From the NCBI GenBank assembly GCA_945901025.1, contig CAMDJW010000006.1, positions 62,001-126,000 of the forward strand: 64,000 bases of DNA, read 5' to 3'. The notes under the pieces were generated by a model. That model saw only the letters and a list, made by a program, of their open reading frames with translations, did no database searches and had not been told where the DNA came from. A program made the position numbers and the translations under genes. This document shows, one piece after another, positions 1-64,000 of this stretch (within the stretch, counting starts at the first letter, position 1; every line of letters starts with the position of its first letter). This DNA comes from Spirosoma fluviale. Lineage in GTDB: Bacteria > Bacteroidota > Bacteroidia > Cytophagales > Spirosomataceae.

Positions 1-300
1 GTGAGATTCTTTAAAACCTTAAATCCTGATACACAAAAAAAGTTCAACTGGACATTGCAACTAATTTCAACTCTTGAAAGGGTCCCTATTAAATATTTTA
101 AACATTTAACAGGAACATCAGGCATTTTTGAAATTAGGGTAGAGCAGGGATCAAATATTTACCGTGTCTTCAGTTTTTTTGAAAAAGGTAATTTGGTCAT
201 ATTAATGAATGGATTTCAAAAGAAATCACAAAAGACCGATAAAAAAGAAATAGAGTTAGCAGAAAGACTAAAAAAGCAATATTTTGATGAAAAATCCTAA
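1..300 (+). CDS. HigB-like (Gp49/RelE-type) toxin, 5' end cut by window edge
   Basis: This is probably the toxin of a type II toxin-antitoxin pair of the phage-derived Gp49-like/HigB group, whose members are ribosome-dependent mRNA endonucleases. The visible 99 residues carry the family hallmarks: ERVPIKY-x-KHL near residue 27, GIFEIRV followed by IYRVF, and the C-terminal GFQKKSQKT-KKEI block. The GTG at base 1 is unlikely to be the true start, because family members have roughly ten more N-terminal residues ahead of the first helix. The gene overlaps the downstream antitoxin gene by 14 nt, in the toxin-first order usual for higBA. Family assignment is by motif; toxicity is inferred. Confidence 0.75.
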   Translation: MRFFKTLNPDTQKKFNWTLQLISTLERVPIKYFKHLTGTSGIFEIRVEQGSNIYRVFSFFEKGNLVILMNGFQKKSQKTDKKEIELAERLKKQYFDEKS

Positions 301-592
301 AAACAAATTAACATCTTTTAGTGTACATTTGGATCAACAATATGGTAAGAGGGGAGTTGAAATGCGTGAAAATTTCGAAAATGAGTTTGAAGCATTTAAA
401 CTTGGAGTCATGCTTCAAGAACTTCGTAAAGAAAAAGGTTTGACGCAAGAACAGCTCGCTGAAAAATGCGGCACGACTAAGACTTACATTTCTAGAATTG
501 AAAATAACGCGAGCGATATAAGGCTTTCTACCCTCATGCGAATCATACAATCGGGATTAGGAGGTCAATTAAAATTGAGCGTCAATTTTTAA
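287..592 (+). CDS. HigA-like XRE-family antitoxin
   Basis: This 101-aa protein has a Cro/C1-type helix-turn-helix over about residues 40-95. Visible motifs are GLTQEQLAEKCGT, the recognition helix TKTYISRIENN and SDIRLSTLMRII. It should neutralise the upstream toxin by direct binding and repress the shared promoter. The ORF track begins at a TTG at 284, but ATG 287 lies directly next to it and is the better start. The 14-nt overlap with the toxin gene implies translational coupling. The convergent gap to the next gene contains no clear terminator. Confidence 0.8.
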   Translation: MKNPKNKLTSFSVHLDQQYGKRGVEMRENFENEFEAFKLGVMLQELRKEKGLTQEQLAEKCGTTKTYISRIENNASDIRLSTLMRIIQSGLGGQLKLSVNF

Positions 593-659
593 ATATTTAT
601 TTTCAACGAAATTTTTCAGATCAAACTATAGGTTTTACTTAACAATTTGGGCCCTCAAA

Positions 660-1397
660 CTATTCCACCAAATCCCATTTCCAACCCCATTTGGCTAACC
701 GGTAGCGAACAGAATACCATAAAACACCTAGGCCATAAATGGAGCTTCGTTTAAAATTGATCGACGAGGCTTCGTCAAAATATTTGGTTGGACAAGTAAC
801 TTCGCCAATCTCAAAGCCTTTCCAAAATAATTGCAACACCATTTGATTATCAAAAATAAAATCGTTGTCACATTTCGTGAAGTGTACGGCTTCTAATGCT
901 TCCTTGGAAAATGCACGGTAACCTGTGTGGTATTCTGAGAGTTTTTGATCAATTAATATATTTTGAAACAAGGTTAATAGTCGGTTGGCAATGTATTTAT
1001 AAATAGGCATGCCCCCTTTTAATGCACCTTTTCCTAAAATTCTCGAGGCAAAAACTACGGGATATAAACCATTGCCGATGATTGAAATCATGGCTTTCAA
1101 TAACATAGGCGTGTATTGGTAGTCGGGATGCAGCATGATCACAATGTCTCCACCTAAGGTAAGGGCTTTTGTGTAACAGGATTTTTGATTCCCCCCGTAG
1201 CCAAGGTTTTTATCATGTTGGACAATGTGTTTTATGCCAATTTTTTTCGCTACTTCTACGGTATTGTCTGGACTGTAATCATCCACTAAAATTACCTCGT
1301 CAACCCAATCATGCGGTATTTCTTGATATGTTTTTTCCAATGTTAAAGCGGCCTTGTAAGCCGGCATCACCACGATAACCTTTTTCCCTTCGTACAT
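660..1397 (-). CDS. Family 2 glycosyltransferase (DPM1/DPG-synthase-like)
   Basis: This is a GT-A fold glycosyltransferase of 245 aa, soluble and without membrane segments. It shows the N-terminal VVMPAYKA strand, the nucleotide-sugar-binding VDDYSPDNT motif, LGYGGN, a metal-site region MLHPDYQY in place of the usual DxD, and the YHTGYRAFS acceptor-side block common in dolichyl-phosphate-mannose-synthase-like enzymes. It likely transfers a sugar to a lipid or glycan carrier in the cytoplasm; donor and acceptor cannot be told from sequence. It stands alone, convergent with higA and divergent from the TerC gene. Confidence 0.8.
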   Translation of the reverse strand: MYEGKKVIVVMPAYKAALTLEKTYQEIPHDWVDEVILVDDYSPDNTVEVAKKIGIKHIVQHDKNLGYGGNQKSCYTKALTLGGDIVIMLHPDYQYTPMLLKAMISIIGNGLYPVVFASRILGKGALKGGMPIYKYIANRLLTLFQNILIDQKLSEYHTGYRAFSKEALEAVHFTKCDNDFIFDNQMVLQLFWKGFEIGEVTCPTKYFDEASSINFKRSSIYGLGVLWYSVRYRLAKWGWKWDLVE

Positions 1398-1453
1398 ATT
1401 TTTTGGCTATTTTTTGCGACCTTTGTGTCGCCTAATGGTAAAATTAAATATTT

Positions 1454-2506
1454 ATGAGCGAATCTCTATTTTTTCTTATTTTTTCAATCTTGGTCATAGC
1501 CGTCATGCTTGTGGATCTAGGAATTTTCAAAAAGGCGGGTGCTGCAGAGGTTACGTTTAAAGAGGCGGGTTTTTGGACGGGAGCATGGGTACTCTTAGCG
1601 GTTTCATTTTACTTTTTTTTGAGGCAATTTGGGGGTATGGTGCATGGCATTGCCGATGTAAATGGATTAATTTCCGTCAAAGAATTGTATGCTCCTCATA
1701 TAGAGTTGGGGATGGGTACATTTGCGGACCAACTAACCATTTTTCAAAATAATTTATCTCTCGAGTTTATAACGGGATATTTGGTCGAATATTCATTGTC
1801 GGCCGACAATGTATTTGTCTTCATTTTAATTTTTAATTCCTTTGGCGTACAAAAACGCTATTATAAAAAGATATTAGTTTGGGGAATTTTAGGAGCGATT
1901 ATTTTGCGTTTGATTTTCATCTTCTTGGGGGCGGCCTTATTGCAAAAGTTTGACTGGGTCATTTATGTTTTTGGTGCATTTTTAGTTTATACCGGAGTGA
2001 AAATATTATTTACCAAACAACATGACGAGGAGATTAATCCAGCCGAACACCCCATCGTAAAATTCTTGTCTCGTTTCTTTAATGTATATCACCGGAATGT
2101 CATAGGCCGATTTTTCGTTCGGATGAAAACGGGTAAATTATTTATTACGCCTATTTTCGTCATTGTGGTGGTGATTGCTTTTACCGATATATTGTTTGCG
2201 GTGGATTCAATTCCAGCGATTTTTTCTATTTCTAAAGACCCCTACATTGTCTTTTTCTCCAATGTTTTTGCGGTCATGGGCTTACGCTCACTCTTCTTTT
2301 TCCTTTCGAGTTTGATGGGCTTATTTCGCTTTCTACCTATTGGGCTCGGTGTGTTGTTGAGTTTCGTAGGTTTGAAAATGCTAGGGCATCATTACTTATC
2401 TGAAATCGGTTTTGGCACTCTTTCCTCATTAGCCGTGATTGTAGGTATTTTATCGACCAGCATTATTTTGAGTTTGCTTTTTCCAGAGAAGGAAGAAGTC
2501 AAATAA
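1454..2506 (+). CDS. TerC-family integral membrane protein
   Basis: This polytopic inner-membrane protein of 350 aa belongs to the TerC/Alx family. Characterised members are linked to manganese export and to tellurite resistance. It has about eight to nine hydrophobic segments and the two acidic signatures of the family, LSADNVFVF near residue 118 and DILFAVDSIPA near residue 245, whose buried Asp residues are candidate metal ligands. The family-typical amphipathic loop with HRNVIGRFF lies between them. The gene is monocistronic, with its own 57-bp leader. The transported ion is inferred from the family only. Confidence 0.85.
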   Translation: MSESLFFLIFSILVIAVMLVDLGIFKKAGAAEVTFKEAGFWTGAWVLLAVSFYFFLRQFGGMVHGIADVNGLISVKELYAPHIELGMGTFADQLTIFQNNLSLEFITGYLVEYSLSADNVFVFILIFNSFGVQKRYYKKILVWGILGAIILRLIFIFLGAALLQKFDWVIYVFGAFLVYTGVKILFTKQHDEEINPAEHPIVKFLSRFFNVYHRNVIGRFFVRMKTGKLFITPIFVIVVVIAFTDILFAVDSIPAIFSISKDPYIVFFSNVFAVMGLRSLFFFLSSLMGLFRFLPIGLGVLLSFVGLKMLGHHYLSEIGFGTLSSLAVIVGILSTSIILSLLFPEKEEVK

Positions 2507-2524
2507 GCAGACTGGACGATTAAA

Positions 2525-3406
2525 TTAAACCCACTCCTGAGTCATTTTTCGATATTGCAAGGGCGGGACTTTCATCCATTGCTTAAACTGTTTATTAAAG
2601 TGTGATAAGTTGCCAAAACCACTTTCAAAACAGATTTCCACCATCGTTTTTTGGGTAGTTCTAAGCATTTGGCACGCATGTTTGATTCTAAATTCGGTCA
2701 CAATCTCGACAAAAGTCTTTTGGGTTACCTTTTTGAAATACCGACAAAAAGCCGTTTCTGTCATGTTGGCCAAATGGGCTACCTCATCCAAATGGACTTC
2801 TTGCGTATAGTGCGCAATGATGTACGCATATATTCGATTAATTCGCTCTAAGTCTATTGTAGAAACCGTATAACCTCCTTCATTGGTGTCAATGGGCTGA
2901 ACGTCCGCTCCGCCCATCGTTAAGGAATGTAAAATTTGTAGAAAAGCTAAGAGCCTAGGGAAAGGGGCTAATTCCTTTAATTTTAGCATTTCTCTCGCTA
3001 CTTTATCTTGAGTCGGGCCTAAAATAGTTAAGCCACCTTTAGCCCGATCAAACAATTGGCGGATGTTTTGGCAGGCATCATTTTCAAGAAATTTATCCCC
3101 TAAAAAATCTCTTTTGAAATGAATAACAATGGCCTGAGCGGCATCTGATGTTTCATCGGAGCCCAACCAATCATTGCGGTGATTTTGCCAACAATGAGGC
3201 AAATTGGAACCTAAAAGCACTAAATCACCCGGACTAAAATCAGAAATTTGATTGCCTATGAAACGCTTTCCTTCCCCAGAAATAATTAAGGTTAGCTCAA
3301 GTTCAGGATGAAAATGATAAGGAGCATCAAATCGAGCTTGTACAATTTCTTTCAATTGGATCGGCTGATTTATATTTTCTGACAAATGTTCAAGGCTCGC
3401 CTTCAT
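2525..3406 (-). CDS. AraC-family transcriptional regulator with cupin sensor domain
   Basis: This 293-aa regulator has two parts. Residues 1 to about 140 form a cupin-like effector domain (PYHFHPELELTLI, GDLVLLGSNLPHCW). Residues 190-293 form the double helix-turn-helix AraC DNA-binding domain (HLDEVAHLANMTETAFCRYFK, then MVEICFESGFGNLSHFNKQFK). It is transcribed divergently from the PhyH-family oxygenase gene across a 121-bp shared regulatory region, which suggests it controls that gene. The ligand is unknown; the cupin domains of such regulators often sense sugars or small organic molecules. Confidence 0.88.
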   Translation of the reverse strand: MKASLEHLSENINQPIQLKEIVQARFDAPYHFHPELELTLIISGEGKRFIGNQISDFSPGDLVLLGSNLPHCWQNHRNDWLGSDETSDAAQAIVIHFKRDFLGDKFLENDACQNIRQLFDRAKGGLTILGPTQDKVAREMLKLKELAPFPRLLAFLQILHSLTMGGADVQPIDTNEGGYTVSTIDLERINRIYAYIIAHYTQEVHLDEVAHLANMTETAFCRYFKKVTQKTFVEIVTEFRIKHACQMLRTTQKTMVEICFESGFGNLSHFNKQFKQWMKVPPLQYRKMTQEWV

Positions 3407-3527
3407 ATTAATATTTTACCTCAATTTTTATACTGAATTGAATTTAGGATAAAATTGCATTATTTTTTACAAATTTTGACGTGGTTTTTGATTTTAATTA
3501 ATGTCAATTTTGTGAAAAATAAAAGCG

Positions 3528-4316
3528 ATGTTATCCAATACCTACTCTTTAAATTCAAATCAAATTACTGATTTTCAAAAAAATGGACATGTTTTCTTAG
3601 AAAATGTCCTTCCTATTGATGAGCTAAAACCATACCGAGAAGCCATTCGTGCTTGGGCCGTTGATTTCAAAAAAAATCAAAAACCGATGGAAGAAAGGGA
3701 CACATATGGCAAGGCATTTCTACAAATGATGAACCTATGGGAGGAAAATGAATTGATTAAGCAATTTTCTTTAGCCAAGAGATTTGGAAAAATAGCAGCC
3801 GATTTATTGGGTGTAAAGAATGTACGCTTATATCATGACCAAGCTTTATTTAAAGAACCTGGTGGAGGCTTAACTCCTTGGCACCAAGATCAATATTACT
3901 GGCCGATGGACACCGACAAAACAGTCACGATGTGGATGCCTTTGGTCGACATAGAAGATGGGATGGGGATGTTGACTTTTGCTTCAGGCAGTCAGCATGT
4001 TAATCTTCCTCCGATTGGGATTTCAGATGAGTCTGAAAAAATGATTAGTGAATTTGTCGCGGAGCATAAATTTCCGATTGTCGCCCAAAAAACGATGAAA
4101 GCTGGTGATGCCACCTTTCATCGCGGTTGGACTTTACATGCCGCCCCTGGAAATGAAACCACCCACATGCGAGAGGTGATGACGTTGATTTTTATGGATG
4201 CCGACATGCGCGTAACTGAACCCAAGAACCCAAATCAAGAGGCCGATCGGCTGCGTTGGTTCCAGGGATTAGCTCCAGGTTCTTTAGCTGCCTCCTCGAT
4301 TAACCCCATTATTTAA
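3528..4316 (+). CDS. Phytanoyl-CoA dioxygenase (PhyH) family protein
   Basis: This is a non-heme Fe(II)/2-oxoglutarate-dependent oxygenase of 262 aa. The iron-binding facial triad is visible: H119 and D121 in WHQDQYYW, and a distal His at about 204 (TLHAAPGN). R215 is a candidate 2-oxoglutarate carboxylate anchor. There is no signal peptide, so it acts in the cytoplasm. The substrate is unknown; PhyH relatives hydroxylate acyl-CoAs, lipids, amino acids or natural products. It is divergent from an AraC-type regulator, its likely controller. A distant paralog lies at 39643-40470. Confidence 0.85.
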   Translation: MLSNTYSLNSNQITDFQKNGHVFLENVLPIDELKPYREAIRAWAVDFKKNQKPMEERDTYGKAFLQMMNLWEENELIKQFSLAKRFGKIAADLLGVKNVRLYHDQALFKEPGGGLTPWHQDQYYWPMDTDKTVTMWMPLVDIEDGMGMLTFASGSQHVNLPPIGISDESEKMISEFVAEHKFPIVAQKTMKAGDATFHRGWTLHAAPGNETTHMREVMTLIFMDADMRVTEPKNPNQEADRLRWFQGLAPGSLAASSINPII

Positions 4317-4446
4317 GGTCTGGACAGTCACATGATTTTTTCTTAAAAAGGGACCACTTTTTCTTGTAAGGCTTTTGCTTATAGCGATTGCTCGCGCAAG
4401 AACCTGCCAGAAAAAATACACAAAGCAATATCGAAAAATACCGCAT
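4309..4446 (-). CDS. Small lipoprotein (45 aa), missed by the ORF track
   Basis: Translating the minus strand from ATG at 4446 gives a 45-residue protein. It has a signal peptide with lipobox LAGSC (Cys17), then a strongly basic stretch (YKQKPYKKKW, FKKKS) and a terminal CDCPDLK. The ATG shares one base with the TAA stop of the upstream dienelactone-hydrolase-like gene (TAATG), a classic translational-coupling arrangement. It overlaps the end of the convergent PhyH gene by 8 nt. It is predicted to be exported and lipidated. The function is unknown. The coupling and lipobox together make a real gene likely despite its size. Confidence 0.72.
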   Translation of the reverse strand: MRYFSILLCVFFLAGSCASNRYKQKPYKKKWSLFKKKSCDCPDLK

Positions 4447-5282
4447 TATTTTAATTTAGATTTTAAATAAGTGATGGCCAACTCCCAGGCAGCCTCTGTC
4501 GATGCTTTGTCATAAATGGGATTTGAAGGATTGGCAAAACCATGGTCTGCATCAAAACTTTTTAAAGTTAATTTTTTTCCAGCTAGCTTCATATTGGCAT
4601 CAAAATCAGCTACGACTTGAGTCGATATGAATTTTTCCTTCCCTGCAAACAATCCCAATACATCTGTTTGAAGTAATTTTAATTGCTCCACATCTTTCAC
4701 TGGCATACCATAATACATGACGCAAGCCGCGGCTTGTTTTCCATTTAAAATGGAGGCCTTTAAAGATAAAGCGCCACCAAAACACCAACCTACCGTCGCG
4801 ATTTTAGCTTTAGGTCCTACATATGAAATGGCTCCTTTGATAATGGATTCTAATCTAGCTGGATTGGCTCCACCCATTAATTTACCTGCCTCTTCCCGGC
4901 TAGTAGCCACTTTTCCATCGTACATGTCTAAAGCCAAAACGTTAACATTACCTAAAGTCGAGTAAAAATGTTCGGCTTCTCTTTTTATGTGGTCATTTAA
5001 ACCCCACCACTCTTGGAATACAAACAGGGTATATTGTGTAGGCTTATCTGCTGGGATATAAAATCCTTTAGCCATGGTTCCATCGGGAGTATTAAATTCA
5101 ACCATCACACCACCCGCTTTGCTCACGTGCTTGTAGGCTTTGGGCAATGCATGCGATTTCATAAATGCCTTATTAGAGGCCATCAATTGCATTTGGTCTT
5201 TGGTCGAAAAGCAGATTGACTGAGCAAAAAGGTTGTTGGTCATGAAGGCCAACAATGCCATGAGCGTAATTTTTTTCATCAT
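4446..5282 (-). CDS. Secreted dienelactone hydrolase-family protein
   Basis: This is an alpha/beta hydrolase of 278 aa with a signal peptide ending near residue 20 (NNLFAQ), so it is probably periplasmic. The nucleophile elbow GWCFGG places a Cys (C167) as nucleophile, as in dienelactone hydrolases, and the catalytic His sits in DADHGFAN (H247). The acid member is not obvious: where the family has a G-x-x-D element, this protein reads AGKEKFIS, so the Glu may substitute. The substrate is unknown. Its stop overlaps the start of the small lipoprotein gene downstream. Confidence 0.83.
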   Translation of the reverse strand: MMKKITLMALLAFMTNNLFAQSICFSTKDQMQLMASNKAFMKSHALPKAYKHVSKAGGVMVEFNTPDGTMAKGFYIPADKPTQYTLFVFQEWWGLNDHIKREAEHFYSTLGNVNVLALDMYDGKVATSREEAGKLMGGANPARLESIIKGAISYVGPKAKIATVGWCFGGALSLKASILNGKQAAACVMYYGMPVKDVEQLKLLQTDVLGLFAGKEKFISTQVVADFDANMKLAGKKLTLKSFDADHGFANPSNPIYDKASTEAAWELAITYLKSKLK

Positions 5283-5339
5283 TTTGAAGGATATTTTAAA
5301 TATTTTTTATAAAAATAAACGAAAATTTGTGATTTGAAG

Positions 5340-5347
5340 TAACTTTG
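5340..5347 (+). promoter_or_regulatory. Bacteroidota -7 box (TAACTTTG) of the ThuA-fusion gene
   Basis: TAACTTTG matches the Bacteroidota sigma-ABfr -7 consensus TAnnTTTG and lies 27 nt before ATG 5375. No convincing -33 TTTG is seen at the right spacing. The element includes the TTG used as a start by the ORF track, which argues against that start. Confidence 0.5.
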
Positions 5348-5374
5348 ACATTACCTATTATAAAATACAACACT

Positions 5375-8300
5375 ATGAAAAAGTTTTTGTTCGGCATAAG
5401 CCGAATTATTTTTGCCGTTTCTTGTTTGACTCTACTGTCTTTTCAACAAGTAAATGCTCAGGATAAAAATCCACTCTTAGGAAAAAAAGTCCTTGTTTTT
5501 TCTTCTACTAAAGGATATCGCCATGGCTCCATCGGATCCGGCAAAACGGCTTTAATGAAAATGGCTAAGGAGAAAGGCTTTCAAGTGGATACCACTGAAA
5601 ACGCAACGGCCTTTACTGAAAATAATTTGAAGCAGTATCGTGTGGTGGTTTTTTTAAATACTACGGGAAACATTTTAAATGATGCTCAGCAAAATGCGTT
5701 TGAGCGTTTTATTCAAGCAGGGGGTGGATATTTTGGTATTCATGCGGCTGCGGATACGGAGTATGATTGGCCTTGGTATGGAAAATTAGCAGGTGGTTTT
5801 TTTGCTTCACACCCTGGCAATCCAAATGTGCAAAAAGGTAAAATGAATGTCGTTGACAATACACATATTTCCACTGCACACATGCCCGCGTCGTTTGATC
5901 GCACAGATGAGTTTTATGACATTAAAGAATTTAATAAAGACGTTAAATTATTGGTGACTGTTGACGAAAAATCATACAAAGACGGTAAAATGGGAGATTT
6001 TCACCCAATGGCTTGGTACCATGAATATGATGGTGGTCGGGCATTTTATACCAACTGGGGTCACACAAATCAGACATTTTCTGAGGATTTGGTGCTGAAG
6101 CATATTTGGGGAGGACTTCAATATGTGTCTTCAGGACCCGATCAGAATTACAAGAAGAAGTTAAGGACCGAAATGGCGCCAGAGGACAATCGTTTTACGA
6201 AAACTATATTGGATCGTAGTTTAGATGAGCCTATGGAATTAGCGGTGGCTAATAGTGGGAAGATATTTTATGCAGAGCGTAAAGGGAAGTTGAAAATGTA
6301 TGATCCTAAAAAAGGCAAGTCTAAAGTGGTTGCTAATTTGAACGTATATACTAAGCAGGAATATGGTTTAATGGGTTTGAATATTGACCCTAATTTTGAT
6401 TCAAATAATTTCATGTATTTATATTATTCGCCGCCATCAGGTCAGCCAGATACAGCACAGCATTTATCTCGTTTTGTATATGATAACGTGAAGGATACTT
6501 TGCTGATGGATACAGAAAAGATTTTATTGCGCGTTCCTGTAAAGCGCGTGGAGTGTTGCCACACAGGTGGATCTATCGCTTGGGATAAGGTTGGGAATTT
6601 ATATTTGTCCACTGGCGATGATACAAACCCATTTGCATCAAATGGATATAGTCCAAGTGACAATCGTCCAGGCCGATCGGGTTGGGATGCCAGATCGACT
6701 AGTTCAAATACGAACGATTTAAGGGGTAAGATTTTACGCATCAAACCCACTCCAGAGGGAGGTTATACGATTCCTGCGACCAACTTATATCCAGAAAAAA
6801 TTTATCATGCTAAGCAGGAAATATATGTGATGGGGAATCGTAATCCATACCGTATTTCTGTGGATCAGCATACAGGTTATTTGTATTGGGGTGAGGTAGG
6901 TCCAGATGCTGGGGAAGCTTCCAAGAAATTCGGTCCAAGAGGACATGATGAGGTAAATCAAGCGCGTGAGGCAGGGTATTTCGGTTGGCCTTTATTTGTA
7001 GCGGACAACCGACCTTATAATCAACGTGATTTTAAAAATGATAGTACTTGGGCTGTATTTAATCCACGTGCGCCGATCAACGATTCGCCACATAACACTG
7101 GTTTTGCACATTTACCTCCTGCTCAAAAAGCTTTCATTTACTACCCATATGTAGACTCTCCTGAGTTTGGACCTGTGGTTGGAAAAGGTGGCCGTAATGC
7201 AATGGCAGGTCCTGTCTATTATAGAGATGACTATCCAGCGGATTCAAAAACGAAATTCCCTGCCTATTATAATGGGAAATTAATTGCTTACGATTGGGCA
7301 AGAGATTTAATTTATACAGTGTCCATGAAGGAAAATGGCGATTTTTCCAATATGGATCGCTTCTTGCCTTCGATTCCTTTTTCACATCCGATGGATATGC
7401 AATTTGATAAAAATGGAACACTTTTTGGTCTTGAATATGGACCCAACTGGTTTGCTCAAAATGATGAGGCCGTTTTATATAAATTGGAATATAATGCGGG
7501 AAATCGTAAACCATTGGCCAAAGCTTCTGCAGATAAAAAAGTAGGTGCGACACCTTTAAAAGTGAAGTTTTCATCGGCAGGTTCTCAAGATTATGACAAT
7601 GATAAAATTACGTATGCTTGGAACTTTGGCAACGGACAAACAAGTAATGCAGCTAATCCAGCCATCACTTTTTCTAAGTCGGGGGTATATGAAGTTTCCT
7701 TAAAAGTGAAAGATTCACAGGGAAATGTGGGTACATCCCAACTCACCATTCGAGCAGGTAATGAAGTTCCTGAGGTGGAAGTGGCTATTGAAGGCAATAA
7801 GACTTTTTATTGGAATGATAAACCTGTTAAGTATAAAGTTTCGGTTTCAGACAAAGAAGATGGAAGTTTAGCAAATAAAAAAGTAGCTGAAGAAGATGTG
7901 ATGGTGAGTGTCAATTTCTTAGATGGTTATGACAAAACAATTATTGCACAGGGACATCAGGCGAACATATCTTTTTCTACTGGGAAGCGATTAATGGATT
8001 TATCCGATTGTAAGGCATGCCATGCAACGGATAAAAAATCGATCGGACCTTCTTACTTGGATTTAGGCAAGAAATATAAGGCAAATGCGCAAACCATAGA
8101 TATGTTGGCTAAGAAAATTATCAACGGTGGTGGTGGTGTTTGGGGAGAGCAAGCGATGGCTGCACACCCTCAAATTTCATTAGGAGATGCGAAGGAAATC
8201 GTGAATTACATATTAAGTCTATCCGACAAGAAGAAGGCATCCAAGCCGGTCGTTGGCGAATATGTTCCTCAGGATAAAGGAAAAGCTGGTACTTATTTAT

Positions 8301-8749
8301 TTGCCGCTAGTTACACGGATAAAGGAGCTGGTAAACTAGGTCCTGCGACGGGCCAAAAGGTTGTGGCGCTTCGTAACCCAACCGTAAAAGCCGTGGATTT
8401 CGACCAAGTTTCTAAAGGATCTAAATATAAAGTGGACGGACTAGGAGAAGTTTTAGTTGCTACAGGTGATAAAGGTTTTGCTAAATACAACGGAATCGAC
8501 TTGACTGGAATTAAAAATATCTCCTTCATGGGATTGTATATGCAAGGTCAAACAGTTGGCGGAACTCTTGAGTTAAGAACGGGAAGTCCGACGGGTAATC
8601 TAGTAGGATCCGTTGAAATAAATGCGTCTAATAAATTCAATATTCCTGTTAATATTTCAGGCGTACAAGATTTGTATTTTGTCTTTGTGAATCCAAAAGG
8701 GGGAGACGGCGCATTATTTGGATTGAAGGATTTCTTATTTGAGAATTAA
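5375..8749 (+). CDS. Secreted ThuA - glucose/sorbosone dehydrogenase - PKD - cytochrome c - CBM-like fusion
   Basis: This 1124-aa multidomain protein starts at ATG 5375 with a signal peptide (FQQVNAQ near residue 29). In order it carries: a ThuA-type glutamine-amidotransferase-like domain (~36-260); a six-bladed GSDH/soluble glucose dehydrogenase-like propeller (~277-707, PMELAVA...GKIFYAE); a PKD domain (~710-792, ITYAWNFGNG); a class I cytochrome c domain with heme motif CKACH (879-883); and a C-terminal CBM6-like beta domain (~966-1124). It probably oxidises a sugar or glycan-derived substrate in the periplasm or at the cell surface and passes electrons to the heme. Heme attachment would depend on the Ccm system at 27.6-32.2 kb. 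The substrate is unknown. Confidence 0.88.
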   Translation: MKKFLFGISRIIFAVSCLTLLSFQQVNAQDKNPLLGKKVLVFSSTKGYRHGSIGSGKTALMKMAKEKGFQVDTTENATAFTENNLKQYRVVVFLNTTGNILNDAQQNAFERFIQAGGGYFGIHAAADTEYDWPWYGKLAGGFFASHPGNPNVQKGKMNVVDNTHISTAHMPASFDRTDEFYDIKEFNKDVKLLVTVDEKSYKDGKMGDFHPMAWYHEYDGGRAFYTNWGHTNQTFSEDLVLKHIWGGLQYVSSGPDQNYKKKLRTEMAPEDNRFTKTILDRSLDEPMELAVANSGKIFYAERKGKLKMYDPKKGKSKVVANLNVYTKQEYGLMGLNIDPNFDSNNFMYLYYSPPSGQPDTAQHLSRFVYDNVKDTLLMDTEKILLRVPVKRVECCHTGGSIAWDKVGNLYLSTGDDTNPFASNGYSPSDNRPGRSGWDARSTSSNTNDLRGKILRIKPTPEGGYTIPATNLYPEKIYHAKQEIYVMGNRNPYRISVDQHTGYLYWGEVGPDAGEASKKFGPRGHDEVNQAREAGYFGWPLFVADNRPYNQRDFKNDSTWAVFNPRAPINDSPHNTGFAHLPPAQKAFIYYPYVDSPEFGPVVGKGGRNAMAGPVYYRDDYPADSKTKFPAYYNGKLIAYDWARDLIYTVSMKENGDFSNMDRFLPSIPFSHPMDMQFDKNGTLFGLEYGPNWFAQNDEAVLYKLEYNAGNRKPLAKASADKKVGATPLKVKFSSAGSQDYDNDKITYAWNFGNGQTSNAANPAITFSKSGVYEVSLKVKDSQGNVGTSQLTIRAGNEVPEVEVAIEGNKTFYWNDKPVKYKVSVSDKEDGSLANKKVAEEDVMVSVNFLDGYDKTIIAQGHQANISFSTGKRLMDLSDCKACHATDKKSIGPSYLDLGKKYKANAQTIDMLAKKIINGGGGVWGEQAMAAHPQISLGDAKEIVNYILSLSDKKKASKPVVGEYVPQDKGKAGTYLFAASYTDKGAGKLGPATGQKVVALRNPTVKAVDFDQVSKGSKYKVDGLGEVLVATGDKGFAKYNGIDLTGIKNISFMGLYMQGQTVGGTLELRTGSPTGNLVGSVEINASNKFNIPVNISGVQDLYFVFVNPKGGDGALFGLKDFLFEN

Positions 8750-8771
8750 AATTCAAACGTAATTCATCATA

Positions 8772-8802
8772 AAAAATGGCCCTAAAATTTAGGGCCATTT
8801 TT
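8772..8802. terminator. Bidirectional rho-independent terminator
   Basis: A perfect 11-bp stem, ATGGCCCTAAA/TTTAGGGCCAT, has a one-base centre and is flanked by A- and T-runs. It lies between two convergent genes and can terminate both. Confidence 0.85.
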
Positions 8803-8803
8803 G

Positions 8804-10666
8804 TTATTTTTCTGAAAGCTCTAGCCATCTGGCTTCTTTTTCTTCCTGAGCGTTTTTAATTTCTTCAATTTGAGTGGCCCATTGGCTTAATATTTGAAAG
8901 TCCTCATGACCTGCATTCAATTGTTCAATGAGGCTTTGTTTTTTAAGTTCAAGGTCTTGTATTTCTATTTCTAATGTTTCAAATTCCTTTTGTTCTTTGA
9001 AACTTAGTTTACTCACCTTGGTTTTTGAATTCTCCGTGGTTGGCGCTTTCACGGGACTAGGTTTATTGGCCCCCGAATTATTTTCTGTTTGATTCTCCAA
9101 TGAAATTCGATAATCAGTATAATTTCCATTAAAGAACTTAACTTCCCCTTCTCCTTCCACTAGGATTAATTGGTCCACCAAATTATCCATGAAATAGCGA
9201 TCATGTGAAACCAAAAGAAGACAACCTTGAAACTCCGATAAAAAATCTTCCAGGAGTTGGAGTGTATCTAAATCCAGGTCATTGGTCGGCTCATCCAAAA
9301 TTAAAAAATTCGGATTTTTGACCAACACACGCATGAGTTGTAAACGCTTTTTTTCACCACCAGAAAGTTTCTCTACACGCGTATATTGCTGAGCGGTAGG
9401 GAATAAAAATTTACTTAAAAATTGGCTCGGACTTAGCGATTCATTTTTACCGTAAGGGATAACTTCTGCTATTTCCGTGATGGTATCGATGACTCTTTGC
9501 TCAGGCTTGAAATCAAAAGGAATTTGGGTATAATAACCAATCACTAATGTTTCACCTGGATCGATGGTTCCAGCATCTGGTTTTTCTAAACCGGTAAGGA
9601 GTTGGAGAAATGTGGTTTTTCCTGCCCCATTTTTGCCAACGATTCCTATTCGGTCCTTTTTCTTAAAGGTATAAGTAAACTCATTGATGATTTTTTTGTC
9701 CCCCCACGCTTTTTGAAGCCCGTTGATTTCAATGATTTTATTTCCTAGTCGGGACATTTGAATGTTTAGCTCCAATTTGCTGTCATCCAGTTTCTTGTGA
9801 GCCATTTCATCGATTTCAGTAAATGCATCGATTCGGTATTGCGCTTTGGTTCCCCTTGCTTTTGGTTGCTTACGCATCCATTCGAGTTCCTTGCGGTACA
9901 GGTTTTTTGCTTTGGATATGCTACTCGCCTCTGATGCTTCTCTTTCGGCCTTCTTTTCTAAGAAATAGGCGTAATTGCCCTCGTAGGTATATAGGGCGCC
10001 TAAGGCAAGCTCAAACATTTTATTGCATATTTTATCTAGAAAATAGCGGTCGTGTGAGACGACTAAAACGGTCACATTGGGGCCTGAAAGAATTCCTTCC
10101 AGCCATTCAATCGTTTCAATATCCAAGTGATTGGTAGGCTCATCCAAGATCATGATGTCTGGACTTTCAATCAATAATTTGGCCAGTGAAAGTCGTTTCT
10201 TTTGACCTCCGGAAAGCGTGGATACTTTTTGGTCTCCATCGGGAATGCCTAACCTAGTAATGATTTGTTTAGCCCTTGCCTCATAATCCCAAGCATTGTT
10301 TAATTCCATTAAGGCAAAGGAGTCTTCTAACTCCTTAGGGTCGCCTGAAAGCATGGCCTTTTCATAGGCTTTAATGGCAACGGCGGATGGTAAATCATCT
10401 GAAAAAAGGTAATTTAGGACCTCTTCTTTTTCAGAAAAAACGGGATTTTGCGGTAGGTATCCGACACGTATACCTTTACGGATGGATATTTTTCCATCGT
10501 CAGGCGTTTGCATTCCCATCAATGTTTCCATTAATGTAGTTTTACCGGTTCCGTTTTTGCCAATGAGGGCTACTTTTTCACCTTTTTGTAGGCCAAAGAA
10601 CAGACTTTTAAAGATCCATCTTTCTCCGATGTTGCGTGAAACATTTTCCGCCGATAAGTAATTCAT
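8804..10666 (-). CDS. ABC-F family ATPase (Uup-like)
   Basis: This is a soluble tandem ATPase of 620 aa without membrane segments. It has two Walker A motifs (GKNGTGKTT, GKNGAGKTT), two signatures (LSGGQKKRL, LSGGEKKRL), two ILDEPTNxLD Walker B motifs and an inter-domain linker rich in Lys/Arg. The C-terminal ~90 residues (LSFKEQKEFETLE onward) form a charged coiled coil typical of Uup. ABC-F proteins act on ribosomes; Uup-type members are also linked to DNA recombination. It is the third gene of the glyA-tatC-ABC-F operon, 23 nt after tatC. Confidence 0.9.
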   Translation of the reverse strand: MNYLSAENVSRNIGERWIFKSLFFGLQKGEKVALIGKNGTGKTTLMETLMGMQTPDDGKISIRKGIRVGYLPQNPVFSEKEEVLNYLFSDDLPSAVAIKAYEKAMLSGDPKELEDSFALMELNNAWDYEARAKQIITRLGIPDGDQKVSTLSGGQKKRLSLAKLLIESPDIMILDEPTNHLDIETIEWLEGILSGPNVTVLVVSHDRYFLDKICNKMFELALGALYTYEGNYAYFLEKKAEREASEASSISKAKNLYRKELEWMRKQPKARGTKAQYRIDAFTEIDEMAHKKLDDSKLELNIQMSRLGNKIIEINGLQKAWGDKKIINEFTYTFKKKDRIGIVGKNGAGKTTFLQLLTGLEKPDAGTIDPGETLVIGYYTQIPFDFKPEQRVIDTITEIAEVIPYGKNESLSPSQFLSKFLFPTAQQYTRVEKLSGGEKKRLQLMRVLVKNPNFLILDEPTNDLDLDTLQLLEDFLSEFQGCLLLVSHDRYFMDNLVDQLILVEGEGEVKFFNGNYTDYRISLENQTENNSGANKPSPVKAPTTENSKTKVSKLSFKEQKEFETLEIEIQDLELKKQSLIEQLNAGHEDFQILSQWATQIEEIKNAQEEKEARWLELSEK

Positions 10667-10689
10667 ACGATTGTGTTAGTTGAATTCAA

Positions 10690-11562
10690 TTAAGAATTCG
10701 ATTCAAGGGCTTCTTCCCTCATTTTTTTTCTTAGGACTCTTCCAGATACCCAGATACTGATTTCATACAATCCTAAAAGTGGAAATGCCACTAATAGTTG
10801 TGAAATCACATCAGGTGAAGGGGTGATGATCGCTGCGACAATTAAGATCACAATCATCGCATGCTTTCTATATTCCCTCATGAAAGAAGGAGTTAGAATA
10901 CCTACTTGGGATAACACAAAAGCCACCATGGGAAGCTGGAATGTTAATCCACACGCAAGTGTAAGCATGGACAATAAAGAGATATAATCATTAACGTCAA
11001 ATTGATTTTGAATCGTTGCATCCAATTTAAAATTGGCTAGGAAGTTGATCGCCATAGGAGCTACCACATAATAACCAAAGGAAACCCCCATGAAAAATAA
11101 GGTGGATACCCAGAAAACAGCTCCCTTGGCAGCTTTTAATTCCTTGTTTTTTAAACCGGGCTTAATAAATCTCCAAAGCTCAAAAAATGCATACGGGAAA
11201 GAAAACAATAGGCCCACAATAATGGATTGAGTCAATGCCATCATAAACTGACCCGAAACCTCTCTACTTTGTAAGATGAAGTCCGCTTTTTGCATGCATA
11301 AACTACTCCAACCCGTGATGTCGGCTAAATGACAAAGCACTAAATTGGTCGCAAAATCGACTTTCGTTGGCCCCATGATAATGGTACCAAAAATCTCATT
11401 TCTAAAAATCCATGCGGCAATCGTAAAGATCAAAATCGCAGCGATGGATCGCATGATGTGCCAACGTAACTCCTCTAAATGGTCTAGAAACGACATTTCA
11501 GTCCCATCTTTCTCTTCTACGTCGTCATCAAAATCATTTTCCCAGTCTTGGTCTGTGGCCAT
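10690..11562 (-). CDS. tatC: Sec-independent protein translocase TatC
   Basis: This is the six-TM core receptor of the twin-arginine translocase, 290 aa, which recognises RR signal peptides of folded exported proteins. The family signature FLDHLEELRWHIMRS follows an acidic N-terminal extension of about 22 residues, and conserved blocks FELWRFIKPGL and ITPSPDVISQ are present. The first periplasmic loop is longer than in E. coli, which is common in Bacteroidota. TatA/TatB genes are not in the window. It lies 8 nt after glyA in the same operon. Confidence 0.95.
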   Translation of the reverse strand: MATDQDWENDFDDDVEEKDGTEMSFLDHLEELRWHIMRSIAAILIFTIAAWIFRNEIFGTIIMGPTKVDFATNLVLCHLADITGWSSLCMQKADFILQSREVSGQFMMALTQSIIVGLLFSFPYAFFELWRFIKPGLKNKELKAAKGAVFWVSTLFFMGVSFGYYVVAPMAINFLANFKLDATIQNQFDVNDYISLLSMLTLACGLTFQLPMVAFVLSQVGILTPSFMREYRKHAMIVILIVAAIITPSPDVISQLLVAFPLLGLYEISIWVSGRVLRKKMREEALESNS

Positions 11563-11570
11563 ATGCTATC

Positions 11571-12863
11571 TTATAAATAAAGTGGGAATTGTTTAACCCA
11601 CTCGTTAACTTCTCCTTTAATCTGTTTTAAAACAGATTCATTATCATGGTTCATGAGGGCTTTGTCGACCATGTCAACAATCTGGCTCATGTCATTTTCT
11701 TTTAATCCACGTGTGGTCATTGCAGCGGTACCCACTCGCATTCCTGAAGTCACAAATGGCGATTTATCATCAAATGGAACCATGTTTTTATTGATGGTAA
11801 TGTCCGCTTGAATTAATGTGTTCTCAGCTAATTTGCCACTTAAACCTTTGGGTCTTAAGTCAATCAGCATTAAATGATTGTCAGTCCCGCCCGAAATAAT
11901 ATCATATCCTTTGCTTAAAAAAGCTTTTGCCATCGCTTGCGCATTCGATTTAACTTGTTGGGCATATTGTCCAAATTCAGGAGTCAATGCCTCTCCAAAT
12001 GCGATCGCTTTTGCTGCAATAACGTGCTCTAAAGGACCTCCTTGTGTTCCAGGAAATACAGCACCATCAAGACAAGCCGACATCATTTTTAATTCACCCT
12101 TCATCGTTTTGAATCCAAAAGGATTCTCGAAATCATTCCCCATCATAATTAAACCACCACGAGGTCCTCGTAAAGTTTTATGTGTGGTTGTCGTTACAAT
12201 ATGGCAATGCTGCATCGGGTCGTTCAATAAACCCTTCGCGATTAAAGCGGATGGATGTGAAATATCAGCTAATAATATGGCACCTATTTTGTCTGCAATA
12301 GCTCTTAAACGGGCATAATCCCAATCACGAGAATAGGCGGAAGCTCCACAAATTAATAATCTAGGATTTTCTTTCAAGGCAGTAGCCTCTACTTTATCCC
12401 AATCAATTAAACCTGTTTCTTTTTCAACGCCATAAAAAAAGGCTTGAAAATATTTACCTGAGAAGTTGACCGGCGACCCATGAGAAAGGTGTCCCCCATG
12501 TGCCAAATCAAATCCTAAAATTTTATCTCCTGGATTTAAAAACGATAAAAAAACGGCTGCATTTGCTTGCGCGCCCGAGTGAGGCTGCACATTAGCCCAT
12601 GTGGCACCAAATAATTTTTTGGCACGTTCGATGGCAATTGTTTCTACGACATCGACTACCTCACAACCTCCATAATATCTTTTTCCAGGTAAGCCTTCTG
12701 CATACTTATTAGTCAAAACACTTCCTTGTGCCTCCATTACCTGAGGGGAAGTAAAGTTTTCCGAAGCAATTAATTCGATGCCGAATTCTTGTCTGTGTGC
12801 TTCTTCGCTAATTAATGAAAAAATTTCAACGTCTCGCTGGGTGGGAAATGTGCTAGCAGCCAT
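11571..12863 (-). CDS. glyA: Serine hydroxymethyltransferase
   Basis: This is a PLP-dependent cytosolic enzyme of 430 aa that interconverts serine and glycine with tetrahydrofolate, supplying one-carbon units. The PLP lysine is K229 in [14 protein letters not shown]. Other conserved stretches are [26 protein letters not shown] and PHSGAQAN. Length is normal for the family, slightly longer than E. coli GlyA. It is the first gene of the operon with tatC and the ABC-F gene, and is divergent from the dsbD-like gene. Confidence 0.97.
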
Positions 12864-12984
12864 GTAATAAATGTGGATTGAATTTCGTTTTAAAAAGTTT
12901 AAAATTACGAATTTTTAACGGAATAGAAAAACGATCATTCCCCATTTTTGAATAAATATCCCATGAGGTTCCGCTATTTTTTGT

Positions 12985-12992
12985 TAATTTTG
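12985..12992 (+). promoter_or_regulatory. Bacteroidota -7 box (TAATTTTG) for the dsbD-like gene
   Basis: TAATTTTG matches TAnnTTTG and lies 44 nt before ATG 13037, inside the 173-bp divergent region with glyA. No clear -33 TTTG is seen. Confidence 0.45.
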
Positions 12993-13036
12993 ATTCTTTA
13001 AAAAATAAGGGCGGGGCGCTTTTAAAATTATAGAGA

Positions 13037-15010
13037 ATGAAACTGAAATTAATCATTTTGCTTTTCTTGGGTTTTGTGGGATTTACTGGCATGGCCCAAA
13101 AAATCACTCCGGCTAAATGGTCATGGACTTTGTCGCCAACGAACCCTACGGTGGGCCAGACGGCTGAAATTATATTTAAAGTAAAAATCGATAAAGGCTG
13201 GTACTTATATTCATCCGATTTCGACAAGGAATTGGGGCCTGTAGTTACGACCATTAAGATCAAAGAAAACCTTGGAGTATCTGTTGACGGACCTCTACGA
13301 GCCATCAATCCACATTCAAAATTCGATAAAGAGATTTGGAACGGAACGTACACCTATTTCACGGAGGAAGCGGAATTTCGACAAACTGTAAAAATCACCT
13401 CAGATTCTTGGAAGATTGACGGATCTTACGATTCGCAAACATGTTCGAATGAGAGCGGTTTGTGTGTGCCAATTAAAGGCCCATTTCTGATAAGTTCTAA
13501 CCTAAGCGGATCTTCTACTCCAGAAGATTCAAAAAAAAAAGCCTCTAATTCAACCGCAAAAATAATAGTACCAGAGGACGATCAGTCTTTATGGCAGTTT
13601 TTTTGGTTGGCGATGGGCGCTGGTTTGCTGGCCTTACTGACGCCTTGTGTCTATCCTCTAATTCCTATGACGGTTAGTTTTTTTACGAAACAACAAGGAG
13701 GCAAAAAACTGGCTTTTCTTTATGGTTTCTTCATTGTCCTCATTTATGTCTTCTTTGGCACCATTTTAGCATTTTTTGCGGGGGCTAGTTTTGCTAATTT
13801 TTTAAGCACACATTGGATTCCAAATCTTTTGTTTTTTGTCATTTTTATTCTTTTTGGTATTTCCTTTTTGGGTGCATTCGAAATTGTGTTGCCTTCTAGT
13901 TTGGTTAACAATGTAGATGCGAAATCTGATAAAGGAGGATTGTTAGGGGTATTCTTCATGGCATTTACGCTGGTTTTAGTGTCATTTTCTTGTACGGGAC
14001 CATTAGCCGGATCCATATTAATTGCCTCATCTCAGGGAGTATTTCTGAAGCCCATTATTGGCATGCTAGGGTTCTCATTAGCCTTCGCCATTCCATTTAC
14101 CATATTTGCTATTTTCCCAGGATTCATGCAAAAAATGCCTAAATCTGGCAATTGGATGAATGAAGTCAAAGTGGTGTTAGGCTTTTTAGAAATTGCCTTA
14201 GCCTTTAAGTTTTTAAGTGTGGCCGACCAGGTGTATCATTGGCATTTATTGGATCGCGAAATATTTCTAGCTATTTGGATTGCTATATTTACCGCATTAA
14301 CCTTGTATTTATTTGGTAAGATTTCCTTGCCTCATGATGGACCTAGCGGGAAATTATCTGTTCCCCGTGCGCTTTTTGCCACGGCTTTTCTTGCCTTCGT
14401 TATTTATTTAACTCCAGGAATGTTTGGCGCTCCATTAAAGGGTTTATCTGGTTGGTTGCCTCCCATGTCAAGCCAGGACTTTAAGGGTACTTCGCAGGTA
14501 AATGATCCAAATGCCGATGCATCAAAAACTTCTTCCTCGGTTAAATACAGCGAATTTTTAAAACTACCTTTGGGGCTCAATGGATTTTTTGATTTTGATG
14601 AAGCCAAAGCTTATGCTCAGAAAGTAGGCAAGCCCTTGTTTATCGATTTCACTGGACATGGTTGTGTAAACTGCAGGAAAATGGAGGAATATGTGTGGTC
14701 TGACCCAGCAGTATTGTCCATTCTGAAAAATGATTATGTCATCGTCGCGCTTTATTGTGATGACAAAACGGAACTCCCGGAAAATAAATGGTATGTTTCA
14801 AAAGTCGATGGCCAAGAAAAAAAGACCTTGGGAGATCAAAATTTAGATTTTCAAATTTCTCGATTTAATTCAAATGCCCAACCTCATTATGTTCTGTTAG
14901 ACCCTAGAAAGGACGCTGCTCCTATGGTTCCACCCGTCGCTTTTGATGCGGATATTAATCATTTTATTTCGTTTCTTAAAAAAGGAATTGACGCCTATAA
15001 ATCAAAGTAA
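13037..15010 (+). CDS. DsbD/CcdA-like thiol:disulfide interchange protein
   Basis: This is a transmembrane reductant conduit of 657 aa. A signal peptide (FTGMAQ) is followed by an N-terminal DsbD-alpha-like domain (~22-165), eight TM segments (~185-475) with the paired membrane cysteines C204 (TPCVYP) and C319 (SCTGP), and a C-terminal thioredoxin-fold domain with C543-V-N-C546. It carries electrons from cytoplasmic thioredoxin to periplasmic thiols. This could keep apocytochrome cysteines reduced for the Ccm system, which here lacks visible CcmG/CcmH. The start of the next gene lies 2 nt after its stop. Confidence 0.92.
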   Translation: MKLKLIILLFLGFVGFTGMAQKITPAKWSWTLSPTNPTVGQTAEIIFKVKIDKGWYLYSSDFDKELGPVVTTIKIKENLGVSVDGPLRAINPHSKFDKEIWNGTYTYFTEEAEFRQTVKITSDSWKIDGSYDSQTCSNESGLCVPIKGPFLISSNLSGSSTPEDSKKKASNSTAKIIVPEDDQSLWQFFWLAMGAGLLALLTPCVYPLIPMTVSFFTKQQGGKKLAFLYGFFIVLIYVFFGTILAFFAGASFANFLSTHWIPNLLFFVIFILFGISFLGAFEIVLPSSLVNNVDAKSDKGGLLGVFFMAFTLVLVSFSCTGPLAGSILIASSQGVFLKPIIGMLGFSLAFAIPFTIFAIFPGFMQKMPKSGNWMNEVKVVLGFLEIALAFKFLSVADQVYHWHLLDREIFLAIWIAIFTALTLYLFGKISLPHDGPSGKLSVPRALFATAFLAFVIYLTPGMFGAPLKGLSGWLPPMSSQDFKGTSQVNDPNADASKTSSSVKYSEFLKLPLGLNGFFDFDEAKAYAQKVGKPLFIDFTGHGCVNCRKMEEYVWSDPAVLSILKNDYVIVALYCDDKTELPENKWYVSKVDGQEKKTLGDQNLDFQISRFNSNAQPHYVLLDPRKDAAPMVPPVAFDADINHFISFLKKGIDAYKSK

Positions 15011-15012
15011 AT

Positions 15013-15459
15013 ATGTCTTGGGGAGCCTATTCAGGAGTAATGATTGCCACAGGATTAAAATTTATTGCCGGGCCAATAACCGGATTTGGCCTTGGATTAA
15101 CCTGGTATGAAACGGTTATTTTTACTTGGATTGGAGCCATGCTGACGATCTCACTCACCTTGAGCATGGGCAAATTAGTCATCGGTTTTATCAGTCGATT
15201 CAGAAAGAAGAAAGCTATTTTATTTTCAAAGCGAGTGCGTTATGCCGTTCAGATCTGGCAAAAATTCGGCATTAAAGGGATTGCAGCGCTTACTCCACTT
15301 ATTTTTACGCCGATTGGCGGAAGTCTATTAGCTTTATCTTTTAAGGTTTCTTTGCCGCGAGTCCTCTTTTTTATGGCCATTTCATCCCTATTGTGGGCCT
15401 TGTTATATACGGGGGCGATTTACCAACTTACTTTTATTCGCGAGTGGTTTGGGCAATAA
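15013..15459 (+). CDS. Small multi-spanning membrane protein of unknown function
   Basis: This 148-aa protein has about four hydrophobic segments and a basic cytoplasmic loop (RFRKKKAILFSKRVR). The block ALTPLIFTPIGGSLLAL faintly recalls the small multidrug export-related family (PF06695), but I do not claim the match. It begins 2 nt after the dsbD-like stop, so the two are co-translated, and a hairpin terminator follows at once. The pairing suggests a role with the thiol reductase, or membership of its operon only. The function is unknown. Confidence 0.7.
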   Translation: MSWGAYSGVMIATGLKFIAGPITGFGLGLTWYETVIFTWIGAMLTISLTLSMGKLVIGFISRFRKKKAILFSKRVRYAVQIWQKFGIKGIAALTPLIFTPIGGSLLALSFKVSLPRVLFFMAISSLLWALLYTGAIYQLTFIREWFGQ

Positions 15460-15460
15460 A

Positions 15461-15486
15461 AAAGCCGGATAAACCGGCTTTAAAAT
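15461..15486. terminator. Hairpin terminator after the dsbD-like operon
   Basis: An 8-bp stem, AAAGCCGG/CCGGCTTT, with a 5-nt loop lies between convergent genes. The U-tract is short. Confidence 0.65.
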
Positions 15487-15501
15487 ATGGGATGGGAAAG
15501 A

Positions 15502-15750
15502 CTAATTTCCTTGATTGATACTTTTTCCACTAAACATTTTCTCGCGAAGTGCGTTCGCTTTTAACTCTAATTCCGGCTTAGCGTCATATTTATTTTTTAA
15601 CTGAACCGCTGCACTATCTGGATGAACTCCATAAACATAAGCCTCGCCTTCATTTAAATCTTTTTGCTTGATGGTATTGTTCTTTTGATAGTCACAAGCC
15701 GTCGCCATAAAGGCTAAAGCTATAATCGGAAGTAATTTTTCTAATTTCAT
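15502..15750 (-). CDS. Small lipoprotein (82 aa)
   Basis: The signal peptide has lipobox MATAC (Cys19) and is followed by a short polar domain of about 63 residues (DYQKNNTIKQKD, GVHPDSAAVQLKNKY). It should be an inner- or outer-membrane-anchored lipoprotein. I recognise no family. It stands alone between the terminator and pepF, with a leader of about 75 bp shared with no other gene. Confidence 0.7.
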   Translation of the reverse strand: MKLEKLLPIIALAFMATACDYQKNNTIKQKDLNEGEAYVYGVHPDSAAVQLKNKYDAKPELELKANALREKMFSGKSINQGN

Positions 15751-15826
15751 TCTCTTGTTAGGACAAATTGTTAGTACAAAAATAAGGCCAAATTTTGTAT
15801 TAAAAAAGTCTATAAGCTTCTAAGTC

Positions 15827-17557
15827 TTAGCTTTCCTCTAAATTTTTGATTTTCTCTGATAAAAATGACATTAATTCGGCGATATACCCCTCGCTAAAAT
15901 TAAATTCGATCCCTGCTTTTGCATAAATTGATTTGATAGGTTCTGTGTAACCTACTGATAGTGCCTCCAAATAATTAGCTAGTGCAAGTTGTGGGTTTTG
16001 GCAATAATTTCTCCAAACCGCCAATGCACCTAATTGAGCTATCGCATATTCGATGTAATAAAACGGCACTTCGTATAAATGTAATTGCTTTTGCCAAACA
16101 TGGGATTTTATTTCTTCTAATCCGGTCCAATCAGTCATCTGATCCGCAAATCTGGCCAATATTTCATTCCATTTTTCTTCTCTTTGAGTTAAGGTATGGT
16201 CAGGATTTTCATAGATCCAATGTTGGTATGCATCGATCGTCGCCACCCAAGGCAAGGTTTCTAGAATATCTTCCAAGTGTTTTATTTTGGCTCTTTTGGC
16301 ATCTTCCGGATTTTCAAAGTAGATATCCCATTCATCCATTGTGATTAATTCCATGCTCATGGAGGCAAGTTCAGCGACCTCCGATGGAAAATTTCGGAAT
16401 GCATTTAGGGAAAGTTCCTTCGTTAAAATGGAATGGACCGCATGTCCGCCCTCATGCAATAAAGTAACCATGTCTCGCACTTGGCCTGCGGCATTCATGA
16501 AGATAAAAGGAAAACCAGTTTCTTCTAAGGGGTAATTATATCCCCCAGGATTTTTACCTTTTCTTGAGTCTAAATCAAAGCGATCTAGTTTCACCATTTC
16601 TCTTAGACAATCTCCTAAAAATGGGTCGAGATTATCAAAAACCCGAATCGTTTTTTCTAATAACTCTTCTCCCGTTTTAAAGGGTTTCAATGGTTTGCGA
16701 CCTAAGGGGTCCACTGATTTATCCCAGGGTCTGAGCAAATCTAAACCCAATGCCTTTTTCCTTTTGGAGGCTAATTCATTTAAAATGGGTTTGATTGTTT
16801 TTTCTACGGCCTCATGAAACTCAAAGCAATCGGCCGGAGAATAGTCAAATCTACCTAGGCTTGCAAAAGAAAAATCCCTAAAATTTTCAAATCCAGCTTG
16901 TAGGGCAACTTTATTTCTCTTGCCTATTAGTTCACTATAAAGCGAATTTAATTCATCTTTGATACTGAGTCTTTTGGCCGCAACTTTCTGGTAAACGGAT
17001 TCTCTGATATCTCGATCGGTCGACTCTAAATAGGCGCTGGCTTGTTGGAGCGTCTTTTCCACCCCGTCAATTTCCACCATCAGCGCTCCGGTTAACGCAC
17101 CATATTGGGATTCTAAATTTTGTAATTCTGTAAATAAGGGGATGTTTTCCTCCCTAAAAATTTCAATTGATTTTCTGATGCTTCTCACCATAATCGAAAA
17201 GCCTTTCGTGTATACTTGGTCTGATAATCCGGAATCAATCACTTTTTTATTCCAAGCATCATCAAAGACAGAGGCATTGGGCATAATTTCATTGACAAAT
17301 TGCTGATAGCTTTTTTGTAAATTTTCGTTTTGATTGTCGCAGGACATTTTGATATAACGCCAAGCAAAATTTTCAGAAAGATAGCTTTCAAGCTCAGATC
17401 GGTTCTTGCAAAAATCCTCGAGTGAATTTAAATCAATAATTTCTTGTGCACTTAACTTTTCAAAATAGGGCAAAACACTTTCCCATGTGCTTAAAGAAAA
17501 GTCCTGGGGCAGTAAAGTTCGATGGATTATTTGAGGGGTGACCGTACGTTTTATCAT
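15827..17557 (-). CDS. M3-family oligoendopeptidase (PepF-like)
   Basis: This is a zinc metallopeptidase of 576 aa without a signal peptide, so it is cytoplasmic. It should cleave short peptides during protein turnover. The zinc motif is H368-EGG-H372 (LLHEGGHAVHS), with the downstream Glu ligand in the PSEVAELASMSME region. Overall layout matches M3B oligoendopeptidase F. It is the last gene of an apparent four-gene minus-strand run, 13 nt after the reductase gene. Confidence 0.9.
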   Translation of the reverse strand: MIKRTVTPQIIHRTLLPQDFSLSTWESVLPYFEKLSAQEIIDLNSLEDFCKNRSELESYLSENFAWRYIKMSCDNQNENLQKSYQQFVNEIMPNASVFDDAWNKKVIDSGLSDQVYTKGFSIMVRSIRKSIEIFREENIPLFTELQNLESQYGALTGALMVEIDGVEKTLQQASAYLESTDRDIRESVYQKVAAKRLSIKDELNSLYSELIGKRNKVALQAGFENFRDFSFASLGRFDYSPADCFEFHEAVEKTIKPILNELASKRKKALGLDLLRPWDKSVDPLGRKPLKPFKTGEELLEKTIRVFDNLDPFLGDCLREMVKLDRFDLDSRKGKNPGGYNYPLEETGFPFIFMNAAGQVRDMVTLLHEGGHAVHSILTKELSLNAFRNFPSEVAELASMSMELITMDEWDIYFENPEDAKRAKIKHLEDILETLPWVATIDAYQHWIYENPDHTLTQREEKWNEILARFADQMTDWTGLEEIKSHVWQKQLHLYEVPFYYIEYAIAQLGALAVWRNYCQNPQLALANYLEALSVGYTEPIKSIYAKAGIEFNFSEGYIAELMSFLSEKIKNLEES

Positions 17558-17570
17558 GTATATTTTTGTT

Positions 17571-18629
17571 TTAATCTAAATTAATCACAACCCCTTCACT
17601 CATCGGATGAGCCACACAGGTTAATATATATCCTTTTTTAATTTCATTATCGGTGAGTCCGTCTTCTTCGTCCATGATCACTTGTCCGCTGGTGCATAAT
17701 CCCATACAGGCCGTACACATTCCTGCTTGGCATGAATAAGGGATGTCGATATCCGCTTCCAAAGCAGCCTCTAATATAGTTTCACTCGGCAAGACGGTTA
17801 CAGTATGTGTTTTTCCTTCAAAGATCAAGGTAACTTCTTGGGATTTTAAGCTTCCATCTTCCTCTGCTTTTTCTGTTTCCTCGCTCACAGTAGATAAAAA
17901 TAATTCTTTTAAAATATGTTTTTCTGGGACATCAAACATGGCCAATGATTTTTCTACTTCGCTCATCATTCCAGCGGGTCCGCATAAATAATAAAAGGCC
18001 TTAGGTATGTCGATGCCAAACTCTTGTTTTAAATAAAAAACCATGGATGCTTGGTTGATACGCCCCTTAAAACCAGGCCATGTGTGAGAGGGCTGGCTGA
18101 TGACATGTATCAGTTTGAATCGGGAACTATGTTGGGATTCCAGGGATTCTAATGCTTTTTTGAAGATAATTTGTTGTTCATTTCTCGACCCATAAATCAA
18201 GTATATGTTAGCCTTAGGCTCGGAATGTAACACGGTTTTGATCATGGAGAACAAGGGAGTAATCCCAGATCCAGCAGCCACAAAAACATAGGTTTTGGTC
18301 GAATCAGCCTGGGGATCAATCAAGAAATTGCCCATGGGCTCGATGACTTCCAAACTATCGCCCACCTTTAAATGGTCACATAAATAGTTGGACACAAGGC
18401 CCCCTTCAATCCTTTTGACAGTAATGGCAGGCGAGGTATCCGTTTTAGGAGATGAGGAAAGTGAATAACTTCTCCTGATTTTTTGACCTTCTATTTCCGG
18501 AATAAGCGTAAAAAACTGACCCGATATATACGATATGGTATTATGTATCGGATGCCAAAAATGGATGGTTTTGGTGTCAACGGTTTCTTCCGTAATCTCC
18601 TTTATGGTCAAATGTAATCTCTGATTCAT
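17571..18629 (-). CDS. PaaE-like ferredoxin-NAD(P)H oxidoreductase
   Basis: This is a three-domain electron-transfer flavoprotein of 352 aa. It has an FAD-binding barrel with RRSYSLSSSP, an NAD(P)-binding domain with GSGITPLFSM, and a C-terminal plant-type [2Fe-2S] domain with CQAGMCTACMGLC plus a distal Cys (YILTC). Relatives feed electrons to multicomponent oxygenases such as phenylacetyl-CoA epoxidase, but no oxygenase subunits lie nearby. ATG 18629 is chosen over the ORF-track start at 18683 because it lies 1 nt after the stop of the upstream hydrolase gene. Confidence 0.88.
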   Translation of the reverse strand: MNQRLHLTIKEITEETVDTKTIHFWHPIHNTISYISGQFFTLIPEIEGQKIRRSYSLSSSPKTDTSPAITVKRIEGGLVSNYLCDHLKVGDSLEVIEPMGNFLIDPQADSTKTYVFVAAGSGITPLFSMIKTVLHSEPKANIYLIYGSRNEQQIIFKKALESLESQHSSRFKLIHVISQPSHTWPGFKGRINQASMVFYLKQEFGIDIPKAFYYLCGPAGMMSEVEKSLAMFDVPEKHILKELFLSTVSEETEKAEEDGSLKSQEVTLIFEGKTHTVTVLPSETILEAALEADIDIPYSCQAGMCTACMGLCTSGQVIMDEEDGLTDNEIKKGYILTCVAHPMSEGVVINLD

Positions 18630-18630
18630 A

Positions 18631-20136
18631 TTATTCTTTTTTTGTTGGTATGAGCCATTGGATAGTTCCCGGCAATGATTCATTATGTAATCGGTCTAGT
18701 GCGGTAACCGCAAATCCATAACCAGATCGTATCCAATTATTATCTAAAATTAATTGATTCATTTTACCTTTGAAAATGATATTTTCTGCGTTCTCCAAAG
18801 GATCAACTTCGCCCTTTTTGATTCTATAAACAACGTAATAGGCCGGTGGATCTTGATCTTCACTGAGCTCTCCTTGTTTCCAAGCCAACAACCAATCGTC
18901 GCCTTTTTTAAGTAAACTTACTTGGTGCGGTGGGGTAGGAGCTATGCTATCTTTCCAAAGCATCGCCGGTATTAAGGCTACAGATGAATACTGATTTTGC
19001 CTTAAGGTATCCCGCCAACCTTTCACATTTCGGGTGATTAAATTTGAACTGAAATAGATGGATCCTTGCACGTTTGGTAAACTACGAGCGACCTTTAATT
19101 GTTTGCTTAATTCGTTCGGGGACCACAGATCATTTAAGTGATATGCCGCATGGCCGATATAAATAGGTCGGCCATAATTATGCGCACTCCACCATTTAGC
19201 TAATGGCTCGAAAGCCGCAACTTTATGACTCGTTTCCCAATATAATTGTGGAGCTAAATAATCCACTAAGCCATCTTTTATCCATTTTTCTGTATCCGCA
19301 AATAAGTCATCATAGGATTGCAAGCCTCGCCTTGTGGGCGATCCATCTAAAACGGATTCACTCTGATGTCGCCATATTCCAAAAGGACTAATACCAAATT
19401 TCACTTTGGGTTTAGTCGATTTGATGACCTCCGAAATATCTTTAATGAGGTTATTTGTATTTCTTCTTCGCCAATCTACCAGGCTTTCCTCCGGCAATTT
19501 GTATTTTTCAAAGGCTTCTCGATCCTTAATTTCTTCCCCTTTCATAGGGTAGGGGTAGAAATAATCATCAAAATGAATTCCGTCCACATCATATTGTTCG
19601 ATGAGGTTTTTAACCAAATTCACTAAATATAGTCGGACTTCCGGAAGGCCAAAATTAAGGATGAATTGTCCATGGTATTTGATAATCCATTCGGGATGTT
19701 TACGGACTAAATGATTGGCGTCAAGCAGTGAATTGGTGGAAATACTGGCCCTATTTAAATTCAACCAGGCATGAAATTCAATTCCCCGAGCATGACTTTC
19801 CTCGATCATGAAGGCTAAGGGATCATAGTAGGGGCTTGGTGGCTGACCTTGTAAACCCGATAAAAAAGTAGACCAGGGTTCTGGGCTTTTTGCATACAAT
19901 GCATCTGCAGCTGTCCTGATTTGGACAAAAACAGCATTGATTCCTGTTTTTTGGTGTGAATTTAAAAGGTCGACAAACTCATTTTTTTGCTTAATTCCAT
20001 TATAATTCCGGGCACTGGGCCAATCGATGTTGGAGACCGTAGCTACCCAAACACCTCTCAACTCTCTTTTGGGCCCAGTAGGGAAAAGAGTAAAATGAAA
20101 TAAAATGATCAAAAGAAAGGTGTAGATTAGCCTCAT
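18631..20136 (-). CDS. GHL10 / YngK-type glycoside hydrolase-like protein
   Basis: This secreted (beta/alpha)8-barrel protein of 501 aa belongs to the glycosyl-hydrolase-like 10 family (DUF187). Conserved blocks are RELRGVWVATVSNIDWPS, FVQIRTAADALY, FHAWLNLNR, VDGIHFDDYFYPYP and KFGISPFGIW. The Asp pair in HFDDYFY and the nearby acidic residues are likely catalytic. An N-terminal hydrophobic segment (residues 3-17) serves as signal or anchor. Family members are thought to act on cell-wall or exopolysaccharide substrates. A C-terminal fibronectin-like region follows the barrel. Confidence 0.85.
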   Translation of the reverse strand: MRLIYTFLLIILFHFTLFPTGPKRELRGVWVATVSNIDWPSARNYNGIKQKNEFVDLLNSHQKTGINAVFVQIRTAADALYAKSPEPWSTFLSGLQGQPPSPYYDPLAFMIEESHARGIEFHAWLNLNRASISTNSLLDANHLVRKHPEWIIKYHGQFILNFGLPEVRLYLVNLVKNLIEQYDVDGIHFDDYFYPYPMKGEEIKDREAFEKYKLPEESLVDWRRRNTNNLIKDISEVIKSTKPKVKFGISPFGIWRHQSESVLDGSPTRRGLQSYDDLFADTEKWIKDGLVDYLAPQLYWETSHKVAAFEPLAKWWSAHNYGRPIYIGHAAYHLNDLWSPNELSKQLKVARSLPNVQGSIYFSSNLITRNVKGWRDTLRQNQYSSVALIPAMLWKDSIAPTPPHQVSLLKKGDDWLLAWKQGELSEDQDPPAYYVVYRIKKGEVDPLENAENIIFKGKMNQLILDNNWIRSGYGFAVTALDRLHNESLPGTIQWLIPTKKE

Positions 20137-20177
20137 TCAAGGCGCAATTTACCTAATATGACCGAAAATTTAGAATT

Positions 20178-20879
20178 TTAAAGCTGATCGATGGAAAATA
20201 AATATCCCACACCCTTCAGGGTTTTGATATAATACTCTGGAATTTTCTCTCGTAATTTTCGAATATGCACATCTACTGTCCGCTCAACGACATAGACATC
20301 GGTGCCCCAGACTTTCTCCAAAAGCTCATCCCGATTAAAAACTTTGTTGGGATTTCTAGCTAAAAACGAAAGTAATTCAAATTCCTTTTTAGGTAAAACC
20401 AAAAGTCTACCTTGAAAGCTAGCTGAATATTGAGTTCTATTGATAACTAAGTCGCCAATTTGAATGATCTCTTGAGAATTTTCTGCTGGACCTCCTTCTC
20501 TATTTAACATGGATTTAATCCGACTGACTAAGGCCCTTGGCTTAATGGGCTTAACCACATAATCAGCACCGCCTACCTCAAAAGCAGCTATTTCTGTATA
20601 TTCTTCTCCTCTGGCCGTTAAAAATAAGATGATGGTTGACTTTAATTCAGGCATCAACTTCATTTGTCGAGCTGTCTCAATTCCGTCTAAAATAGGCATC
20701 ATGACATCCAAGATGACTAAATTGGGTTTGAAGGTCTTTGCTATTTCGAGTGCTTGTTGGCCATTCACCGCTTTAGCTAAAACATAGTTTTCTTTTGCTA
20801 AATTGTATTCCAATAATTCCAGAATATCAGGATCATCGTCAACCAATAAGATTTTGGTATTTTGTTTTACTTGACTCAT
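20178..20879 (-). CDS. OmpR/PhoB-family response regulator (orphan)
   Basis: This is a two-domain DNA-binding regulator of 233 aa. The receiver domain has acidic pocket DDD (14-16) and phosphoacceptor D58 (VILDVMMP). The C-terminal winged helix (~135-230) includes KEFELLSFLARNPNKVF and VDVHIRKLREKI. No histidine kinase is encoded next to it, so its partner lies elsewhere. It heads the minus-strand run with GHL10, reductase and pepF, separated from GHL10 by 41 nt, so it may be transcribed with them. Confidence 0.92.
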   Translation of the reverse strand: MSQVKQNTKILLVDDDPDILELLEYNLAKENYVLAKAVNGQQALEIAKTFKPNLVILDVMMPILDGIETARQMKLMPELKSTIILFLTARGEEYTEIAAFEVGGADYVVKPIKPRALVSRIKSMLNREGGPAENSQEIIQIGDLVINRTQYSASFQGRLLVLPKKEFELLSFLARNPNKVFNRDELLEKVWGTDVYVVERTVDVHIRKLREKIPEYYIKTLKGVGYLFSIDQL

Positions 20880-20914
20880 GGATAGAACTGACAGCTTTTG
20901 ATGAACTTATGACA

Positions 20915-20922
20915 CAAATATA
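20915..20922 (-). promoter_or_regulatory. Bacteroidota -7 box (TATATTTG) for the response regulator
   Basis: On the minus strand TATATTTG matches TAnnTTTG, 36 nt before the start at 20879. A TTTG lies 16 nt upstream, slightly closer than the usual 19-21 nt. Confidence 0.5.
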
Positions 20923-20985
20923 GATAGCTATATGTTACCAAATTGTTAATTTTTATCGACATTTATACTATCAAATATAAAATTT

Positions 20986-22056
20986 ATGTTTAAAAATTCA
21001 CCTTATTCTGTTCGTTTGGCATCGGTTTTAATTTCCATTTACTTGGTATTGTTGGGCTTGTATTATTTGCAGGATTTGTTGATTTTAATTGCATTTGCCC
21101 TCATACTAGCGATGGTTCTTTTGCCACTTTGTCGGGGCCTTGAGAACAAGGGAATTTCTAGATCGGTCGCAATCTCCATTTGTCTACTTTTTTCTGTGGC
21201 GATTATTGCGGGTTTGATTTCGTTGCTAACCTTTCAAATAATCGAGTTTTCAAATGATTGGCCTATGTTTATTAAAAAGGCTGAAAAATGGATTTCCGGA
21301 TTACAAAGTTTTCTTTCAAGGAATTTAAATATTTCAAGGAAAAAGCAAATGCTTGAACTTAGTAATCAAACCATTGGATTATTGAAAAACTCGGGGAGTA
21401 TTTTGACTGCCACTTTTTCTACGATTGTGCATTCACTCACTATTTTAATCTTGATTCCCATTTTTATGTTTTTCATGCTTTTTTACAGAAGCTTCTTTTT
21501 TACTTTTTTGGCTATGGTTTTTCCGACAACTGAAAAAGAAACGCTGCGTGGTATTATGGGCAAAACAGGTTCAGTGGTTCAAGGATATTTGGTGGGATTA
21601 CTGGTTGTTATGTTTACAGTGGCAGGGGCTAATAGTTTAGGTTTTTGGTGGATTGGGGTAGATTATCCTATTTTCTTTGGAATAACGACGGGCTTATTGC
21701 TATTGATTCCATATATCGGGATTTGGATAGGGGCGAGTTTGCCCATCTTACTATCTTTAGCTACGCTCAGCCCTTCACATGCCTTAGCCATTATCGCTTG
21801 GATTGCTTCGGTCCAATTTATTGAAGCAAATTTTATAACCCCTATGGTCATCGGTTCCAAAGTCAGCATTAATCCCCTTGTGGCTATGTTGGCTCTTTTG
21901 GGTGGTGAAATGCTTTGGGGAATACCTGGATTGATTTTAGCTTTGCCCTTTACAGCGATCATCAAAGTGATTTTTGATCATGTGCCCACCTTGCAACCTT
22001 ATGGTTTTATTTTAGGCGAAGCACCCAAGCGCGTTAAAGAGACAGAAGCTCCTTAA
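20986..22056 (+). CDS. AI-2E family transporter
   Basis: This polytopic membrane protein of 356 aa has the AI-2E/UPF0118 layout. Paired N-terminal TM segments are followed by a soluble stretch (~95-145), then a C-terminal TM bundle with the conserved MVIGSKVSINPLVAMLALLGGEMLWG block. Members have been linked to autoinducer-2 export or Na+/H+ antiport; the substrate here is unknown. Its 3' end overlaps the convergent LytTR regulator gene by 23 nt. Confidence 0.88.
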   Translation: MFKNSPYSVRLASVLISIYLVLLGLYYLQDLLILIAFALILAMVLLPLCRGLENKGISRSVAISICLLFSVAIIAGLISLLTFQIIEFSNDWPMFIKKAEKWISGLQSFLSRNLNISRKKQMLELSNQTIGLLKNSGSILTATFSTIVHSLTILILIPIFMFFMLFYRSFFFTFLAMVFPTTEKETLRGIMGKTGSVVQGYLVGLLVVMFTVAGANSLGFWWIGVDYPIFFGITTGLLLLIPYIGIWIGASLPILLSLATLSPSHALAIIAWIASVQFIEANFITPMVIGSKVSINPLVAMLALLGGEMLWGIPGLILALPFTAIIKVIFDHVPTLQPYGFILGEAPKRVKETEAP

Positions 22057-22777
22057 ACCGGATGGATTGTCGGCGAGAAATTTCTATTTTTTCTCCTTTG
22101 CCAACGAGCGTAACCTGCAATCCACCTGAGAACCAAGGTTCAATTTTTTCAATGTAATTTAAGTTGATGATGTGCTTGCGATTCGCCCTAAAAAACACTT
22201 TGGGGTCCAGTCGGTCTTCAAGGGCATTTAATGATTTAAGGACTAAAGGTTTTTGGTCGTCAAAAAACAAACGAACATAATTTCCCATCGATTCACAAAG
22301 GCGTACTCTGTCGAGTCGAACAAACCAACATTTTTCACCGTCTTTGACAAAAATTTGATCATTGGCACCCAAAAGGTGTTGGCTTCTATCTTGGCCCTGT
22401 GTGGCTGTTTTATGCTGGGTAGCATGAAATCTATTTTCTAATTTTTGAATGCTATCCGATAGCCGAGTTAATTCAATAGGCTTTAAAACATAATCTAAGG
22501 CATTAACTTCAAATGCTTTAAGGGCAAACTCGTCAAAAGCCGTAGTGAAAATAATTTCAGGTAAAAATCCCTCCCACTCCTCAAGCCACTCAAATCCGGT
22601 TTTTCCGGGCATTTGAATATCTAAAAAAAGTACATCGGGTTTTAATTCTTCCACGAGAGGCCCGGCCTCTTCGGTATTAGAAGCCTCCGCAATGACTTCG
22701 ATGGTTGGAAAATTTTCCAGCAATCTTTTTAGTTCGTTTCGGGCTAGACGTTCATCGTCGACTATAATTGCTTTCAT
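22034..22777 (-). CDS. LytTR-family response regulator
   Basis: This 247-aa regulator has a receiver domain with D53 (VLFLDIQMPG) and a C-terminal LytTR DNA-binding domain (~145-245: LCESMGNYVRLFF, FFRANRKHIINLNYIEKI). It is encoded 11 nt after a LytS-type kinase gene and is almost certainly its cognate partner. Such pairs in Bacteroidota regulate cell-envelope or metabolic functions; the targets are not visible here. Confidence 0.93.
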   Translation of the reverse strand: MKAIIVDDERLARNELKRLLENFPTIEVIAEASNTEEAGPLVEELKPDVLFLDIQMPGKTGFEWLEEWEGFLPEIIFTTAFDEFALKAFEVNALDYVLKPIELTRLSDSIQKLENRFHATQHKTATQGQDRSQHLLGANDQIFVKDGEKCWFVRLDRVRLCESMGNYVRLFFDDQKPLVLKSLNALEDRLDPKVFFRANRKHIINLNYIEKIEPWFSGGLQVTLVGKGEKIEISRRQSIRFKELLSL

Positions 22778-22788
22778 GGGTGGCGTAT

Positions 22789-23832
22789 TTAATTTTCAAG
22801 ATAGGGTAAATTCACTTCCGCAATTACATGATTTTTGTCCAAAGGTCTGAGATTAATGTGAGCGGTTTCACCAAACAATATTTGTAACCTATTTTTTGAA
22901 TTAATAAGTCCGACGCCCTGGTCTTTTGACAAAATTGGGCTCTTGAAATGTCCAGGATTGATGACTTTTATTGACAAAATTCCTTCATTATTTTTTGCGT
23001 CAACCGTGATCGTCCCTCCCGTAATTTTTTTAGAAATACCATGTTTAATGGCATTCTCAATTAGAGTTTGTAAAAGCATAGGCGGAATTTGCGCTTTGAG
23101 GCAATTTTTATCTGCCGTTATTTCCCAAGCCAATCGGTCCTCGTATCTGATTTTCTCTAAGGATAAATAATCTGTTACCGTGTCCAATTCTTCAGAAAGA
23201 GAGATTGTTTTTTTACGCTCAGTGAGTAAGGAGCTTCGAAGTAATTTAGACAATTGATTGATCCCTTTCTTTGCTTTTTGGGGATCCTCAGTAATGAGGG
23301 CTCTAACACTATTAAGTGCATTAAATACGAAATGAGGATTCATTTGCGCCCTTAAAACTTTGCTTTCTGTTTCTAAAATGGTTCTTTCTAACTGGTCATT
23401 TTCACGTTCCATTTCTAATTTTTTATTAGAGTATTGAAAAAAGAAATAGATCAATTGCCAGATAGCAATGGGTTTGGCAAAATTTAAAAAAATCTGTAAG
23501 ATGATGAAAGGGCTTAATTCAATGGCATAGTTTTCAGATAGAAAAATATAATCCAATGGGATATTGAGTGCAACAAGGCAAGTAGCCATCAAAATAAGCG
23601 CGCCTAAATTGACCTGAATTAGGGTAAATAAAGGAAGATCTTGCCATCTGTATTTATGCGAAATTTGCCTATAAACATGCGTCAGAAGAATGGCTAATGA
23701 GATATTGACAAATGATGAAAAAATCCATTCCCATTTCCATCCATATTGATTAGTATATAATAATGCTTCGTTTAACGCCCAAATGAACCATCCAGATAAT
23801 TGAAACTTCCAATATAGCTTGCTTTGGTTCAT
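22789..23832 (-). CDS. LytS-type sensor histidine kinase
   Basis: This membrane histidine kinase of 347 aa has four TM segments over residues ~10-133, then a short coiled coil and the His_kinase (PF06580) domain with phospho-acceptor H167 in MNPHFVFNALN. The HATPase domain follows (LIENAIKHGISK, GVGLINSKNRL). No extracytoplasmic sensor domain is visible, so signals are probably perceived within the membrane. It sits 11 nt from both neighbours in a phosphatase-kinase-regulator operon. Confidence 0.93.
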   Translation of the reverse strand: MNQSKLYWKFQLSGWFIWALNEALLYTNQYGWKWEWIFSSFVNISLAILLTHVYRQISHKYRWQDLPLFTLIQVNLGALILMATCLVALNIPLDYIFLSENYAIELSPFIILQIFLNFAKPIAIWQLIYFFFQYSNKKLEMERENDQLERTILETESKVLRAQMNPHFVFNALNSVRALITEDPQKAKKGINQLSKLLRSSLLTERKKTISLSEELDTVTDYLSLEKIRYEDRLAWEITADKNCLKAQIPPMLLQTLIENAIKHGISKKITGGTITVDAKNNEGILSIKVINPGHFKSPILSKDQGVGLINSKNRLQILFGETAHINLRPLDKNHVIAEVNLPYLEN

Positions 23833-23843
23833 GCATTTAGAAC

Positions 23844-24485
23844 TTATATGGAATCCGGTAAAGTTTGTAAATGATCCGCATGATTTGCTTTTAAGGAAAT
23901 AAATTGTCCTTTTTCATAATCATATTGCAGGTGATATAAGCATAAGTTTTGATGAGCAAAATGGTCCATATTTTGTAAAGGTTGGTTGAAAAGATGCGTT
24001 AATAAAACACGCATCGCCCTTCCATGCATGGCAATTAATATAGATTTTTCTTCCCTTCTTGATATAATTAGATCGACAACAGGCTTTTGTCTTTCTAATA
24101 CGTCGATTGGACTTTCCCCTTCTTCAGACTGTATGTGTACGTCTCCCTTTCTCCATGTTCTGACTAAATTTCTATAATAAGCATCGTCCTCATTTGAAGG
24201 AGTTCTGCCTTCGCGAATTCCCCAAGAAATTTCATTTAAACCTTCGTGTTGCTCCCAAGGGAGTCCTTTGTCGATGAATCCTTTCACCGACTGATGCGTT
24301 CGGCGCAAAGCGGAGGTGTAAATTTTATCTAGCTCCAAGTGCTGATAATGTTCAAAAAATGCTTGCGCCTGCCGATTGCCTAATTCGTTTAAATCTGCGT
24401 CAATTCCGCTTCCTTGAACCACCCCCATTCGATTATAATCTGTTTCACCATGGCGAATAAGGTAAATGTCTTTTAAAGCATGCAT
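23844..24485 (-). CDS. Histidine phosphatase family protein (phosphoglycerate mutase-like)
   Basis: This cytosolic phosphatase of 213 aa has the RHG motif LIRHGETDYNR near residue 11, forming the phospho-His intermediate, and the second catalytic His in IAMHGRAMR. GpmB/CobC-like proteins act on varied small phosphates, and the substrate cannot be read from sequence. It is the first gene of the operon with the LytS/LytTR pair, which hints at a shared promoter but not a shared function. Confidence 0.88.
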   Translation of the reverse strand: MHALKDIYLIRHGETDYNRMGVVQGSGIDADLNELGNRQAQAFFEHYQHLELDKIYTSALRRTHQSVKGFIDKGLPWEQHEGLNEISWGIREGRTPSNEDDAYYRNLVRTWRKGDVHIQSEEGESPIDVLERQKPVVDLIISRREEKSILIAMHGRAMRVLLTHLFNQPLQNMDHFAHQNLCLYHLQYDYEKGQFISLKANHADHLQTLPDSI

Positions 24486-24554
24486 ATAAATTGGATCAAA
24501 AGGAGTTTAATTCGTTAAATTATTCCGAATTTTATGTGCAAAAATACGAATATT

Positions 24555-24974
24555 ATGTTTAATACATCCATCTCATTAGACACGCTTAATTCATGGGGCC
24601 ATGGAAACATGATCGAAGTTTTAGGAATTGAGTTTATTGATGTGCAGCCGGATTTTATTAAGGCAAAAATGCCGGTGGACTCGCGAACAAAGCAGCCTTA
24701 TGGTTTGTTACATGGGGGAGCGTCCGTTGTTTTAGCTGAGACTTTAGGAAGCATTGCTGCATCACTAGCCGTGGCTGATCCTATTTCACAGCGTGGTGTG
24801 GGTGTTGAAATAAATGCCAATCACATGAAATCGGTCACAGAAGGATTTGTAATTGGTACATGTACCGCATTAAAAATTGGTAAAACATTGCATGTATATG
24901 ACATCAAAATTCACGATGAATCGGGAAATTTGGTTTGTGTAAGCCGATTAACAGTAGCTATTTTGTCTTATTAA
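24555..24974 (+). CDS. menI: Hotdog-fold thioesterase, probable DHNA-CoA hydrolase
   Basis: This 139-aa protein has the PaaI/MenI-type hotdog fold, with the signature QPYGLLHGGASVVLAETLGS carrying the catalytic acidic residue, and GVGVEINANHMKS. It starts at ATG 24555; the ORF track begins seven codons earlier. It ends 1 nt before the isochorismate synthase gene, so the pair likely serves menaquinone synthesis: MenI hydrolyses 1,4-dihydroxy-2-naphthoyl-CoA. The specific function is inferred from the neighbour; the fold is clear. Confidence 0.8.
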   Translation: MFNTSISLDTLNSWGHGNMIEVLGIEFIDVQPDFIKAKMPVDSRTKQPYGLLHGGASVVLAETLGSIAASLAVADPISQRGVGVEINANHMKSVTEGFVIGTCTALKIGKTLHVYDIKIHDESGNLVCVSRLTVAILSY

Positions 24975-24975
24975 A

Positions 24976-26109
24976 ATGCCTAAGAATACGAGTCTATATT
25001 GCCAAGATGCTGAATGGGATCACCTATGGAAAGAAGCTCAGCAACATGATGCGGCCATCGCTATTTGGCGCTTACCCAACTCGGAAAAACGTTCACTTTT
25101 AATCGACACGCAAGGTGGACATGTCACGGATTCCCTTGATCTTCAGTCTTTTGAGCCAGGATTTATGGCGGCTCCTTTTGTTGGGAAGCCCTATTTTTTA
25201 AAGGCGGAGTATTTGTTTAATTCAGAAGTACCAAGTGTTCAAGTATCCGTTAAAGAGGCATTTCCCTCAAAAGTCGGATCCCCTAAAAAAGAAAATTTTC
25301 TATATTGGGTTAACGCCAGTATCCAAGAAATTAAGGCAGGCAATTTTCAAAAAGTTGTACTTTCTAGGACGGATGAGGAGGCATTAGATGCTGATTATTC
25401 AACCTTGCATTTTTTCGAATCGCTTTGTCAGGTATACCCTCAAGCTTTTGTTTCGGCTTTTTATGTGCCATCGCTTCAGCAAACTTGGATTTGTGCCACG
25501 CCAGAGGTTTTAGTGTCAATCAATGAGGAAGGAATCTTTAAAACGATTTCTTTAGCAGGTACTCAATCGGTCAACAATCACGAGGGGCAGATGACGACAC
25601 CTCAAGATGCTCGTTGGTCACAAAAGGAGATCGAAGAACAGGCTTTTGTTAGTCGGTATATTATCGAATGTTTTAAGAAAATCAGGTTGCGTGAATATAT
25701 TGAAATTGGTCCCAAAACGATTCAAGCCGGCAATTTATTGCATTTGAAAACCGAATATAGAGTAGATACAAAGGCACTTAATTTCCCCCAATTGCCTGGG
25801 ATTATGTTGTCGTTATTGCACCCAACATCGGCAGTTTGCGGTACCCCTAAAGAAGAGGCAATTGCTTGGATTAAAAATGCTGAAGCACATGATCGTGAGT
25901 TTTATAGTGGTTATGTGGGGCCCGTGAAGTTGAATCATGAGATTTATTTATTTGTCAATTTGAGGACTGTTAAAATAATGAAGGATTCAAAGGGGTATTT
26001 AGCTACGTATTATGCGGGCTGTGGAATTACAGAAGACTCGGATCCAGAAAAAGAATGGGAGGAAACGGAAATGAAGTGTCAAACGCTCCAACGAATATTA
26101 TCGATTTAA
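24976..26109 (+). CDS. menF: Isochorismate synthase
   Basis: This chorismate-utilising enzyme of 377 aa converts chorismate to isochorismate, the first committed step of menaquinone (or siderophore) synthesis. Visible blocks are FQKVVLSRTDEE, WICATPEVLVS, TISLAGTQ, HPTSAVCGTPKEEA, DREFYSGYVGP and YAGCGITEDSDPEKEWEE, the last being the Mg2+-binding region. Coupling to a hotdog thioesterase supports menF over a siderophore paralog. menD, menC, menE and menB are not in the window. Confidence 0.9.
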   Translation: MPKNTSLYCQDAEWDHLWKEAQQHDAAIAIWRLPNSEKRSLLIDTQGGHVTDSLDLQSFEPGFMAAPFVGKPYFLKAEYLFNSEVPSVQVSVKEAFPSKVGSPKKENFLYWVNASIQEIKAGNFQKVVLSRTDEEALDADYSTLHFFESLCQVYPQAFVSAFYVPSLQQTWICATPEVLVSINEEGIFKTISLAGTQSVNNHEGQMTTPQDARWSQKEIEEQAFVSRYIIECFKKIRLREYIEIGPKTIQAGNLLHLKTEYRVDTKALNFPQLPGIMLSLLHPTSAVCGTPKEEAIAWIKNAEAHDREFYSGYVGPVKLNHEIYLFVNLRTVKIMKDSKGYLATYYAGCGITEDSDPEKEWEETEMKCQTLQRILSI

Positions 26110-26124
26110 GCTAGAGCTGCCCAA

Positions 26125-27426
26125 TTATTTACTTATGGGTTTCCCTGAAATGATGACTTTAATGGTATCGATGCGGGCATCAGTGACCGTCATGATTTGA
26201 AACTGAAAGGCTGACAAGGTAATCACTTCATTCACTGCGGGGATATCTTCATATAGATGAATTAACATACCGCCAAGTGTCTCGTAATCGCCTTCAGGGA
26301 GATTCCAATTATATTTTTCGTTCAAATAATCAATTTCGTGACGACCAGAAAGGATAAACGTATGCTCATCTAATCGCTTTTCAATCCAATCCTCAGTATC
26401 ATCAAACTCATCTTGAATTTCACCAAAAATTTGTTCCATCACATCCTCCATACTGACCAAGCCTGAGGTACTTCCAAATTCATCAACCACAATGGCTAAT
26501 GATTTTCTTTCTTTGGAAAATTTCAACATGAGATCATTCGCGGGCATGGCCTCGGGAACAATGGGAATGGAAGTAAGGATGCTTTGAATATCTTTTGGTT
26601 TTTTAAATAAAGCCAAAGAGTGACAGTATCCAACGACCTCTTCTAAGGTTTCTTTATACACTAAAACCTTTGAATGGCCACTTTCAATAAAAACTTTTTT
26701 GAGCCCTTCTATGCCTTCTTCAATTTCAATGGCCGTAATTTCAGTTCGGGGAATCATGCAATCTCGTACTTTGACTTGCTTAAACTCCAATGCATTATGA
26801 AAGATTTTAGTATCGACCTCATTTTCTTCTTCCGTAGATACCTTCCGATTTAAATTTTGTAAGTAATGGTTCAAGTCGGTCAATCCAAAGGCCGGTTTTT
26901 CTTCTGAATAGCTTAAACGTAATACCCGAGTGATAAACCACTTGGATAATCCGACAGTCAGCCAAACTAATGGAAACATTAAGGTATTGATGACCCAAAT
27001 GGGAATGGATAAAAATTCTAATATCGCATCTGGATTGATTAAAAAGATGCTTTTTGGGGTAAATTCTGATGTGGTGAGAATGATAATGGTCGCGATGATG
27101 GATGCGATAAGTCTTGCAATGATTTCATTCGTAATTATTGGAAAATTCATTAAAATCAGGTGATGCAAAAACTCCTCCATGAAAATACCATAGGCTACTA
27201 ATGAAAGGGTATTGCCGATCAGCATGGTGCCAATAAATTGGGAAGGGCTTTGGTTAAAATTAGCAATGATCTTGGCGCTTAGGATGTTTTGCTTCGCCTT
27301 AAGTTCAAAATAAAGTTTGTTGGACGAGACAAATGCCATTTCCACACCAGAAAAAAATGCCGAAAAAACCATGGCTAAGATGATTCCTAAGTACTGGGGC
27401 GTTTGTATGTCAGGCATTGAATCCAA
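26125..27426 (-). CDS. CNNM/HlyC-CorC family membrane protein with CBS domains (GldE-like)
   Basis: This 433-aa protein has an N-terminal DUF21 membrane domain (~4-TM, residues 1-190), a CBS pair (~205-330, with VRDCMIPRTEI and TSGLVSMEDVMEQIFGEI) and a C-terminal CorC_HlyC domain (~345-430). The family is linked to Mg2+/Co2+ transport. In Bacteroidota a close relative is the gliding-motility protein GldE, and this length and layout fit, but motility cannot be shown here. The gene follows the 78-aa ORF by 1 nt, so it is the last gene of the ccm operon. Confidence 0.82.
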   Translation of the reverse strand: MDSMPDIQTPQYLGIILAMVFSAFFSGVEMAFVSSNKLYFELKAKQNILSAKIIANFNQSPSQFIGTMLIGNTLSLVAYGIFMEEFLHHLILMNFPIITNEIIARLIASIIATIIILTTSEFTPKSIFLINPDAILEFLSIPIWVINTLMFPLVWLTVGLSKWFITRVLRLSYSEEKPAFGLTDLNHYLQNLNRKVSTEEENEVDTKIFHNALEFKQVKVRDCMIPRTEITAIEIEEGIEGLKKVFIESGHSKVLVYKETLEEVVGYCHSLALFKKPKDIQSILTSIPIVPEAMPANDLMLKFSKERKSLAIVVDEFGSTSGLVSMEDVMEQIFGEIQDEFDDTEDWIEKRLDEHTFILSGRHEIDYLNEKYNWNLPEGDYETLGGMLIHLYEDIPAVNEVITLSAFQFQIMTVTDARIDTIKVIISGKPISK

Positions 27427-27427
27427 T

Positions 27428-27664
27428 TTATTTCTTTTTTGATTTTTGTGGGTCTTCTTTTTTCAATCGTTCATTTTTTGAATACTGATAATAAAAAAGA
27501 CAGGCGACGCAATACATGAGCCAACCGTAATGATAAAATATTTCAGACCAGAAATGACCTTTAATATTATTGGGAACTGGGGAATTTAGATCGATGATCC
27601 AAATAATAAAAAACCCAATCCCTGCCGCTAAACTTAAAATTTCTTTTCTACCCATATTAGGCAA
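27428..27664 (-). CDS. Small two-TM membrane protein in the ccm operon
   Basis: This 78-aa protein has two hydrophobic segments (ILSLAAGIGFFIIWII and GWLMYCVACLFYYQY) and a Lys-rich tail. The second segment carries a CxxC (CVAC). It overlaps the end of ccmF by 8 nt and is followed after 1 nt by the GldE-like gene, so it is translated with the cluster. I recognise no family. The CxxC is noteworthy because the thiol-handling proteins CcmG and CcmH are absent from the cluster, but any heme-maturation role is speculative. Confidence 0.65.
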   Translation of the reverse strand: MPNMGRKEILSLAAGIGFFIIWIIDLNSPVPNNIKGHFWSEIFYHYGWLMYCVACLFYYQYSKNERLKKEDPQKSKKK

Positions 27665-30206
27665 TCATTTTTTCAGTCCTCCTAAATGTAGACACAAATA
27701 AGCCAATAAATATCAAAATCGATCCTACCCAAACTAAATTTATGTAAGGCTTTTCTATAGCTTTAATGATAATTAAATCTTGTTGGGTTGTATTATAAGA
27801 AAAACTAAATTCCTGTGTTTGAGGATTGATCGCGGTAAACTTAATTTTGATCCCCGTTTCTTCACTTTCAAATGCAGGCATAGCCACCATTCTATCCTTG
27901 ATAATAAACGTAGGAGCTAGTTGGAACTGCTGAAAATTCTTTCCTAATACATTGAAATTAGCACGAACGGCCGCATCATTCGGACCTAGAACTACATTTT
28001 CCACGTTAGTGACACGCGTGACATCCATTAAAATAGCTACAAAATCATTTAAGAATAAAGTATCTCCGATGGACACAGTGGCATCGACGGTTTGACTCCA
28101 CTGTTTTTCTGATCCGGCATCTGCGGCAAGACGTGGATCTAATGAAACGTAGGTGTAAATATCGTGATCCCAAGCATGTTTCACATCGGGTGAAATGGCG
28201 GTTCCCATTTTGGGATTCATTTGCCAACGAGGAAATAGGGATACAATTTTGCCTTCTGCATTTTTAAATTCTAATTCGTAATAATTATTTTCAGGCTCTA
28301 CAGTTAGCGTATCTCCTTTTTTAGCGATGGCCTGCCCTTCTTTTTCAATATTTTTTAAAGCAACTGCATGAAAATCACCTTCAATGATATCAAAATCTTT
28401 GCGATTAAAATACCCGGGCTTTCCTCTTAATTCAATTTTTCTACCTTTATAAGTAACTAGATAATCCTGCATTTGTGCTCCTTGGCCTAACCAAAGTGGC
28501 AGATTTTCCTTATTTTCTCTATTGTCATCTTTCGTGAATTGCTCTACTTTATTGGAGATAGCAAAGCCAGATCGATTAAGCGAAACAACTTTGGAATAAC
28601 CTGAAGAAAATAAAACGCCAATCAGCATGATAGCGAGACCTACATGGGATAAAGCGCCACCGGCAATGGAAAACTTTTGCTTCGTTAAAAACCATAATAT
28701 TTGGCCGTTCGCGACTAATGAAAATAGACCACTCCATAATAGAACGATGTATGGAATTTCATACACCTTTTCGAAATTAATGACAATCACAGTTAATAAA
28801 ACTGAAATCAAAAGAGATGAGTATAGCGGCTTAAATGAAGTGGATTGTTTTAATTTCCCCCACCAAACATATTGGCCAATTCCACTTAAAAGTGCAACCG
28901 CAATAAATATCCAAATTTGAATTTTACTGTAATGTGCGACTTGATCAGCAGGCAAAGCCATATTTGAGACCATTCCGAAGGCTTCAGCAATTTTATTGTA
29001 CACGGGAATGGAAGTCGTAAAAATGAGTTGGAATGCCGATAAAGTCAACACGGAAGCCCCTACAAAAATCCAAAATTCCTTATGGTAAATGCCAATCTCC
29101 TTTTCATCCTTAGGTAAACTTTTCCAGCGATAGGCTGCTAAAATAATGGCCCCCAATAAAAACGTAAACATGTAAATAAGGAGTTGCCCCGAAAGACCTA
29201 AATCTGTAAATGAGTGAACGGAAGCATTTCCAAGCACCCCAGACCGATTTAAAAAAGTTGAATAAAGGACCAAAATAAAGGTTGAGATGACCAAAATAAT
29301 GGAGGTTTTTAGCGCCGCACTTGAGTTTCGGTAGGCAATCATGGTGTGAATGGCACCAATTAAAACGAGCCAAGGAACAAAAGAGGCATTTTCAACCGGA
29401 TCCCAATTCCAATATCCTCCAAAATTCAAAGTCTCATAAGCCCAGTAGGCGCCCATGGTAATTCCAATTCCCAAAATGGCTCCTGAAAAAGCAGCCCAAG
29501 GTAATGCGGGTTTTATCCACTCGGTCAACTTATTTTTCCAAAGACCTGCAATTAAATAGGCAAAAGGAACGAGTGTCAGGGCAAATCCTAAAAAGAGCGT
29601 TGGCGGGTGAATAACCATCCAATAATTCTGTAATAATGGGTTTAGGCCACGTCCATCTTTTGGAATAAAATTGGGCTGTAAACTCCAGACGGGTAGGTCG
29701 GGCTGCGCCTCTCTCAACAAAAGAAAGGGGGATGATCCGATTTTCAAATCGATCCATGGAATAATGACACCTAAAATCATGGAGGTCAAAAACGTTTGCA
29801 CTAAGGCAAAAACGGTCATCACGGGAGATTCCCATTTAGGATTTTTGATCATTAAAATCACACCTAAAATAGCTTGCCAGAAGATCCAAAGTAAAAATGA
29901 ACCTTCTTGGCCTTCCCAATAACATGAAATCATGAACATGGTGGGAAGTGCTAAAGAGGAATGCGTAAAGGCGTAATGATATTCAAAATAGTGATTGTAT
30001 ATGATGATGAAAAGGCTTGAGGCCACGCCAATCACTAAAAATAGATGAATGATAAATAAGGTTCTTGCTGTTTTTTTCCAATCATTTACGGAGAGCTCAT
30101 CGCTTGCTTGAGTTGCCTTGAAATAAGAAAATGTTGCTAGTGCGGCAGTTACAAATGACGCAATTACCATTAAATGACCTATCGTGCCAATATTTTCGTG
30201 TATCAT
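27657..30206 (-). CDS. ccmF: Cytochrome c heme lyase CcmF
   Basis: This large polytopic protein of 849 aa transfers heme from CcmE to apocytochrome c. The tryptophan-rich WWD heme-handling motif is at ~263-280 (FGGYWNWDPVENASF), with the conserved NYWMVIHPPTLFLGF at ~194-208 and SCYWEGQEGSFLLW at ~94-107. The C-terminal ~250 residues include a long periplasmic domain before the last TM. It is about 200 residues longer than E. coli CcmF, as is usual for CcmF/CcsA-like proteins of this phylum. It lies 2 nt after ccmE. Confidence 0.93.
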   Translation of the reverse strand: MIHENIGTIGHLMVIASFVTAALATFSYFKATQASDELSVNDWKKTARTLFIIHLFLVIGVASSLFIIIYNHYFEYHYAFTHSSLALPTMFMISCYWEGQEGSFLLWIFWQAILGVILMIKNPKWESPVMTVFALVQTFLTSMILGVIIPWIDLKIGSSPFLLLREAQPDLPVWSLQPNFIPKDGRGLNPLLQNYWMVIHPPTLFLGFALTLVPFAYLIAGLWKNKLTEWIKPALPWAAFSGAILGIGITMGAYWAYETLNFGGYWNWDPVENASFVPWLVLIGAIHTMIAYRNSSAALKTSIILVISTFILVLYSTFLNRSGVLGNASVHSFTDLGLSGQLLIYMFTFLLGAIILAAYRWKSLPKDEKEIGIYHKEFWIFVGASVLTLSAFQLIFTTSIPVYNKIAEAFGMVSNMALPADQVAHYSKIQIWIFIAVALLSGIGQYVWWGKLKQSTSFKPLYSSLLISVLLTVIVINFEKVYEIPYIVLLWSGLFSLVANGQILWFLTKQKFSIAGGALSHVGLAIMLIGVLFSSGYSKVVSLNRSGFAISNKVEQFTKDDNRENKENLPLWLGQGAQMQDYLVTYKGRKIELRGKPGYFNRKDFDIIEGDFHAVALKNIEKEGQAIAKKGDTLTVEPENNYYELEFKNAEGKIVSLFPRWQMNPKMGTAISPDVKHAWDHDIYTYVSLDPRLAADAGSEKQWSQTVDATVSIGDTLFLNDFVAILMDVTRVTNVENVVLGPNDAAVRANFNVLGKNFQQFQLAPTFIIKDRMVAMPAFESEETGIKIKFTAINPQTQEFSFSYNTTQQDLIIIKAIEKPYINLVWVGSILIFIGLFVSTFRRTEKMIA

Positions 30207-30208
30207 AT

Positions 30209-30652
30209 TTATTTTTTCACTTCAATTAAAGCACTTGAATCTGCAGAAATTTTACCCTCCTGATATTTGGATGGACATTTTAAAAGAATTTTGTCACAAT
30301 AGAATATTTTGTCTGCTTTGATGCTTCCAACTAAAACTATTTTTTCGGATTTTTCAAAATCCTGGGGTTTTGGAGCGGCATAAATGACTTGGTTTTCACG
30401 ACCTAAACTATCTTCTACCGTAAATTCTAGTCGGTTTGCATCCAAAGCAGGATTAAATATCATGCCTATGATCTTTCCTTGAGCGTCTTTTTTAAGTTTT
30501 CCCACGACATGGACTTTTTGGGATGGGTCAGATTTCGATATTCTTTCTGCTTCATCAAAGCCCACATAGGTACTAGCGTCGCCCGTCGTAATTAAAATAA
30601 TCCCGATGGCAATGGCCACTAAAATCAATCCAATGATTTGTGTTTTTTTCAT
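30209..30652 (-). CDS. ccmE: Heme chaperone CcmE, CxxxY variant
   Basis: This 147-aa protein has an N-terminal TM anchor (residues 6-22) and an OB-fold periplasmic domain. Its heme-binding motif is C126-PSK-Y130 instead of the classical HxxxY. CxxxY CcmE proteins are known from archaea and sulfate reducers as part of the variant System I*, where the cysteine takes over covalent heme binding. Conserved surroundings include VHVVGKL, FTVEDS and ILLKCPSKY. It lies between ccmD and ccmF with 1-2 nt spacing. Confidence 0.93.
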   Translation of the reverse strand: MKKTQIIGLILVAIAIGIILITTGDASTYVGFDEAERISKSDPSQKVHVVGKLKKDAQGKIIGMIFNPALDANRLEFTVEDSLGRENQVIYAAPKPQDFEKSEKIVLVGSIKADKIFYCDKILLKCPSKYQEGKISADSSALIEVKK

Positions 30653-30653
30653 A

Positions 30654-30872
30654 TTAAACTTTCTTTGTAATCTCTTTTTCTAGTCGGGTAATTTTATTTC
30701 CCAAGTTGAAAAGGTAGATAAAAAGACCCACGAGAATTAATAAAACGACTGCAATGACCACATATATTTTCCCATCGGCGCGGAATTGATCCGCCATTTC
30801 GATGTCGGCTTGCTGGGCCATCCCAGTAAAACTGCTAACTAAAAGAATCAATAAAGTGTTTGAAAATTTCAT
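30654..30872 (-). CDS. CcmD-like small membrane protein
   Basis: This 72-aa protein has an N-terminal signal-like segment (LLILLVSSFTGMAQ), a second TM (IYVVIAVVLLILVGLFIYLF) and a short charged coil (NKITRLEKEITKK). Its position between ccmC and ccmE, its size and its topology fit CcmD, which helps release holo-CcmE from CcmC. CcmD sequences diverge widely, so the assignment rests on context. The putative signal peptide is atypical for CcmD. Confidence 0.72.
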   Translation of the reverse strand: MKFSNTLLILLVSSFTGMAQQADIEMADQFRADGKIYVVIAVVLLILVGLFIYLFNLGNKITRLEKEITKKV

Positions 30873-30874
30873 AT

Positions 30875-31549
30875 CTATTCGTTTTCTGATGTTATGTGTT
30901 CTAATTTTTTTATACGAATTCTAAGGTTTGCGATCCAATAGCCTAACAAAGTCCAAGCTAAAATGGCTGGATAAAAAACCAAGCGCATATTGGAATCTAA
31001 ATCGTACTTTGAAAATCCTGGATTCCCTCCATTTCCTGGATGTAAAGAATCTGTCATTCGAGGCAATATCCATATCAAAATCATGAAAATGACAAAGGCA
31101 AAAATATTATAAACATTTGATATTCTTGCTTTTTGCTGTTCATCTGGCATGGACGAACGTACTAAACCGTAGGCTAAATAAATTAATAGGCCGATCGCAA
31201 CCGAATTTAATTTAGGGTCGTTGGTCCACCAATCTCCCCACGTAAATTTGGCCCAAAGACTACCTGTAACTAGCCCTAACGTGGCAAAAACCAAACCGGT
31301 CTCGACATAAGCATTTGAGATAAGGTCACTTTTGATATCGGATTTTCGTAGGTACTGAATCGAATGGTACACAGAAGTGCCTAATAAGAAAATCATGGTA
31401 AACCACATGGTTACATGAAAGTATAGGTTTCTTACGGTTTCATTTAAAATGGCTTGTCGGGGCACCTTCCCCATAAATCCTGCCCAAATCGTGTAGATTA
31501 AAAGCAGCATACAGGCTATTTTCCAATAATTCTTTTTTAATGTCTCCAT
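30875..31549 (-). CDS. ccmC: Heme exporter/loader protein CcmC
   Basis: This six-TM protein of 224 aa loads heme onto CcmE. The WWD-domain signature is KFTWGDWWTNDPKLN (~102-116), flanked by His residues in the TM boundaries (YFHVTMWF, SVYHSIQYL) that should serve as heme ligands. Its 5' end overlaps ccmB by 13 nt and it is followed after 2 nt by the ccmD-like gene, so the operon is tightly coupled. Confidence 0.95.
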   Translation of the reverse strand: METLKKNYWKIACMLLLIYTIWAGFMGKVPRQAILNETVRNLYFHVTMWFTMIFLLGTSVYHSIQYLRKSDIKSDLISNAYVETGLVFATLGLVTGSLWAKFTWGDWWTNDPKLNSVAIGLLIYLAYGLVRSSMPDEQQKARISNVYNIFAFVIFMILIWILPRMTDSLHPGNGGNPGFSKYDLDSNMRLVFYPAILAWTLLGYWIANLRIRIKKLEHITSENE

Positions 31550-32205
31550 ATATAGGGAAATAAAATTCCTGATAATACAATAACTATTACATCTAAAGAG
31601 GCCAAAGTAGCCATTTCATCCCAATTCTCCTGCATGGATATTCCATCCATCGCACTTTTTGAGAGTTTAAGTAAGATCAATAAAAGTGGTATGATGATGG
31701 GAAAACTAAGAACCGACATCAATGTAGCTGAATTTTCGCCTTGTGCAGCTATTCCTGCGACCATTGTCAGTGTTGCTGAAAAACCGATAGATCCTAATAG
31801 TAAGGATATAACATATAAAGGTAAATTCCCAACGGGATTGCCCATGACCCAAGAATAAAATAAAATGCCCACAAATGAAATGCCGATCATCACAAGGGCA
31901 TTGTAAAATATTTTTGAGTAGATGACCGCTTCTGGGCTTACGATCGAATAATAAAATATATTACGCTGTTTGGATTCTTGCGTGAAGCTTTTTCCGATGG
32001 CATTGACGGCCATAAATAATATAATTAGCCAGAACAAAGTATTCCAGGTTATGGGATTAATCGCTTGCTGTTTGGCTTTGAATGATAAATAACAAACAAA
32101 TATGGTGGAGGCTAAATACAAGAGTAATCCATGAATCGCGTATTTCTGCCGCCATTCCATTTGGATTTCTTTTTTAACCAGCACGCGTATTTCGTTAATT
32201 AGCAT
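31537..32205 (-). CDS. ccmB: Heme exporter protein CcmB
   Basis: This six-TM permease of 222 aa belongs to the CcmAB ABC transporter that drives release of holo-CcmE. Family features include VKKEIQMEWRQKYA at the N-terminus, LFWLIILFMAVNAI, and the conserved ESKQRNIFYYSIVSPEAVIYSKI amphipathic region. It is the first gene of the cluster. The partner ATPase gene ccmA is not adjacent and not elsewhere in the window, so it must be encoded at another locus or be absent. Confidence 0.92.
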   Translation of the reverse strand: MLINEIRVLVKKEIQMEWRQKYAIHGLLLYLASTIFVCYLSFKAKQQAINPITWNTLFWLIILFMAVNAIGKSFTQESKQRNIFYYSIVSPEAVIYSKIFYNALVMIGISFVGILFYSWVMGNPVGNLPLYVISLLLGSIGFSATLTMVAGIAAQGENSATLMSVLSFPIIIPLLLILLKLSKSAMDGISMQENWDEMATLASLDVIVIVLSGILFPYIWRH

Positions 32206-32372
32206 GAATTAATCTAAAAGGACCAGCAATTTACGACAGAAAATTTGCTTTAAGGAATATTATATAAGTATTTTACCCTGGGATTAATCGTAAATCTGTT
32301 GATTTTAATCTTTCAGCTGTAAACATCAAATTAAATCTCTAGTGGATCATTTTTTAGCTCAAATATACTTAG

Positions 32373-32392
32373 TACATTTGTAGCTAATTTTG
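32373..32392 (+). promoter_or_regulatory. Two overlapping candidate -7 boxes upstream of feoA
   Basis: TACATTTG (32373-32380) and TAATTTTG (32385-32392) both match TAnnTTTG, 40-59 nt before ATG 32432. Neither has an obvious -33 TTTG. The second overlaps the palindrome described in the next entry. The rest of the 226-bp gap shows nothing else clear. Confidence 0.5.
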
Positions 32393-32405
32393 AATAATTC
32401 TAAAT
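32387..32405 (+). promoter_or_regulatory. Palindromic candidate metalloregulator operator of feoAB
   Basis: A 19-bp dyad, ATTT-t-GAAT-a-ATTC-t-AAAT, is centred at 32396 and has a single mismatched pair. It overlaps a candidate -7 box and lies 26 nt before feoA, where an iron-dependent repressor (Fur or DtxR type) would block transcription. No experimental consensus for this organism is known to me. Confidence 0.5.
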
Positions 32406-32431
32406 AGGTAAATAGGAAAGCTTAGTTCTAT

Positions 32432-32656
32432 ATGCGTACAGTTGCAGATTTGGGTATTGGAGAACATGGGTTTATATCAGGTTTTACGGATGAAAAACTT
32501 TCCTTAAAATTATTAGAAATGGGTTGTTTGCCAGGTACGGAGGTGATTTTAACACATCATGCCCCATTTGGAGACCCTATTGCCATTAAAGTTTCAGGTT
32601 ACACTTTATCTATGAGAAAAGAAGAGGCGGCCACCATCCTAATTAATTCGATTTAA
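32432..32656 (+). CDS. feoA: Ferrous iron transport protein FeoA
   Basis: This is a small cytosolic SH3-like protein of 74 aa that assists FeoB. Conserved features are the KLLEMGCLPGTEV block and the C-terminal GDPIAIKVSGYTLSMRKEEA. It is co-transcribed with feoB, whose start lies 1 nt after its stop. Expression is probably iron-controlled through the upstream palindrome. Confidence 0.93.
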   Translation: MRTVADLGIGEHGFISGFTDEKLSLKLLEMGCLPGTEVILTHHAPFGDPIAIKVSGYTLSMRKEEAATILINSI

Positions 32657-32657
32657 A

Positions 32658-34784
32658 TTGGCCAAAATTCCTAAAATAGCTCTTATTGGAAACCCAAATG
32701 CGGGGAAGTCGTCCTTGTTCAATACGTTGACCGGGCTCCGTCAAAAAACTGGAAATTTCCCTGGTGTAACCATGGATAAATTGACCGGCCTATGGGAATT
32801 AGGTCCAAAAAATGAAATCGAGGTTTTAGATTTACCTGGAATATATAGTATTTACCCAAAGTCCATTGACGAGGAGTTGGTGATTAATATTTTGGGAAAT
32901 CCGGCACATCCTGATTATCCCGATATGGCCATTGTCGTGGCAGATGCATCTAATTTAAAGCGAAATTTATTGCTTTTTTCTCAAGTTCGTGACTTGGGAA
33001 TTCCTACCGTTTTGGCCCTCAACATGATTGACGTAGCTGAAAATGAAGGATATGTCATCAACTCGATCAAGTTAGCTCGTGAGCTCAGTGTGGAGGTGGC
33101 GGAGGTAAATGCTAAAAAGGGGATTGGCATTAATGGATTAAAATTAGCAGTTCAAAAAAGCTTAGAAAATAGATTTTCGTCTAATGATGGCTTACCACTT
33201 CCGGTTTCGGAAGAGGTGATTACTGATATTCAGGGGGCTTTTGGAGACGTGGATCCTTATCGGTGTTTGCTTTGGCTGATGGAACATGATCGCATGAAAA
33301 TGTTTACAAAGGCCCAGTGTGCAGATTTAGATCAAATTATGGTCAAACATGATTTTGAACCCAAAAAATATAAGTCAGCTGAAACCGTAAAAAGATATGA
33401 GTTTTTGACGGAGGTGGTCGACCGTTGTGTCATTAATTTAAATAGACAATGGGATGCGCCACCAGTGAAAACATGGACAGACCGATTAGATAAATTATTT
33501 CTACATCCTGTTGGTGGATATTTGTTCTTTTTGGCGATTTTATTTGTCATGTTTCAAGCTGTTTTCACTTGGGCCACTTATCCGATGGATGCCATTGACG
33601 CTGGAGTAGCTTTATTAAATGATTGGTTGAAAGGCATACTTCCGGAATCGACCTTTAGAGGATTGTTGACCGATGGATTAATTGCAGGTATCGGGGGAGT
33701 ATTGATTTTTATTCCTCAAATAGCCTTCTTATTTTTCTTTATTTCGATGTTGGAGGAAACGGGTTATATGTCTCGTGTGATGTTTATCATGGATAAATTA
33801 ATGCGCCGATTTGGATTAAATGGGAAGTCGGTCGTTCCCCTTCTCTCCAGTGTGGCCTGCGCAGTCCCTGCTATTATGAGTACTCGGTCGATCGGTTCTC
33901 GAAAAGATCGTTTGATCACTATTTTGGTGACTCCTTTAATGTCTTGTTCGGCTCGATTGCCTATTTATACGGTGTTAATTGCCCTAGTGGTTCCTGAAAA
34001 AAATACGTTATTTGGGCTTTTTAACTTGCAAGGACTCGTGCTATTTATCTTGTATTTGCTCGGATTTTTTATGGCATTATTATCTGCCTACATGATGAAA
34101 TTGATTCTGAAGGCGAAGGAAAAGAGTTACTTCATCATGGAATTACCCACCTATAAAGGGCCGAGGTTTAAGCATGTGAGCTATACAATTTTGAACAATG
34201 TAAAGGCATTTGTTTTTGAAGCCGGTAAAGTCATCGTGGCTATTTCGATTATATTGTGGGTGTTAGCGAGCTATGGTCCAGGAGATAGTATGGAGGATGC
34301 GACCAACCGAATTAAAATTCAAAACCCAAATTTAACAGGTGTTGAACTTAGCAATAAAATTGCCGGAGAAAAATTAGAAAATTCGTATGCGGGTCATTTT
34401 GGCAAGTTTATTGAACCAGCCATTAGGCCTTTGGGATACGATTGGAAAATTGGGATTGCATTGATCACCTCTTTTGCCGCACGCGAAGTATTTGTGGGAA
34501 CGATGTCCACGATCTATAGTTTAGGAGGTGAAATCGACAATGAAAATGCAACCATCAAAAATAGAATGCGTGCGGAGATAAATCCACAGACTGGAAAGCC
34601 TATGTATGATATGGCTTTAGGGTTTTCTTTGCTGATTTTCTATGCCTTTGCTATGCAGTGTATGAGTACATTGGCGACGACCTACCGAGAAACAAAATCG
34701 TGGAAATATCCTTTAATTCAATTCGGTTATATGACCGCTCTAGCGTATTTATCCGCTTTTTTGGTCTATCAAGCCCTCTCTTAA
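32658..34784 (+). CDS. feoB: Ferrous iron transporter FeoB
   Basis: This is a GTPase-coupled inner-membrane Fe(II) permease of 708 aa. The N-terminal G domain has G1 GNPNAGKSS, G3 DLPG and G4 NMID, then a helical linker and a membrane domain with two Gate regions (PLLSSVACAVPAIMSTR, PLMSCSARLPIY). Translation appears to start at TTG 32658, 1 nt after feoA. No ATG occurs before the P-loop, so the rare start is forced by the conserved AKIPKIALIGNP start region. The 3' end overlaps the convergent thioesterase gene by 4 nt. Confidence 0.96.
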   Translation: MAKIPKIALIGNPNAGKSSLFNTLTGLRQKTGNFPGVTMDKLTGLWELGPKNEIEVLDLPGIYSIYPKSIDEELVINILGNPAHPDYPDMAIVVADASNLKRNLLLFSQVRDLGIPTVLALNMIDVAENEGYVINSIKLARELSVEVAEVNAKKGIGINGLKLAVQKSLENRFSSNDGLPLPVSEEVITDIQGAFGDVDPYRCLLWLMEHDRMKMFTKAQCADLDQIMVKHDFEPKKYKSAETVKRYEFLTEVVDRCVINLNRQWDAPPVKTWTDRLDKLFLHPVGGYLFFLAILFVMFQAVFTWATYPMDAIDAGVALLNDWLKGILPESTFRGLLTDGLIAGIGGVLIFIPQIAFLFFFISMLEETGYMSRVMFIMDKLMRRFGLNGKSVVPLLSSVACAVPAIMSTRSIGSRKDRLITILVTPLMSCSARLPIYTVLIALVVPEKNTLFGLFNLQGLVLFILYLLGFFMALLSAYMMKLILKAKEKSYFIMELPTYKGPRFKHVSYTILNNVKAFVFEAGKVIVAISIILWVLASYGPGDSMEDATNRIKIQNPNLTGVELSNKIAGEKLENSYAGHFGKFIEPAIRPLGYDWKIGIALITSFAAREVFVGTMSTIYSLGGEIDNENATIKNRMRAEINPQTGKPMYDMALGFSLLIFYAFAMQCMSTLATTYRETKSWKYPLIQFGYMTALAYLSAFLVYQALS

Positions 34785-35230
34785 ATTTTAATTGGGATGG
34801 AAGTGGCCGCTAAATTGCTCGTCGCTTTCGCTACAATTTTCCCTTCCTGATTGTACATTTTAGCTTCTACATTAGCGATTTTCTTACCTACACGGTAAAC
34901 CTCTGAGGTAACAGTAACTTTTTCACCTGCTTTAGCGCCGAATAGAAAGTCGACATGTAAATTGATCGTGACATAAAGGTGATCTATCTGAACGGTAATC
35001 AGGGTCATGCCCATGATTTCATCTAGCATAGTTGAAATAATTCCTCCATGTAGCACCCCAGCATGATTACATTGGTCGGCTCTCACGTCAAATTCAGCTG
35101 TAATTGAACCTAATGAAGCTTTTTTCAAGGTGCCGTCTAACCACGAAGATACAGGGTTCGGATTTCCGTCTACAATCTTGCGATCTAAATTTTGGTTCAA
35201 AAACTGAAGAACCGTTTCGTTTGGTTTCAT
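34781..35230 (-). CDS. PaaI-family hotdog thioesterase
   Basis: This 149-aa acyl-CoA thioesterase-like protein has the hotdog signature CNHAGVLHGGIISTMLDEIMG, where the Asp/Glu in the helix is the catalytic acid, plus VTINLHVDFLFGAKAGE. It is probably a tetrameric cytosolic enzyme. The substrate is unknown. It is the downstream partner of a DUF2147 gene with 28 nt between them. It is distinct from the menI-like gene at 24.5 kb. Confidence 0.85.
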   Translation of the reverse strand: MKPNETVLQFLNQNLDRKIVDGNPNPVSSWLDGTLKKASLGSITAEFDVRADQCNHAGVLHGGIISTMLDEIMGMTLITVQIDHLYVTINLHVDFLFGAKAGEKVTVTSEVYRVGKKIANVEAKMYNQEGKIVAKATSNLAATSIPIKI

Positions 35231-35258
35231 ATAATGTGTTAGGCGGAATAATTATTTT

Positions 35259-35678
35259 TTAGGATCGGGTCCATGTCGCTGTTCGGCCAAACATGGGTAC
35301 ACCTACATATCCCCGGATATCTAGGACTTTATTATTATCTTTTACTTTTAAAATACAATCATAGGTTTTACCTGAATTTGGGTCATAAATTTTACCATTT
35401 TCCCAGGCGGACCCCGTGTATTTGAAATCTTGTAAAATGACTAATCCAATGAGGTCACGGTTCTTTAATTTAGCATCAGGATTTTTGGTATCCTTTCTGC
35501 CGGGAGTTTTTCCCCATGAGATTTTTCCATAATATTTATCTCCTTGCTTGTAAATACTTATTTTTCCGTCTTTTTCTTGGGAAAGCCATTCGCCTAGAAT
35601 GACATCAGGACCCGAGTTTGCAAATGAATTTGCTTGAAGAATAAGCGTGCTAAATAATAATAAGAATGTTGTTTTCAT
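35259..35678 (-). CDS. DUF2147 secreted protein
   Basis: This 139-aa exported protein has a signal peptide ending near ANSFA. Family hallmarks are ILGEWLSQEKDGKISIYK, YYGKISW, LIGLVILQDFKYTGSAWENGKIYDPNSGKTYDC and LDIRGYVGVPMFGRTATWTR, typical of the lipocalin-like DUF2147 fold. ATG 35678 is chosen because the signal peptide begins there; the ORF-track start adds 15 residues with no signal character. The biochemical role is not known. Confidence 0.85.
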   Translation of the reverse strand: MKTTFLLLFSTLILQANSFANSGPDVILGEWLSQEKDGKISIYKQGDKYYGKISWGKTPGRKDTKNPDAKLKNRDLIGLVILQDFKYTGSAWENGKIYDPNSGKTYDCILKVKDNNKVLDIRGYVGVPMFGRTATWTRS

Positions 35679-35753
35679 CGATAGAAAATTTTTGAATGTG
35701 CAAATATAGGGTGAAATCATCATAAATTATTAAACCAACAGAATTCCAAAAGG

Positions 35754-35785
35754 TTTGCTGACCTCAATCGGAATGCTTATTTTTG
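35754..35785 (+). promoter_or_regulatory. Full Bacteroidota promoter of the comA-dedA-aroE operon
   Basis: TTTG (35754-35757), a 20-bp spacer and TATTTTTG (35778-35785) match the phylum consensus TTTG-N19/20-TAnnTTTG exactly. The -7 box ends 54 nt before ATG 35840. Confidence 0.75.
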
Positions 35786-35839
35786 TACCGAAATTTCTTT
35801 TTAGATTTGAATTGAAAAAATCACAGCCAATATCACATT

Positions 35840-36601
35840 ATGAATTATAATTTAGATCAAATTCCAGAGCGAACTGCAAAACCACGTCAAAAGGGATTGA
35901 CGATGGTCATGGACAAAGGGTTGAGCTTAAGGCAAGTAGAAGATTTCATTGAGATGGGTGGTGCTCATACCGATATTGTAAAATTAGGTTGGGCTACTTC
36001 CTATGTAACACCCAATTTGAAGGAAAAACTGGCCATCTATAAATCAGCAGGAATTCCTGTTTATTTTGGCGGCACCTTATTTGAAGCATTTTATATTCGC
36101 GGCCAAGTGGATGAATATCAGCGGGTTTTGGACCTATATGGGATGGAATATGCTGAAATTTCAGATGGCTCAGTAGAAATGCCCTCCGATGTAAAATGTG
36201 AATTTATTCACAAGCTCTCAAAGCAAGTAATTGTGCTTTCTGAAGTGGGATCAAAAGATGAAGCTAAAATAATTCCTCCCTATAAATGGATCAAATTGAT
36301 GAAAATGGAATTAGAGGCCGGTTCATGGAAGGTCATTGGCGAAGCAAGAGAAGGTGGTAATGTGGGTTTATTTCGTTCATCAGGGGAAGTTCGCCAAGGA
36401 TTAGTAGAAGAGATTTTGACTGAAATCCCCGAAGAAAAAATCATTTGGGAGGCTCCTCAGAAGTCCCAACAAGTTTGGTTTGTTAAGTTGGTAGGCGCCA
36501 ATGTGAATGTCGGTAATATTGCTCCTAACGAAGTTATTTCCTTAGAAACTATCCGATTGGGATTACGAGGCGACACATTTGATCATTTTTTAACTCATTA
36601 A
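35840..36601 (+). CDS. comA: Phosphosulfolactate synthase (ComA-like)
   Basis: This TIM-barrel enzyme of 253 aa belongs to the ComA family, which adds sulfite to phosphoenolpyruvate to give phosphosulfolactate. Conserved stretches include KGLTMVMDKGL, DIVKLGWATSY, IPVYFGGTLFE, YAEISDGSVEM, GEAREGGNVGLF and IIWEAPQKSQQ. In methanogens it starts coenzyme M synthesis. In Bacteroidota, which do not make CoM, it may feed cysteate for sulfonolipids, but this is inference. It leads an apparent operon with dedA-like and aroE genes behind a consensus promoter. Confidence 0.87.
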   Translation: MNYNLDQIPERTAKPRQKGLTMVMDKGLSLRQVEDFIEMGGAHTDIVKLGWATSYVTPNLKEKLAIYKSAGIPVYFGGTLFEAFYIRGQVDEYQRVLDLYGMEYAEISDGSVEMPSDVKCEFIHKLSKQVIVLSEVGSKDEAKIIPPYKWIKLMKMELEAGSWKVIGEAREGGNVGLFRSSGEVRQGLVEEILTEIPEEKIIWEAPQKSQQVWFVKLVGANVNVGNIAPNEVISLETIRLGLRGDTFDHFLTH

Positions 36602-36672
36602 AATAATTTTTAGGGCCTATCCAACGAAATTAATTCGTGTTTGGGGTTCATTTATTTTTCAAAAATATAAAC

Positions 36673-37308
36673 ATGCTTCAATCACTTTTGGATTTATTAA
36701 AAGATCCCTTGCAATTTCTTACTGAGTTTATTTCGGCCAACGGATCTTTGACGTATGCACTTTTGTTTTTAATTGTGTTTGTGGAAACGGGTCTCGTGGT
36801 TATGCCTTTACTTCCTGGAGATTCTTTGTTATTTTCAGTGGGTTTATTGGCCTCAGCCTCGGGCCAACTCGATGTATATTTTGTCATTCCTCTACTGATT
36901 TTGGCAGCGTTGTCTGGAGATCAAGTCAATTATTTTTTAGGAAGATATTTCAGTTCCTGGATTAAGGAAAGGGAGCAAATCTTATTTTTAAAGCGTTCTC
37001 ACGTAGAACAAACGGAAACATTTTATGCTAAATATGGAGCAAAGACCGTTATTTTAGCCAGATTTATTCCTATTGTAAGAACGGTGGCTCCATTTGTTGC
37101 CGGCGCCGGCCGCATGTCGTATCCCGTTTATTTACTTTATGGATTCTTAGGTGCATGCCTTTGGGTTACTTCCATAACCATGGCGGGGTTTTATTTAGGA
37201 GATAATGCCTTTATTAAAGAGAACTTTGAAAAGGTAGTCCTTGGGATAGTTGGGATTTCGGTCTTGCCCATTCTGATTGGATTGATCAAGCAACGCTTAG
37301 CCAAATAA
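36673..37308 (+). CDS. DedA family membrane protein
   Basis: This 211-aa inner-membrane protein belongs to the DedA/SNARE-associated superfamily. Visible motifs are FVETGLVVMPLLPGDSLLF, GDQVNYFLGRYF, FYAKYGAKTVILARFIPIVRTVAPFVAGAGRM and GYLWV-like terminal segments. Members include undecaprenyl-phosphate and phospholipid flippases. ATG 36673 is chosen over the GTG at 36637 given by the track, since family N-termini align there. It lies between comA and aroE on the same strand. Confidence 0.9.
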   Translation: MLQSLLDLLKDPLQFLTEFISANGSLTYALLFLIVFVETGLVVMPLLPGDSLLFSVGLLASASGQLDVYFVIPLLILAALSGDQVNYFLGRYFSSWIKEREQILFLKRSHVEQTETFYAKYGAKTVILARFIPIVRTVAPFVAGAGRMSYPVYLLYGFLGACLWVTSITMAGFYLGDNAFIKENFEKVVLGIVGISVLPILIGLIKQRLAK

Positions 37309-37314
37309 AAATTG

Positions 37315-38073
37315 ATGGCGACCTCTTCTCTATATGGCCTAATTGGTTACCCTCTTGGCCACTCATTTTCTAAAAAGTATTTTACTGAAAAATTTCAATC
37401 GCTAGGTCTATCCGATTCGCATGCGTATGAACAATTTCCCATCGCTTCGATTGACGAATTTCCTGAGTTATTGGCCCAACATAAATCTACTTTAAAGGGT
37501 TTAAATGTAACGATTCCTTATAAACAATTAGTCATGCCATTTTTAAGTGAGATAGATTCTGCCGCTTTGAAAATTGGTGCCGTTAATACGATTAAAATTT
37601 CTTCTAATGGGCATACCATCGGCTATAATTCAGATTATTGGGGTTTTAAAAATACGTTAATTTCTTGGACAGCTTTGGCCTATTTCAAATCAAAAAAAGC
37701 ATTGGTTTTGGGTCAAGGAGGAGCAGCTAAAGCTATTATTGTTGCCTTGGAAGATTTGGGTATTCCTGTAATCAAAGTTTCCAGAGTGGCTTCCGGCGAT
37801 GCGATTACTTATGAAGAAATTCCAAGAATTATTTCTGAAATTGGTCTGATCGTCAATACTACACCACTAGGGATGTTTCCAAATATTGACTCAAGTCCGC
37901 CATTACCCTATGCAGCTTTAAATGAGCAACACTTTTTATATGATGCAGTTTATAATCCATTAGAAACCTTATTTCTTAAAAAAGGAATTGCTGCTCGCGT
38001 AGGTGGCACACATACCGGAATTGATATGTTAATTGGCCAGGCAGATAAGGCTTGGGAGATTTGGCAATCTTAA
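37315..38073 (+). CDS. aroE: Shikimate dehydrogenase
   Basis: This NADPH-dependent enzyme of 252 aa reduces 3-dehydroshikimate in aromatic amino acid and chorismate synthesis. Motifs are YPLGHSFSKKYF (substrate serines), LNVTIPYKQ (catalytic Lys), GAVNTIKI, nucleotide loop VLGQGGAAKA, NTTPLGMFP and GTHTGIDMLIGQA. ATG 37315 directly follows the TTG used by the track. It ends with a 4-nt overlap with the convergent PRTase gene. Confidence 0.94.
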   Translation: MATSSLYGLIGYPLGHSFSKKYFTEKFQSLGLSDSHAYEQFPIASIDEFPELLAQHKSTLKGLNVTIPYKQLVMPFLSEIDSAALKIGAVNTIKISSNGHTIGYNSDYWGFKNTLISWTALAYFKSKKALVLGQGGAAKAIIVALEDLGIPVIKVSRVASGDAITYEEIPRIISEIGLIVNTTPLGMFPNIDSSPPLPYAALNEQHFLYDAVYNPLETLFLKKGIAARVGGTHTGIDMLIGQADKAWEIWQS

Positions 38074-38573
38074 TGCAAATAGACGCCTCTCTTTTTTACA
38101 TCGGAAATAATTACCTCGACGTGCTCAGATAGGGTAGTAGATAATTCGTATCCTTTGTAATCAGCTGAAATTGGGAATTTTCTGTAATTGCGATCGACCA
38201 AAACAGCTACTTGAATTTTTTTGACCGGGATACTTAAAAAAGGAGCTAAGGAATAAGAAAAAGTTCGACCTGTATTTAATACATCGTCCACGACCACGAT
38301 CACTTTGTTTTCAAATAGGTCTAAAGAACAGTCGAAACTGACAGGTTTTTCATAAGGGATTTCTTTGTTCAAATGAATTTCCACTGCCTTGGCTTGAAGC
38401 TTTGAGATTTCCTGGATATGAGAACAAAGCATTTTTGCTAAGGCAAATCCTTCGCCTATGACGCCGGCAATAATAATTTCTTTTTCTTCAAAATTATTTT
38501 CATAAATCTGAAACGATATTCGTCTGATTTTTTGAAGTAATGAAGGTCCGTCTAAGATTTGTTTTGCCGACAT
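38070..38573 (-). CDS. PyrR-like phosphoribosyltransferase
   Basis: This type I phosphoribosyltransferase of 167 aa has the PRPP-binding signature VIVVVDDVLNTGRTFSY at ~98-114. The terminal region (VAVLVDRNYRKFPISADYKGYELST) resembles PyrR, a uracil phosphoribosyltransferase and pyr-operon regulator. No pyr genes or pyrR-binding leader are nearby, so regulation cannot be claimed. The gene is monocistronic and cytosolic. Confidence 0.82.
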   Translation of the reverse strand: MSAKQILDGPSLLQKIRRISFQIYENNFEEKEIIIAGVIGEGFALAKMLCSHIQEISKLQAKAVEIHLNKEIPYEKPVSFDCSLDLFENKVIVVVDDVLNTGRTFSYSLAPFLSIPVKKIQVAVLVDRNYRKFPISADYKGYELSTTLSEHVEVIISDVKKRGVYLH

Positions 38574-38666
38574 AATTGGGTTGTTGCACTAAAATAGCTC
38601 TTAAAATTACCAAAATTATCCAAATTTCGTACCTTTACGCTTTATTTAGCAGTTAAATTATTTATT

Positions 38667-39215
38667 ATGTCCAAAATGTATGGGGCGCAGCAGCGCCAAC
38701 AAATGCAAGCTCCTTCCAATCCATTAGCGATTAAAACGAAGAAATACGGGTTAGAAAAAAACAAATATATTGGACTTTGTATGCGTCAATTATTTGCTAA
38801 TCAATGGAAATGGTCTTTTGTGCCTTTGGTTTTGATTCTTGCTAATGTGGCTTTAAATCTTTCAGGCACCTATAAAAACTATTGGATTTATATATTTATT
38901 GCCATTGGTACCATCGGATATATCTTATTTTGGTTGATTCAATTTACGGGAATCACGCAATTAGCTCAGTATAAACAGCTTTTTGATAAGTACCGATATG
39001 AAATAGATTCTCGTCAAATTTTTATGAAAATTTCCGATAAGGAAGGGGGAATGTTGAAATGGGATATGATTTTAAAGGCCTACAAGGATAAGCAATCCTA
39101 TGTGCTTGAAATGGGAAAATTTCAATTTATGTATTTGCCATTTTCAATCTTCAATAATGAAAATGATAAAAAATTGATGGATAAAATTCTTCGCGACAAA
39201 GGATATATTCAATAA
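38667..39215 (+). CDS. YcxB-like membrane protein
   Basis: This 182-aa protein has two TM segments (~50-95) and a C-terminal domain resembling the YcxB-like C-terminal family (YEIDSRQIFMKISDKEGGMLKWDMILKAYKDK, FQFMYLPFSIFNNENDKKLMDKIL). The N-terminus is polar and Gln-rich. The function is unknown; the domain is found widely in small membrane proteins. It precedes ruvX by 5 nt, so the two are probably co-transcribed. Confidence 0.75.
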   Translation: MSKMYGAQQRQQMQAPSNPLAIKTKKYGLEKNKYIGLCMRQLFANQWKWSFVPLVLILANVALNLSGTYKNYWIYIFIAIGTIGYILFWLIQFTGITQLAQYKQLFDKYRYEIDSRQIFMKISDKEGGMLKWDMILKAYKDKQSYVLEMGKFQFMYLPFSIFNNENDKKLMDKILRDKGYIQ

Positions 39216-39220
39216 ATTTT

Positions 39221-39634
39221 ATGGGCAGAATCTTAGCCATTGATTTTGGTTTGAAGCGTACAGGTTTAGCTGTGACGGATTCATTGAAAATTATTGCCAA
39301 TGGCCTCGAAACTGTTCCAACACACACCCTACTCTCATTTTTAGATAATTATTTCAAAAAAGAAACCGTTGACGAAGTGGTCATCGGCATGCCAAAAAAC
39401 TTAGATAATTCAGATACGGACTCAACCGCTGGCGTGCGAATTTTCATAAAAAGTTTCAAAAAGAAATTTCCTGAATTACCGTTGCACGAGCATGATGAAA
39501 GGTTTACCTCAAAATTAGCCATGCAAGCCATGATCGCCGGTGGAATGTCTAAAAAAGACCGACGCGAAAAAGGGAATGTTGACCGTGTTTCGGCAACCAT
39601 CATTTTACAATCCTATATGGAAGCAATGCACTAG
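39221..39634 (+). CDS. ruvX: RuvX/YqgF-type Holliday junction resolvase-like nuclease
   Basis: This RNase H-fold protein of 137 aa has catalytic carboxylates in ILAIDFGLKRTG (Asp7), VIGMPKNLDNSDTDS (Glu-region strand) and GNVDRVSATIILQSY (terminal Asp). The family processes pre-16S rRNA 5' ends and is also described as a Holliday junction resolvase. It is soluble and cytoplasmic. It lies immediately after the YcxB-like gene and converges on the second PhyH gene. Confidence 0.92.
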   Translation: MGRILAIDFGLKRTGLAVTDSLKIIANGLETVPTHTLLSFLDNYFKKETVDEVVIGMPKNLDNSDTDSTAGVRIFIKSFKKKFPELPLHEHDERFTSKLAMQAMIAGGMSKKDRREKGNVDRVSATIILQSYMEAMH

Positions 39635-39642
39635 ATAGACTT

Positions 39643-40470
39643 TTATTTAGTGACTACTTTGGCAAATCGATGGTAAAACGGAGTCTTGCTGGTGGAACTT
39701 TTTGGATTGAATTTCCCCGTTATAATGGGTACGTACATCACTCTACGCCTAGATTTCTCTCCAAAATTAGGAGATACTTCCACCCGATGCCACAACCTTC
39801 CATCATGGATGGTTAAATCACCTCGCTCTATTTCAAATGCAGCTTCCCTCGGGTCTGAACGATAATCTATAAATTGTTTTTTGCCAAAAAGCAGTTTCAA
39901 AACGCTTTGGTTTTGAGTTCCAGGCAATACTCTTAATCCTCCGTTGGATGAAGGGCAATGATCTAAATGTATTCCTACATTTAGCATAGGTAATATTTTT
40001 TGACCCAAAAATAAATCTCGAGGGCTATCAGTATGCCAGCCCATTTGTGTGAATTTGGAATTAGGTTGATTTACATAGTGATTGAACACCAAGCCATCTT
40101 TTTCATCTTCTGAAATCCGACCTTCATATGGGGATAGGAACTCAGTTAATAAACTTAATCGGGGATCTTTTAAAAACTCTTGCAACACATTGCTATGCTT
40201 ATTTGTAAAGCACATACGTTGGATCATGTCTTTACCCTCCGGATCTTTCCCAAATTTTAATGGAATTCCATTGATTTTTTGTACCCCTTCTTCAAGCCAC
40301 TTTGATTCAATATTGGCTAATTCATCAATAAACACCAAGGCCGTTTCAGAAGAAATAAAATTCTTAAATTGGATTACCCCATATTTTTTGAAATAATCTT
40401 TTTGCTCTTGCGTAATTTCTGACCCAAGGGTGAAAGTTTTATATTCAAATTTTATAATTGGTTTTTTCAT
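39643..40470 (-). CDS. Second phytanoyl-CoA dioxygenase (PhyH) family protein
   Basis: This is an Fe(II)/2-oxoglutarate oxygenase of 275 aa. The metal ligands are in MGWHTDSPRDLF (HxD) and HDGRLWHRVEVSP (distal His), followed by RRVMYVPI for the 2-oxoglutarate-binding Arg. It has no signal peptide. ATG 40470 is preferred to the track start at 40497, which only adds residues without family similarity. It differs clearly from the PhyH at 3.5 kb in length and sequence. The substrate is unknown. Confidence 0.83.
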   Translation of the reverse strand: MKKPIIKFEYKTFTLGSEITQEQKDYFKKYGVIQFKNFISSETALVFIDELANIESKWLEEGVQKINGIPLKFGKDPEGKDMIQRMCFTNKHSNVLQEFLKDPRLSLLTEFLSPYEGRISEDEKDGLVFNHYVNQPNSKFTQMGWHTDSPRDLFLGQKILPMLNVGIHLDHCPSSNGGLRVLPGTQNQSVLKLLFGKKQFIDYRSDPREAAFEIERGDLTIHDGRLWHRVEVSPNFGEKSRRRVMYVPIITGKFNPKSSTSKTPFYHRFAKVVTK

Positions 40471-40659
40471 ATTTGATGAGCAATGGTTACTAGGCAATTT
40501 TCAATCTCTAAATTCGTAAGCTGAATTTTGAACATGCAATTTATGTATTTGTGTCCGAAAAATTTAAACAAAATTTAATTTTATAATAAATATCAATAAT
40601 CTGATTCCTAAATGAGCTTTTAATTTCCGAAATTCACATGAATTTTTTAAAATAAGAAC

Positions 40660-41486
40660 TTGAAATACCTGCTTCTATTTATCTCCATGACTGCGTTTAG
40701 TCAATCAATTCCACGTAAAGGCAAATATTTTGTTTATTGGGGGTATATCGATCTGCTTATCCCACCTCCGATATTTCCTTTAAAGGCCCCGGTTATGACT
40801 TTACTTTAAATAAGGTTACGGCCTCTGATGCCCCGACAGCCTTTGACGGATTTGAGACTTATTTTAATCCTTCCCTTTTTTCAATTCCACAATTTAATTT
40901 ACATGCAGGTATTTTTATACAAGATAATTTGTCCTTAAGTATTGGCTGGGATCATGTGAAATATGTGGTAGATGATTTTCAGAATAGCCATATTACGGGA
41001 AACATTTCAAATCAAGCTTCCAATCCAGGCATAATGGTAAATCCTGCCTATGTAGGTATTTTTTCAAATGCGACTATCGTTATTAATCCAGCCGATTTTG
41101 TTGATTATGAACATACAGATGGATTTAATTTTGCGGCAGTTGAGTTAGATCATTACGCAAAATTATGGAGAGCAGGAAAAACAAATATGCAATTAGACTG
41201 GATTAATGGAGTTGGAATCGGTGTTGTGGTTCCTCGTTCTGATGTTCGTTTATTTGCGGTAGGTCAAAATAATTTCTGGAATTTGGCCGGGGCAGGTGCG
41301 TCCATTAAATCGGGATTACGACTTAACCTGACCAAGTTATTATTTCTCGAAACTACCTTGAAGGGTGGTTATACTGATTTGTGGGATGTTCATACAACAG
41401 GTCGGTCCGTAGATAAAGCCAGTCAGTCCATTTGGTTTGGAGAATGGTTTTGGATGCTTGGATTTAATTTTGGTAAGGCAAAATAA
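40660..41486 (+). pseudogene. Outer-membrane beta-barrel protein gene with apparent -1 frameshift
   Basis: The coding signal begins before the track ORF. TTG 40660 opens a frame with signal peptide MKYLLLFISMTAFSQ and then KGKYFVYWGY, which runs out of frame near 40747. From there the +1-shifted frame continues with RSAYPTSDISFKGPGYDFTL to the stop at 41486. Adding one A (TATAATCGA instead of TATATCGA) restores a single ~275-aa protein. The continuous part has amphipathic strands typical of a small barrel (FFNPSLF..., LSIGWDHVKYV). Either this is a recent pseudogene or the assembly lacks a base. The gene starts the barrel-barrel-batD-aroC-tadA run. Confidence 0.75.
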
Positions 41487-41521
41487 ATTTTTAGTTACGT
41501 CTAAAATGTGTATGTTTGGAG

Positions 41522-42268
41522 ATGCGATTGGTTTGGCTACTCCTTTTTGTATTGTCTTTTTTGGCCGTTCGTGGCCAACAAACAGGTCGTATAGAAACTG
41601 ATCGACCTGATCAAACAGAATGTCCTTTCATTGTCAAAAAAGGATATATTCAAGCAGAAATGGGTTTTAATCGGAATAGTTATGCTGATGGCCTTGAGTA
41701 TTTTTTTCCGACAACCTTGCTTAAATTGGGCTTGTGGAAAAATCTAGAACTGCGCTATGTGTCTATGGCCTCTTCCTCTGAGGGCATTTCTAGCTTTAAA
41801 ACAGAGGCTATTGGATTTAAATTGGCCTTATTGGAAGGAAAAAAATGGATTCCAAGAACGTCCATAATCACGCATCTTCATTGGGATAATTTAAGTCGTG
41901 ATGAAAGTGAGCGAAATCCAATCAAACACTCTGTGGGCGATGCGGTATTAACTTTTCAAAATGATTTTGGTCGTGGATATGGAATTGGCTATAATTTTGG
42001 AGCTGAATTTCATTCGAATGGCAGCATGGAAGGAATTTACCGGATAGCTCCCAATATGAACATAGGCCAAAATGGATATGCGTATGTAGAGGTTTTTGGC
42101 CGAGTTCCTTTTTCAGTGAATGTGGATCATTGGGTAGATGGTGGTTTAGCCTATTACCTCAATGACAATTTCAAGTTAGATATATCGTTCGGAAAAAGCC
42201 TATCAAATAAATCAGATTGGTACGGAGCTTTAGGTATTTCTTTCCGTTTCAAAGTTTTTAATCCGTAG
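41522..42268 (+). CDS. Outer-membrane transporter-like beta-barrel (MetA phenol-degradation family)
   Basis: This 248-aa exported protein has a signal peptide (FLAVRGQ) and the family opening IETDRPDQTECPF of the PF13557 'putative MetA-pathway of phenol degradation' group. Repeated amphipathic strands (GYIQAEMGFN, LKLGLWKNLELRYVSM, YAYVEVFGRVPF) follow, ending in SFRFKVF with a terminal-aromatic pattern. It is predicted to be an outer-membrane channel; the substrate is unknown. ATG 41522 is chosen over the TTG at 41516. It follows the frameshifted barrel gene by 35 nt. Confidence 0.8.
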   Translation: MRLVWLLLFVLSFLAVRGQQTGRIETDRPDQTECPFIVKKGYIQAEMGFNRNSYADGLEYFFPTTLLKLGLWKNLELRYVSMASSSEGISSFKTEAIGFKLALLEGKKWIPRTSIITHLHWDNLSRDESERNPIKHSVGDAVLTFQNDFGRGYGIGYNFGAEFHSNGSMEGIYRIAPNMNIGQNGYAYVEVFGRVPFSVNVDHWVDGGLAYYLNDNFKLDISFGKSLSNKSDWYGALGISFRFKVFNP

Positions 42269-42306
42269 AATATCTTCTCCCGTTACAAATTATGTAAATT
42301 GCGAGA

Positions 42307-43722
42307 ATGAAAAAATTAGGGTCTATTTTTCATATCGTTTTTGTGATGTTAGCGCTGGCATTTTCGGCTTTGGGTCAGAATGCTATGACCGTAACGACAC
42401 AAATTGGTTCTAAATCCATTCCCCAAGACGAAAATTTTATACTTTCTTTTACGCTGACCAGCGTTGAAAATGCTTCGGCATCATTGCCAACGTATAAGTT
42501 TCCTGAGCTTTTAAATTTCAAAAAACAAGGCGTAAGTCGAGCGAAAGCGTCTAAATCCATGAATGGCCAAATGGTTAATTCCTATACTTTTTCTCAATAT
42601 TATCAACCAGATAAGCCAGGTAATTTTGAAATTACTAATGAAGGGATTGAAGTGAGTAATCAAACTTACAGACTAGAGCCTTTTACTATTGTCGTCAGCC
42701 CGGCGGTCGACACGGAGGAATTTACAGAAGAGCTTTTGCCTAGTGAATTAATACTTACGTCTAACGATCCATTTTTTGTCGTTACTTCTAATATTCTTAA
42801 GCCCTTTGTTGGCCAAGGATTCACCTTAAAAATGTCGTTTTTTGTACCGGAAAGCAATACCCAAGAATTCGAATTTGATCATAATGACATTCAAATTCCA
42901 GCCTTAATTTCTAAAATGAAGCCTAAATTTTGTTGGGAAGAAAATTTCGGAATAACCACAGAGCAAATTCTTAAAGTGTCGATCAACAAAAAGAGATATA
43001 CCGAATATCGGTTTTTTCAAGCCACCTATTTTGCCCTTCAAAATCAAAAGATTCAGATACCTGCACTGAAATTAAGGGTCATGTCGCTCAATCGAAAAGG
43101 ATTGGAAGCCGTTAAAAAACCCATTTTTTTTACTTCGGCTCCTATAGAAATTAAGCTTAGAGATTTGCCACATCACCCGCTGAGCGGAAAAGTTCCCGTA
43201 GGAAATTTCCAATTGAAAGAAAATATTTCGTCGTCAATGACCAAGACAGGGCAACCCATCATGTATACAGCTAATTTACTGGGAGATGGAAATGGAGTTT
43301 TGTGGGATAACAAATCCCCTGAGTCGGATTATTTCTTGAATTTTGAGCCAATTTCAGTTCAAACAACTGTGGCACCGTTCCAGGAAAAAATGTTTGGGAA
43401 TAAAACGGATAAAATTCAAATTATTCCCAAACAACCAGGTAAATTTGTGATGAGTCATTATTTCAATTGGATTTATTTTAATGTCAAAGCAGAACAATTT
43501 GACACATTAAAATCCAAAATAGTTTTAGATATAACGGGTAATTCATCTGATCGACTACTCAATACCGGTCAGGATGAGAATGAAGTTTATCGAGGGATTG
43601 AAAACAAAAAGACCTTGGATGTGACTTGGGCAAAGTGGGTGAATTGGAGTCAATTAGTAAATTTGATATTGATATTTTTAACGATTGTTATTGCTTTTCT
43701 TGTTTGGAAAAAGCCAAAATAA
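42307..43722 (+). CDS. BatD-like protein (oxygen tolerance family)
   Basis: This 471-aa protein has a signal peptide (LAFSALGQ), tandem beta-sandwich periplasmic domains and a single C-terminal TM (LVNLILIFLTIVIAFLVW) ending in a Lys tail, which is the BatD (PF13584) layout. Bat proteins form a membrane complex with the VWA proteins BatA/BatB and MoxR. None of these is nearby, so this copy is detached from the usual bat operon. It sits before aroC with 6 nt between them. Confidence 0.85.
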   Translation: MKKLGSIFHIVFVMLALAFSALGQNAMTVTTQIGSKSIPQDENFILSFTLTSVENASASLPTYKFPELLNFKKQGVSRAKASKSMNGQMVNSYTFSQYYQPDKPGNFEITNEGIEVSNQTYRLEPFTIVVSPAVDTEEFTEELLPSELILTSNDPFFVVTSNILKPFVGQGFTLKMSFFVPESNTQEFEFDHNDIQIPALISKMKPKFCWEENFGITTEQILKVSINKKRYTEYRFFQATYFALQNQKIQIPALKLRVMSLNRKGLEAVKKPIFFTSAPIEIKLRDLPHHPLSGKVPVGNFQLKENISSSMTKTGQPIMYTANLLGDGNGVLWDNKSPESDYFLNFEPISVQTTVAPFQEKMFGNKTDKIQIIPKQPGKFVMSHYFNWIYFNVKAEQFDTLKSKIVLDITGNSSDRLLNTGQDENEVYRGIENKKTLDVTWAKWVNWSQLVNLILIFLTIVIAFLVWKKPK

Positions 43723-43728
43723 AAACAT

Positions 43729-44817
43729 ATGAGTAGTATATACGGAAAATTATTTCAGATTAGTACTTTCGGGGAATCTCATGGTCCAGCGGTTGGCGTG
43801 ATCGTTCAAGGTTGTCCTTCGGGGATTAATTTCGACCTAGATTTTGTGCAATCAGAGTTAGATCGACGGAAACCAGGTCAGTCGCGCATTACTACACAAA
43901 GAAAAGAGGCGGATTCAATCGAAGTTTTATCGGGTGTTTTTGAAGGCAAAACAACAGGTACACCTATCGCCATGCTCGTGTGGAATGACGACCAGCGATC
44001 CAAAGATTATACGCACATTGCGGACCAATTTAGGCCCTCGCATGCAGATTATACCTATTTTGCTAAATATGGATTGAGGGATTATCGGGGAGGTGGACGT
44101 AGTTCAGCCCGTGAGACAGTCGCTCGTGTAGCGGCGGGTGCTTTGGCGAAAATGGTACTAACTCAGCTTGGTGTAAAAATTACTGCTTATGTATCCCAAG
44201 TGGGACATATGAAGCTGGAGACGGCGGTAGAACAGTTAGATTTATCTTTAACCGAGTCTAATGCTGTTCGTTGTCCAGATCCTATTTTGGCTGAAAAAAT
44301 GTTTACCTACATTGATGATATTAGGAAACAGGGAGATTCTGTCGGTGGTGTCATATCGGCTTACATTACTGGATGCCCAGTGGGATTAGGAGAGCCTGTT
44401 TTTGACAAACTTCATGCGGAATTAGGAAAGGCTATGTTAAGCATCAATGCCGTAAAAGGATTTGAATATGGGAGTGGGTTTTCCGGAGTGGAATTAAGAG
44501 GATCGCAGCATAATGACATCATTGAAAAACAAGCTGATGGAAGTTTAAGGACGCTGACAAATCATTCAGGGGGTATCCAAGGAGGAATTTCAAATGGCGA
44601 ACCTATTTATTTTAGAGTTGCTTTCAAGCCGGTCGCTACTATTATGCAGGATCAGGATAGTGTGAATGAGACGGGAGATAAAATTACTGTTTCAGGAAAG
44701 GGAAGGCATGATCCCTGTGTGGTTCCTAGGGCTGTTCCTATTGTAGAGGCGATGGCTGCCATTGTTTTGCTGGACTTTTACTTAAGGAATCAAGTGATTC
44801 AGATGCCACAAAAATGA
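43729..44817 (+). CDS. aroC: Chorismate synthase
   Basis: This FMNH2-dependent lyase of 362 aa makes chorismate from EPSP. Conserved blocks are [86 protein letters not shown] and [18 protein letters not shown]. It has no signal peptide. Its stop overlaps the tadA start by 4 nt (ATGA). It supplies chorismate used by menF, also present in the window. Confidence 0.97.
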
Positions 44818-45254
44818 CAATGAACGAAGATTCATATTACATGAGTTTAGCTTTAAAACAAGCTGAACTCGCATTGGAAGAGGAAGAAATTCCAGTGGGT
44901 GCTGTGGTCGTATGCCAAGGAAAGATTGTGGCTAAAGCCTATAATCAGACCGAAATGCTGACCGACGTAACCGCACATGCAGAGATGTTGGCCATCACTT
45001 CTGCAGCTCAAACCATTGGGGCCAAATATTTAAAAGATTGCACGCTTTATGTTACACTAGAGCCTTGTTTGATGTGTGCTGGAGCTATTTATTGGTCTCA
45101 GTTAGGCCGATTGGTATTCGGGGCATCGGAGGAAAAAAGAGGTTTTTTGAGTTTAGGGAAAGATGTTTTGCATCCCAAAACAAATGTGACCGCAGGAATT
45201 CTTGCGGATGAATCCGCTCTTTTGTTGAAAGAGTTTTTTTCCATGCGCCGTTAA
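44814..45254 (+). CDS. tadA: tRNA-specific adenosine deaminase
   Basis: This zinc deaminase of 146 aa converts A34 to inosine in tRNA-Arg(ACG). The zinc motif is TAHAEMLAI (His, Glu) and [10 protein letters not shown] (two Cys). It is normal in length. The start at 44814 overlaps the aroC stop as ATGA; an in-frame ATG at 44820 is a possible alternative. Confidence 0.93.
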
Positions 45255-45366
45255 AAAAAAATAAAAATTATATGGTAGGATTATCAATGATTTGTAATTT
45301 TATCTTTCAATCGTTTTCACCTAGGTAGAAATTTTTCTGCCCTTAATAACATAAATAAATATTTAT

Positions 45367-45978
45367 ATGGCTTTTGAACTAGCACCCCTGCCTTTTGCAA
45401 ACAATGCATTAGAGCCTAATTTTGACGCTTTGACGATGGAGATCCACCATGATCGCCACCATAATGCCTATGTCACAAATTTAAATGCAGCTGTGACAGG
45501 TACTCCTTTAGAAGGAAAAACATTGTTGGAATTATTTTCAACGATATCCACCTTAGCACCTGCCGTACGAAATAATGGCGGTGGACATTATAACCACGAT
45601 TTATTTTGGAATATTTTATCTCCAACGGGTGGAGGCGCACCTGTCGGCACCTTAGGAAAAGCAATCGATGCTAAATTTGGTTCATTTGATAGCTTTAAGG
45701 AAGAATTTAAAAAAGCGTCCATTACTCGTTTTGGCTCAGGCTGGGCTTGGTTAGTGGCTCAAAAAGACGGTTCAGTGGCTGTTTCTTCTACTCCCAACCA
45801 AGATAATCCTTTGATGGACGTGGCGGATGTAAAAGGGTTCCCTGTGATTGGTTTAGACGTTTGGGAGCATGCATATTATTTGAAGTTTCAAAATAAACGT
45901 CCGGATTATGTAGATGCATTTTGGAATGTAGTGGATTGGAATAAGGCGGAAGCACGTTATTTAGCCGCTCAGAAATAA
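45367..45978 (+). CDS. sodA: Superoxide dismutase (Fe/Mn family)
   Basis: This cytosolic superoxide-detoxifying enzyme of 203 aa has metal ligands H27 (EIHHDRHH), H77 (GHYNHDLFW), D164 and H168 ([11 protein letters not shown]). The NQDNPLM element places the active-site Gln in the position typical of Mn-type or cambialistic enzymes rather than Fe-type, although metal preference cannot be settled by reading. It has no signal peptide. It is followed by a strong terminator. Confidence 0.95.
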
Positions 45979-45983
45979 ATTTT

Positions 45984-46016
45984 AAGGGAGAGATTTTAAA
46001 TTCTCTCCCTTTTTTT
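45984..46016 (+). terminator. Rho-independent terminator of sodA
   Basis: A perfect 10-bp stem, AAGGGAGAGA/TCTCTCCCTT, with an 8-nt AT loop is followed by a T-run. Confidence 0.9.
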
Positions 46017-46025
46017 GATTTCAGT

Positions 46026-46056
46026 TTTGCAATATACCTTCCATTTCGTATTTTTG
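46026..46056 (+). promoter_or_regulatory. Consensus promoter of tRNA-His
   Basis: TTTG (46026-46029), 19 bp and TATTTTTG (46049-46056) match the phylum promoter consensus. The -7 box ends 12 nt before the tRNA gene. Confidence 0.8.
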
Positions 46057-46067
46057 CAGTCCTAAAT

Positions 46068-46145
46068 GGCGGTTGTAGCTCAGTTGGTTAGAGTAGGCGT
46101 TTGTGGTGCGCTTGGTCGTGGGTTCGAGTCCCATCATCCGCCCCA
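46068..46145 (+). tRNA. tRNA-His (anticodon GTG), CCA encoded
   Basis: The cloverleaf folds with the extra 5' G(-1) paired to discriminator C73, the hallmark of tRNA-His. It has D-stem GCTC/GAGT, anticodon loop TTGTGGT (anticodon GTG), T-arm GTGGG-TTCGAGT-CCCAT and 3' CCA encoded in the DNA. The acceptor stem has one U5:U68 mismatch. Terminator and promoter flank it closely, so it is transcribed alone. Confidence 0.95.
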
Positions 46146-46159
46146 TTTTAGAAAAGGAG

Positions 46160-46188
46160 AGTCCCGGTAGCAATGCTGGGACTTTTTT
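46160..46188 (+). terminator. Terminator after tRNA-His
   Basis: A six-bp stem, AGTCCC/GGGACT, with partial inner pairing (GGTAGC/GCT) is followed by TTTTTT. Confidence 0.8.
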
Positions 46189-46203
46189 GTTAAACTTGTA
46201 GAT

Positions 46204-46839
46204 ATGAATCCCGTTTTTCTAAAGCGTTTTTTGATGGTATTGTATGCAGCTGGCTTAATTGGCATGCATATCCCTGCCACTCAAAATTTATTCATTTCAT
46301 TGGTTCCTTTAAACCTTTGGTTTACTGCATTTATTTGTATTTTCTACCATCCAAGACCTTCCTTGAGCACTTATTTGGTTTTATTATTTATTGCGATCGC
46401 GGCTTGGTTAGTCGAGGTCCAAGGGGTTCGAACGGGTTTAATTTTTGGAAGTTATCAGTACGGAAATACATTGGGATTGAAGTTGGCAGATGTGCCGATC
46501 ACCATCGGATTGAATTGGATCATTTTATTAATGAGTACAAATGCCGTGGTGGAAGAATGGAATGCAGGGGGTAAAATAGGCAAGGCGGCTTTGGGTGCTG
46601 GGTTAATGACGGCATTAGATTTATTGATTGAGCCCGTGGCGGTTCATTTTGATTTTTGGCATTGGTCAAATATCCAAGTACCTGTTCAGAATTTTGTAGC
46701 TTGGTGGGTGATTAGTTTTTTCTTTCAATATGTATACCAGTTGGGCCCATGGCCTTCAAAATCTAGTCTTTTTCGATTAATTGCTTTGCTCCAATTTCTC
46801 TTTTTCTTGGGTCATTGGCTCTTATTGCAATTTTTTTGA
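46204..46839 (+). CDS. Carotenoid biosynthesis protein (CruF-like, DUF422)
   Basis: This polytopic membrane protein of 211 aa has six or so TM segments and the CruF-family blocks VEVQGVRTGLIFGSYQYG, GLKLADVPITIGLNWI, ALDLLIEPVAVHFDFWHWS and VPVQNFVAWWVIS. CruF is a C-1',2' hydratase that finishes acyclic or monocyclic carotenoids such as those common in this phylum. It is encoded just upstream of a CarH-like B12-dependent regulator, a regulator type known to control carotenoid genes by light. Confidence 0.88.
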   Translation: MNPVFLKRFLMVLYAAGLIGMHIPATQNLFISLVPLNLWFTAFICIFYHPRPSLSTYLVLLFIAIAAWLVEVQGVRTGLIFGSYQYGNTLGLKLADVPITIGLNWIILLMSTNAVVEEWNAGGKIGKAALGAGLMTALDLLIEPVAVHFDFWHWSNIQVPVQNFVAWWVISFFFQYVYQLGPWPSKSSLFRLIALLQFLFFLGHWLLLQFF

Positions 46840-46896
46840 TTTAAAACATTTTTGATTGAAATCAGTTACAAACAATAGTAAATATATAATAATCTT

Positions 46897-47781
46897 ATGA
46901 GTTCCTATTCAATAAAAGATTTAGAGCATTTAAGTGGAATTAAGGCACATACTTTACGGATATGGGAACAGCGCTATGGAATTTTAAATCCTTGTCGGAG
47001 TGATACCAACATCCGGTCGTATGGCGATGAAGAATTAAAATTAGTGTTGAACATAGCATTATTACAAGATAAGGGAGGGTTTAAGATTTCTGAAATTGCC
47101 AAGATGTCAGATGATGATATCTTTAATCATATACTTTCCCTTTCGCAAGGTGAACTAGATTATCCTGAGCAGATTCAAGCGCTGACCATAGCCATGTTGG
47201 ATTTGGATGAAAACAAGTTTCAGAAATTGACTGAAAACTTTGTCAAAAAGCAGGGGTTTGAGAGCTATATTTTGAATATCATTCACCCTTTCATGCGAAG
47301 ATTAGGAACTCTTTGGCTTTCGGGTTCTGTCGGTCCTGCGCAGGAGCATTTTATTAGTCACTTGATTCGCCAAAAAGTAATTGCGGCCATTGATGCTCAA
47401 GACCTAAATTTGAAGCCTAACTCAAAAAAGTTTTTATTATATCTTCCCGAAGGCGAATTGCATGAAATAGGAATATTATTTGCTAACTACATTTTAAGAG
47501 CTCGGAAACATTCCGTCGTTTATTTGGGGCAGTCTTTGCCATATGAGGAGTTATTATTAGCCTATAAAATTCACCAGCCTGATTATATTTTTTCAGTATT
47601 TACCAGTGAACCTCATGTTGAATTGATCGATGAGTATTTGGATAAGATGGGTCAGGATTTACCCAACAGTAAAATTGTTCTGACAGGTTACCAGATACTC
47701 CAACCATCATGTCAAGTCCCTGAGAAGATACAATTAATGTGGGATTTTGAGTCTTTAATTAGTTTAGCAGATAATGCTTAG
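46897..47781 (+). CDS. CarH-like MerR-family B12-dependent photoreceptor regulator
   Basis: This 294-aa regulator has three parts. The MerR winged helix (residues 1-75: SIKDLEHLSGIKAHTLRIWEQRYG) is followed by a four-helix bundle with the CarH signature W140-x9-E150-H151, and then a cobalamin-binding Rossmann domain with E187-L-H189-E-I-G192 (ExHxxG), H189 being the lower axial ligand. These are the residues that bind adenosylcobalamin in CarH, which represses carotenoid genes in the dark and is released by light. The position corresponding to Thermus H132, next to the Trp, is Leu here. It is adjacent to the cruF-like gene. Confidence 0.88.
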   Translation: MSSYSIKDLEHLSGIKAHTLRIWEQRYGILNPCRSDTNIRSYGDEELKLVLNIALLQDKGGFKISEIAKMSDDDIFNHILSLSQGELDYPEQIQALTIAMLDLDENKFQKLTENFVKKQGFESYILNIIHPFMRRLGTLWLSGSVGPAQEHFISHLIRQKVIAAIDAQDLNLKPNSKKFLLYLPEGELHEIGILFANYILRARKHSVVYLGQSLPYEELLLAYKIHQPDYIFSVFTSEPHVELIDEYLDKMGQDLPNSKIVLTGYQILQPSCQVPEKIQLMWDFESLISLADNA

Positions 47782-48842
47782 CTGAATTCTATGCCCACTT
47801 TAGTGGCTTCTTCTACAAATAATTTTACTTGTTGTTCTTGCTCCTTTGGGCAAATCATTAAGGCATTTCCATGCTCAGCCACAATGTAATTTTGTAACCC
47901 ATGTATGACGACTAATTTGTGATGCGGTGTCTTAATGATACATTTTTCGGTGTCAAAAATGAGTACCTTCCCTTCAATCACATTTTGTTTTTCATCCTTT
48001 TCCTTGATCTCATAAAGTGATTTCCAGGTCCCTAGGTCGGACCAACCAATGTCCGAAAGGATTACTTTAACATTTTGAGCTTTTTCCATGATGCCGTTGT
48101 CAACGGAAATACTTTTGCATACTCCATAAACTTTTCGGATAAACTCTTCTTCTTGGTCCGTATAATAGGCATTTATTCCCTCTTCAAACTGTTCGGCCAT
48201 ACGGGATAGCTGCTTTTCTAATTCTTTTTTGAAAGTTGGAATACTAAAAACAAATATGCCTGCATTCCATACATAATCGCCACTATCTAAAAATGCTTCG
48301 GCCAATTCAATATTCGGCTTTTCGGTAAATGTTTTAACTACTTTGGCATTTTCGGCACTGGGTTGATACTGAATATATCCATAACCGGTATCTGGCCGAG
48401 TAGGTACAATGCCTAAAGTGACCAAATGAGATTCCGATGCAGCATCCAACGCTTCCTTAATACGTGAGATGAAAGCATCTTCTTTTAGGATGACATGGTC
48501 AGCGGGTGCTACAATTAATCTTGCCTTAGGATGCTTTTTGCCAATTTTATAGGCTGCATAGGCAATGCAAGGAGCGGTATTTCTTCTTTGGGGCTCTTTA
48601 AGAATTTGATCATCATGCAAATAAGGCATTTGCTCTTTGACTAAATCCGCAAATTCACTACTGGTAACTACATATATATTTTCTTTCGGAATGATTCCCT
48701 CAAAACGCTCGGCGGTTTGTTGGAGCATCGTTTTTCCGACCCCAAGGACATCGTGAAATTGCTTAGGGTTTGTACTTCTGCTGATGGGCCAAAAGCGAGT
48801 TCCGATTCCCCCCGCCATGATAATTAAGAACGTATTTTTCAT
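47778..48842 (-). CDS. Mannose-1-phosphate guanylyltransferase
   Basis: This nucleotidyltransferase of 354 aa makes GDP-mannose from GTP and mannose-1-phosphate. The signature is IMAGGIGTRFWPISR, with APADHVI, TFTEKPN, YVWNAGIFVF and SDIGWSDLGTW. It lacks the C-terminal phosphomannose isomerase domain of bifunctional enzymes. It is the second gene of a pair with the DUF3089 hydrolase (1 nt spacing), and overlaps the CarH-like gene by 4 nt. Confidence 0.93.
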   Translation of the reverse strand: MKNTFLIIMAGGIGTRFWPISRSTNPKQFHDVLGVGKTMLQQTAERFEGIIPKENIYVVTSSEFADLVKEQMPYLHDDQILKEPQRRNTAPCIAYAAYKIGKKHPKARLIVAPADHVILKEDAFISRIKEALDAASESHLVTLGIVPTRPDTGYGYIQYQPSAENAKVVKTFTEKPNIELAEAFLDSGDYVWNAGIFVFSIPTFKKELEKQLSRMAEQFEEGINAYYTDQEEEFIRKVYGVCKSISVDNGIMEKAQNVKVILSDIGWSDLGTWKSLYEIKEKDEKQNVIEGKVLIFDTEKCIIKTPHHKLVVIHGLQNYIVAEHGNALMICPKEQEQQVKLFVEEATKVGIEFS

Positions 48843-48843
48843 A

Positions 48844-49890
48844 TTAGTGCTTTTGGCTCATGAATGCATCCACTCGGGCTTTCGCATTCTCTCGAATAGG
48901 CGCATAAAATAGGTTTAAATCAGCTTTGTGCCAATTTTTTAAATGAACAAATTTCCGACCAAAAACATAAGGCGTATTGGTCCACAACACCCCTAAATGA
49001 TTTTGGGCATCCGCAAAATTTTTGACCCATTTGAATCCATAGGATACGCCACCTGGATTTAATTCTTTGGCGGCAAATTTGTCGTCTAGGGTCCAAGTTA
49101 ATGGATTTGTGGAGACTAGTTCGGTTGGGGTATTGGGATGCCAATCAGGTAAATAACCTTGTAAAAACGTAGTATAAGCGATAAAACAACCCGTTTGTGT
49201 TGAATTTTCACAGGGTTTAATGTGTTGAAATATATTTTTGGGAGTAGCAATTCCGATGATGTAGGCAGAAACTAATTGCTTTTGAAGCTCTTTTCCATCA
49301 AAAAATTCTTGCATGAGCCTAGTCGCATGAACAGTTCCTTGGCTATGTGAGGCAATAATGATGGGTCTTCCCTCATTAAAATGTGACATGTAATAAAGGA
49401 ATGCTTTCTTCACATCAGAATAGGCTAGGTCCAGAGCGGCTGCTTTATCCTCTTTATAAGATGTAATAAAAGCATGGTAATGGGCCTGCCGATAGCGAGG
49501 TGCATAGATTCTACCGGCAGAATTAAAAATGGTGGCTTGATTTAAAATGGTCGTACTGTCAACAAGGGCATTCAAATAGGCATCGCTAAATGTGGCATTC
49601 CATTTGAATTCATTCGTAGGTTCGTAGGTTAATATGGTTGGATGTATGAAAAAAACATCGGCTTTAGCTGATGCTTGTTCATCATGAAAGGGTGATCCAT
49701 TGGGAACTCGATCGGCCGCATCCTTTATTGAAGGTAAGGCTGCCCAGTTATTTACATCTGCATAGTCTGATTCTGGAGGTGCTGGAGAATCTTTCCAGCG
49801 AACTTGTAATTTCACAGGCGTACTGGATTTACAATTTTGTAAAGTCAACGTGATTGAACAAACGATTAAACACAGATAAAAATTTCTCAT
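48844..49890 (-). CDS. DUF3089 alpha/beta-hydrolase lipoprotein
   Basis: This 348-aa lipoprotein has lipobox LQNC (Cys20). It is predicted to be an alpha/beta hydrolase of the DUF3089 family, with nucleophile elbow IIASHSQGTVHA and conserved RYRQAHYHAF and FKWNATFSDAYLNALVD blocks. The substrate is unknown; a lipase or esterase activity on envelope molecules is plausible. It is co-transcribed with the GDP-mannose synthetic gene, hinting at glycolipid or envelope glycan metabolism. Confidence 0.85.
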   Translation of the reverse strand: MRNFYLCLIVCSITLTLQNCKSSTPVKLQVRWKDSPAPPESDYADVNNWAALPSIKDAADRVPNGSPFHDEQASAKADVFFIHPTILTYEPTNEFKWNATFSDAYLNALVDSTTILNQATIFNSAGRIYAPRYRQAHYHAFITSYKEDKAAALDLAYSDVKKAFLYYMSHFNEGRPIIIASHSQGTVHATRLMQEFFDGKELQKQLVSAYIIGIATPKNIFQHIKPCENSTQTGCFIAYTTFLQGYLPDWHPNTPTELVSTNPLTWTLDDKFAAKELNPGGVSYGFKWVKNFADAQNHLGVLWTNTPYVFGRKFVHLKNWHKADLNLFYAPIRENAKARVDAFMSQKH

Positions 49891-50055
49891 TGAGCAATAT
49901 TAATAAACAAATGTAAGAAGAAAAGAGGCCTTTTTATATACCGAAAAACAGATGGATTGGTTATAACCTTTAAAAATCATGTTTTGAAATAAAAATATTT
50001 TCTTAAAAACTTGCAATTTTTTGATACAACAAGTGGCCATTACATAAATCTTACG

Positions 50056-50063
50056 TAGCTTTG
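50056..50063 (+). promoter_or_regulatory. Bacteroidota -7 box (TAGCTTTG) of the TonB receptor gene
   Basis: TAGCTTTG matches TAnnTTTG, 51 nt before ATG 50115. A weak GTGG lies 19 nt upstream in the -33 position. The remaining 224-bp gap shows no riboswitch that I can identify. Confidence 0.5.
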
Positions 50064-50114
50064 TTGCAAAAGTGTAACCTAATAATCAAAATAAGTAATT
50101 AAAAAATCTTCATT

Positions 50115-53000
50115 ATGAAAAGAATTATTACTCAAGTCCTACCCATTTTCTCGTTCATCTTCCTTCTTGGATTTGCTGCCATGGCACAGACCAAAGTTGC
50201 TGGAAATGTTCGTGACGCTGCTTCAAAAGAAGCGCTTATTGGGGTTAGTATCTCTGTTAAAGGGAAAGTAATTGGTACTATATCAGATGCAAAAGGTAAT
50301 TATTCCTTAAGCACAACGACACCAGCACCTTTCACTTTATCTGTTTCTATGGTCGGTTATGAACGCCAAGAAATTGTTGTTAAAACATCAACTTCTAATC
50401 TAAATATTTCTCTAAAAGAGCAAGCTACTTTAGGTCAAGATGTTGTCGTATCTGCTTCTAGAATTCAAGAAAGTGTTCTTGAATCTCCAGTAACCATTGA
50501 AAAAATGGACATTCGTGCAATCAGAGAGTCGGCAGCGCCTTCTTTTTATGATGCATTAAGAAACTTAAAAGGAGTTGAAACAAGTACTCAATCTGTTTCT
50601 TTTTCATCCATCAATATGCGTGGATTTAATGGCAATGGTAATACACGTGTCGTTCAGTTAATTGACGGTATGGACAATCAAGCGCCAGGTTTGAACTTTG
50701 CGGTAGGTAATATCGTAGGTATTTCTGAATTAGATTTGGAAGGAGTTGAATTACTTCCAGGTGCATCATCTGCTTTATATGGACCTAATGCTTTGAATGG
50801 AATTATTTTAATGAGTTCAAAATCTCCTTTCTTATACCAAGGTTTAAGTGCGCAGGTAAAAGTGGGAGCCATGAGCGCATCCAATCGTCCTGAAGCGACT
50901 ACTCCATATAGCGATATTTCAATTCGTTATGCGAAGGCTATCAATAACAAGTGGGCTTATAAAGTTAATTTCAATACGTTAAGTGCAGAAGATTGGCAGT
51001 CGACAGATTACCGTGATCAATCCTTATTAAATGGCTCAAAATTAGGACCAGGTAGTCGGATGGGAAATTTAGCCTATAATGGGGTTAGTATTTTTGGTGA
51101 CGAGACTAACGTTGAAATGTTATCTTCTTTGACTCCTTTATTAGGTGTTCCTTCACATCCTTTAACTGCGGGAATTAATCAAATTTCTAAAGCTACGGGT
51201 GGTTTATTATCGCCAACGGCTATTTTAAATTACATCGTTCCGAAGGCTTTTATTTCTCGCGAAGGGTATAAAGAAAGTGATCTAGCTTCTTATGCAAACC
51301 GTAACATGAAATTCAATGCAGCTTTGCATTATCGATTTAATGATAATGTGGAATTGATTTTACAAGGATCATATGGTTCTGGTACTACTTTATACACAGG
51401 AGCTGATCGTTATTCGATCAAGAATTTCTCTATGGGACAATACAAGGCTGAGTTGAAAGGAAGTAATTTCTTCTTACGTGCTTACACGACCCAAGAGAAT
51501 TCGGGTGATGCGTATGCGACAGGAACTTTAGGCCAATTAGTCAACGAGGCTGCAACGCCTAGTACCTCATGGTATCCTAACTATTTCGGCACATTTGCAG
51601 GAGCTGCCCTACAGAACTTTGGTACTGTTTTGGCAACCACACTAGCACAAACGGGAAATCCTACAGCAGCGATTGGTAATGCCATTGCTACTACTCAAGC
51701 TAACTTTGCTAATTATCATGCTGCAGCACGTTTGACTGCTGATGGTGGAAGAAGATTAGTTCCAGGAACAGCCGCATTTAATGCAGCCGTAGAAGCGATC
51801 AAAAATAAACCACTTCCAGCAGGTGCGAAATTCACAGATAAGTCGGCTTTATATCACTATGAAGGAATGTATAACTTCACTGAGAAGTTTAACAAGAAAT
51901 TAGAAATGATTGTGGGAGCTAGCTATCAAGTATACGCACTAAACTCTGAGGGTTCTTTGTTTGCCTTGAAAGCTGATGGTAGTGAGTTTACGATCAACGA
52001 ATTTGGTGGATACATTCAAGTTGGTAAAAAGATGTTTGCGGATAAATTCAAATTAACGGGTTCGATGCGCTATGACAAAAACGAAAATTTTGAAGGCCAA
52101 TTTAGTCCACGTTTGACAGGGGTTTTAACACAAGGACGTTCTAATTTCCGTGCTTCTTATCAAACAGGTTTCCGTATTCCAACGACACAAGATCAGTATA
52201 TCAACTTAAATACTCCGTCAGCTCGTTTGCTAGGAGGTCTTCCAGTGGTTCAAGATCGTTATAAGTTATCAGGTAATTCATTTACTCTACAATCTGTGTT
52301 AGCAGGAAAGCCTGAAGTATATACAGCTAAATCTTGGAAGCCAGAGCAGGTTCAAACAGTTGAATTAGGTTATAAAGGATTCTTAGGAGATAAGTTATTA
52401 GCCGATTTCTATATCTACCAATCGAACTTTACTAATTTCTCAGCAGGTGGTATGGTTGTCGTTCAATTACCTTCACAGCACAATGATGCAACGGTAGTAG
52501 GAAATAAAGTATTCTCTTTCCCTTCTAATGTTCAGAATGAAGTGGTTACCAACGGTTGGGGTTTAAGTTTAGATTACCAATTAGGGTCTAACTGGGCTTT
52601 AGGAACAAACGTTTCATATAACGCAGTTAAGGATAATGGTGGTTTAGTTGATTATCAATTAGCCTTTAACACACCTAACTATCGCACAAATGTTACTTTA
52701 GGAAACCGTAACATCGGTGGTTCTGGTTGGGGATTCAGTACTGTTTGGAGATACCAAGATCAATTTGTTTGGCAATCGTCGATTGTAAACCAAGTGGTTA
52801 ATCAATCCCAACAAAGTTTAATTCCTGCTTTCCATACCTTAGATGCGCAGGTTAGCAAGAAATTATCTGCGATGAAGACTATTTTAAAAGTAGGTGGTTC
52901 TAATTTATTAGGTGCTGCTTATACAACTGGATGGGCTAACCCAACGGTTGGAAGTATTTACTATGTTTCTTTAACATTTGATCAGTTATTGAATAAGTAA
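50115..53000 (+). CDS. TonB-dependent outer-membrane receptor
   Basis: This 961-aa receptor has a signal peptide (FAAMAQ), then a CarboxypepD_reg-like domain (~25-110: KVAGNVRDAASKEALIGVSI), a plug domain (~120-240: SPVTIEKMDI, MRGFNGNGNTRVVQLIDGM) and a 22-strand barrel with a typical C-terminal strand (YVSLTFDQLL). It lacks an adjacent SusD-like partner, so it is not a standard SusCD pair. The ligand is unknown. It is followed by a strong terminator. Confidence 0.9.
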   Translation: MKRIITQVLPIFSFIFLLGFAAMAQTKVAGNVRDAASKEALIGVSISVKGKVIGTISDAKGNYSLSTTTPAPFTLSVSMVGYERQEIVVKTSTSNLNISLKEQATLGQDVVVSASRIQESVLESPVTIEKMDIRAIRESAAPSFYDALRNLKGVETSTQSVSFSSINMRGFNGNGNTRVVQLIDGMDNQAPGLNFAVGNIVGISELDLEGVELLPGASSALYGPNALNGIILMSSKSPFLYQGLSAQVKVGAMSASNRPEATTPYSDISIRYAKAINNKWAYKVNFNTLSAEDWQSTDYRDQSLLNGSKLGPGSRMGNLAYNGVSIFGDETNVEMLSSLTPLLGVPSHPLTAGINQISKATGGLLSPTAILNYIVPKAFISREGYKESDLASYANRNMKFNAALHYRFNDNVELILQGSYGSGTTLYTGADRYSIKNFSMGQYKAELKGSNFFLRAYTTQENSGDAYATGTLGQLVNEAATPSTSWYPNYFGTFAGAALQNFGTVLATTLAQTGNPTAAIGNAIATTQANFANYHAAARLTADGGRRLVPGTAAFNAAVEAIKNKPLPAGAKFTDKSALYHYEGMYNFTEKFNKKLEMIVGASYQVYALNSEGSLFALKADGSEFTINEFGGYIQVGKKMFADKFKLTGSMRYDKNENFEGQFSPRLTGVLTQGRSNFRASYQTGFRIPTTQDQYINLNTPSARLLGGLPVVQDRYKLSGNSFTLQSVLAGKPEVYTAKSWKPEQVQTVELGYKGFLGDKLLADFYIYQSNFTNFSAGGMVVVQLPSQHNDATVVGNKVFSFPSNVQNEVVTNGWGLSLDYQLGSNWALGTNVSYNAVKDNGGLVDYQLAFNTPNYRTNVTLGNRNIGGSGWGFSTVWRYQDQFVWQSSIVNQVVNQSQQSLIPAFHTLDAQVSKKLSAMKTILKVGGSNLLGAAYTTGWANPTVGSIYYVSLTFDQLLNK

Positions 53001-53020
53001 GATTCATATAAAATTATCTT

Positions 53021-53053
53021 GAGGCTGTCCCTAAAAGGACAGCCTCTTTTTTT
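53021..53053 (+). terminator. Strong rho-independent terminator after the TonB receptor
   Basis: A perfect 10-bp GC-rich stem, GAGGCTGTCC/GGACAGCCTC, with a 6-nt loop is followed by seven Ts. Confidence 0.95.
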
Positions 53054-53054
53054 G

Positions 53055-53062
53055 TACCTTTG
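53055..53062 (+). promoter_or_regulatory. -7 box (TACCTTTG) of uvrA
   Basis: TACCTTTG matches TAnnTTTG and directly follows the receptor gene's terminator, 22 nt before ATG 53085. The -33 region falls in the terminator stem. This supports starting uvrA at 53085. Confidence 0.55.
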
Positions 53063-53084
53063 CGAATTATATCTGATTTTTCAT

Positions 53085-55913
53085 ATGCAGCAACCCAAAG
53101 ATTTAACCGGTTTTTCTCACATTGAGGTGTTGGGTGCGCGCGAACATAATTTAAAAAACATTGATGTATCCATTCCCCGCAACCAGCTGGTCGTTATCAC
53201 AGGCATTTCGGGTTCCGGGAAATCATCTCTTGCCTTTGACACCATTTATGCGGAAGGCCAAAGACGTTACATGGAAAGTTTTTCTGCCTATGCCCGTTCA
53301 TTTTTAGGGAATATGGAGCGTCCAGACGTGGACAAAATAAACGGTTTGTCTCCCGTCATATCCATTGAACAGAAGACAACTTCTAAAAATCCGCGATCTA
53401 CCGTAGGAACCACCACAGAGATTTATGATTTTATGCGCTTGCTTTTTGCTCGGGCATCAGATGCTTTTTCCTATTTATCTGGAGAACGCATGGTTAAGCA
53501 GTCGGTGGATCAAATTATATCGACCTTAATGAGTCAATTCTCCTCCTCTAAAGTATGGTTTTTAGCCCCTTTAGTGAAAGGCCGTAAGGGACATTACCGA
53601 GAGCTTTTTGTTCAAATAGCTAAATGGGGATATACCAAAGTTCGCGTGGACGGCGAAGTGATGGACTTAATCCCTAAAATGCAATTAGACCGATTTAAGG
53701 TGCACGATGTGGAAGTGGTGGTGGATAGACTCATCGTTTCAGATACCGAAAGGCTTCGAATATCACAATCATTGCAGACGGCCATGAACATAGGTAAAGG
53801 CCAAGTTTTTGTTCTGGATGAGTCGGGGAAATTACATTATTTCTCCCAAACCCTGATGGATCCCCAAACAGGTCTATCCTATGACGAACCAGCACCCAAT
53901 TCATTCTCTTTTAATAGCCCTTACGGCGCGTGTCCTTGTTGCAATGGCTTAGGAGTTGTGGAAGAAATTACCGAAGAATCTGTCATTCCAGATCCATCTC
54001 TCAGTATTATTCGTGGGGCCATTGCACCCATTGGGGAATATAGAGAGCTGTGGATTTTTAAACAATTAGAGGTCTTATTAAAACCTTATTCCGTCGGTTT
54101 ATCTACACCCATCGCCAAATTTCCAAGGGAAGCTGTAGAACTTATGTTATATGGTACGGATGAACCTGTCCCCGTGCCTTCAAAAAAATATGTGGGTACG
54201 GAGTGGAGTACTAAATATGATGGAATAATTAATTTTCTGAAGCGCCAACAAGATAACGGATCTGAAAAAACGCAAGACTGGCTGAAGGATTTTTTAGAGA
54301 TAAAAATTTGTCCGGATTGTGATGGATTTAGATTGAAAAAGGAGTCTTTACATTTTAAGATCGATGGGCATCATATTGGTGAATTAGCCCAAATGGATGT
54401 AAGCGATTTGGCCGAGTGGTTTTCTAATTTGGAAGAAAGAATTTCAGACCGACAAAGACAAATTGCCACCGAAGTATTAAAAGAAATTAAAAAGAGAATT
54501 GGCTTTTTGACGCAAATAGGTCTTACTTATTTGACACTCGACCGACCGATGAAAAGTTTGTCTGGCGGAGAATCCCAACGAATTCGTTTGGCGACTCAAA
54601 TCGGAACGCAGTTGGTAGGCGTGCTTTATATCATGGATGAACCATCCATCGGTTTACATCAGCGCGATAATGAAAAGTTGATTTTAGCCTTAAAAGATTT
54701 ACGCGACTTAGGAAATTCAGTGCTTGTTGTCGAACACGACAAAGACATGATGTTAGAGTCTGATTACATTTTGGATATAGGACCTGGGGCAGGTCGACAT
54801 GGCGGGCATGTGGTTGGTTTTGGAAGTCCTTCTGAATTTTTGAAATTAGGCACACCTACGGCAAAATACCTAAATGGGGCTTTGAAAATTGAAGCGCCTA
54901 CGGTTCGTAGAACTGGAAATGGAAATTCAATTGTACTTAAAGGGGCGCATGGGAATAATTTAAAAAATGTAAGTGTTGAATTTCCATTAGGTAAATTTAT
55001 TACGGTTACCGGTGTTTCGGGCTCTGGAAAATCGACCTTAATTCATGATACCTTAGTCTTAAAATTGAAGCAATTTTTTGATCGAACGAAACGTGAACCC
55101 TTGCCTTTTAAGTCTATCACGGGCTTGGAATTTATCGACAAGGTTATCGAGGTAGATCAGTCACCTATCGGTCGAACACCCCGTTCAAATCCTGCGACTT
55201 ATACCAATATGTACACGGATATCAGGACTTTATATTGTGAATTACCTGAATCTAAAATTCGAGGGTATAAGGCAGGTCGGTTTAGTTTTAATGTTAAAGG
55301 GGGGCGCTGTGAAGGGTGCGAAGGAGCGGGTAGGAAAAAAATTGAAATGGAGTTTTTGCCCGATGTATTTGTTGAATGCGAAACATGTAAGGGAAAAAGA
55401 TTTAACCGCGAAACCTTGGAAGTTCGCTTCAAAGGGAAGTCGATTTCAGATGTGCTCGATATGACGGTGGAACAGGCGCTCGATTTTTTTGAGCATCAAC
55501 CCCGAATTTTCCGTCGGGTTCAAACCCTAGCCGAGGTGGGTTTAGGCTACATTACCTTGGGTCAGCATGCGACGACCTTATCTGGTGGTGAAGCGCAAAG
55601 GGTTAAACTAGCGGAAGAATTGTCTACAAAAGACACGGGTAAGACTTTGTATGTGCTGGACGAACCTACCACAGGATTGCATTTTCAAGATGTCAAGTTA
55701 CTCTTAGATGTGTTGCAAAAACTGGTGGATAAAGGCAATACCGTTTTGGTGATTGAACATAATATGGATGTAATTAAAGTATCGGATTATATTGTGGACA
55801 TGGGTCCAGAAGGAGGAAATGCCGGAGGCCAATTGCTCATTTCGGGGACACCGGAGCAGGTGGCTAAAGCGAAAAATAGCCATACGGGAAGATTTTTGAA
55901 AAAAGAACTTTAG
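53085..55913 (+). CDS. uvrA: Excinuclease ABC subunit UvrA
   Basis: This DNA-damage recognition ATPase of nucleotide excision repair has 942 aa. It has two ABC modules (Walker [21 protein letters not shown]; signatures [12 protein letters not shown] and [12 protein letters not shown]) and zinc modules with CPCC, CPDC and CEGC/CETC pairs. The start at ATG 53085 is preferred, because the track start lies inside the preceding terminator. The gene appears monocistronic. Confidence 0.97.
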
Positions 55914-55940
55914 CGTTGGCCTAGATTGATTGGATCTTCC

Positions 55941-55972
55941 AAGGTAATTTACCTACGATAAAAAATTACCTT
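55941..55972 (+). other. Inverted repeat downstream of uvrA
   Basis: AAGGTAATTT and AAATTACCTT form a perfect 10-bp stem with a 12-nt loop. A second shorter hairpin, GGTAA-T-TTACC (55943-55953), is mutually exclusive with it. No U-tract follows, so it is not a standard terminator. The rest of the 165-bp gap to the Fe-S gene holds nothing else I can assign. Confidence 0.45.
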
Positions 55973-56078
55973 AAAATATGATCCATTTGGTTTTTTTCTA
56001 GCTTAAATTTATTTAGTTTTCGCCTTGAAATTCTTGCTCAAATGCTCCCTCACGACACGAGCGTTTTTTGATTAATAA

Positions 56079-57401
56079 ATGGATATGACTTATTTTTTTC
56101 AATTTCTTTTTATCGCTTTGTTGGCTTCCATGAGTTATTTAATCGCGATGCGATTTAAAGGAATATTGGCTACCATTCGATTGTCACAGCCTATCCAATT
56201 ATCAGACCAACCGGCCGAACGCTGGAAGCGAGTATTTCTATTAGCTTTTGGCCAAAAAAAGATGTTCCAAAAACCTTTTGTGGGCTTTATGCATTTCCTG
56301 ATTTATATCGGTTTCATTTTAATTAATGCGGAAATTCTAGAGATTATGTTGGATGGAATTTTAGGAACACATCGATTGTTTGCTCCATTTTTGGGAACAC
56401 TTTATCCTCTACTTTTGAATTTTTTCGAGCTCTTAGCTGGCGGTGTATTTCTAGCTTGCCTCGTATTTTTTGCACGTCGGGGTATTTTCAAAGTCCAACG
56501 CTTACAACCTGAAAAACATTCGGAATTAAAGGGATTTCCGATCCGAGATGCTTATACTATTTTAATTGTCGAGTGTGTGTTGATGATGGCCTTGTGGACA
56601 ATGAACGCGGCAGATGCGGTCTTACAAAGTCGGGGAGTCGAACATTACCATGAGGTAGGCTCGTTCATCGTCTCAGAAAATTTAATTCCATTTTTGGATT
56701 CATATAGTTCGGAAGCCTTGTATGTAATAGAGCGAATTGCTTGGTGGTTTCACATCGCCGGCATCTTAGGATTTGCGCTTTATGTGACTTATTCAAAGCA
56801 TTTACATATCTTTTTTGCATTCCCTGCCGCTTATTATTCTAGTCTAAAATCATCCGGCTACATGGCTTCTGTGGATGCGGTGACCCACGAAGTCAAATTG
56901 ATGTTAGGCCAAAGTGTGTCGGGCGAAGCTGCGCCAACCTCCTTGCGTTTTGGGGCCAAGGATGTTATGGATTTGAATTGGAAAAATCTTTTAGACGCCT
57001 ATAGTTGTACCGAATGTGGACGTTGCACAGATCAATGTCCGGCCAATCAAACAGGTAAATTATTATCTCCCCGGAAAATAATGATGGATACCCGAGATCG
57101 ACTGGAGGAAGTTGGCCTGATTTTATCAAAAAACAAAGGCCAATTTGTCGATGACGGAAAATCACTGCTAGATAAAATTACTGGGGAAGAATTACGTGCT
57201 TGCACGACTTGTCAAGCATGTGTGGAGGCCTGTCCTATGGAATTATCACCTCTAAATATTATTCTGGAACTGAGAAGGTACCAAATCATGGAAATGTCTG
57301 ACGCTCCTGCGGCATGGAATTCTATGTTTTCAAATATTGAAACAAATCAAGCCCCCTGGAAATTCAATCCTTCGGATCGAATGAATTGGACAAAATCATA
57401 A
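56079..57401 (+). CDS. Membrane 4Fe-4S oxidoreductase subunit (HdrD/NarI-like)
   Basis: This 440-aa protein has five or so N-terminal TM segments (residues 5-250) resembling a NarI/HdrE-type heme membrane domain, with His residues in helices, e.g. HFLIYIGFILI and WWFHIAGILG. Two C-terminal [4Fe-4S] motifs follow (CTECGRCTDQCP ~310 and CTTCQACVEACP ~375). It probably transfers electrons between the quinone pool and a cytosolic Fe-S partner, most likely the CCG-domain protein two genes downstream. Confidence 0.85.
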   Translation: MDMTYFFQFLFIALLASMSYLIAMRFKGILATIRLSQPIQLSDQPAERWKRVFLLAFGQKKMFQKPFVGFMHFLIYIGFILINAEILEIMLDGILGTHRLFAPFLGTLYPLLLNFFELLAGGVFLACLVFFARRGIFKVQRLQPEKHSELKGFPIRDAYTILIVECVLMMALWTMNAADAVLQSRGVEHYHEVGSFIVSENLIPFLDSYSSEALYVIERIAWWFHIAGILGFALYVTYSKHLHIFFAFPAAYYSSLKSSGYMASVDAVTHEVKLMLGQSVSGEAAPTSLRFGAKDVMDLNWKNLLDAYSCTECGRCTDQCPANQTGKLLSPRKIMMDTRDRLEEVGLILSKNKGQFVDDGKSLLDKITGEELRACTTCQACVEACPMELSPLNIILELRRYQIMEMSDAPAAWNSMFSNIETNQAPWKFNPSDRMNWTKS

Positions 57402-57404
57402 GGA

Positions 57405-58400
57405 ATGAAAAAAGTATTAATGGGCCTTTTAGCCCTGATCGTTATTTATTTTGTAGGACCTAAGCCAGATGCTCCGGTGTTGAATGCAAGTCCAACATGG
57501 ACCCAAATTCCGGATTCGATGCCGCAAATTTCTGAGTTTATCCAGCAGAAGGAATTAGCCAATAAGGAGTTAAAACCTGGGAATGAAGCAAAAATCATTT
57601 GGGCTGATTCCTTAAATCCCCAAAAAACTAAATATGCTTTTTTGTATGTGCATGGTTTTTCAGCCTCACAGATGGAAGGAGATCCGGTACACCGACAAGT
57701 TGCCGCGGCGTTCAAAGGAAATTTAGTATTAGCTAGAGTTGCAGGTCATGGAGAAAAAACTTCAGATCATACTTTGGGAAATGTGACGGCTGATGATTAT
57801 TATGCGAGCGTTGAGAATTATTTAGCCATAGCGAAAAAACTGGGCCAAGAGGTGATTGTGATGGGTACCTCCTTCGGTGGTGCGATGACGGTCTATTTAG
57901 CCTCGAAACACCCAGAAATTAAGGCCATCATTTTATACGGCCCATGCATTGAAGTGGCGGACCCAAGTGCAGCGCTACTAGATAATCCTTGGGGGCTCCA
58001 ATTAGCCCGACTTATCAAAGGGGGAGAATACAATGAAATACCAAGCAAAAATAAGGCGCATGATGCCTATTGGAATTTGCATTATCGATTTGAGGCTGTG
58101 GTAGAAATGCAAAATTTCTTGACACACACGATGAACAAAGAAGTATTTAGTCAAGTAAAAATACCTGTTTTACTAACGTATTATTATAAAGATGAAGCTC
58201 ATCAAGATCAGGTAGTTTCGGTCAAAGCGATGCAAGAAATGTTTCCAGAATTAGGAACATCTTCTGCGCTTAAGCAAGAAATTGCTTTTCCAGAATCAGG
58301 TAATCATGTAATAACATCACCTATTTTAGGGAATAAAACGGAGCTTCCGATGCAAGCATCCGTTCAGTTTTTAAAAGAAGTTGTCAAATTAACTAAATAA
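57405..58400 (+). CDS. Alpha/beta hydrolase (monoacylglycerol lipase-like)
   Basis: This 331-aa protein has an N-terminal hydrophobic segment (LMGLLALIVIYFVG) serving as membrane anchor or signal. The serine hydrolase elbow is VMGTSFGGAM, the oxyanion strand is FLYVHGFSASQMEGD, and a C-terminal catalytic His lies in ESGNHVITSP. It is inserted between the two Hdr-like Fe-S genes, with 3 nt upstream and 1-nt stop/start overlap downstream (TAATG). It may act on an ester in the envelope; a role in electron transfer is unlikely. Confidence 0.85.
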   Translation: MKKVLMGLLALIVIYFVGPKPDAPVLNASPTWTQIPDSMPQISEFIQQKELANKELKPGNEAKIIWADSLNPQKTKYAFLYVHGFSASQMEGDPVHRQVAAAFKGNLVLARVAGHGEKTSDHTLGNVTADDYYASVENYLAIAKKLGQEVIVMGTSFGGAMTVYLASKHPEIKAIILYGPCIEVADPSAALLDNPWGLQLARLIKGGEYNEIPSKNKAHDAYWNLHYRFEAVVEMQNFLTHTMNKEVFSQVKIPVLLTYYYKDEAHQDQVVSVKAMQEMFPELGTSSALKQEIAFPESGNHVITSPILGNKTELPMQASVQFLKEVVKLTK

Positions 58401-59185
58401 TGATGTCAGAGGTGGTATTAAATATTCGAACAATGGCTGATTATTTAGCTAAGGGAGAAATGCCAGAGTATTTATTTTGGGTAGGTTGTGCAGGTTCATT
58501 TGATGACCGACAAAAAAAGGTGACGCGCGCTTTTTGTGAGATTTTGCAAAAGGCTGAAATTTCATATGCCATTTTGGGGACGGAGGAATCTTGCACCGGA
58601 GATCCAGCTAGGAGAACAGGAAATGAATTTTTGTTTCAAATGCAGGCGATGACCAATATTGAGGTGCTCAATATGTACCAAGTGAAAAAGATTGTGACGG
58701 CCTGTCCACATTGTTTCAATACGTTGAAAAACGAATATCCAAGCCTTGGGGGAACCTATGATGTCATTCACCACACGGAGTTATTGGCTCAACTATTGAA
58801 AGAAGGTAAAATAGAAATCGCGGAGGAAAGGGAGGAAATCGCATTTCATGATTCATGTTATTTGGGACGAGGAAATGGGATTTATGAGGCACCCCGAGAA
58901 ATTATTGCGGAACTTCAAAAAGATTTAAAAGAGTTAAAAAGTTGCCGCACCAAGGGACTTTGTTGTGGTGCCGGTGGGGCCCAAGTGTTTAAAGAACCAG
59001 AGCCAGGCGCCATAGATGTCCAAGTAAAACGGACGGAGGAGATTATAGAATCCGGAGTAAAAAAAGTAGCTATCGCGTGTCCTTTTTGTATGGTGATGAT
59101 TCAAGATGGTTTAAATAAAACAGGCCATGACCAAGATATCCAAGTAGTGGACTTAGCTGAGTTAGTCCAAAAAGCAATGAAATAA
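58400..59185 (+). CDS. CCG-domain Fe-S protein (HdrB-like heterodisulfide reductase-related)
   Basis: This soluble protein of 261 aa has two cysteine-rich CCG-type domains: FWVGCAGSFD with ACPHCFNTLKNEY, and SCYLGRGN with GLCCGAGGAQVF and ACPFCMVMI. Such domains bind a non-cubane or modified [4Fe-4S] cluster in HdrB and related proteins. It likely works with the membrane Fe-S protein encoded upstream as a quinone-linked oxidoreductase. The substrate is unknown. The start ATG overlaps the hydrolase stop by one base. Confidence 0.88.
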   Translation: MMSEVVLNIRTMADYLAKGEMPEYLFWVGCAGSFDDRQKKVTRAFCEILQKAEISYAILGTEESCTGDPARRTGNEFLFQMQAMTNIEVLNMYQVKKIVTACPHCFNTLKNEYPSLGGTYDVIHHTELLAQLLKEGKIEIAEEREEIAFHDSCYLGRGNGIYEAPREIIAELQKDLKELKSCRTKGLCCGAGGAQVFKEPEPGAIDVQVKRTEEIIESGVKKVAIACPFCMVMIQDGLNKTGHDQDIQVVDLAELVQKAMK

Positions 59186-59186
59186 G

Positions 59187-59681
59187 ATGTATATACCTTT
59201 CGAACAATTACCCGATCAGTCCCGTGTTTGGGTGTATCAAGCAAATCGTCCCTTGGTGGACGCAGAAATTGAACAAATAAGTTCTTTTTTGATGAATGAA
59301 ATGAATGCTTGGGCCGCCCATGGAGCTCCTCTGAATGCATCTTTTGAGATTCGATTTAACCAAGTCATTATTGTCGCGGTCAATGAAGATGTCAATCAAG
59401 CTTCAGGTTGTTCGATTGATGCGTCTACCCGTTGGTTTAAATCTTTGGGCGAACTGATTCAAGTAGATTTTTTTGATCGGCAAATTGCTAGCATTCAAGG
59501 GGAACGAATTTTACTTATACCGATAACATCCATTAAAGATTTTATTCTTAACGCTAATTTGTCTGAGGAAGATTTCATCATTCCGCCACAAACATCAGAC
59601 TTAGGTCACTATAGAACCCAATGGCTTCAGACGGTTCGAGAATCATGGTTGAAAAAATATCTAGTTAAATCAAGCGTTTAA
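59187..59681 (+). CDS. Conserved protein of unknown function next to the HdrB-like gene
   Basis: This soluble protein of 164 aa has no signal peptide. It opens with MYIPFEQLPDQSRVWVYQANRPL and has a conserved-looking central stretch, NAWAAHGAPL...ASGCSIDASTRWFKSLGE, with a single Cys. I recall proteins with this start in Cytophagales, sometimes annotated without basis as 'ABC transporter ATPase', but no Walker motif is present. It follows the HdrB-like gene by 1 nt and precedes the fRMsr gene by 1 nt. Confidence 0.7.
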   Translation: MYIPFEQLPDQSRVWVYQANRPLVDAEIEQISSFLMNEMNAWAAHGAPLNASFEIRFNQVIIVAVNEDVNQASGCSIDASTRWFKSLGELIQVDFFDRQIASIQGERILLIPITSIKDFILNANLSEEDFIIPPQTSDLGHYRTQWLQTVRESWLKKYLVKSSV

Positions 59682-59682
59682 T

Positions 59683-60174
59683 ATGGCTGAAGATTTAATC
59701 AAAATTAGTGGAACAAGAGCTAATCAGTATTTGAATTTGCATCCTCAGATTCAATCTTTGTTGGCCGGAGAAACGGATCTATATGCTAACCTCGCCAATA
59801 TAGCGGCTGCTATCCATGATATTTTTGGATTTTTTTGGGTAGGTTTTTATTTGGTGAAGGGAGATGAATTAGTCTTAGGCCCATTTCAAGGCCCCGTGGC
59901 CTGCACTCGAATTCCTTTTCATAAAGGAGTTTGTGGATATGCCTATACGGAGAGAAAAACAGTTATCGTTCCTAATGTAGATGAATTCCCAGGGCATATC
60001 GCCTGTGCTTCTGCCTCAAAATCTGAAATCGTCGTTCCGGTATTTCACAATGACCAAGTGATTTTAGTCCTCGACGTGGATTCAGATAGTTTAAATGATT
60101 TTACGGAGGAAGACCAAATAGGCCTTGAGAAAATCATGGGTATAATTGAGGAAAATTGGGGGAGCTGGAATTAG
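59683..60174 (+). CDS. msrC: Free methionine-(R)-sulfoxide reductase (GAF domain)
   Basis: This GAF-fold enzyme of 163 aa reduces free Met-R-sulfoxide. All three catalytic-type cysteines are present with the spacing seen in E. coli MsrC: CTRIPFHKGVC (10 apart) then a third Cys 24 residues on (GHIACASAS). It protects free methionine from oxidation. It is the last gene of the Fe-S run and overlaps the convergent psd gene by 4 nt. Confidence 0.9.
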   Translation: MAEDLIKISGTRANQYLNLHPQIQSLLAGETDLYANLANIAAAIHDIFGFFWVGFYLVKGDELVLGPFQGPVACTRIPFHKGVCGYAYTERKTVIVPNVDEFPGHIACASASKSEIVVPVFHNDQVILVLDVDSDSLNDFTEEDQIGLEKIMGIIEENWGSWN

Positions 60175-60830
60175 CGTAGTTTTGCGATTATCGTTTCTCC
60201 ACCGACAGGTTTATCGCCCAAATTGACACAAATTTCGGCATCTAAAGGCAAGAAAATATCGATTCTACTTCCAAATTTGATAAACCCGAATTCTGAACCT
60301 TGGGTCACTGAGTCGTTTTCCTTGGCGTACCAACAAATCCTTTTGGCGAGTGCACCGGCTATTTGACGAAATAATATTTCAGTTCCATTTTCATGTTTGA
60401 CCACGTAGGTCGTGCGCTCATTTTCGGTGCTTGATTTTGGATGCCATGCCACTAGGAATTTCCCTGGATGGTATTTAAAATAGGAAACGATACCTGAAAT
60501 GGGGTTGAAATTAATGTGCACATTTAAGGGTGACATAAAGATGGAAATCTGCCTGCGTGTACCCTTAAAATATTCTGATTCTACGGTCTCTTCGATGACA
60601 ACTACTTTTCCATCAGCGGGTGCAATAATATGTTGCGGATTTATTTCAGTATGACGTTTCGGTACTCTGAAAAATTGTAAAATGATTAAATAAAATAGAG
60701 AAGTAATGACAACAATGAATTCTCTTAGGTATTCTCGGTCTGGAAAAAGATAGGCAAATAACGCATTGATGCCAAGGACAATGATGAGTGATGTGATTAA
60801 TAAAGTCCTTCCTTCGCGGTGTAAGGTCAT
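60171..60830 (-). CDS. psd: Phosphatidylserine decarboxylase family protein
   Basis: This membrane-bound enzyme of 219 aa makes phosphatidylethanolamine from phosphatidylserine. It has two N-terminal TM segments (~8-55) and the self-cleavage Gly-Ser in FIKFGSRIDIFLP, which generates the pyruvoyl group. Conserved surroundings are APADGKVVVIEE, IFMSPLNVHINFNPISGIV and RTTYVVKHENG. The short length matches the Bacteroidota/archaeal-type Psd. It is monocistronic. Confidence 0.92.
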   Translation of the reverse strand: MTLHREGRTLLITSLIIVLGINALFAYLFPDREYLREFIVVITSLFYLIILQFFRVPKRHTEINPQHIIAPADGKVVVIEETVESEYFKGTRRQISIFMSPLNVHINFNPISGIVSYFKYHPGKFLVAWHPKSSTENERTTYVVKHENGTEILFRQIAGALAKRICWYAKENDSVTQGSEFGFIKFGSRIDIFLPLDAEICVNLGDKPVGGETIIAKLR

Positions 60831-60989
60831 AATTTAATTATTTCAATGGGTAGCTTATTGTTTTAAGCTTAGATTTATAAGTCAAAATTAGCCATTTTCG
60901 TTTAAATTATGTCAAAATTTCTCATTCATACGATAAGAATTATTTAAATTATATATAAAAATATTGCATTTTTGGATAGAATTAAATTT

Positions 60990-62425
60990 ATGATGAGGTA
61001 TTTTAAATTATTTTTTTCCATCCTTTTTCTTTTGTTGGCTAGACCCGTTTCTGCCCAAGTAGCTAAATGGATTAATCCAAAATCTGGAAATATTTACCAG
61101 ATTAATTTTGAAACAAAAGAGTTTTTTGAAAATAAAGATGGGTCCAAATGGTATAAAATAGCAGACTTAAGTTTTCAAGATATTAAAAGCTATGATATTA
61201 TTTCGGGGAACAGGCACTACCAAGAAATTCCTATTCCTGGCTCAAGCTTATCTTATTTATTGGTTAGTTGCACGGGCCAAGTATATCAATTAGATCGCAA
61301 AAATTGGATTTTAAAACGCATCGATCAAACTTTTTATCGAGGCGCAAATTGTGGAGCGATTAAATTTCTGCGAAATGGGGTGTTGTATTCCTTTGGAGGA
61401 TACGGATTTTGGCAATCATCCAATGTGCTAACTAAATACGATCCTATTAATAAAGAATGGACAAGTGTAGCAGTTAAGGGGGACGTGCCTTTGGCTATTA
61501 ATGATGGAATTTCAGCATACCTTTCATCAAGAGATGTATTCATTTCCATGGCTAACCTAAAAGTGAATGATTCTAAAATGTATGAAAGTGCCATTATTGA
61601 TTGGAATATATATGAATACGGATTCAAGGATCATAATTTTAAAATAATTGGTACCGTACATTTAGAAGAATTAAAGAAATACGTAGAAAAAGACCTGTAT
61701 AGGAATTTCCTGTTCAACGGCAGGTATTTTATTTTGGTCGATAAGTCTGTTCAGGTGTATCGCTATCGCTATGATACGATGATTATCATCGATCTATTAG
61801 ATAATTTCAAAACGTATCACTGGCTTAATTCAGGCAGATTACCTGTTACGGGAAATAATGACAACTTCAGTGATCAGGAAATACATTATAAAGGGAAAGA
61901 CTCATTGGCCTGGTCATCTAATTTTTCTTCCAAAAATTCAGCTACTAAAAAAGCTGTTCAATATACCATTTCCCTTAAAGATGTTTTAGCTGACTCAGAA
62001 TATTTAGGTAAGCTAACAGACGAACCATGGTATATTGAATTCTTTAAGATTATTATGTTAAGCTTGGGAGTTTTAATGAGTCTATTTTTAGTATTTATTT
62101 TTGGCAATCTGAAAAGAAACAGACTAAGGCGAAACTGAAAAATATATTAGGAGAAAATGAGCAGAAATTTCTTGATTTCCTTTTGTTAAATTATAATCAG
62201 GGTTATGTCAATGGGCATCAATTAATCGCTTTTTTTGGTAGGCATAAAAGTGCTCCTGAATCTCAAAGACAATTTAGATCTAAACTGATTGACAATTTTA
62301 CGAAGTCTTTATCTTTAATTTTTCAAGACAAAAATATTTTGGATATTCAGCAAGACGAGAAGGATCAGAGGATGTTGAACTATCGATTGAATAGTAAGAT
62401 TTATAAAATTATCTCTAAGCTCTAG
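60990..62425 (+). pseudogene. Sensor-like membrane protein gene split by apparent frameshift
   Basis: Two track ORFs (388 aa and 80 aa) appear to be parts of one gene. The first starts at ATG 60990 with a signal peptide (LLARPVSAQ), a repeat-rich kelch/propeller-like extracellular part (residues ~25-340), and a TM (IIMLSLGVLMSLFLVFIFG). The second continues from KKQTKAKLKNILGENEQKFL as a cytoplasmic tail ending RQFRSKLIDNF...YKIISKL. One extra A in the run at 62112-62115 joins them into ~478 aa. The tail resembles C-terminal domains of membrane regulators common in this phylum. It is either a pseudogene or has a missing base in the assembly. The precise function is unknown. Confidence 0.72.
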
Positions 62426-62983
62426 TTATTTCTGAAAGATGATGACGGGCTCGGTCTCAATCGTATTGCTTTGTTGGAATGCCTTGTCTTTAATGTAAAT
62501 CTGAAACTTTAAGGTATCATTAAATTCAGTGAAAAGAGGCGAGTAGCCTTTGTAGAACGCATAAACAAATTGGGTTGAATAGGAAATAGATCCTTCTATG
62601 GGTCCTGGTTTTTGATCAGGACGCAATTGGAAATTCATTAATCCGCCTATTTTTGGGCTAAATAAGACTGGTACGTACTTGCCATTTTTCTTCAATAAGA
62701 CATCCACCTCAAAATTTCTAAAGTCCTTAAATTTAGCGTTTGCTTTTATTTCTTCCGCTGTAATTCCAAGGTCTCCATCGCCATCTTCAAAGCGAATGCT
62801 CATAATAATCGAATCGATTTTTGTTTTACCGCCAAAACCGTCATTACTAATTTTGGTGATTTTTTGGATGGATTCAAATGAGATGGCCGGCGTGGTGCTA
62901 AATTCAGGTTCCTTCACACAACTTAATATGAGTAGAGTAAAAGAAAGAGTTAAACAGAATAAAAAACTTTTATTGGACATCAC
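62426..62983 (-). CDS. Lipoprotein (185 aa) of unknown function
   Basis: This 185-aa protein has lipobox LILSC (Cys22) and is exported. The mature part is rich in beta strands, with an acidic DGDGDLG stretch that could bind Ca2+ and the ISYSTQFVYAFYKGYSPLFTEF region. I recognise no defined function; similar lipoproteins are common in Bacteroidota. It is convergent with the frameshifted sensor gene and divergent from the LuxE-like gene. Confidence 0.75.
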   Translation of the reverse strand: MMSNKSFLFCLTLSFTLLILSCVKEPEFSTTPAISFESIQKITKISNDGFGGKTKIDSIIMSIRFEDGDGDLGITAEEIKANAKFKDFRNFEVDVLLKKNGKYVPVLFSPKIGGLMNFQLRPDQKPGPIEGSISYSTQFVYAFYKGYSPLFTEFNDTLKFQIYIKDKAFQQSNTIETEPVIIFQK

Positions 62984-63030
62984 ATGTTAAAATTAACAAT
63001 CGTAAAGTTAATGATTTGGTTTAATTTTGT

Positions 63031-64000
63031 ATGAAATTCGAAATAAAAGGTATGCATGAAAGTCCTGAAGCTGTGGAGTTGCAAATAAGCGCACTGAAAC
63101 GAAAGGTATTAGAGGTCAATTCTGCTCAATTTGAGGATTTGGCGATCGAAATATTTAATTTTCAAGCGCTACACAATCCAATATATCAATCTTTTCTTAG
63201 GATGCTAGATTGTTCGGTGGATTCCGTTCGATCGATGGACCAAATTCCTTTTTTGCCGATTGAGCTATTCAAAACATACCAAGTTCAAACCGGGTTTTCC
63301 CCAGTGCTTTTCGATTTTGAAAGTTCAGGTACTACGGGTCAAATACCTTCTAAACACGGCGTTTGTGATCCCGAATTTTATAAAGAAAATTCACTGAATG
63401 CGTTTAATCATCTTTTTGGTTCAGTGACGGATTATCATATTTTTGCCTTATTGCCCTCTTATTTGGAAAGAAATACGTCCAGTTTAGTTTTTATGATGGA
63501 TCATTTCATTCAAGAATCAAAGTCTGAATTTTCTGGATTTTTTTTTAATCAATATCCCGAATTAGTTGGCCAAATAAAGGAAGCGTTAAAAACCAATCGG
63601 AAAATTTGGTTAATGGGGGTGACTTTTGGGCTTTTAGACTGGATTGATTCAGGACAAGATTTTTCATTTTGGAATGAGGCGATCAAAGAAGGTCGCATCA
63701 TTGTCATGGAAACAGGAGGGATGAAGGGGCGCAGAGAAGAGTGGATTAGGGATCGAATTCATGCGTATATGATGGAGCACATGGGATTTAACCAAGTGGC
63801 TTCTGAATATGGAATGACCGAATTATTTTCTCAAGCCTATTCGTTTTCAGATGGTATTTTTGTCCCAACAAAAACCATGCGAGTGCTCTTGCGCGAAGTG
63901 AATGATCCATTTTCGCTCGTAAAAACGCCGGGAAAAGTAGGTGGGATTAAAGTGATTGATTTGGCTAATATTGAATCCTGCTCCTTCGTTGAAACCCGAG
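63031..64000 (+). CDS. LuxE/acyl-protein synthetase-like acyltransferase, 3' end cut by window edge
   Basis: This ORF runs off the window, so it is not in the track. The visible ~323 residues match the LuxE-PaaK/acyl-protein synthetase group of the ANL-like adenylating superfamily. They show FDFESSGTTGQIPSKHGV (the nucleotide-binding SGTTG), ALLPSYLERNTSSLVFM and METGGMKGRREEW, then EYGMTELFSQAYS. Such proteins transfer or activate an acyl group, in this phylum often inside polysaccharide or lipid gene clusters. An in-frame ATG at 63052 is an alternative start, since a -7 box (TAATTTTG, 63022-63029) sits just before 63031. Confidence 0.82.
   Translation, partial: MKFEIKGMHESPEAVELQISALKRKVLEVNSAQFEDLAIEIFNFQALHNPIYQSFLRMLDCSVDSVRSMDQIPFLPIELFKTYQVQTGFSPVLFDFESSGTTGQIPSKHGVCDPEFYKENSLNAFNHLFGSVTDYHIFALLPSYLERNTSSLVFMMDHFIQESKSEFSGFFFNQYPELVGQIKEALKTNRKIWLMGVTFGLLDWIDSGQDFSFWNEAIKEGRIIVMETGGMKGRREEWIRDRIHAYMMEHMGFNQVASEYGMTELFSQAYSFSDGIFVPTKTMRVLLREVNDPFSLVKTPGKVGGIKVIDLANIESCSFVETR

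Follow-up and report, generated by a model that had tools for sequence, protein, structure and literature searches.

Two questions are raised by this locus: which machinery attaches heme to the c-type cytochromes of a bacterium whose ccm operon encodes a CcmE with a cysteine at the heme-binding position, and is that cysteine peculiar to its genome? The operon lies in a window of Spirosoma fluviale DNA (the whole stretch that was analysed, 64,000 nt). With a probability of about 0.86, this locus forms the core of a System I* machinery for cytochrome c maturation that is complete, the ATPase CcmA being encoded elsewhere in the genome. The direct basis for this reading is gene content, conservation, genome-wide absences, the co-occurrence of a CcmA candidate with CcmE, and fold predictions.

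The ccmE product has 147 aa (KILLKCPSKYQE) and matches the Pfam CcmE family PF03100 with 44.9 bits against a cut-off of 24.6. In canonical CcmE proteins, which carry HxxxY, the heme-binding histidine occupies the position taken here by C126. The translation of the ORF reads ILLKCPSKYQE, with C126-PSK-Y130 instead of HxxxY, just as the original prediction had it. The protein thus has the cysteine at the heme position and the tyrosine four residues on that characterize System I*, and lacks the HxxxY of canonical System I. A search of the genome found this single CcmE and no second copy of the HxxxY type. The predicted structure (pLDDT 84) has one N-terminal membrane helix and an OB-fold, with the motif placed after the last strand; residues 129–142, the motif region, are modelled with low confidence. 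Solved CcmE proteins are among the structural matches of the model, and when a Bacteroidota CcmE profile is matched to the CcmE of Desulfovibrio vulgaris (2kct), the cysteines of both align.

As a separate observation, the top PDB match of the same sequence profile is Dictyostelium Nup160 (PDB 9hcj chain R0, residues 1575–1650; E 3.2e-7), which also ranks second among the fold matches of the CcmE model. Profile and fold matches thus point to a CcmE-like OB domain in this nuclear pore protein.

The genes are tightly packed in the order ccmB-ccmC-ccmD-ccmE-ccmF, all on the minus strand (Table 1). Pfam confirms all five members, including the CcmB, CcmC and CcmF expected of System I*, and neither ORFs nor Pfam matches reveal ccmA, ccmG or ccmH in the cluster or among its neighbours, which upholds the description of the cluster as ccmB-C-D-E-F only. 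The residues expected at heme sites are conserved. In CcmC, H45 and H170 are invariant and the WWD region is conserved (116 sequences); in CcmF, the WWD residues and H200, H287, H331 and H521 are invariant, and the fold matches that of Thermus thermophilus CcmF (6zmq).

Table 1. Positions in the window of the ccm genes and of further features discussed in the text.
Feature	Position	Strand	Evidence
ccmB, ABC membrane subunit	31537..32205	-	PF03379
ccmC, heme presentation to CcmE	30875..31549	-	PF01578; conservation in 116 sequences
ccmD, small membrane protein	30654..30872	-	PF20077 CcmD_alt, E 9e-24
ccmE, cysteine-type heme chaperone	30209..30652	-	PF03100, model pLDDT 84, fold matches to solved CcmE
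Codons C126-P-S-K-Y130, predicted heme attachment motif	30263..30277	-	sequence, conservation, 2kct alignment
ccmF, cytochrome c synthetase, 849 aa	27657..30206	-	PF01578 + PF16327; fold match 6zmq
Extra beta-rich periplasmic CcmF stretch, ~residues 708–812, absent from Thermus CcmF	27771..28085	-	profile + model; boundaries approximate
dsbD, three-domain thiol reductant transporter, outside the ccm operon	13037..15010	+	DsbD_N, DsbD_TM and thioredoxin domains
ThuA-GSDH-PKD-cytochrome c protein, CKACH at codons 8009-8023	5345..8749	+	Pfam incl. PF00034; motif

Downstream of ccmF are a 78-aa ORF and then a CorC/GldE-like gene; beyond ccmB lies the divergent feoAB pair (window 32432-34784) for ferrous iron uptake. 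The feoAB genes stand divergent beside ccmB in many Spirosomataceae (loci L046-L083), an adjacency that pairs iron uptake with heme export. The 78-aa ORF (window 27428-27664, minus strand) is kept in 16 loci of the Spirosomataceae type. We considered it as a substitute for CcmH and rejected it, as it has no Pfam match and no CxxC and is present in only those 16 loci. The genes are split in Emticicia, Lacihabitans and Jiulongibacter, with a solitary ccmF (L097, L117, L121 and L125) and ccmBCDE at a separate locus (L224-L227).

The assembly (2.64 Mb, 32 contigs, 98.6% complete) was searched for other maturation systems. Its CcmF is 99% identical to that of a Cytophagaceae MAG and 83% identical to that of Aquirufa rosea, which places the organism near Aquirufa (Spirosomataceae). 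CcmH, a component of canonical System I that is usually absent from System I*, has no PF03918 match in the genome, so the predicted lack of ccmH extends beyond the cluster. System II of the ccsBA type is lacking as well: there is no match to ResB (PF05140), and the cytochrome c assembly family PF01578 occurs only in CcmC and CcmF. The genome has 21 cytochrome c domain matches, the best 12 of which all carry CXXCH, one of them with six motifs. With no CcmH, no ResB, one CcmE and at least 12 CXXCH cytochromes, the operon is the only visible maturation system. A likely client is the ThuA-GSDH-PKD-cytochrome c protein with its CKACH motif.

As predicted, ccmG is missing from the cluster. The genome as a whole has five thioredoxin-like matches to CcmG/DsbE, all scoring below the cut-off of NCBIfam dsbE, and TlpA-like thioredoxins occur. 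We infer that DsbD likely feeds the reduction of apocytochromes and that the TlpA-like thioredoxins could reduce apocytochrome.

Could the apparent absence of CcmH, or of another system, be a gap in an assembly of 32 contigs that is 98.6% complete? We consider this extremely improbable, since CcmH is nearly absent from the whole phylum: it was matched in 12 of 393 Bacteroidota genomes, in five of them above the cut-off, and the CcmH-like proteins that were read have a different cysteine pattern of the CGCGSC type. The weak matches L179-L186, from other classes, have the motifs CGCGSC and CPCGQC; several also show a zinc-ribbon-like CxxC pair at the N-terminus, and they are possibly a separate family.

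The case of ccmA is different. It was predicted to be missing, and it is absent from the cluster, but the genome does contain an unlinked CcmA-like ATPase. In several other classes of Bacteroidota the gene directly before ccmB encodes an ABC ATPase whose signature is SSGMKQR. Among the genome's own ABC proteins compared, the best match to a profile of these ccmB-linked ATPases (145 bits, the next 133) is a protein of 205–211 aa with the signature SSGMKQK, encoded at G000:C1:300304-300918 on a contig other than that of the ccm operon. In a tree the candidate joins linked and unlinked CcmA proteins with support 100/99, on a long branch, and the genome's other ABC proteins in that tree fall outside the group. 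At a threshold of E≤1e-25, 24 of 25 other Bacteroidia with CcmE have it and none of 20 Bacteroidia without CcmE, the latter belonging mostly to one family, so that the co-occurrence is partly confounded with kinship. Loss of ccmA was rejected on the ground of this co-occurrence. The one CcmE-positive genome without the candidate, G045, has a weak CcmE match (2.4e-6).

The candidate gene directly follows lpxD, lpxC-fabZ and lpxA of the lipid A operon, a placement common to seven of the eight relatives examined; through it (L223 7305-7919, the same gene) a heme-handling gene is tied to lipid A synthesis genes. By the NCBIfam ccmA model alone the candidate is inseparable among 38 ABC matches, and its score is below the cut-off of that model. 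ABC proteins encoded near ccmB in Pontibacter were also considered as CcmA and rejected; they have the usual LSGGQ signature, are PstB-like and group apart from CcmA.

The location in the lipid A operon and the score below the NCBIfam cut-off, together with the fact that no Cytophagales locus read has an ATPase gene next to ccmB, are what one would expect if there were no CcmA, CcmBCD loading and releasing CcmE without a dedicated ATPase while the lpxA-linked protein serves another, perhaps envelope, transporter. We hold this to be quite improbable: the candidate tracks CcmE, in genome G132 the matching gene is the one adjoining ccmB itself, and the SSGMKQ signature and the tree group are common to the candidate and the linked ATPases. 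The reading we prefer, a System I* whose putative CcmA is encoded behind lpxA, includes an unlinked ATPase for whose identity the evidence is good though indirect, with a score below the NCBIfam cut-off.

Next to the question of machinery stands that of how widespread the cysteine is. CcmE was found in 264 of 393 sampled GTDB Bacteroidota genomes with the general Pfam CcmE model (not with our own CcmE as query), and the weakest of these matches were read only in part, so that a rare exception to the motif is possible. The motif was read at 145 loci from named Cytophagales and from genomes of many families and other classes; some loci share genomes, and the distinct CcmE sequences number ~140. 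CPSKY was found at 144 loci, CPSRY at one and HxxxY at none. Five further CcmE proteins (from Emticicia, Lacihabitans, Jiulongibacter and a related MAG) all have CPSKY. When 141 CcmE sequences are aligned, none departs from C126, P127, S128 and Y130, an invariance that does not arise by chance. Judged from these sequences, the cysteine is the rule for CcmE of the whole phylum Bacteroidota; our ccmE is genuine and typical of its lineage. The variant, shared by ~140 distinct Bacteroidota CcmE, is thus no peculiarity of this genome. At locus L141 (7532-7912, minus strand) a second CcmE-like ORF directly follows ccmE, ends one residue before the motif and has neither the cysteine nor the histidine motif.

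According to a 2011 review, CPSKY is found in most variant CcmE proteins (25 of 36 bacterial genomes), and the carriers are dominated by delta-proteobacteria, with Chloroflexi and Firmicutes also represented (PMC3601427). About one-third of the bacteria with variant CcmE retain CcmH, whose absence is not strictly defining; the System I* of Desulfovibrio yields holocytochrome c without CcmH and CcmG (PMC3601427). Heme on the CcmE cysteine was demonstrated in Desulfovibrio and Methanosarcina (PMC3601427, PMC9084895), and in M. acetivorans CcmE requires C120, and neither cysteine nor histidine can stand in for the other (PMC9084895). The cysteine–heme chemistry is thus not new, being known from these two genera; in Bacteroidota it would hold by analogy. 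The reviews consulted assign System I to proteobacteria, Deinococci, archaea and plant mitochondria. Alignments of CcmC and CcmD in a 2025 paper take in Cytophagia and Chitinophagia (PMC12077264). In the literature searched, which did not extend to the first descriptions of System I* (Allen 2006, Goddard 2010), we found no statement on CcmE in Bacteroidota and no biochemistry on any Bacteroidota CcmE.

These reports also bear on whether C126 has the role assumed for it. Because the motif region of the model is of low confidence, one may suppose that C126 is structural, or that CcmE carries heme non-covalently, by a chemistry unlike that of System I*. The invariance of C126 in the Bacteroidota alignment, the frequency of the same CPSKY motif in System I* CcmE, and the experiments on Desulfovibrio, where this cysteine binds heme, and Methanosarcina, where it is indispensable, make such a role very improbable.

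If heme is attached by System I* in the way proposed, CcmF would work without CcmH, a protein with roles in apocytochrome binding and in thiol chemistry. Across the phylum, 207–285 residues separate the last two membrane helices of CcmF. A Bacteroidota CcmF profile matches T. thermophilus 6zmq up to position 648 of 801, at chain residue 616 of 660; with only 44 residues of the Thermus chain left, ~110 positions are extra in Bacteroidota CcmF. The confidently predicted structure (mean pLDDT 87.5) is beta-rich there. A Thermus genome, one of our controls, has CcmH. A thiol-redox pair inside CcmF was rejected, as CxxC was found in none of 53 CcmF sequences, and without such a pair the extra part would not replace the thiol chemistry of CcmH. 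It could replace the apocytochrome binding, a suggestion that comes from the single comparison with Thermus. A tentative and rather doubtful scenario would then be that the Bacteroidota run on a System I* in which CcmH was lost early, CcmF acquired the extra stretch, which holds the apocytochrome at the active site in place of CcmH, and in Bacteroidia ccmA was relocated to the lipid A operon's end.

The CxxxY CcmE together with the lack of CcmH, of a second CcmE and of ResB bears out the assignment to System I*, from which the following route may be proposed. CcmC and CcmD would present heme at a periplasmic WWD site, where it would be covalently attached, probably through a thioether, to C126 of the membrane-anchored CcmE, while Y130 would serve as axial ligand. 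Release of holo-CcmE would fall to CcmA and CcmB at the expense of ATP, and CcmE would pass the heme to CcmF, which would join it to the CXXCH of the apocytochrome without CcmH, the apocytochrome thiols being kept reduced by DsbD and TlpA-like thioredoxins. Heme on the CcmE cysteine and transfer without CcmH are likely by analogy with the Desulfovibrio and Methanosarcina experiments.

The survey indicates that a large and environmentally important phylum relies on cysteine-type CcmE throughout. It offers many aerobic, cultivable bacteria for the study of how heme binds to, and is released from, the CcmE cysteine, and Bacteroidota also suit the question of how CcmF works without CcmH. For annotation, it warns that the ccmA of Bacteroidia is to be sought behind lpxA and not beside ccmB.

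Among known systems, the System I* of Desulfovibrio shares with the machinery described here the CPSKY-type cysteine CcmE, CcmD, the CcmF synthetase and the dispensability of CcmH, but here ccmA is unlinked and the periplasmic part of CcmF is long, as judged against Thermus CcmF. The CcmABCEF system of M. acetivorans (PMC9084895) likewise has a CxxxY CcmE, no CcmH, and ccm genes spread beyond one operon; unlike in archaea, CcmD is present here, and CcmF is one protein and not split as in Methanosarcina (PMC9084895). The canonical System I of Escherichia coli has homologues of all of CcmA, B, C, D, E and F with conserved heme-site residues, but differs in that our genome has a cysteine and not a histidine in CcmE, no CcmH, and no dedicated CcmG above the cut-off. 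With System II (ResB/CcsBA) the machinery has in common that WWD proteins attach heme, although this genome is without ResB.
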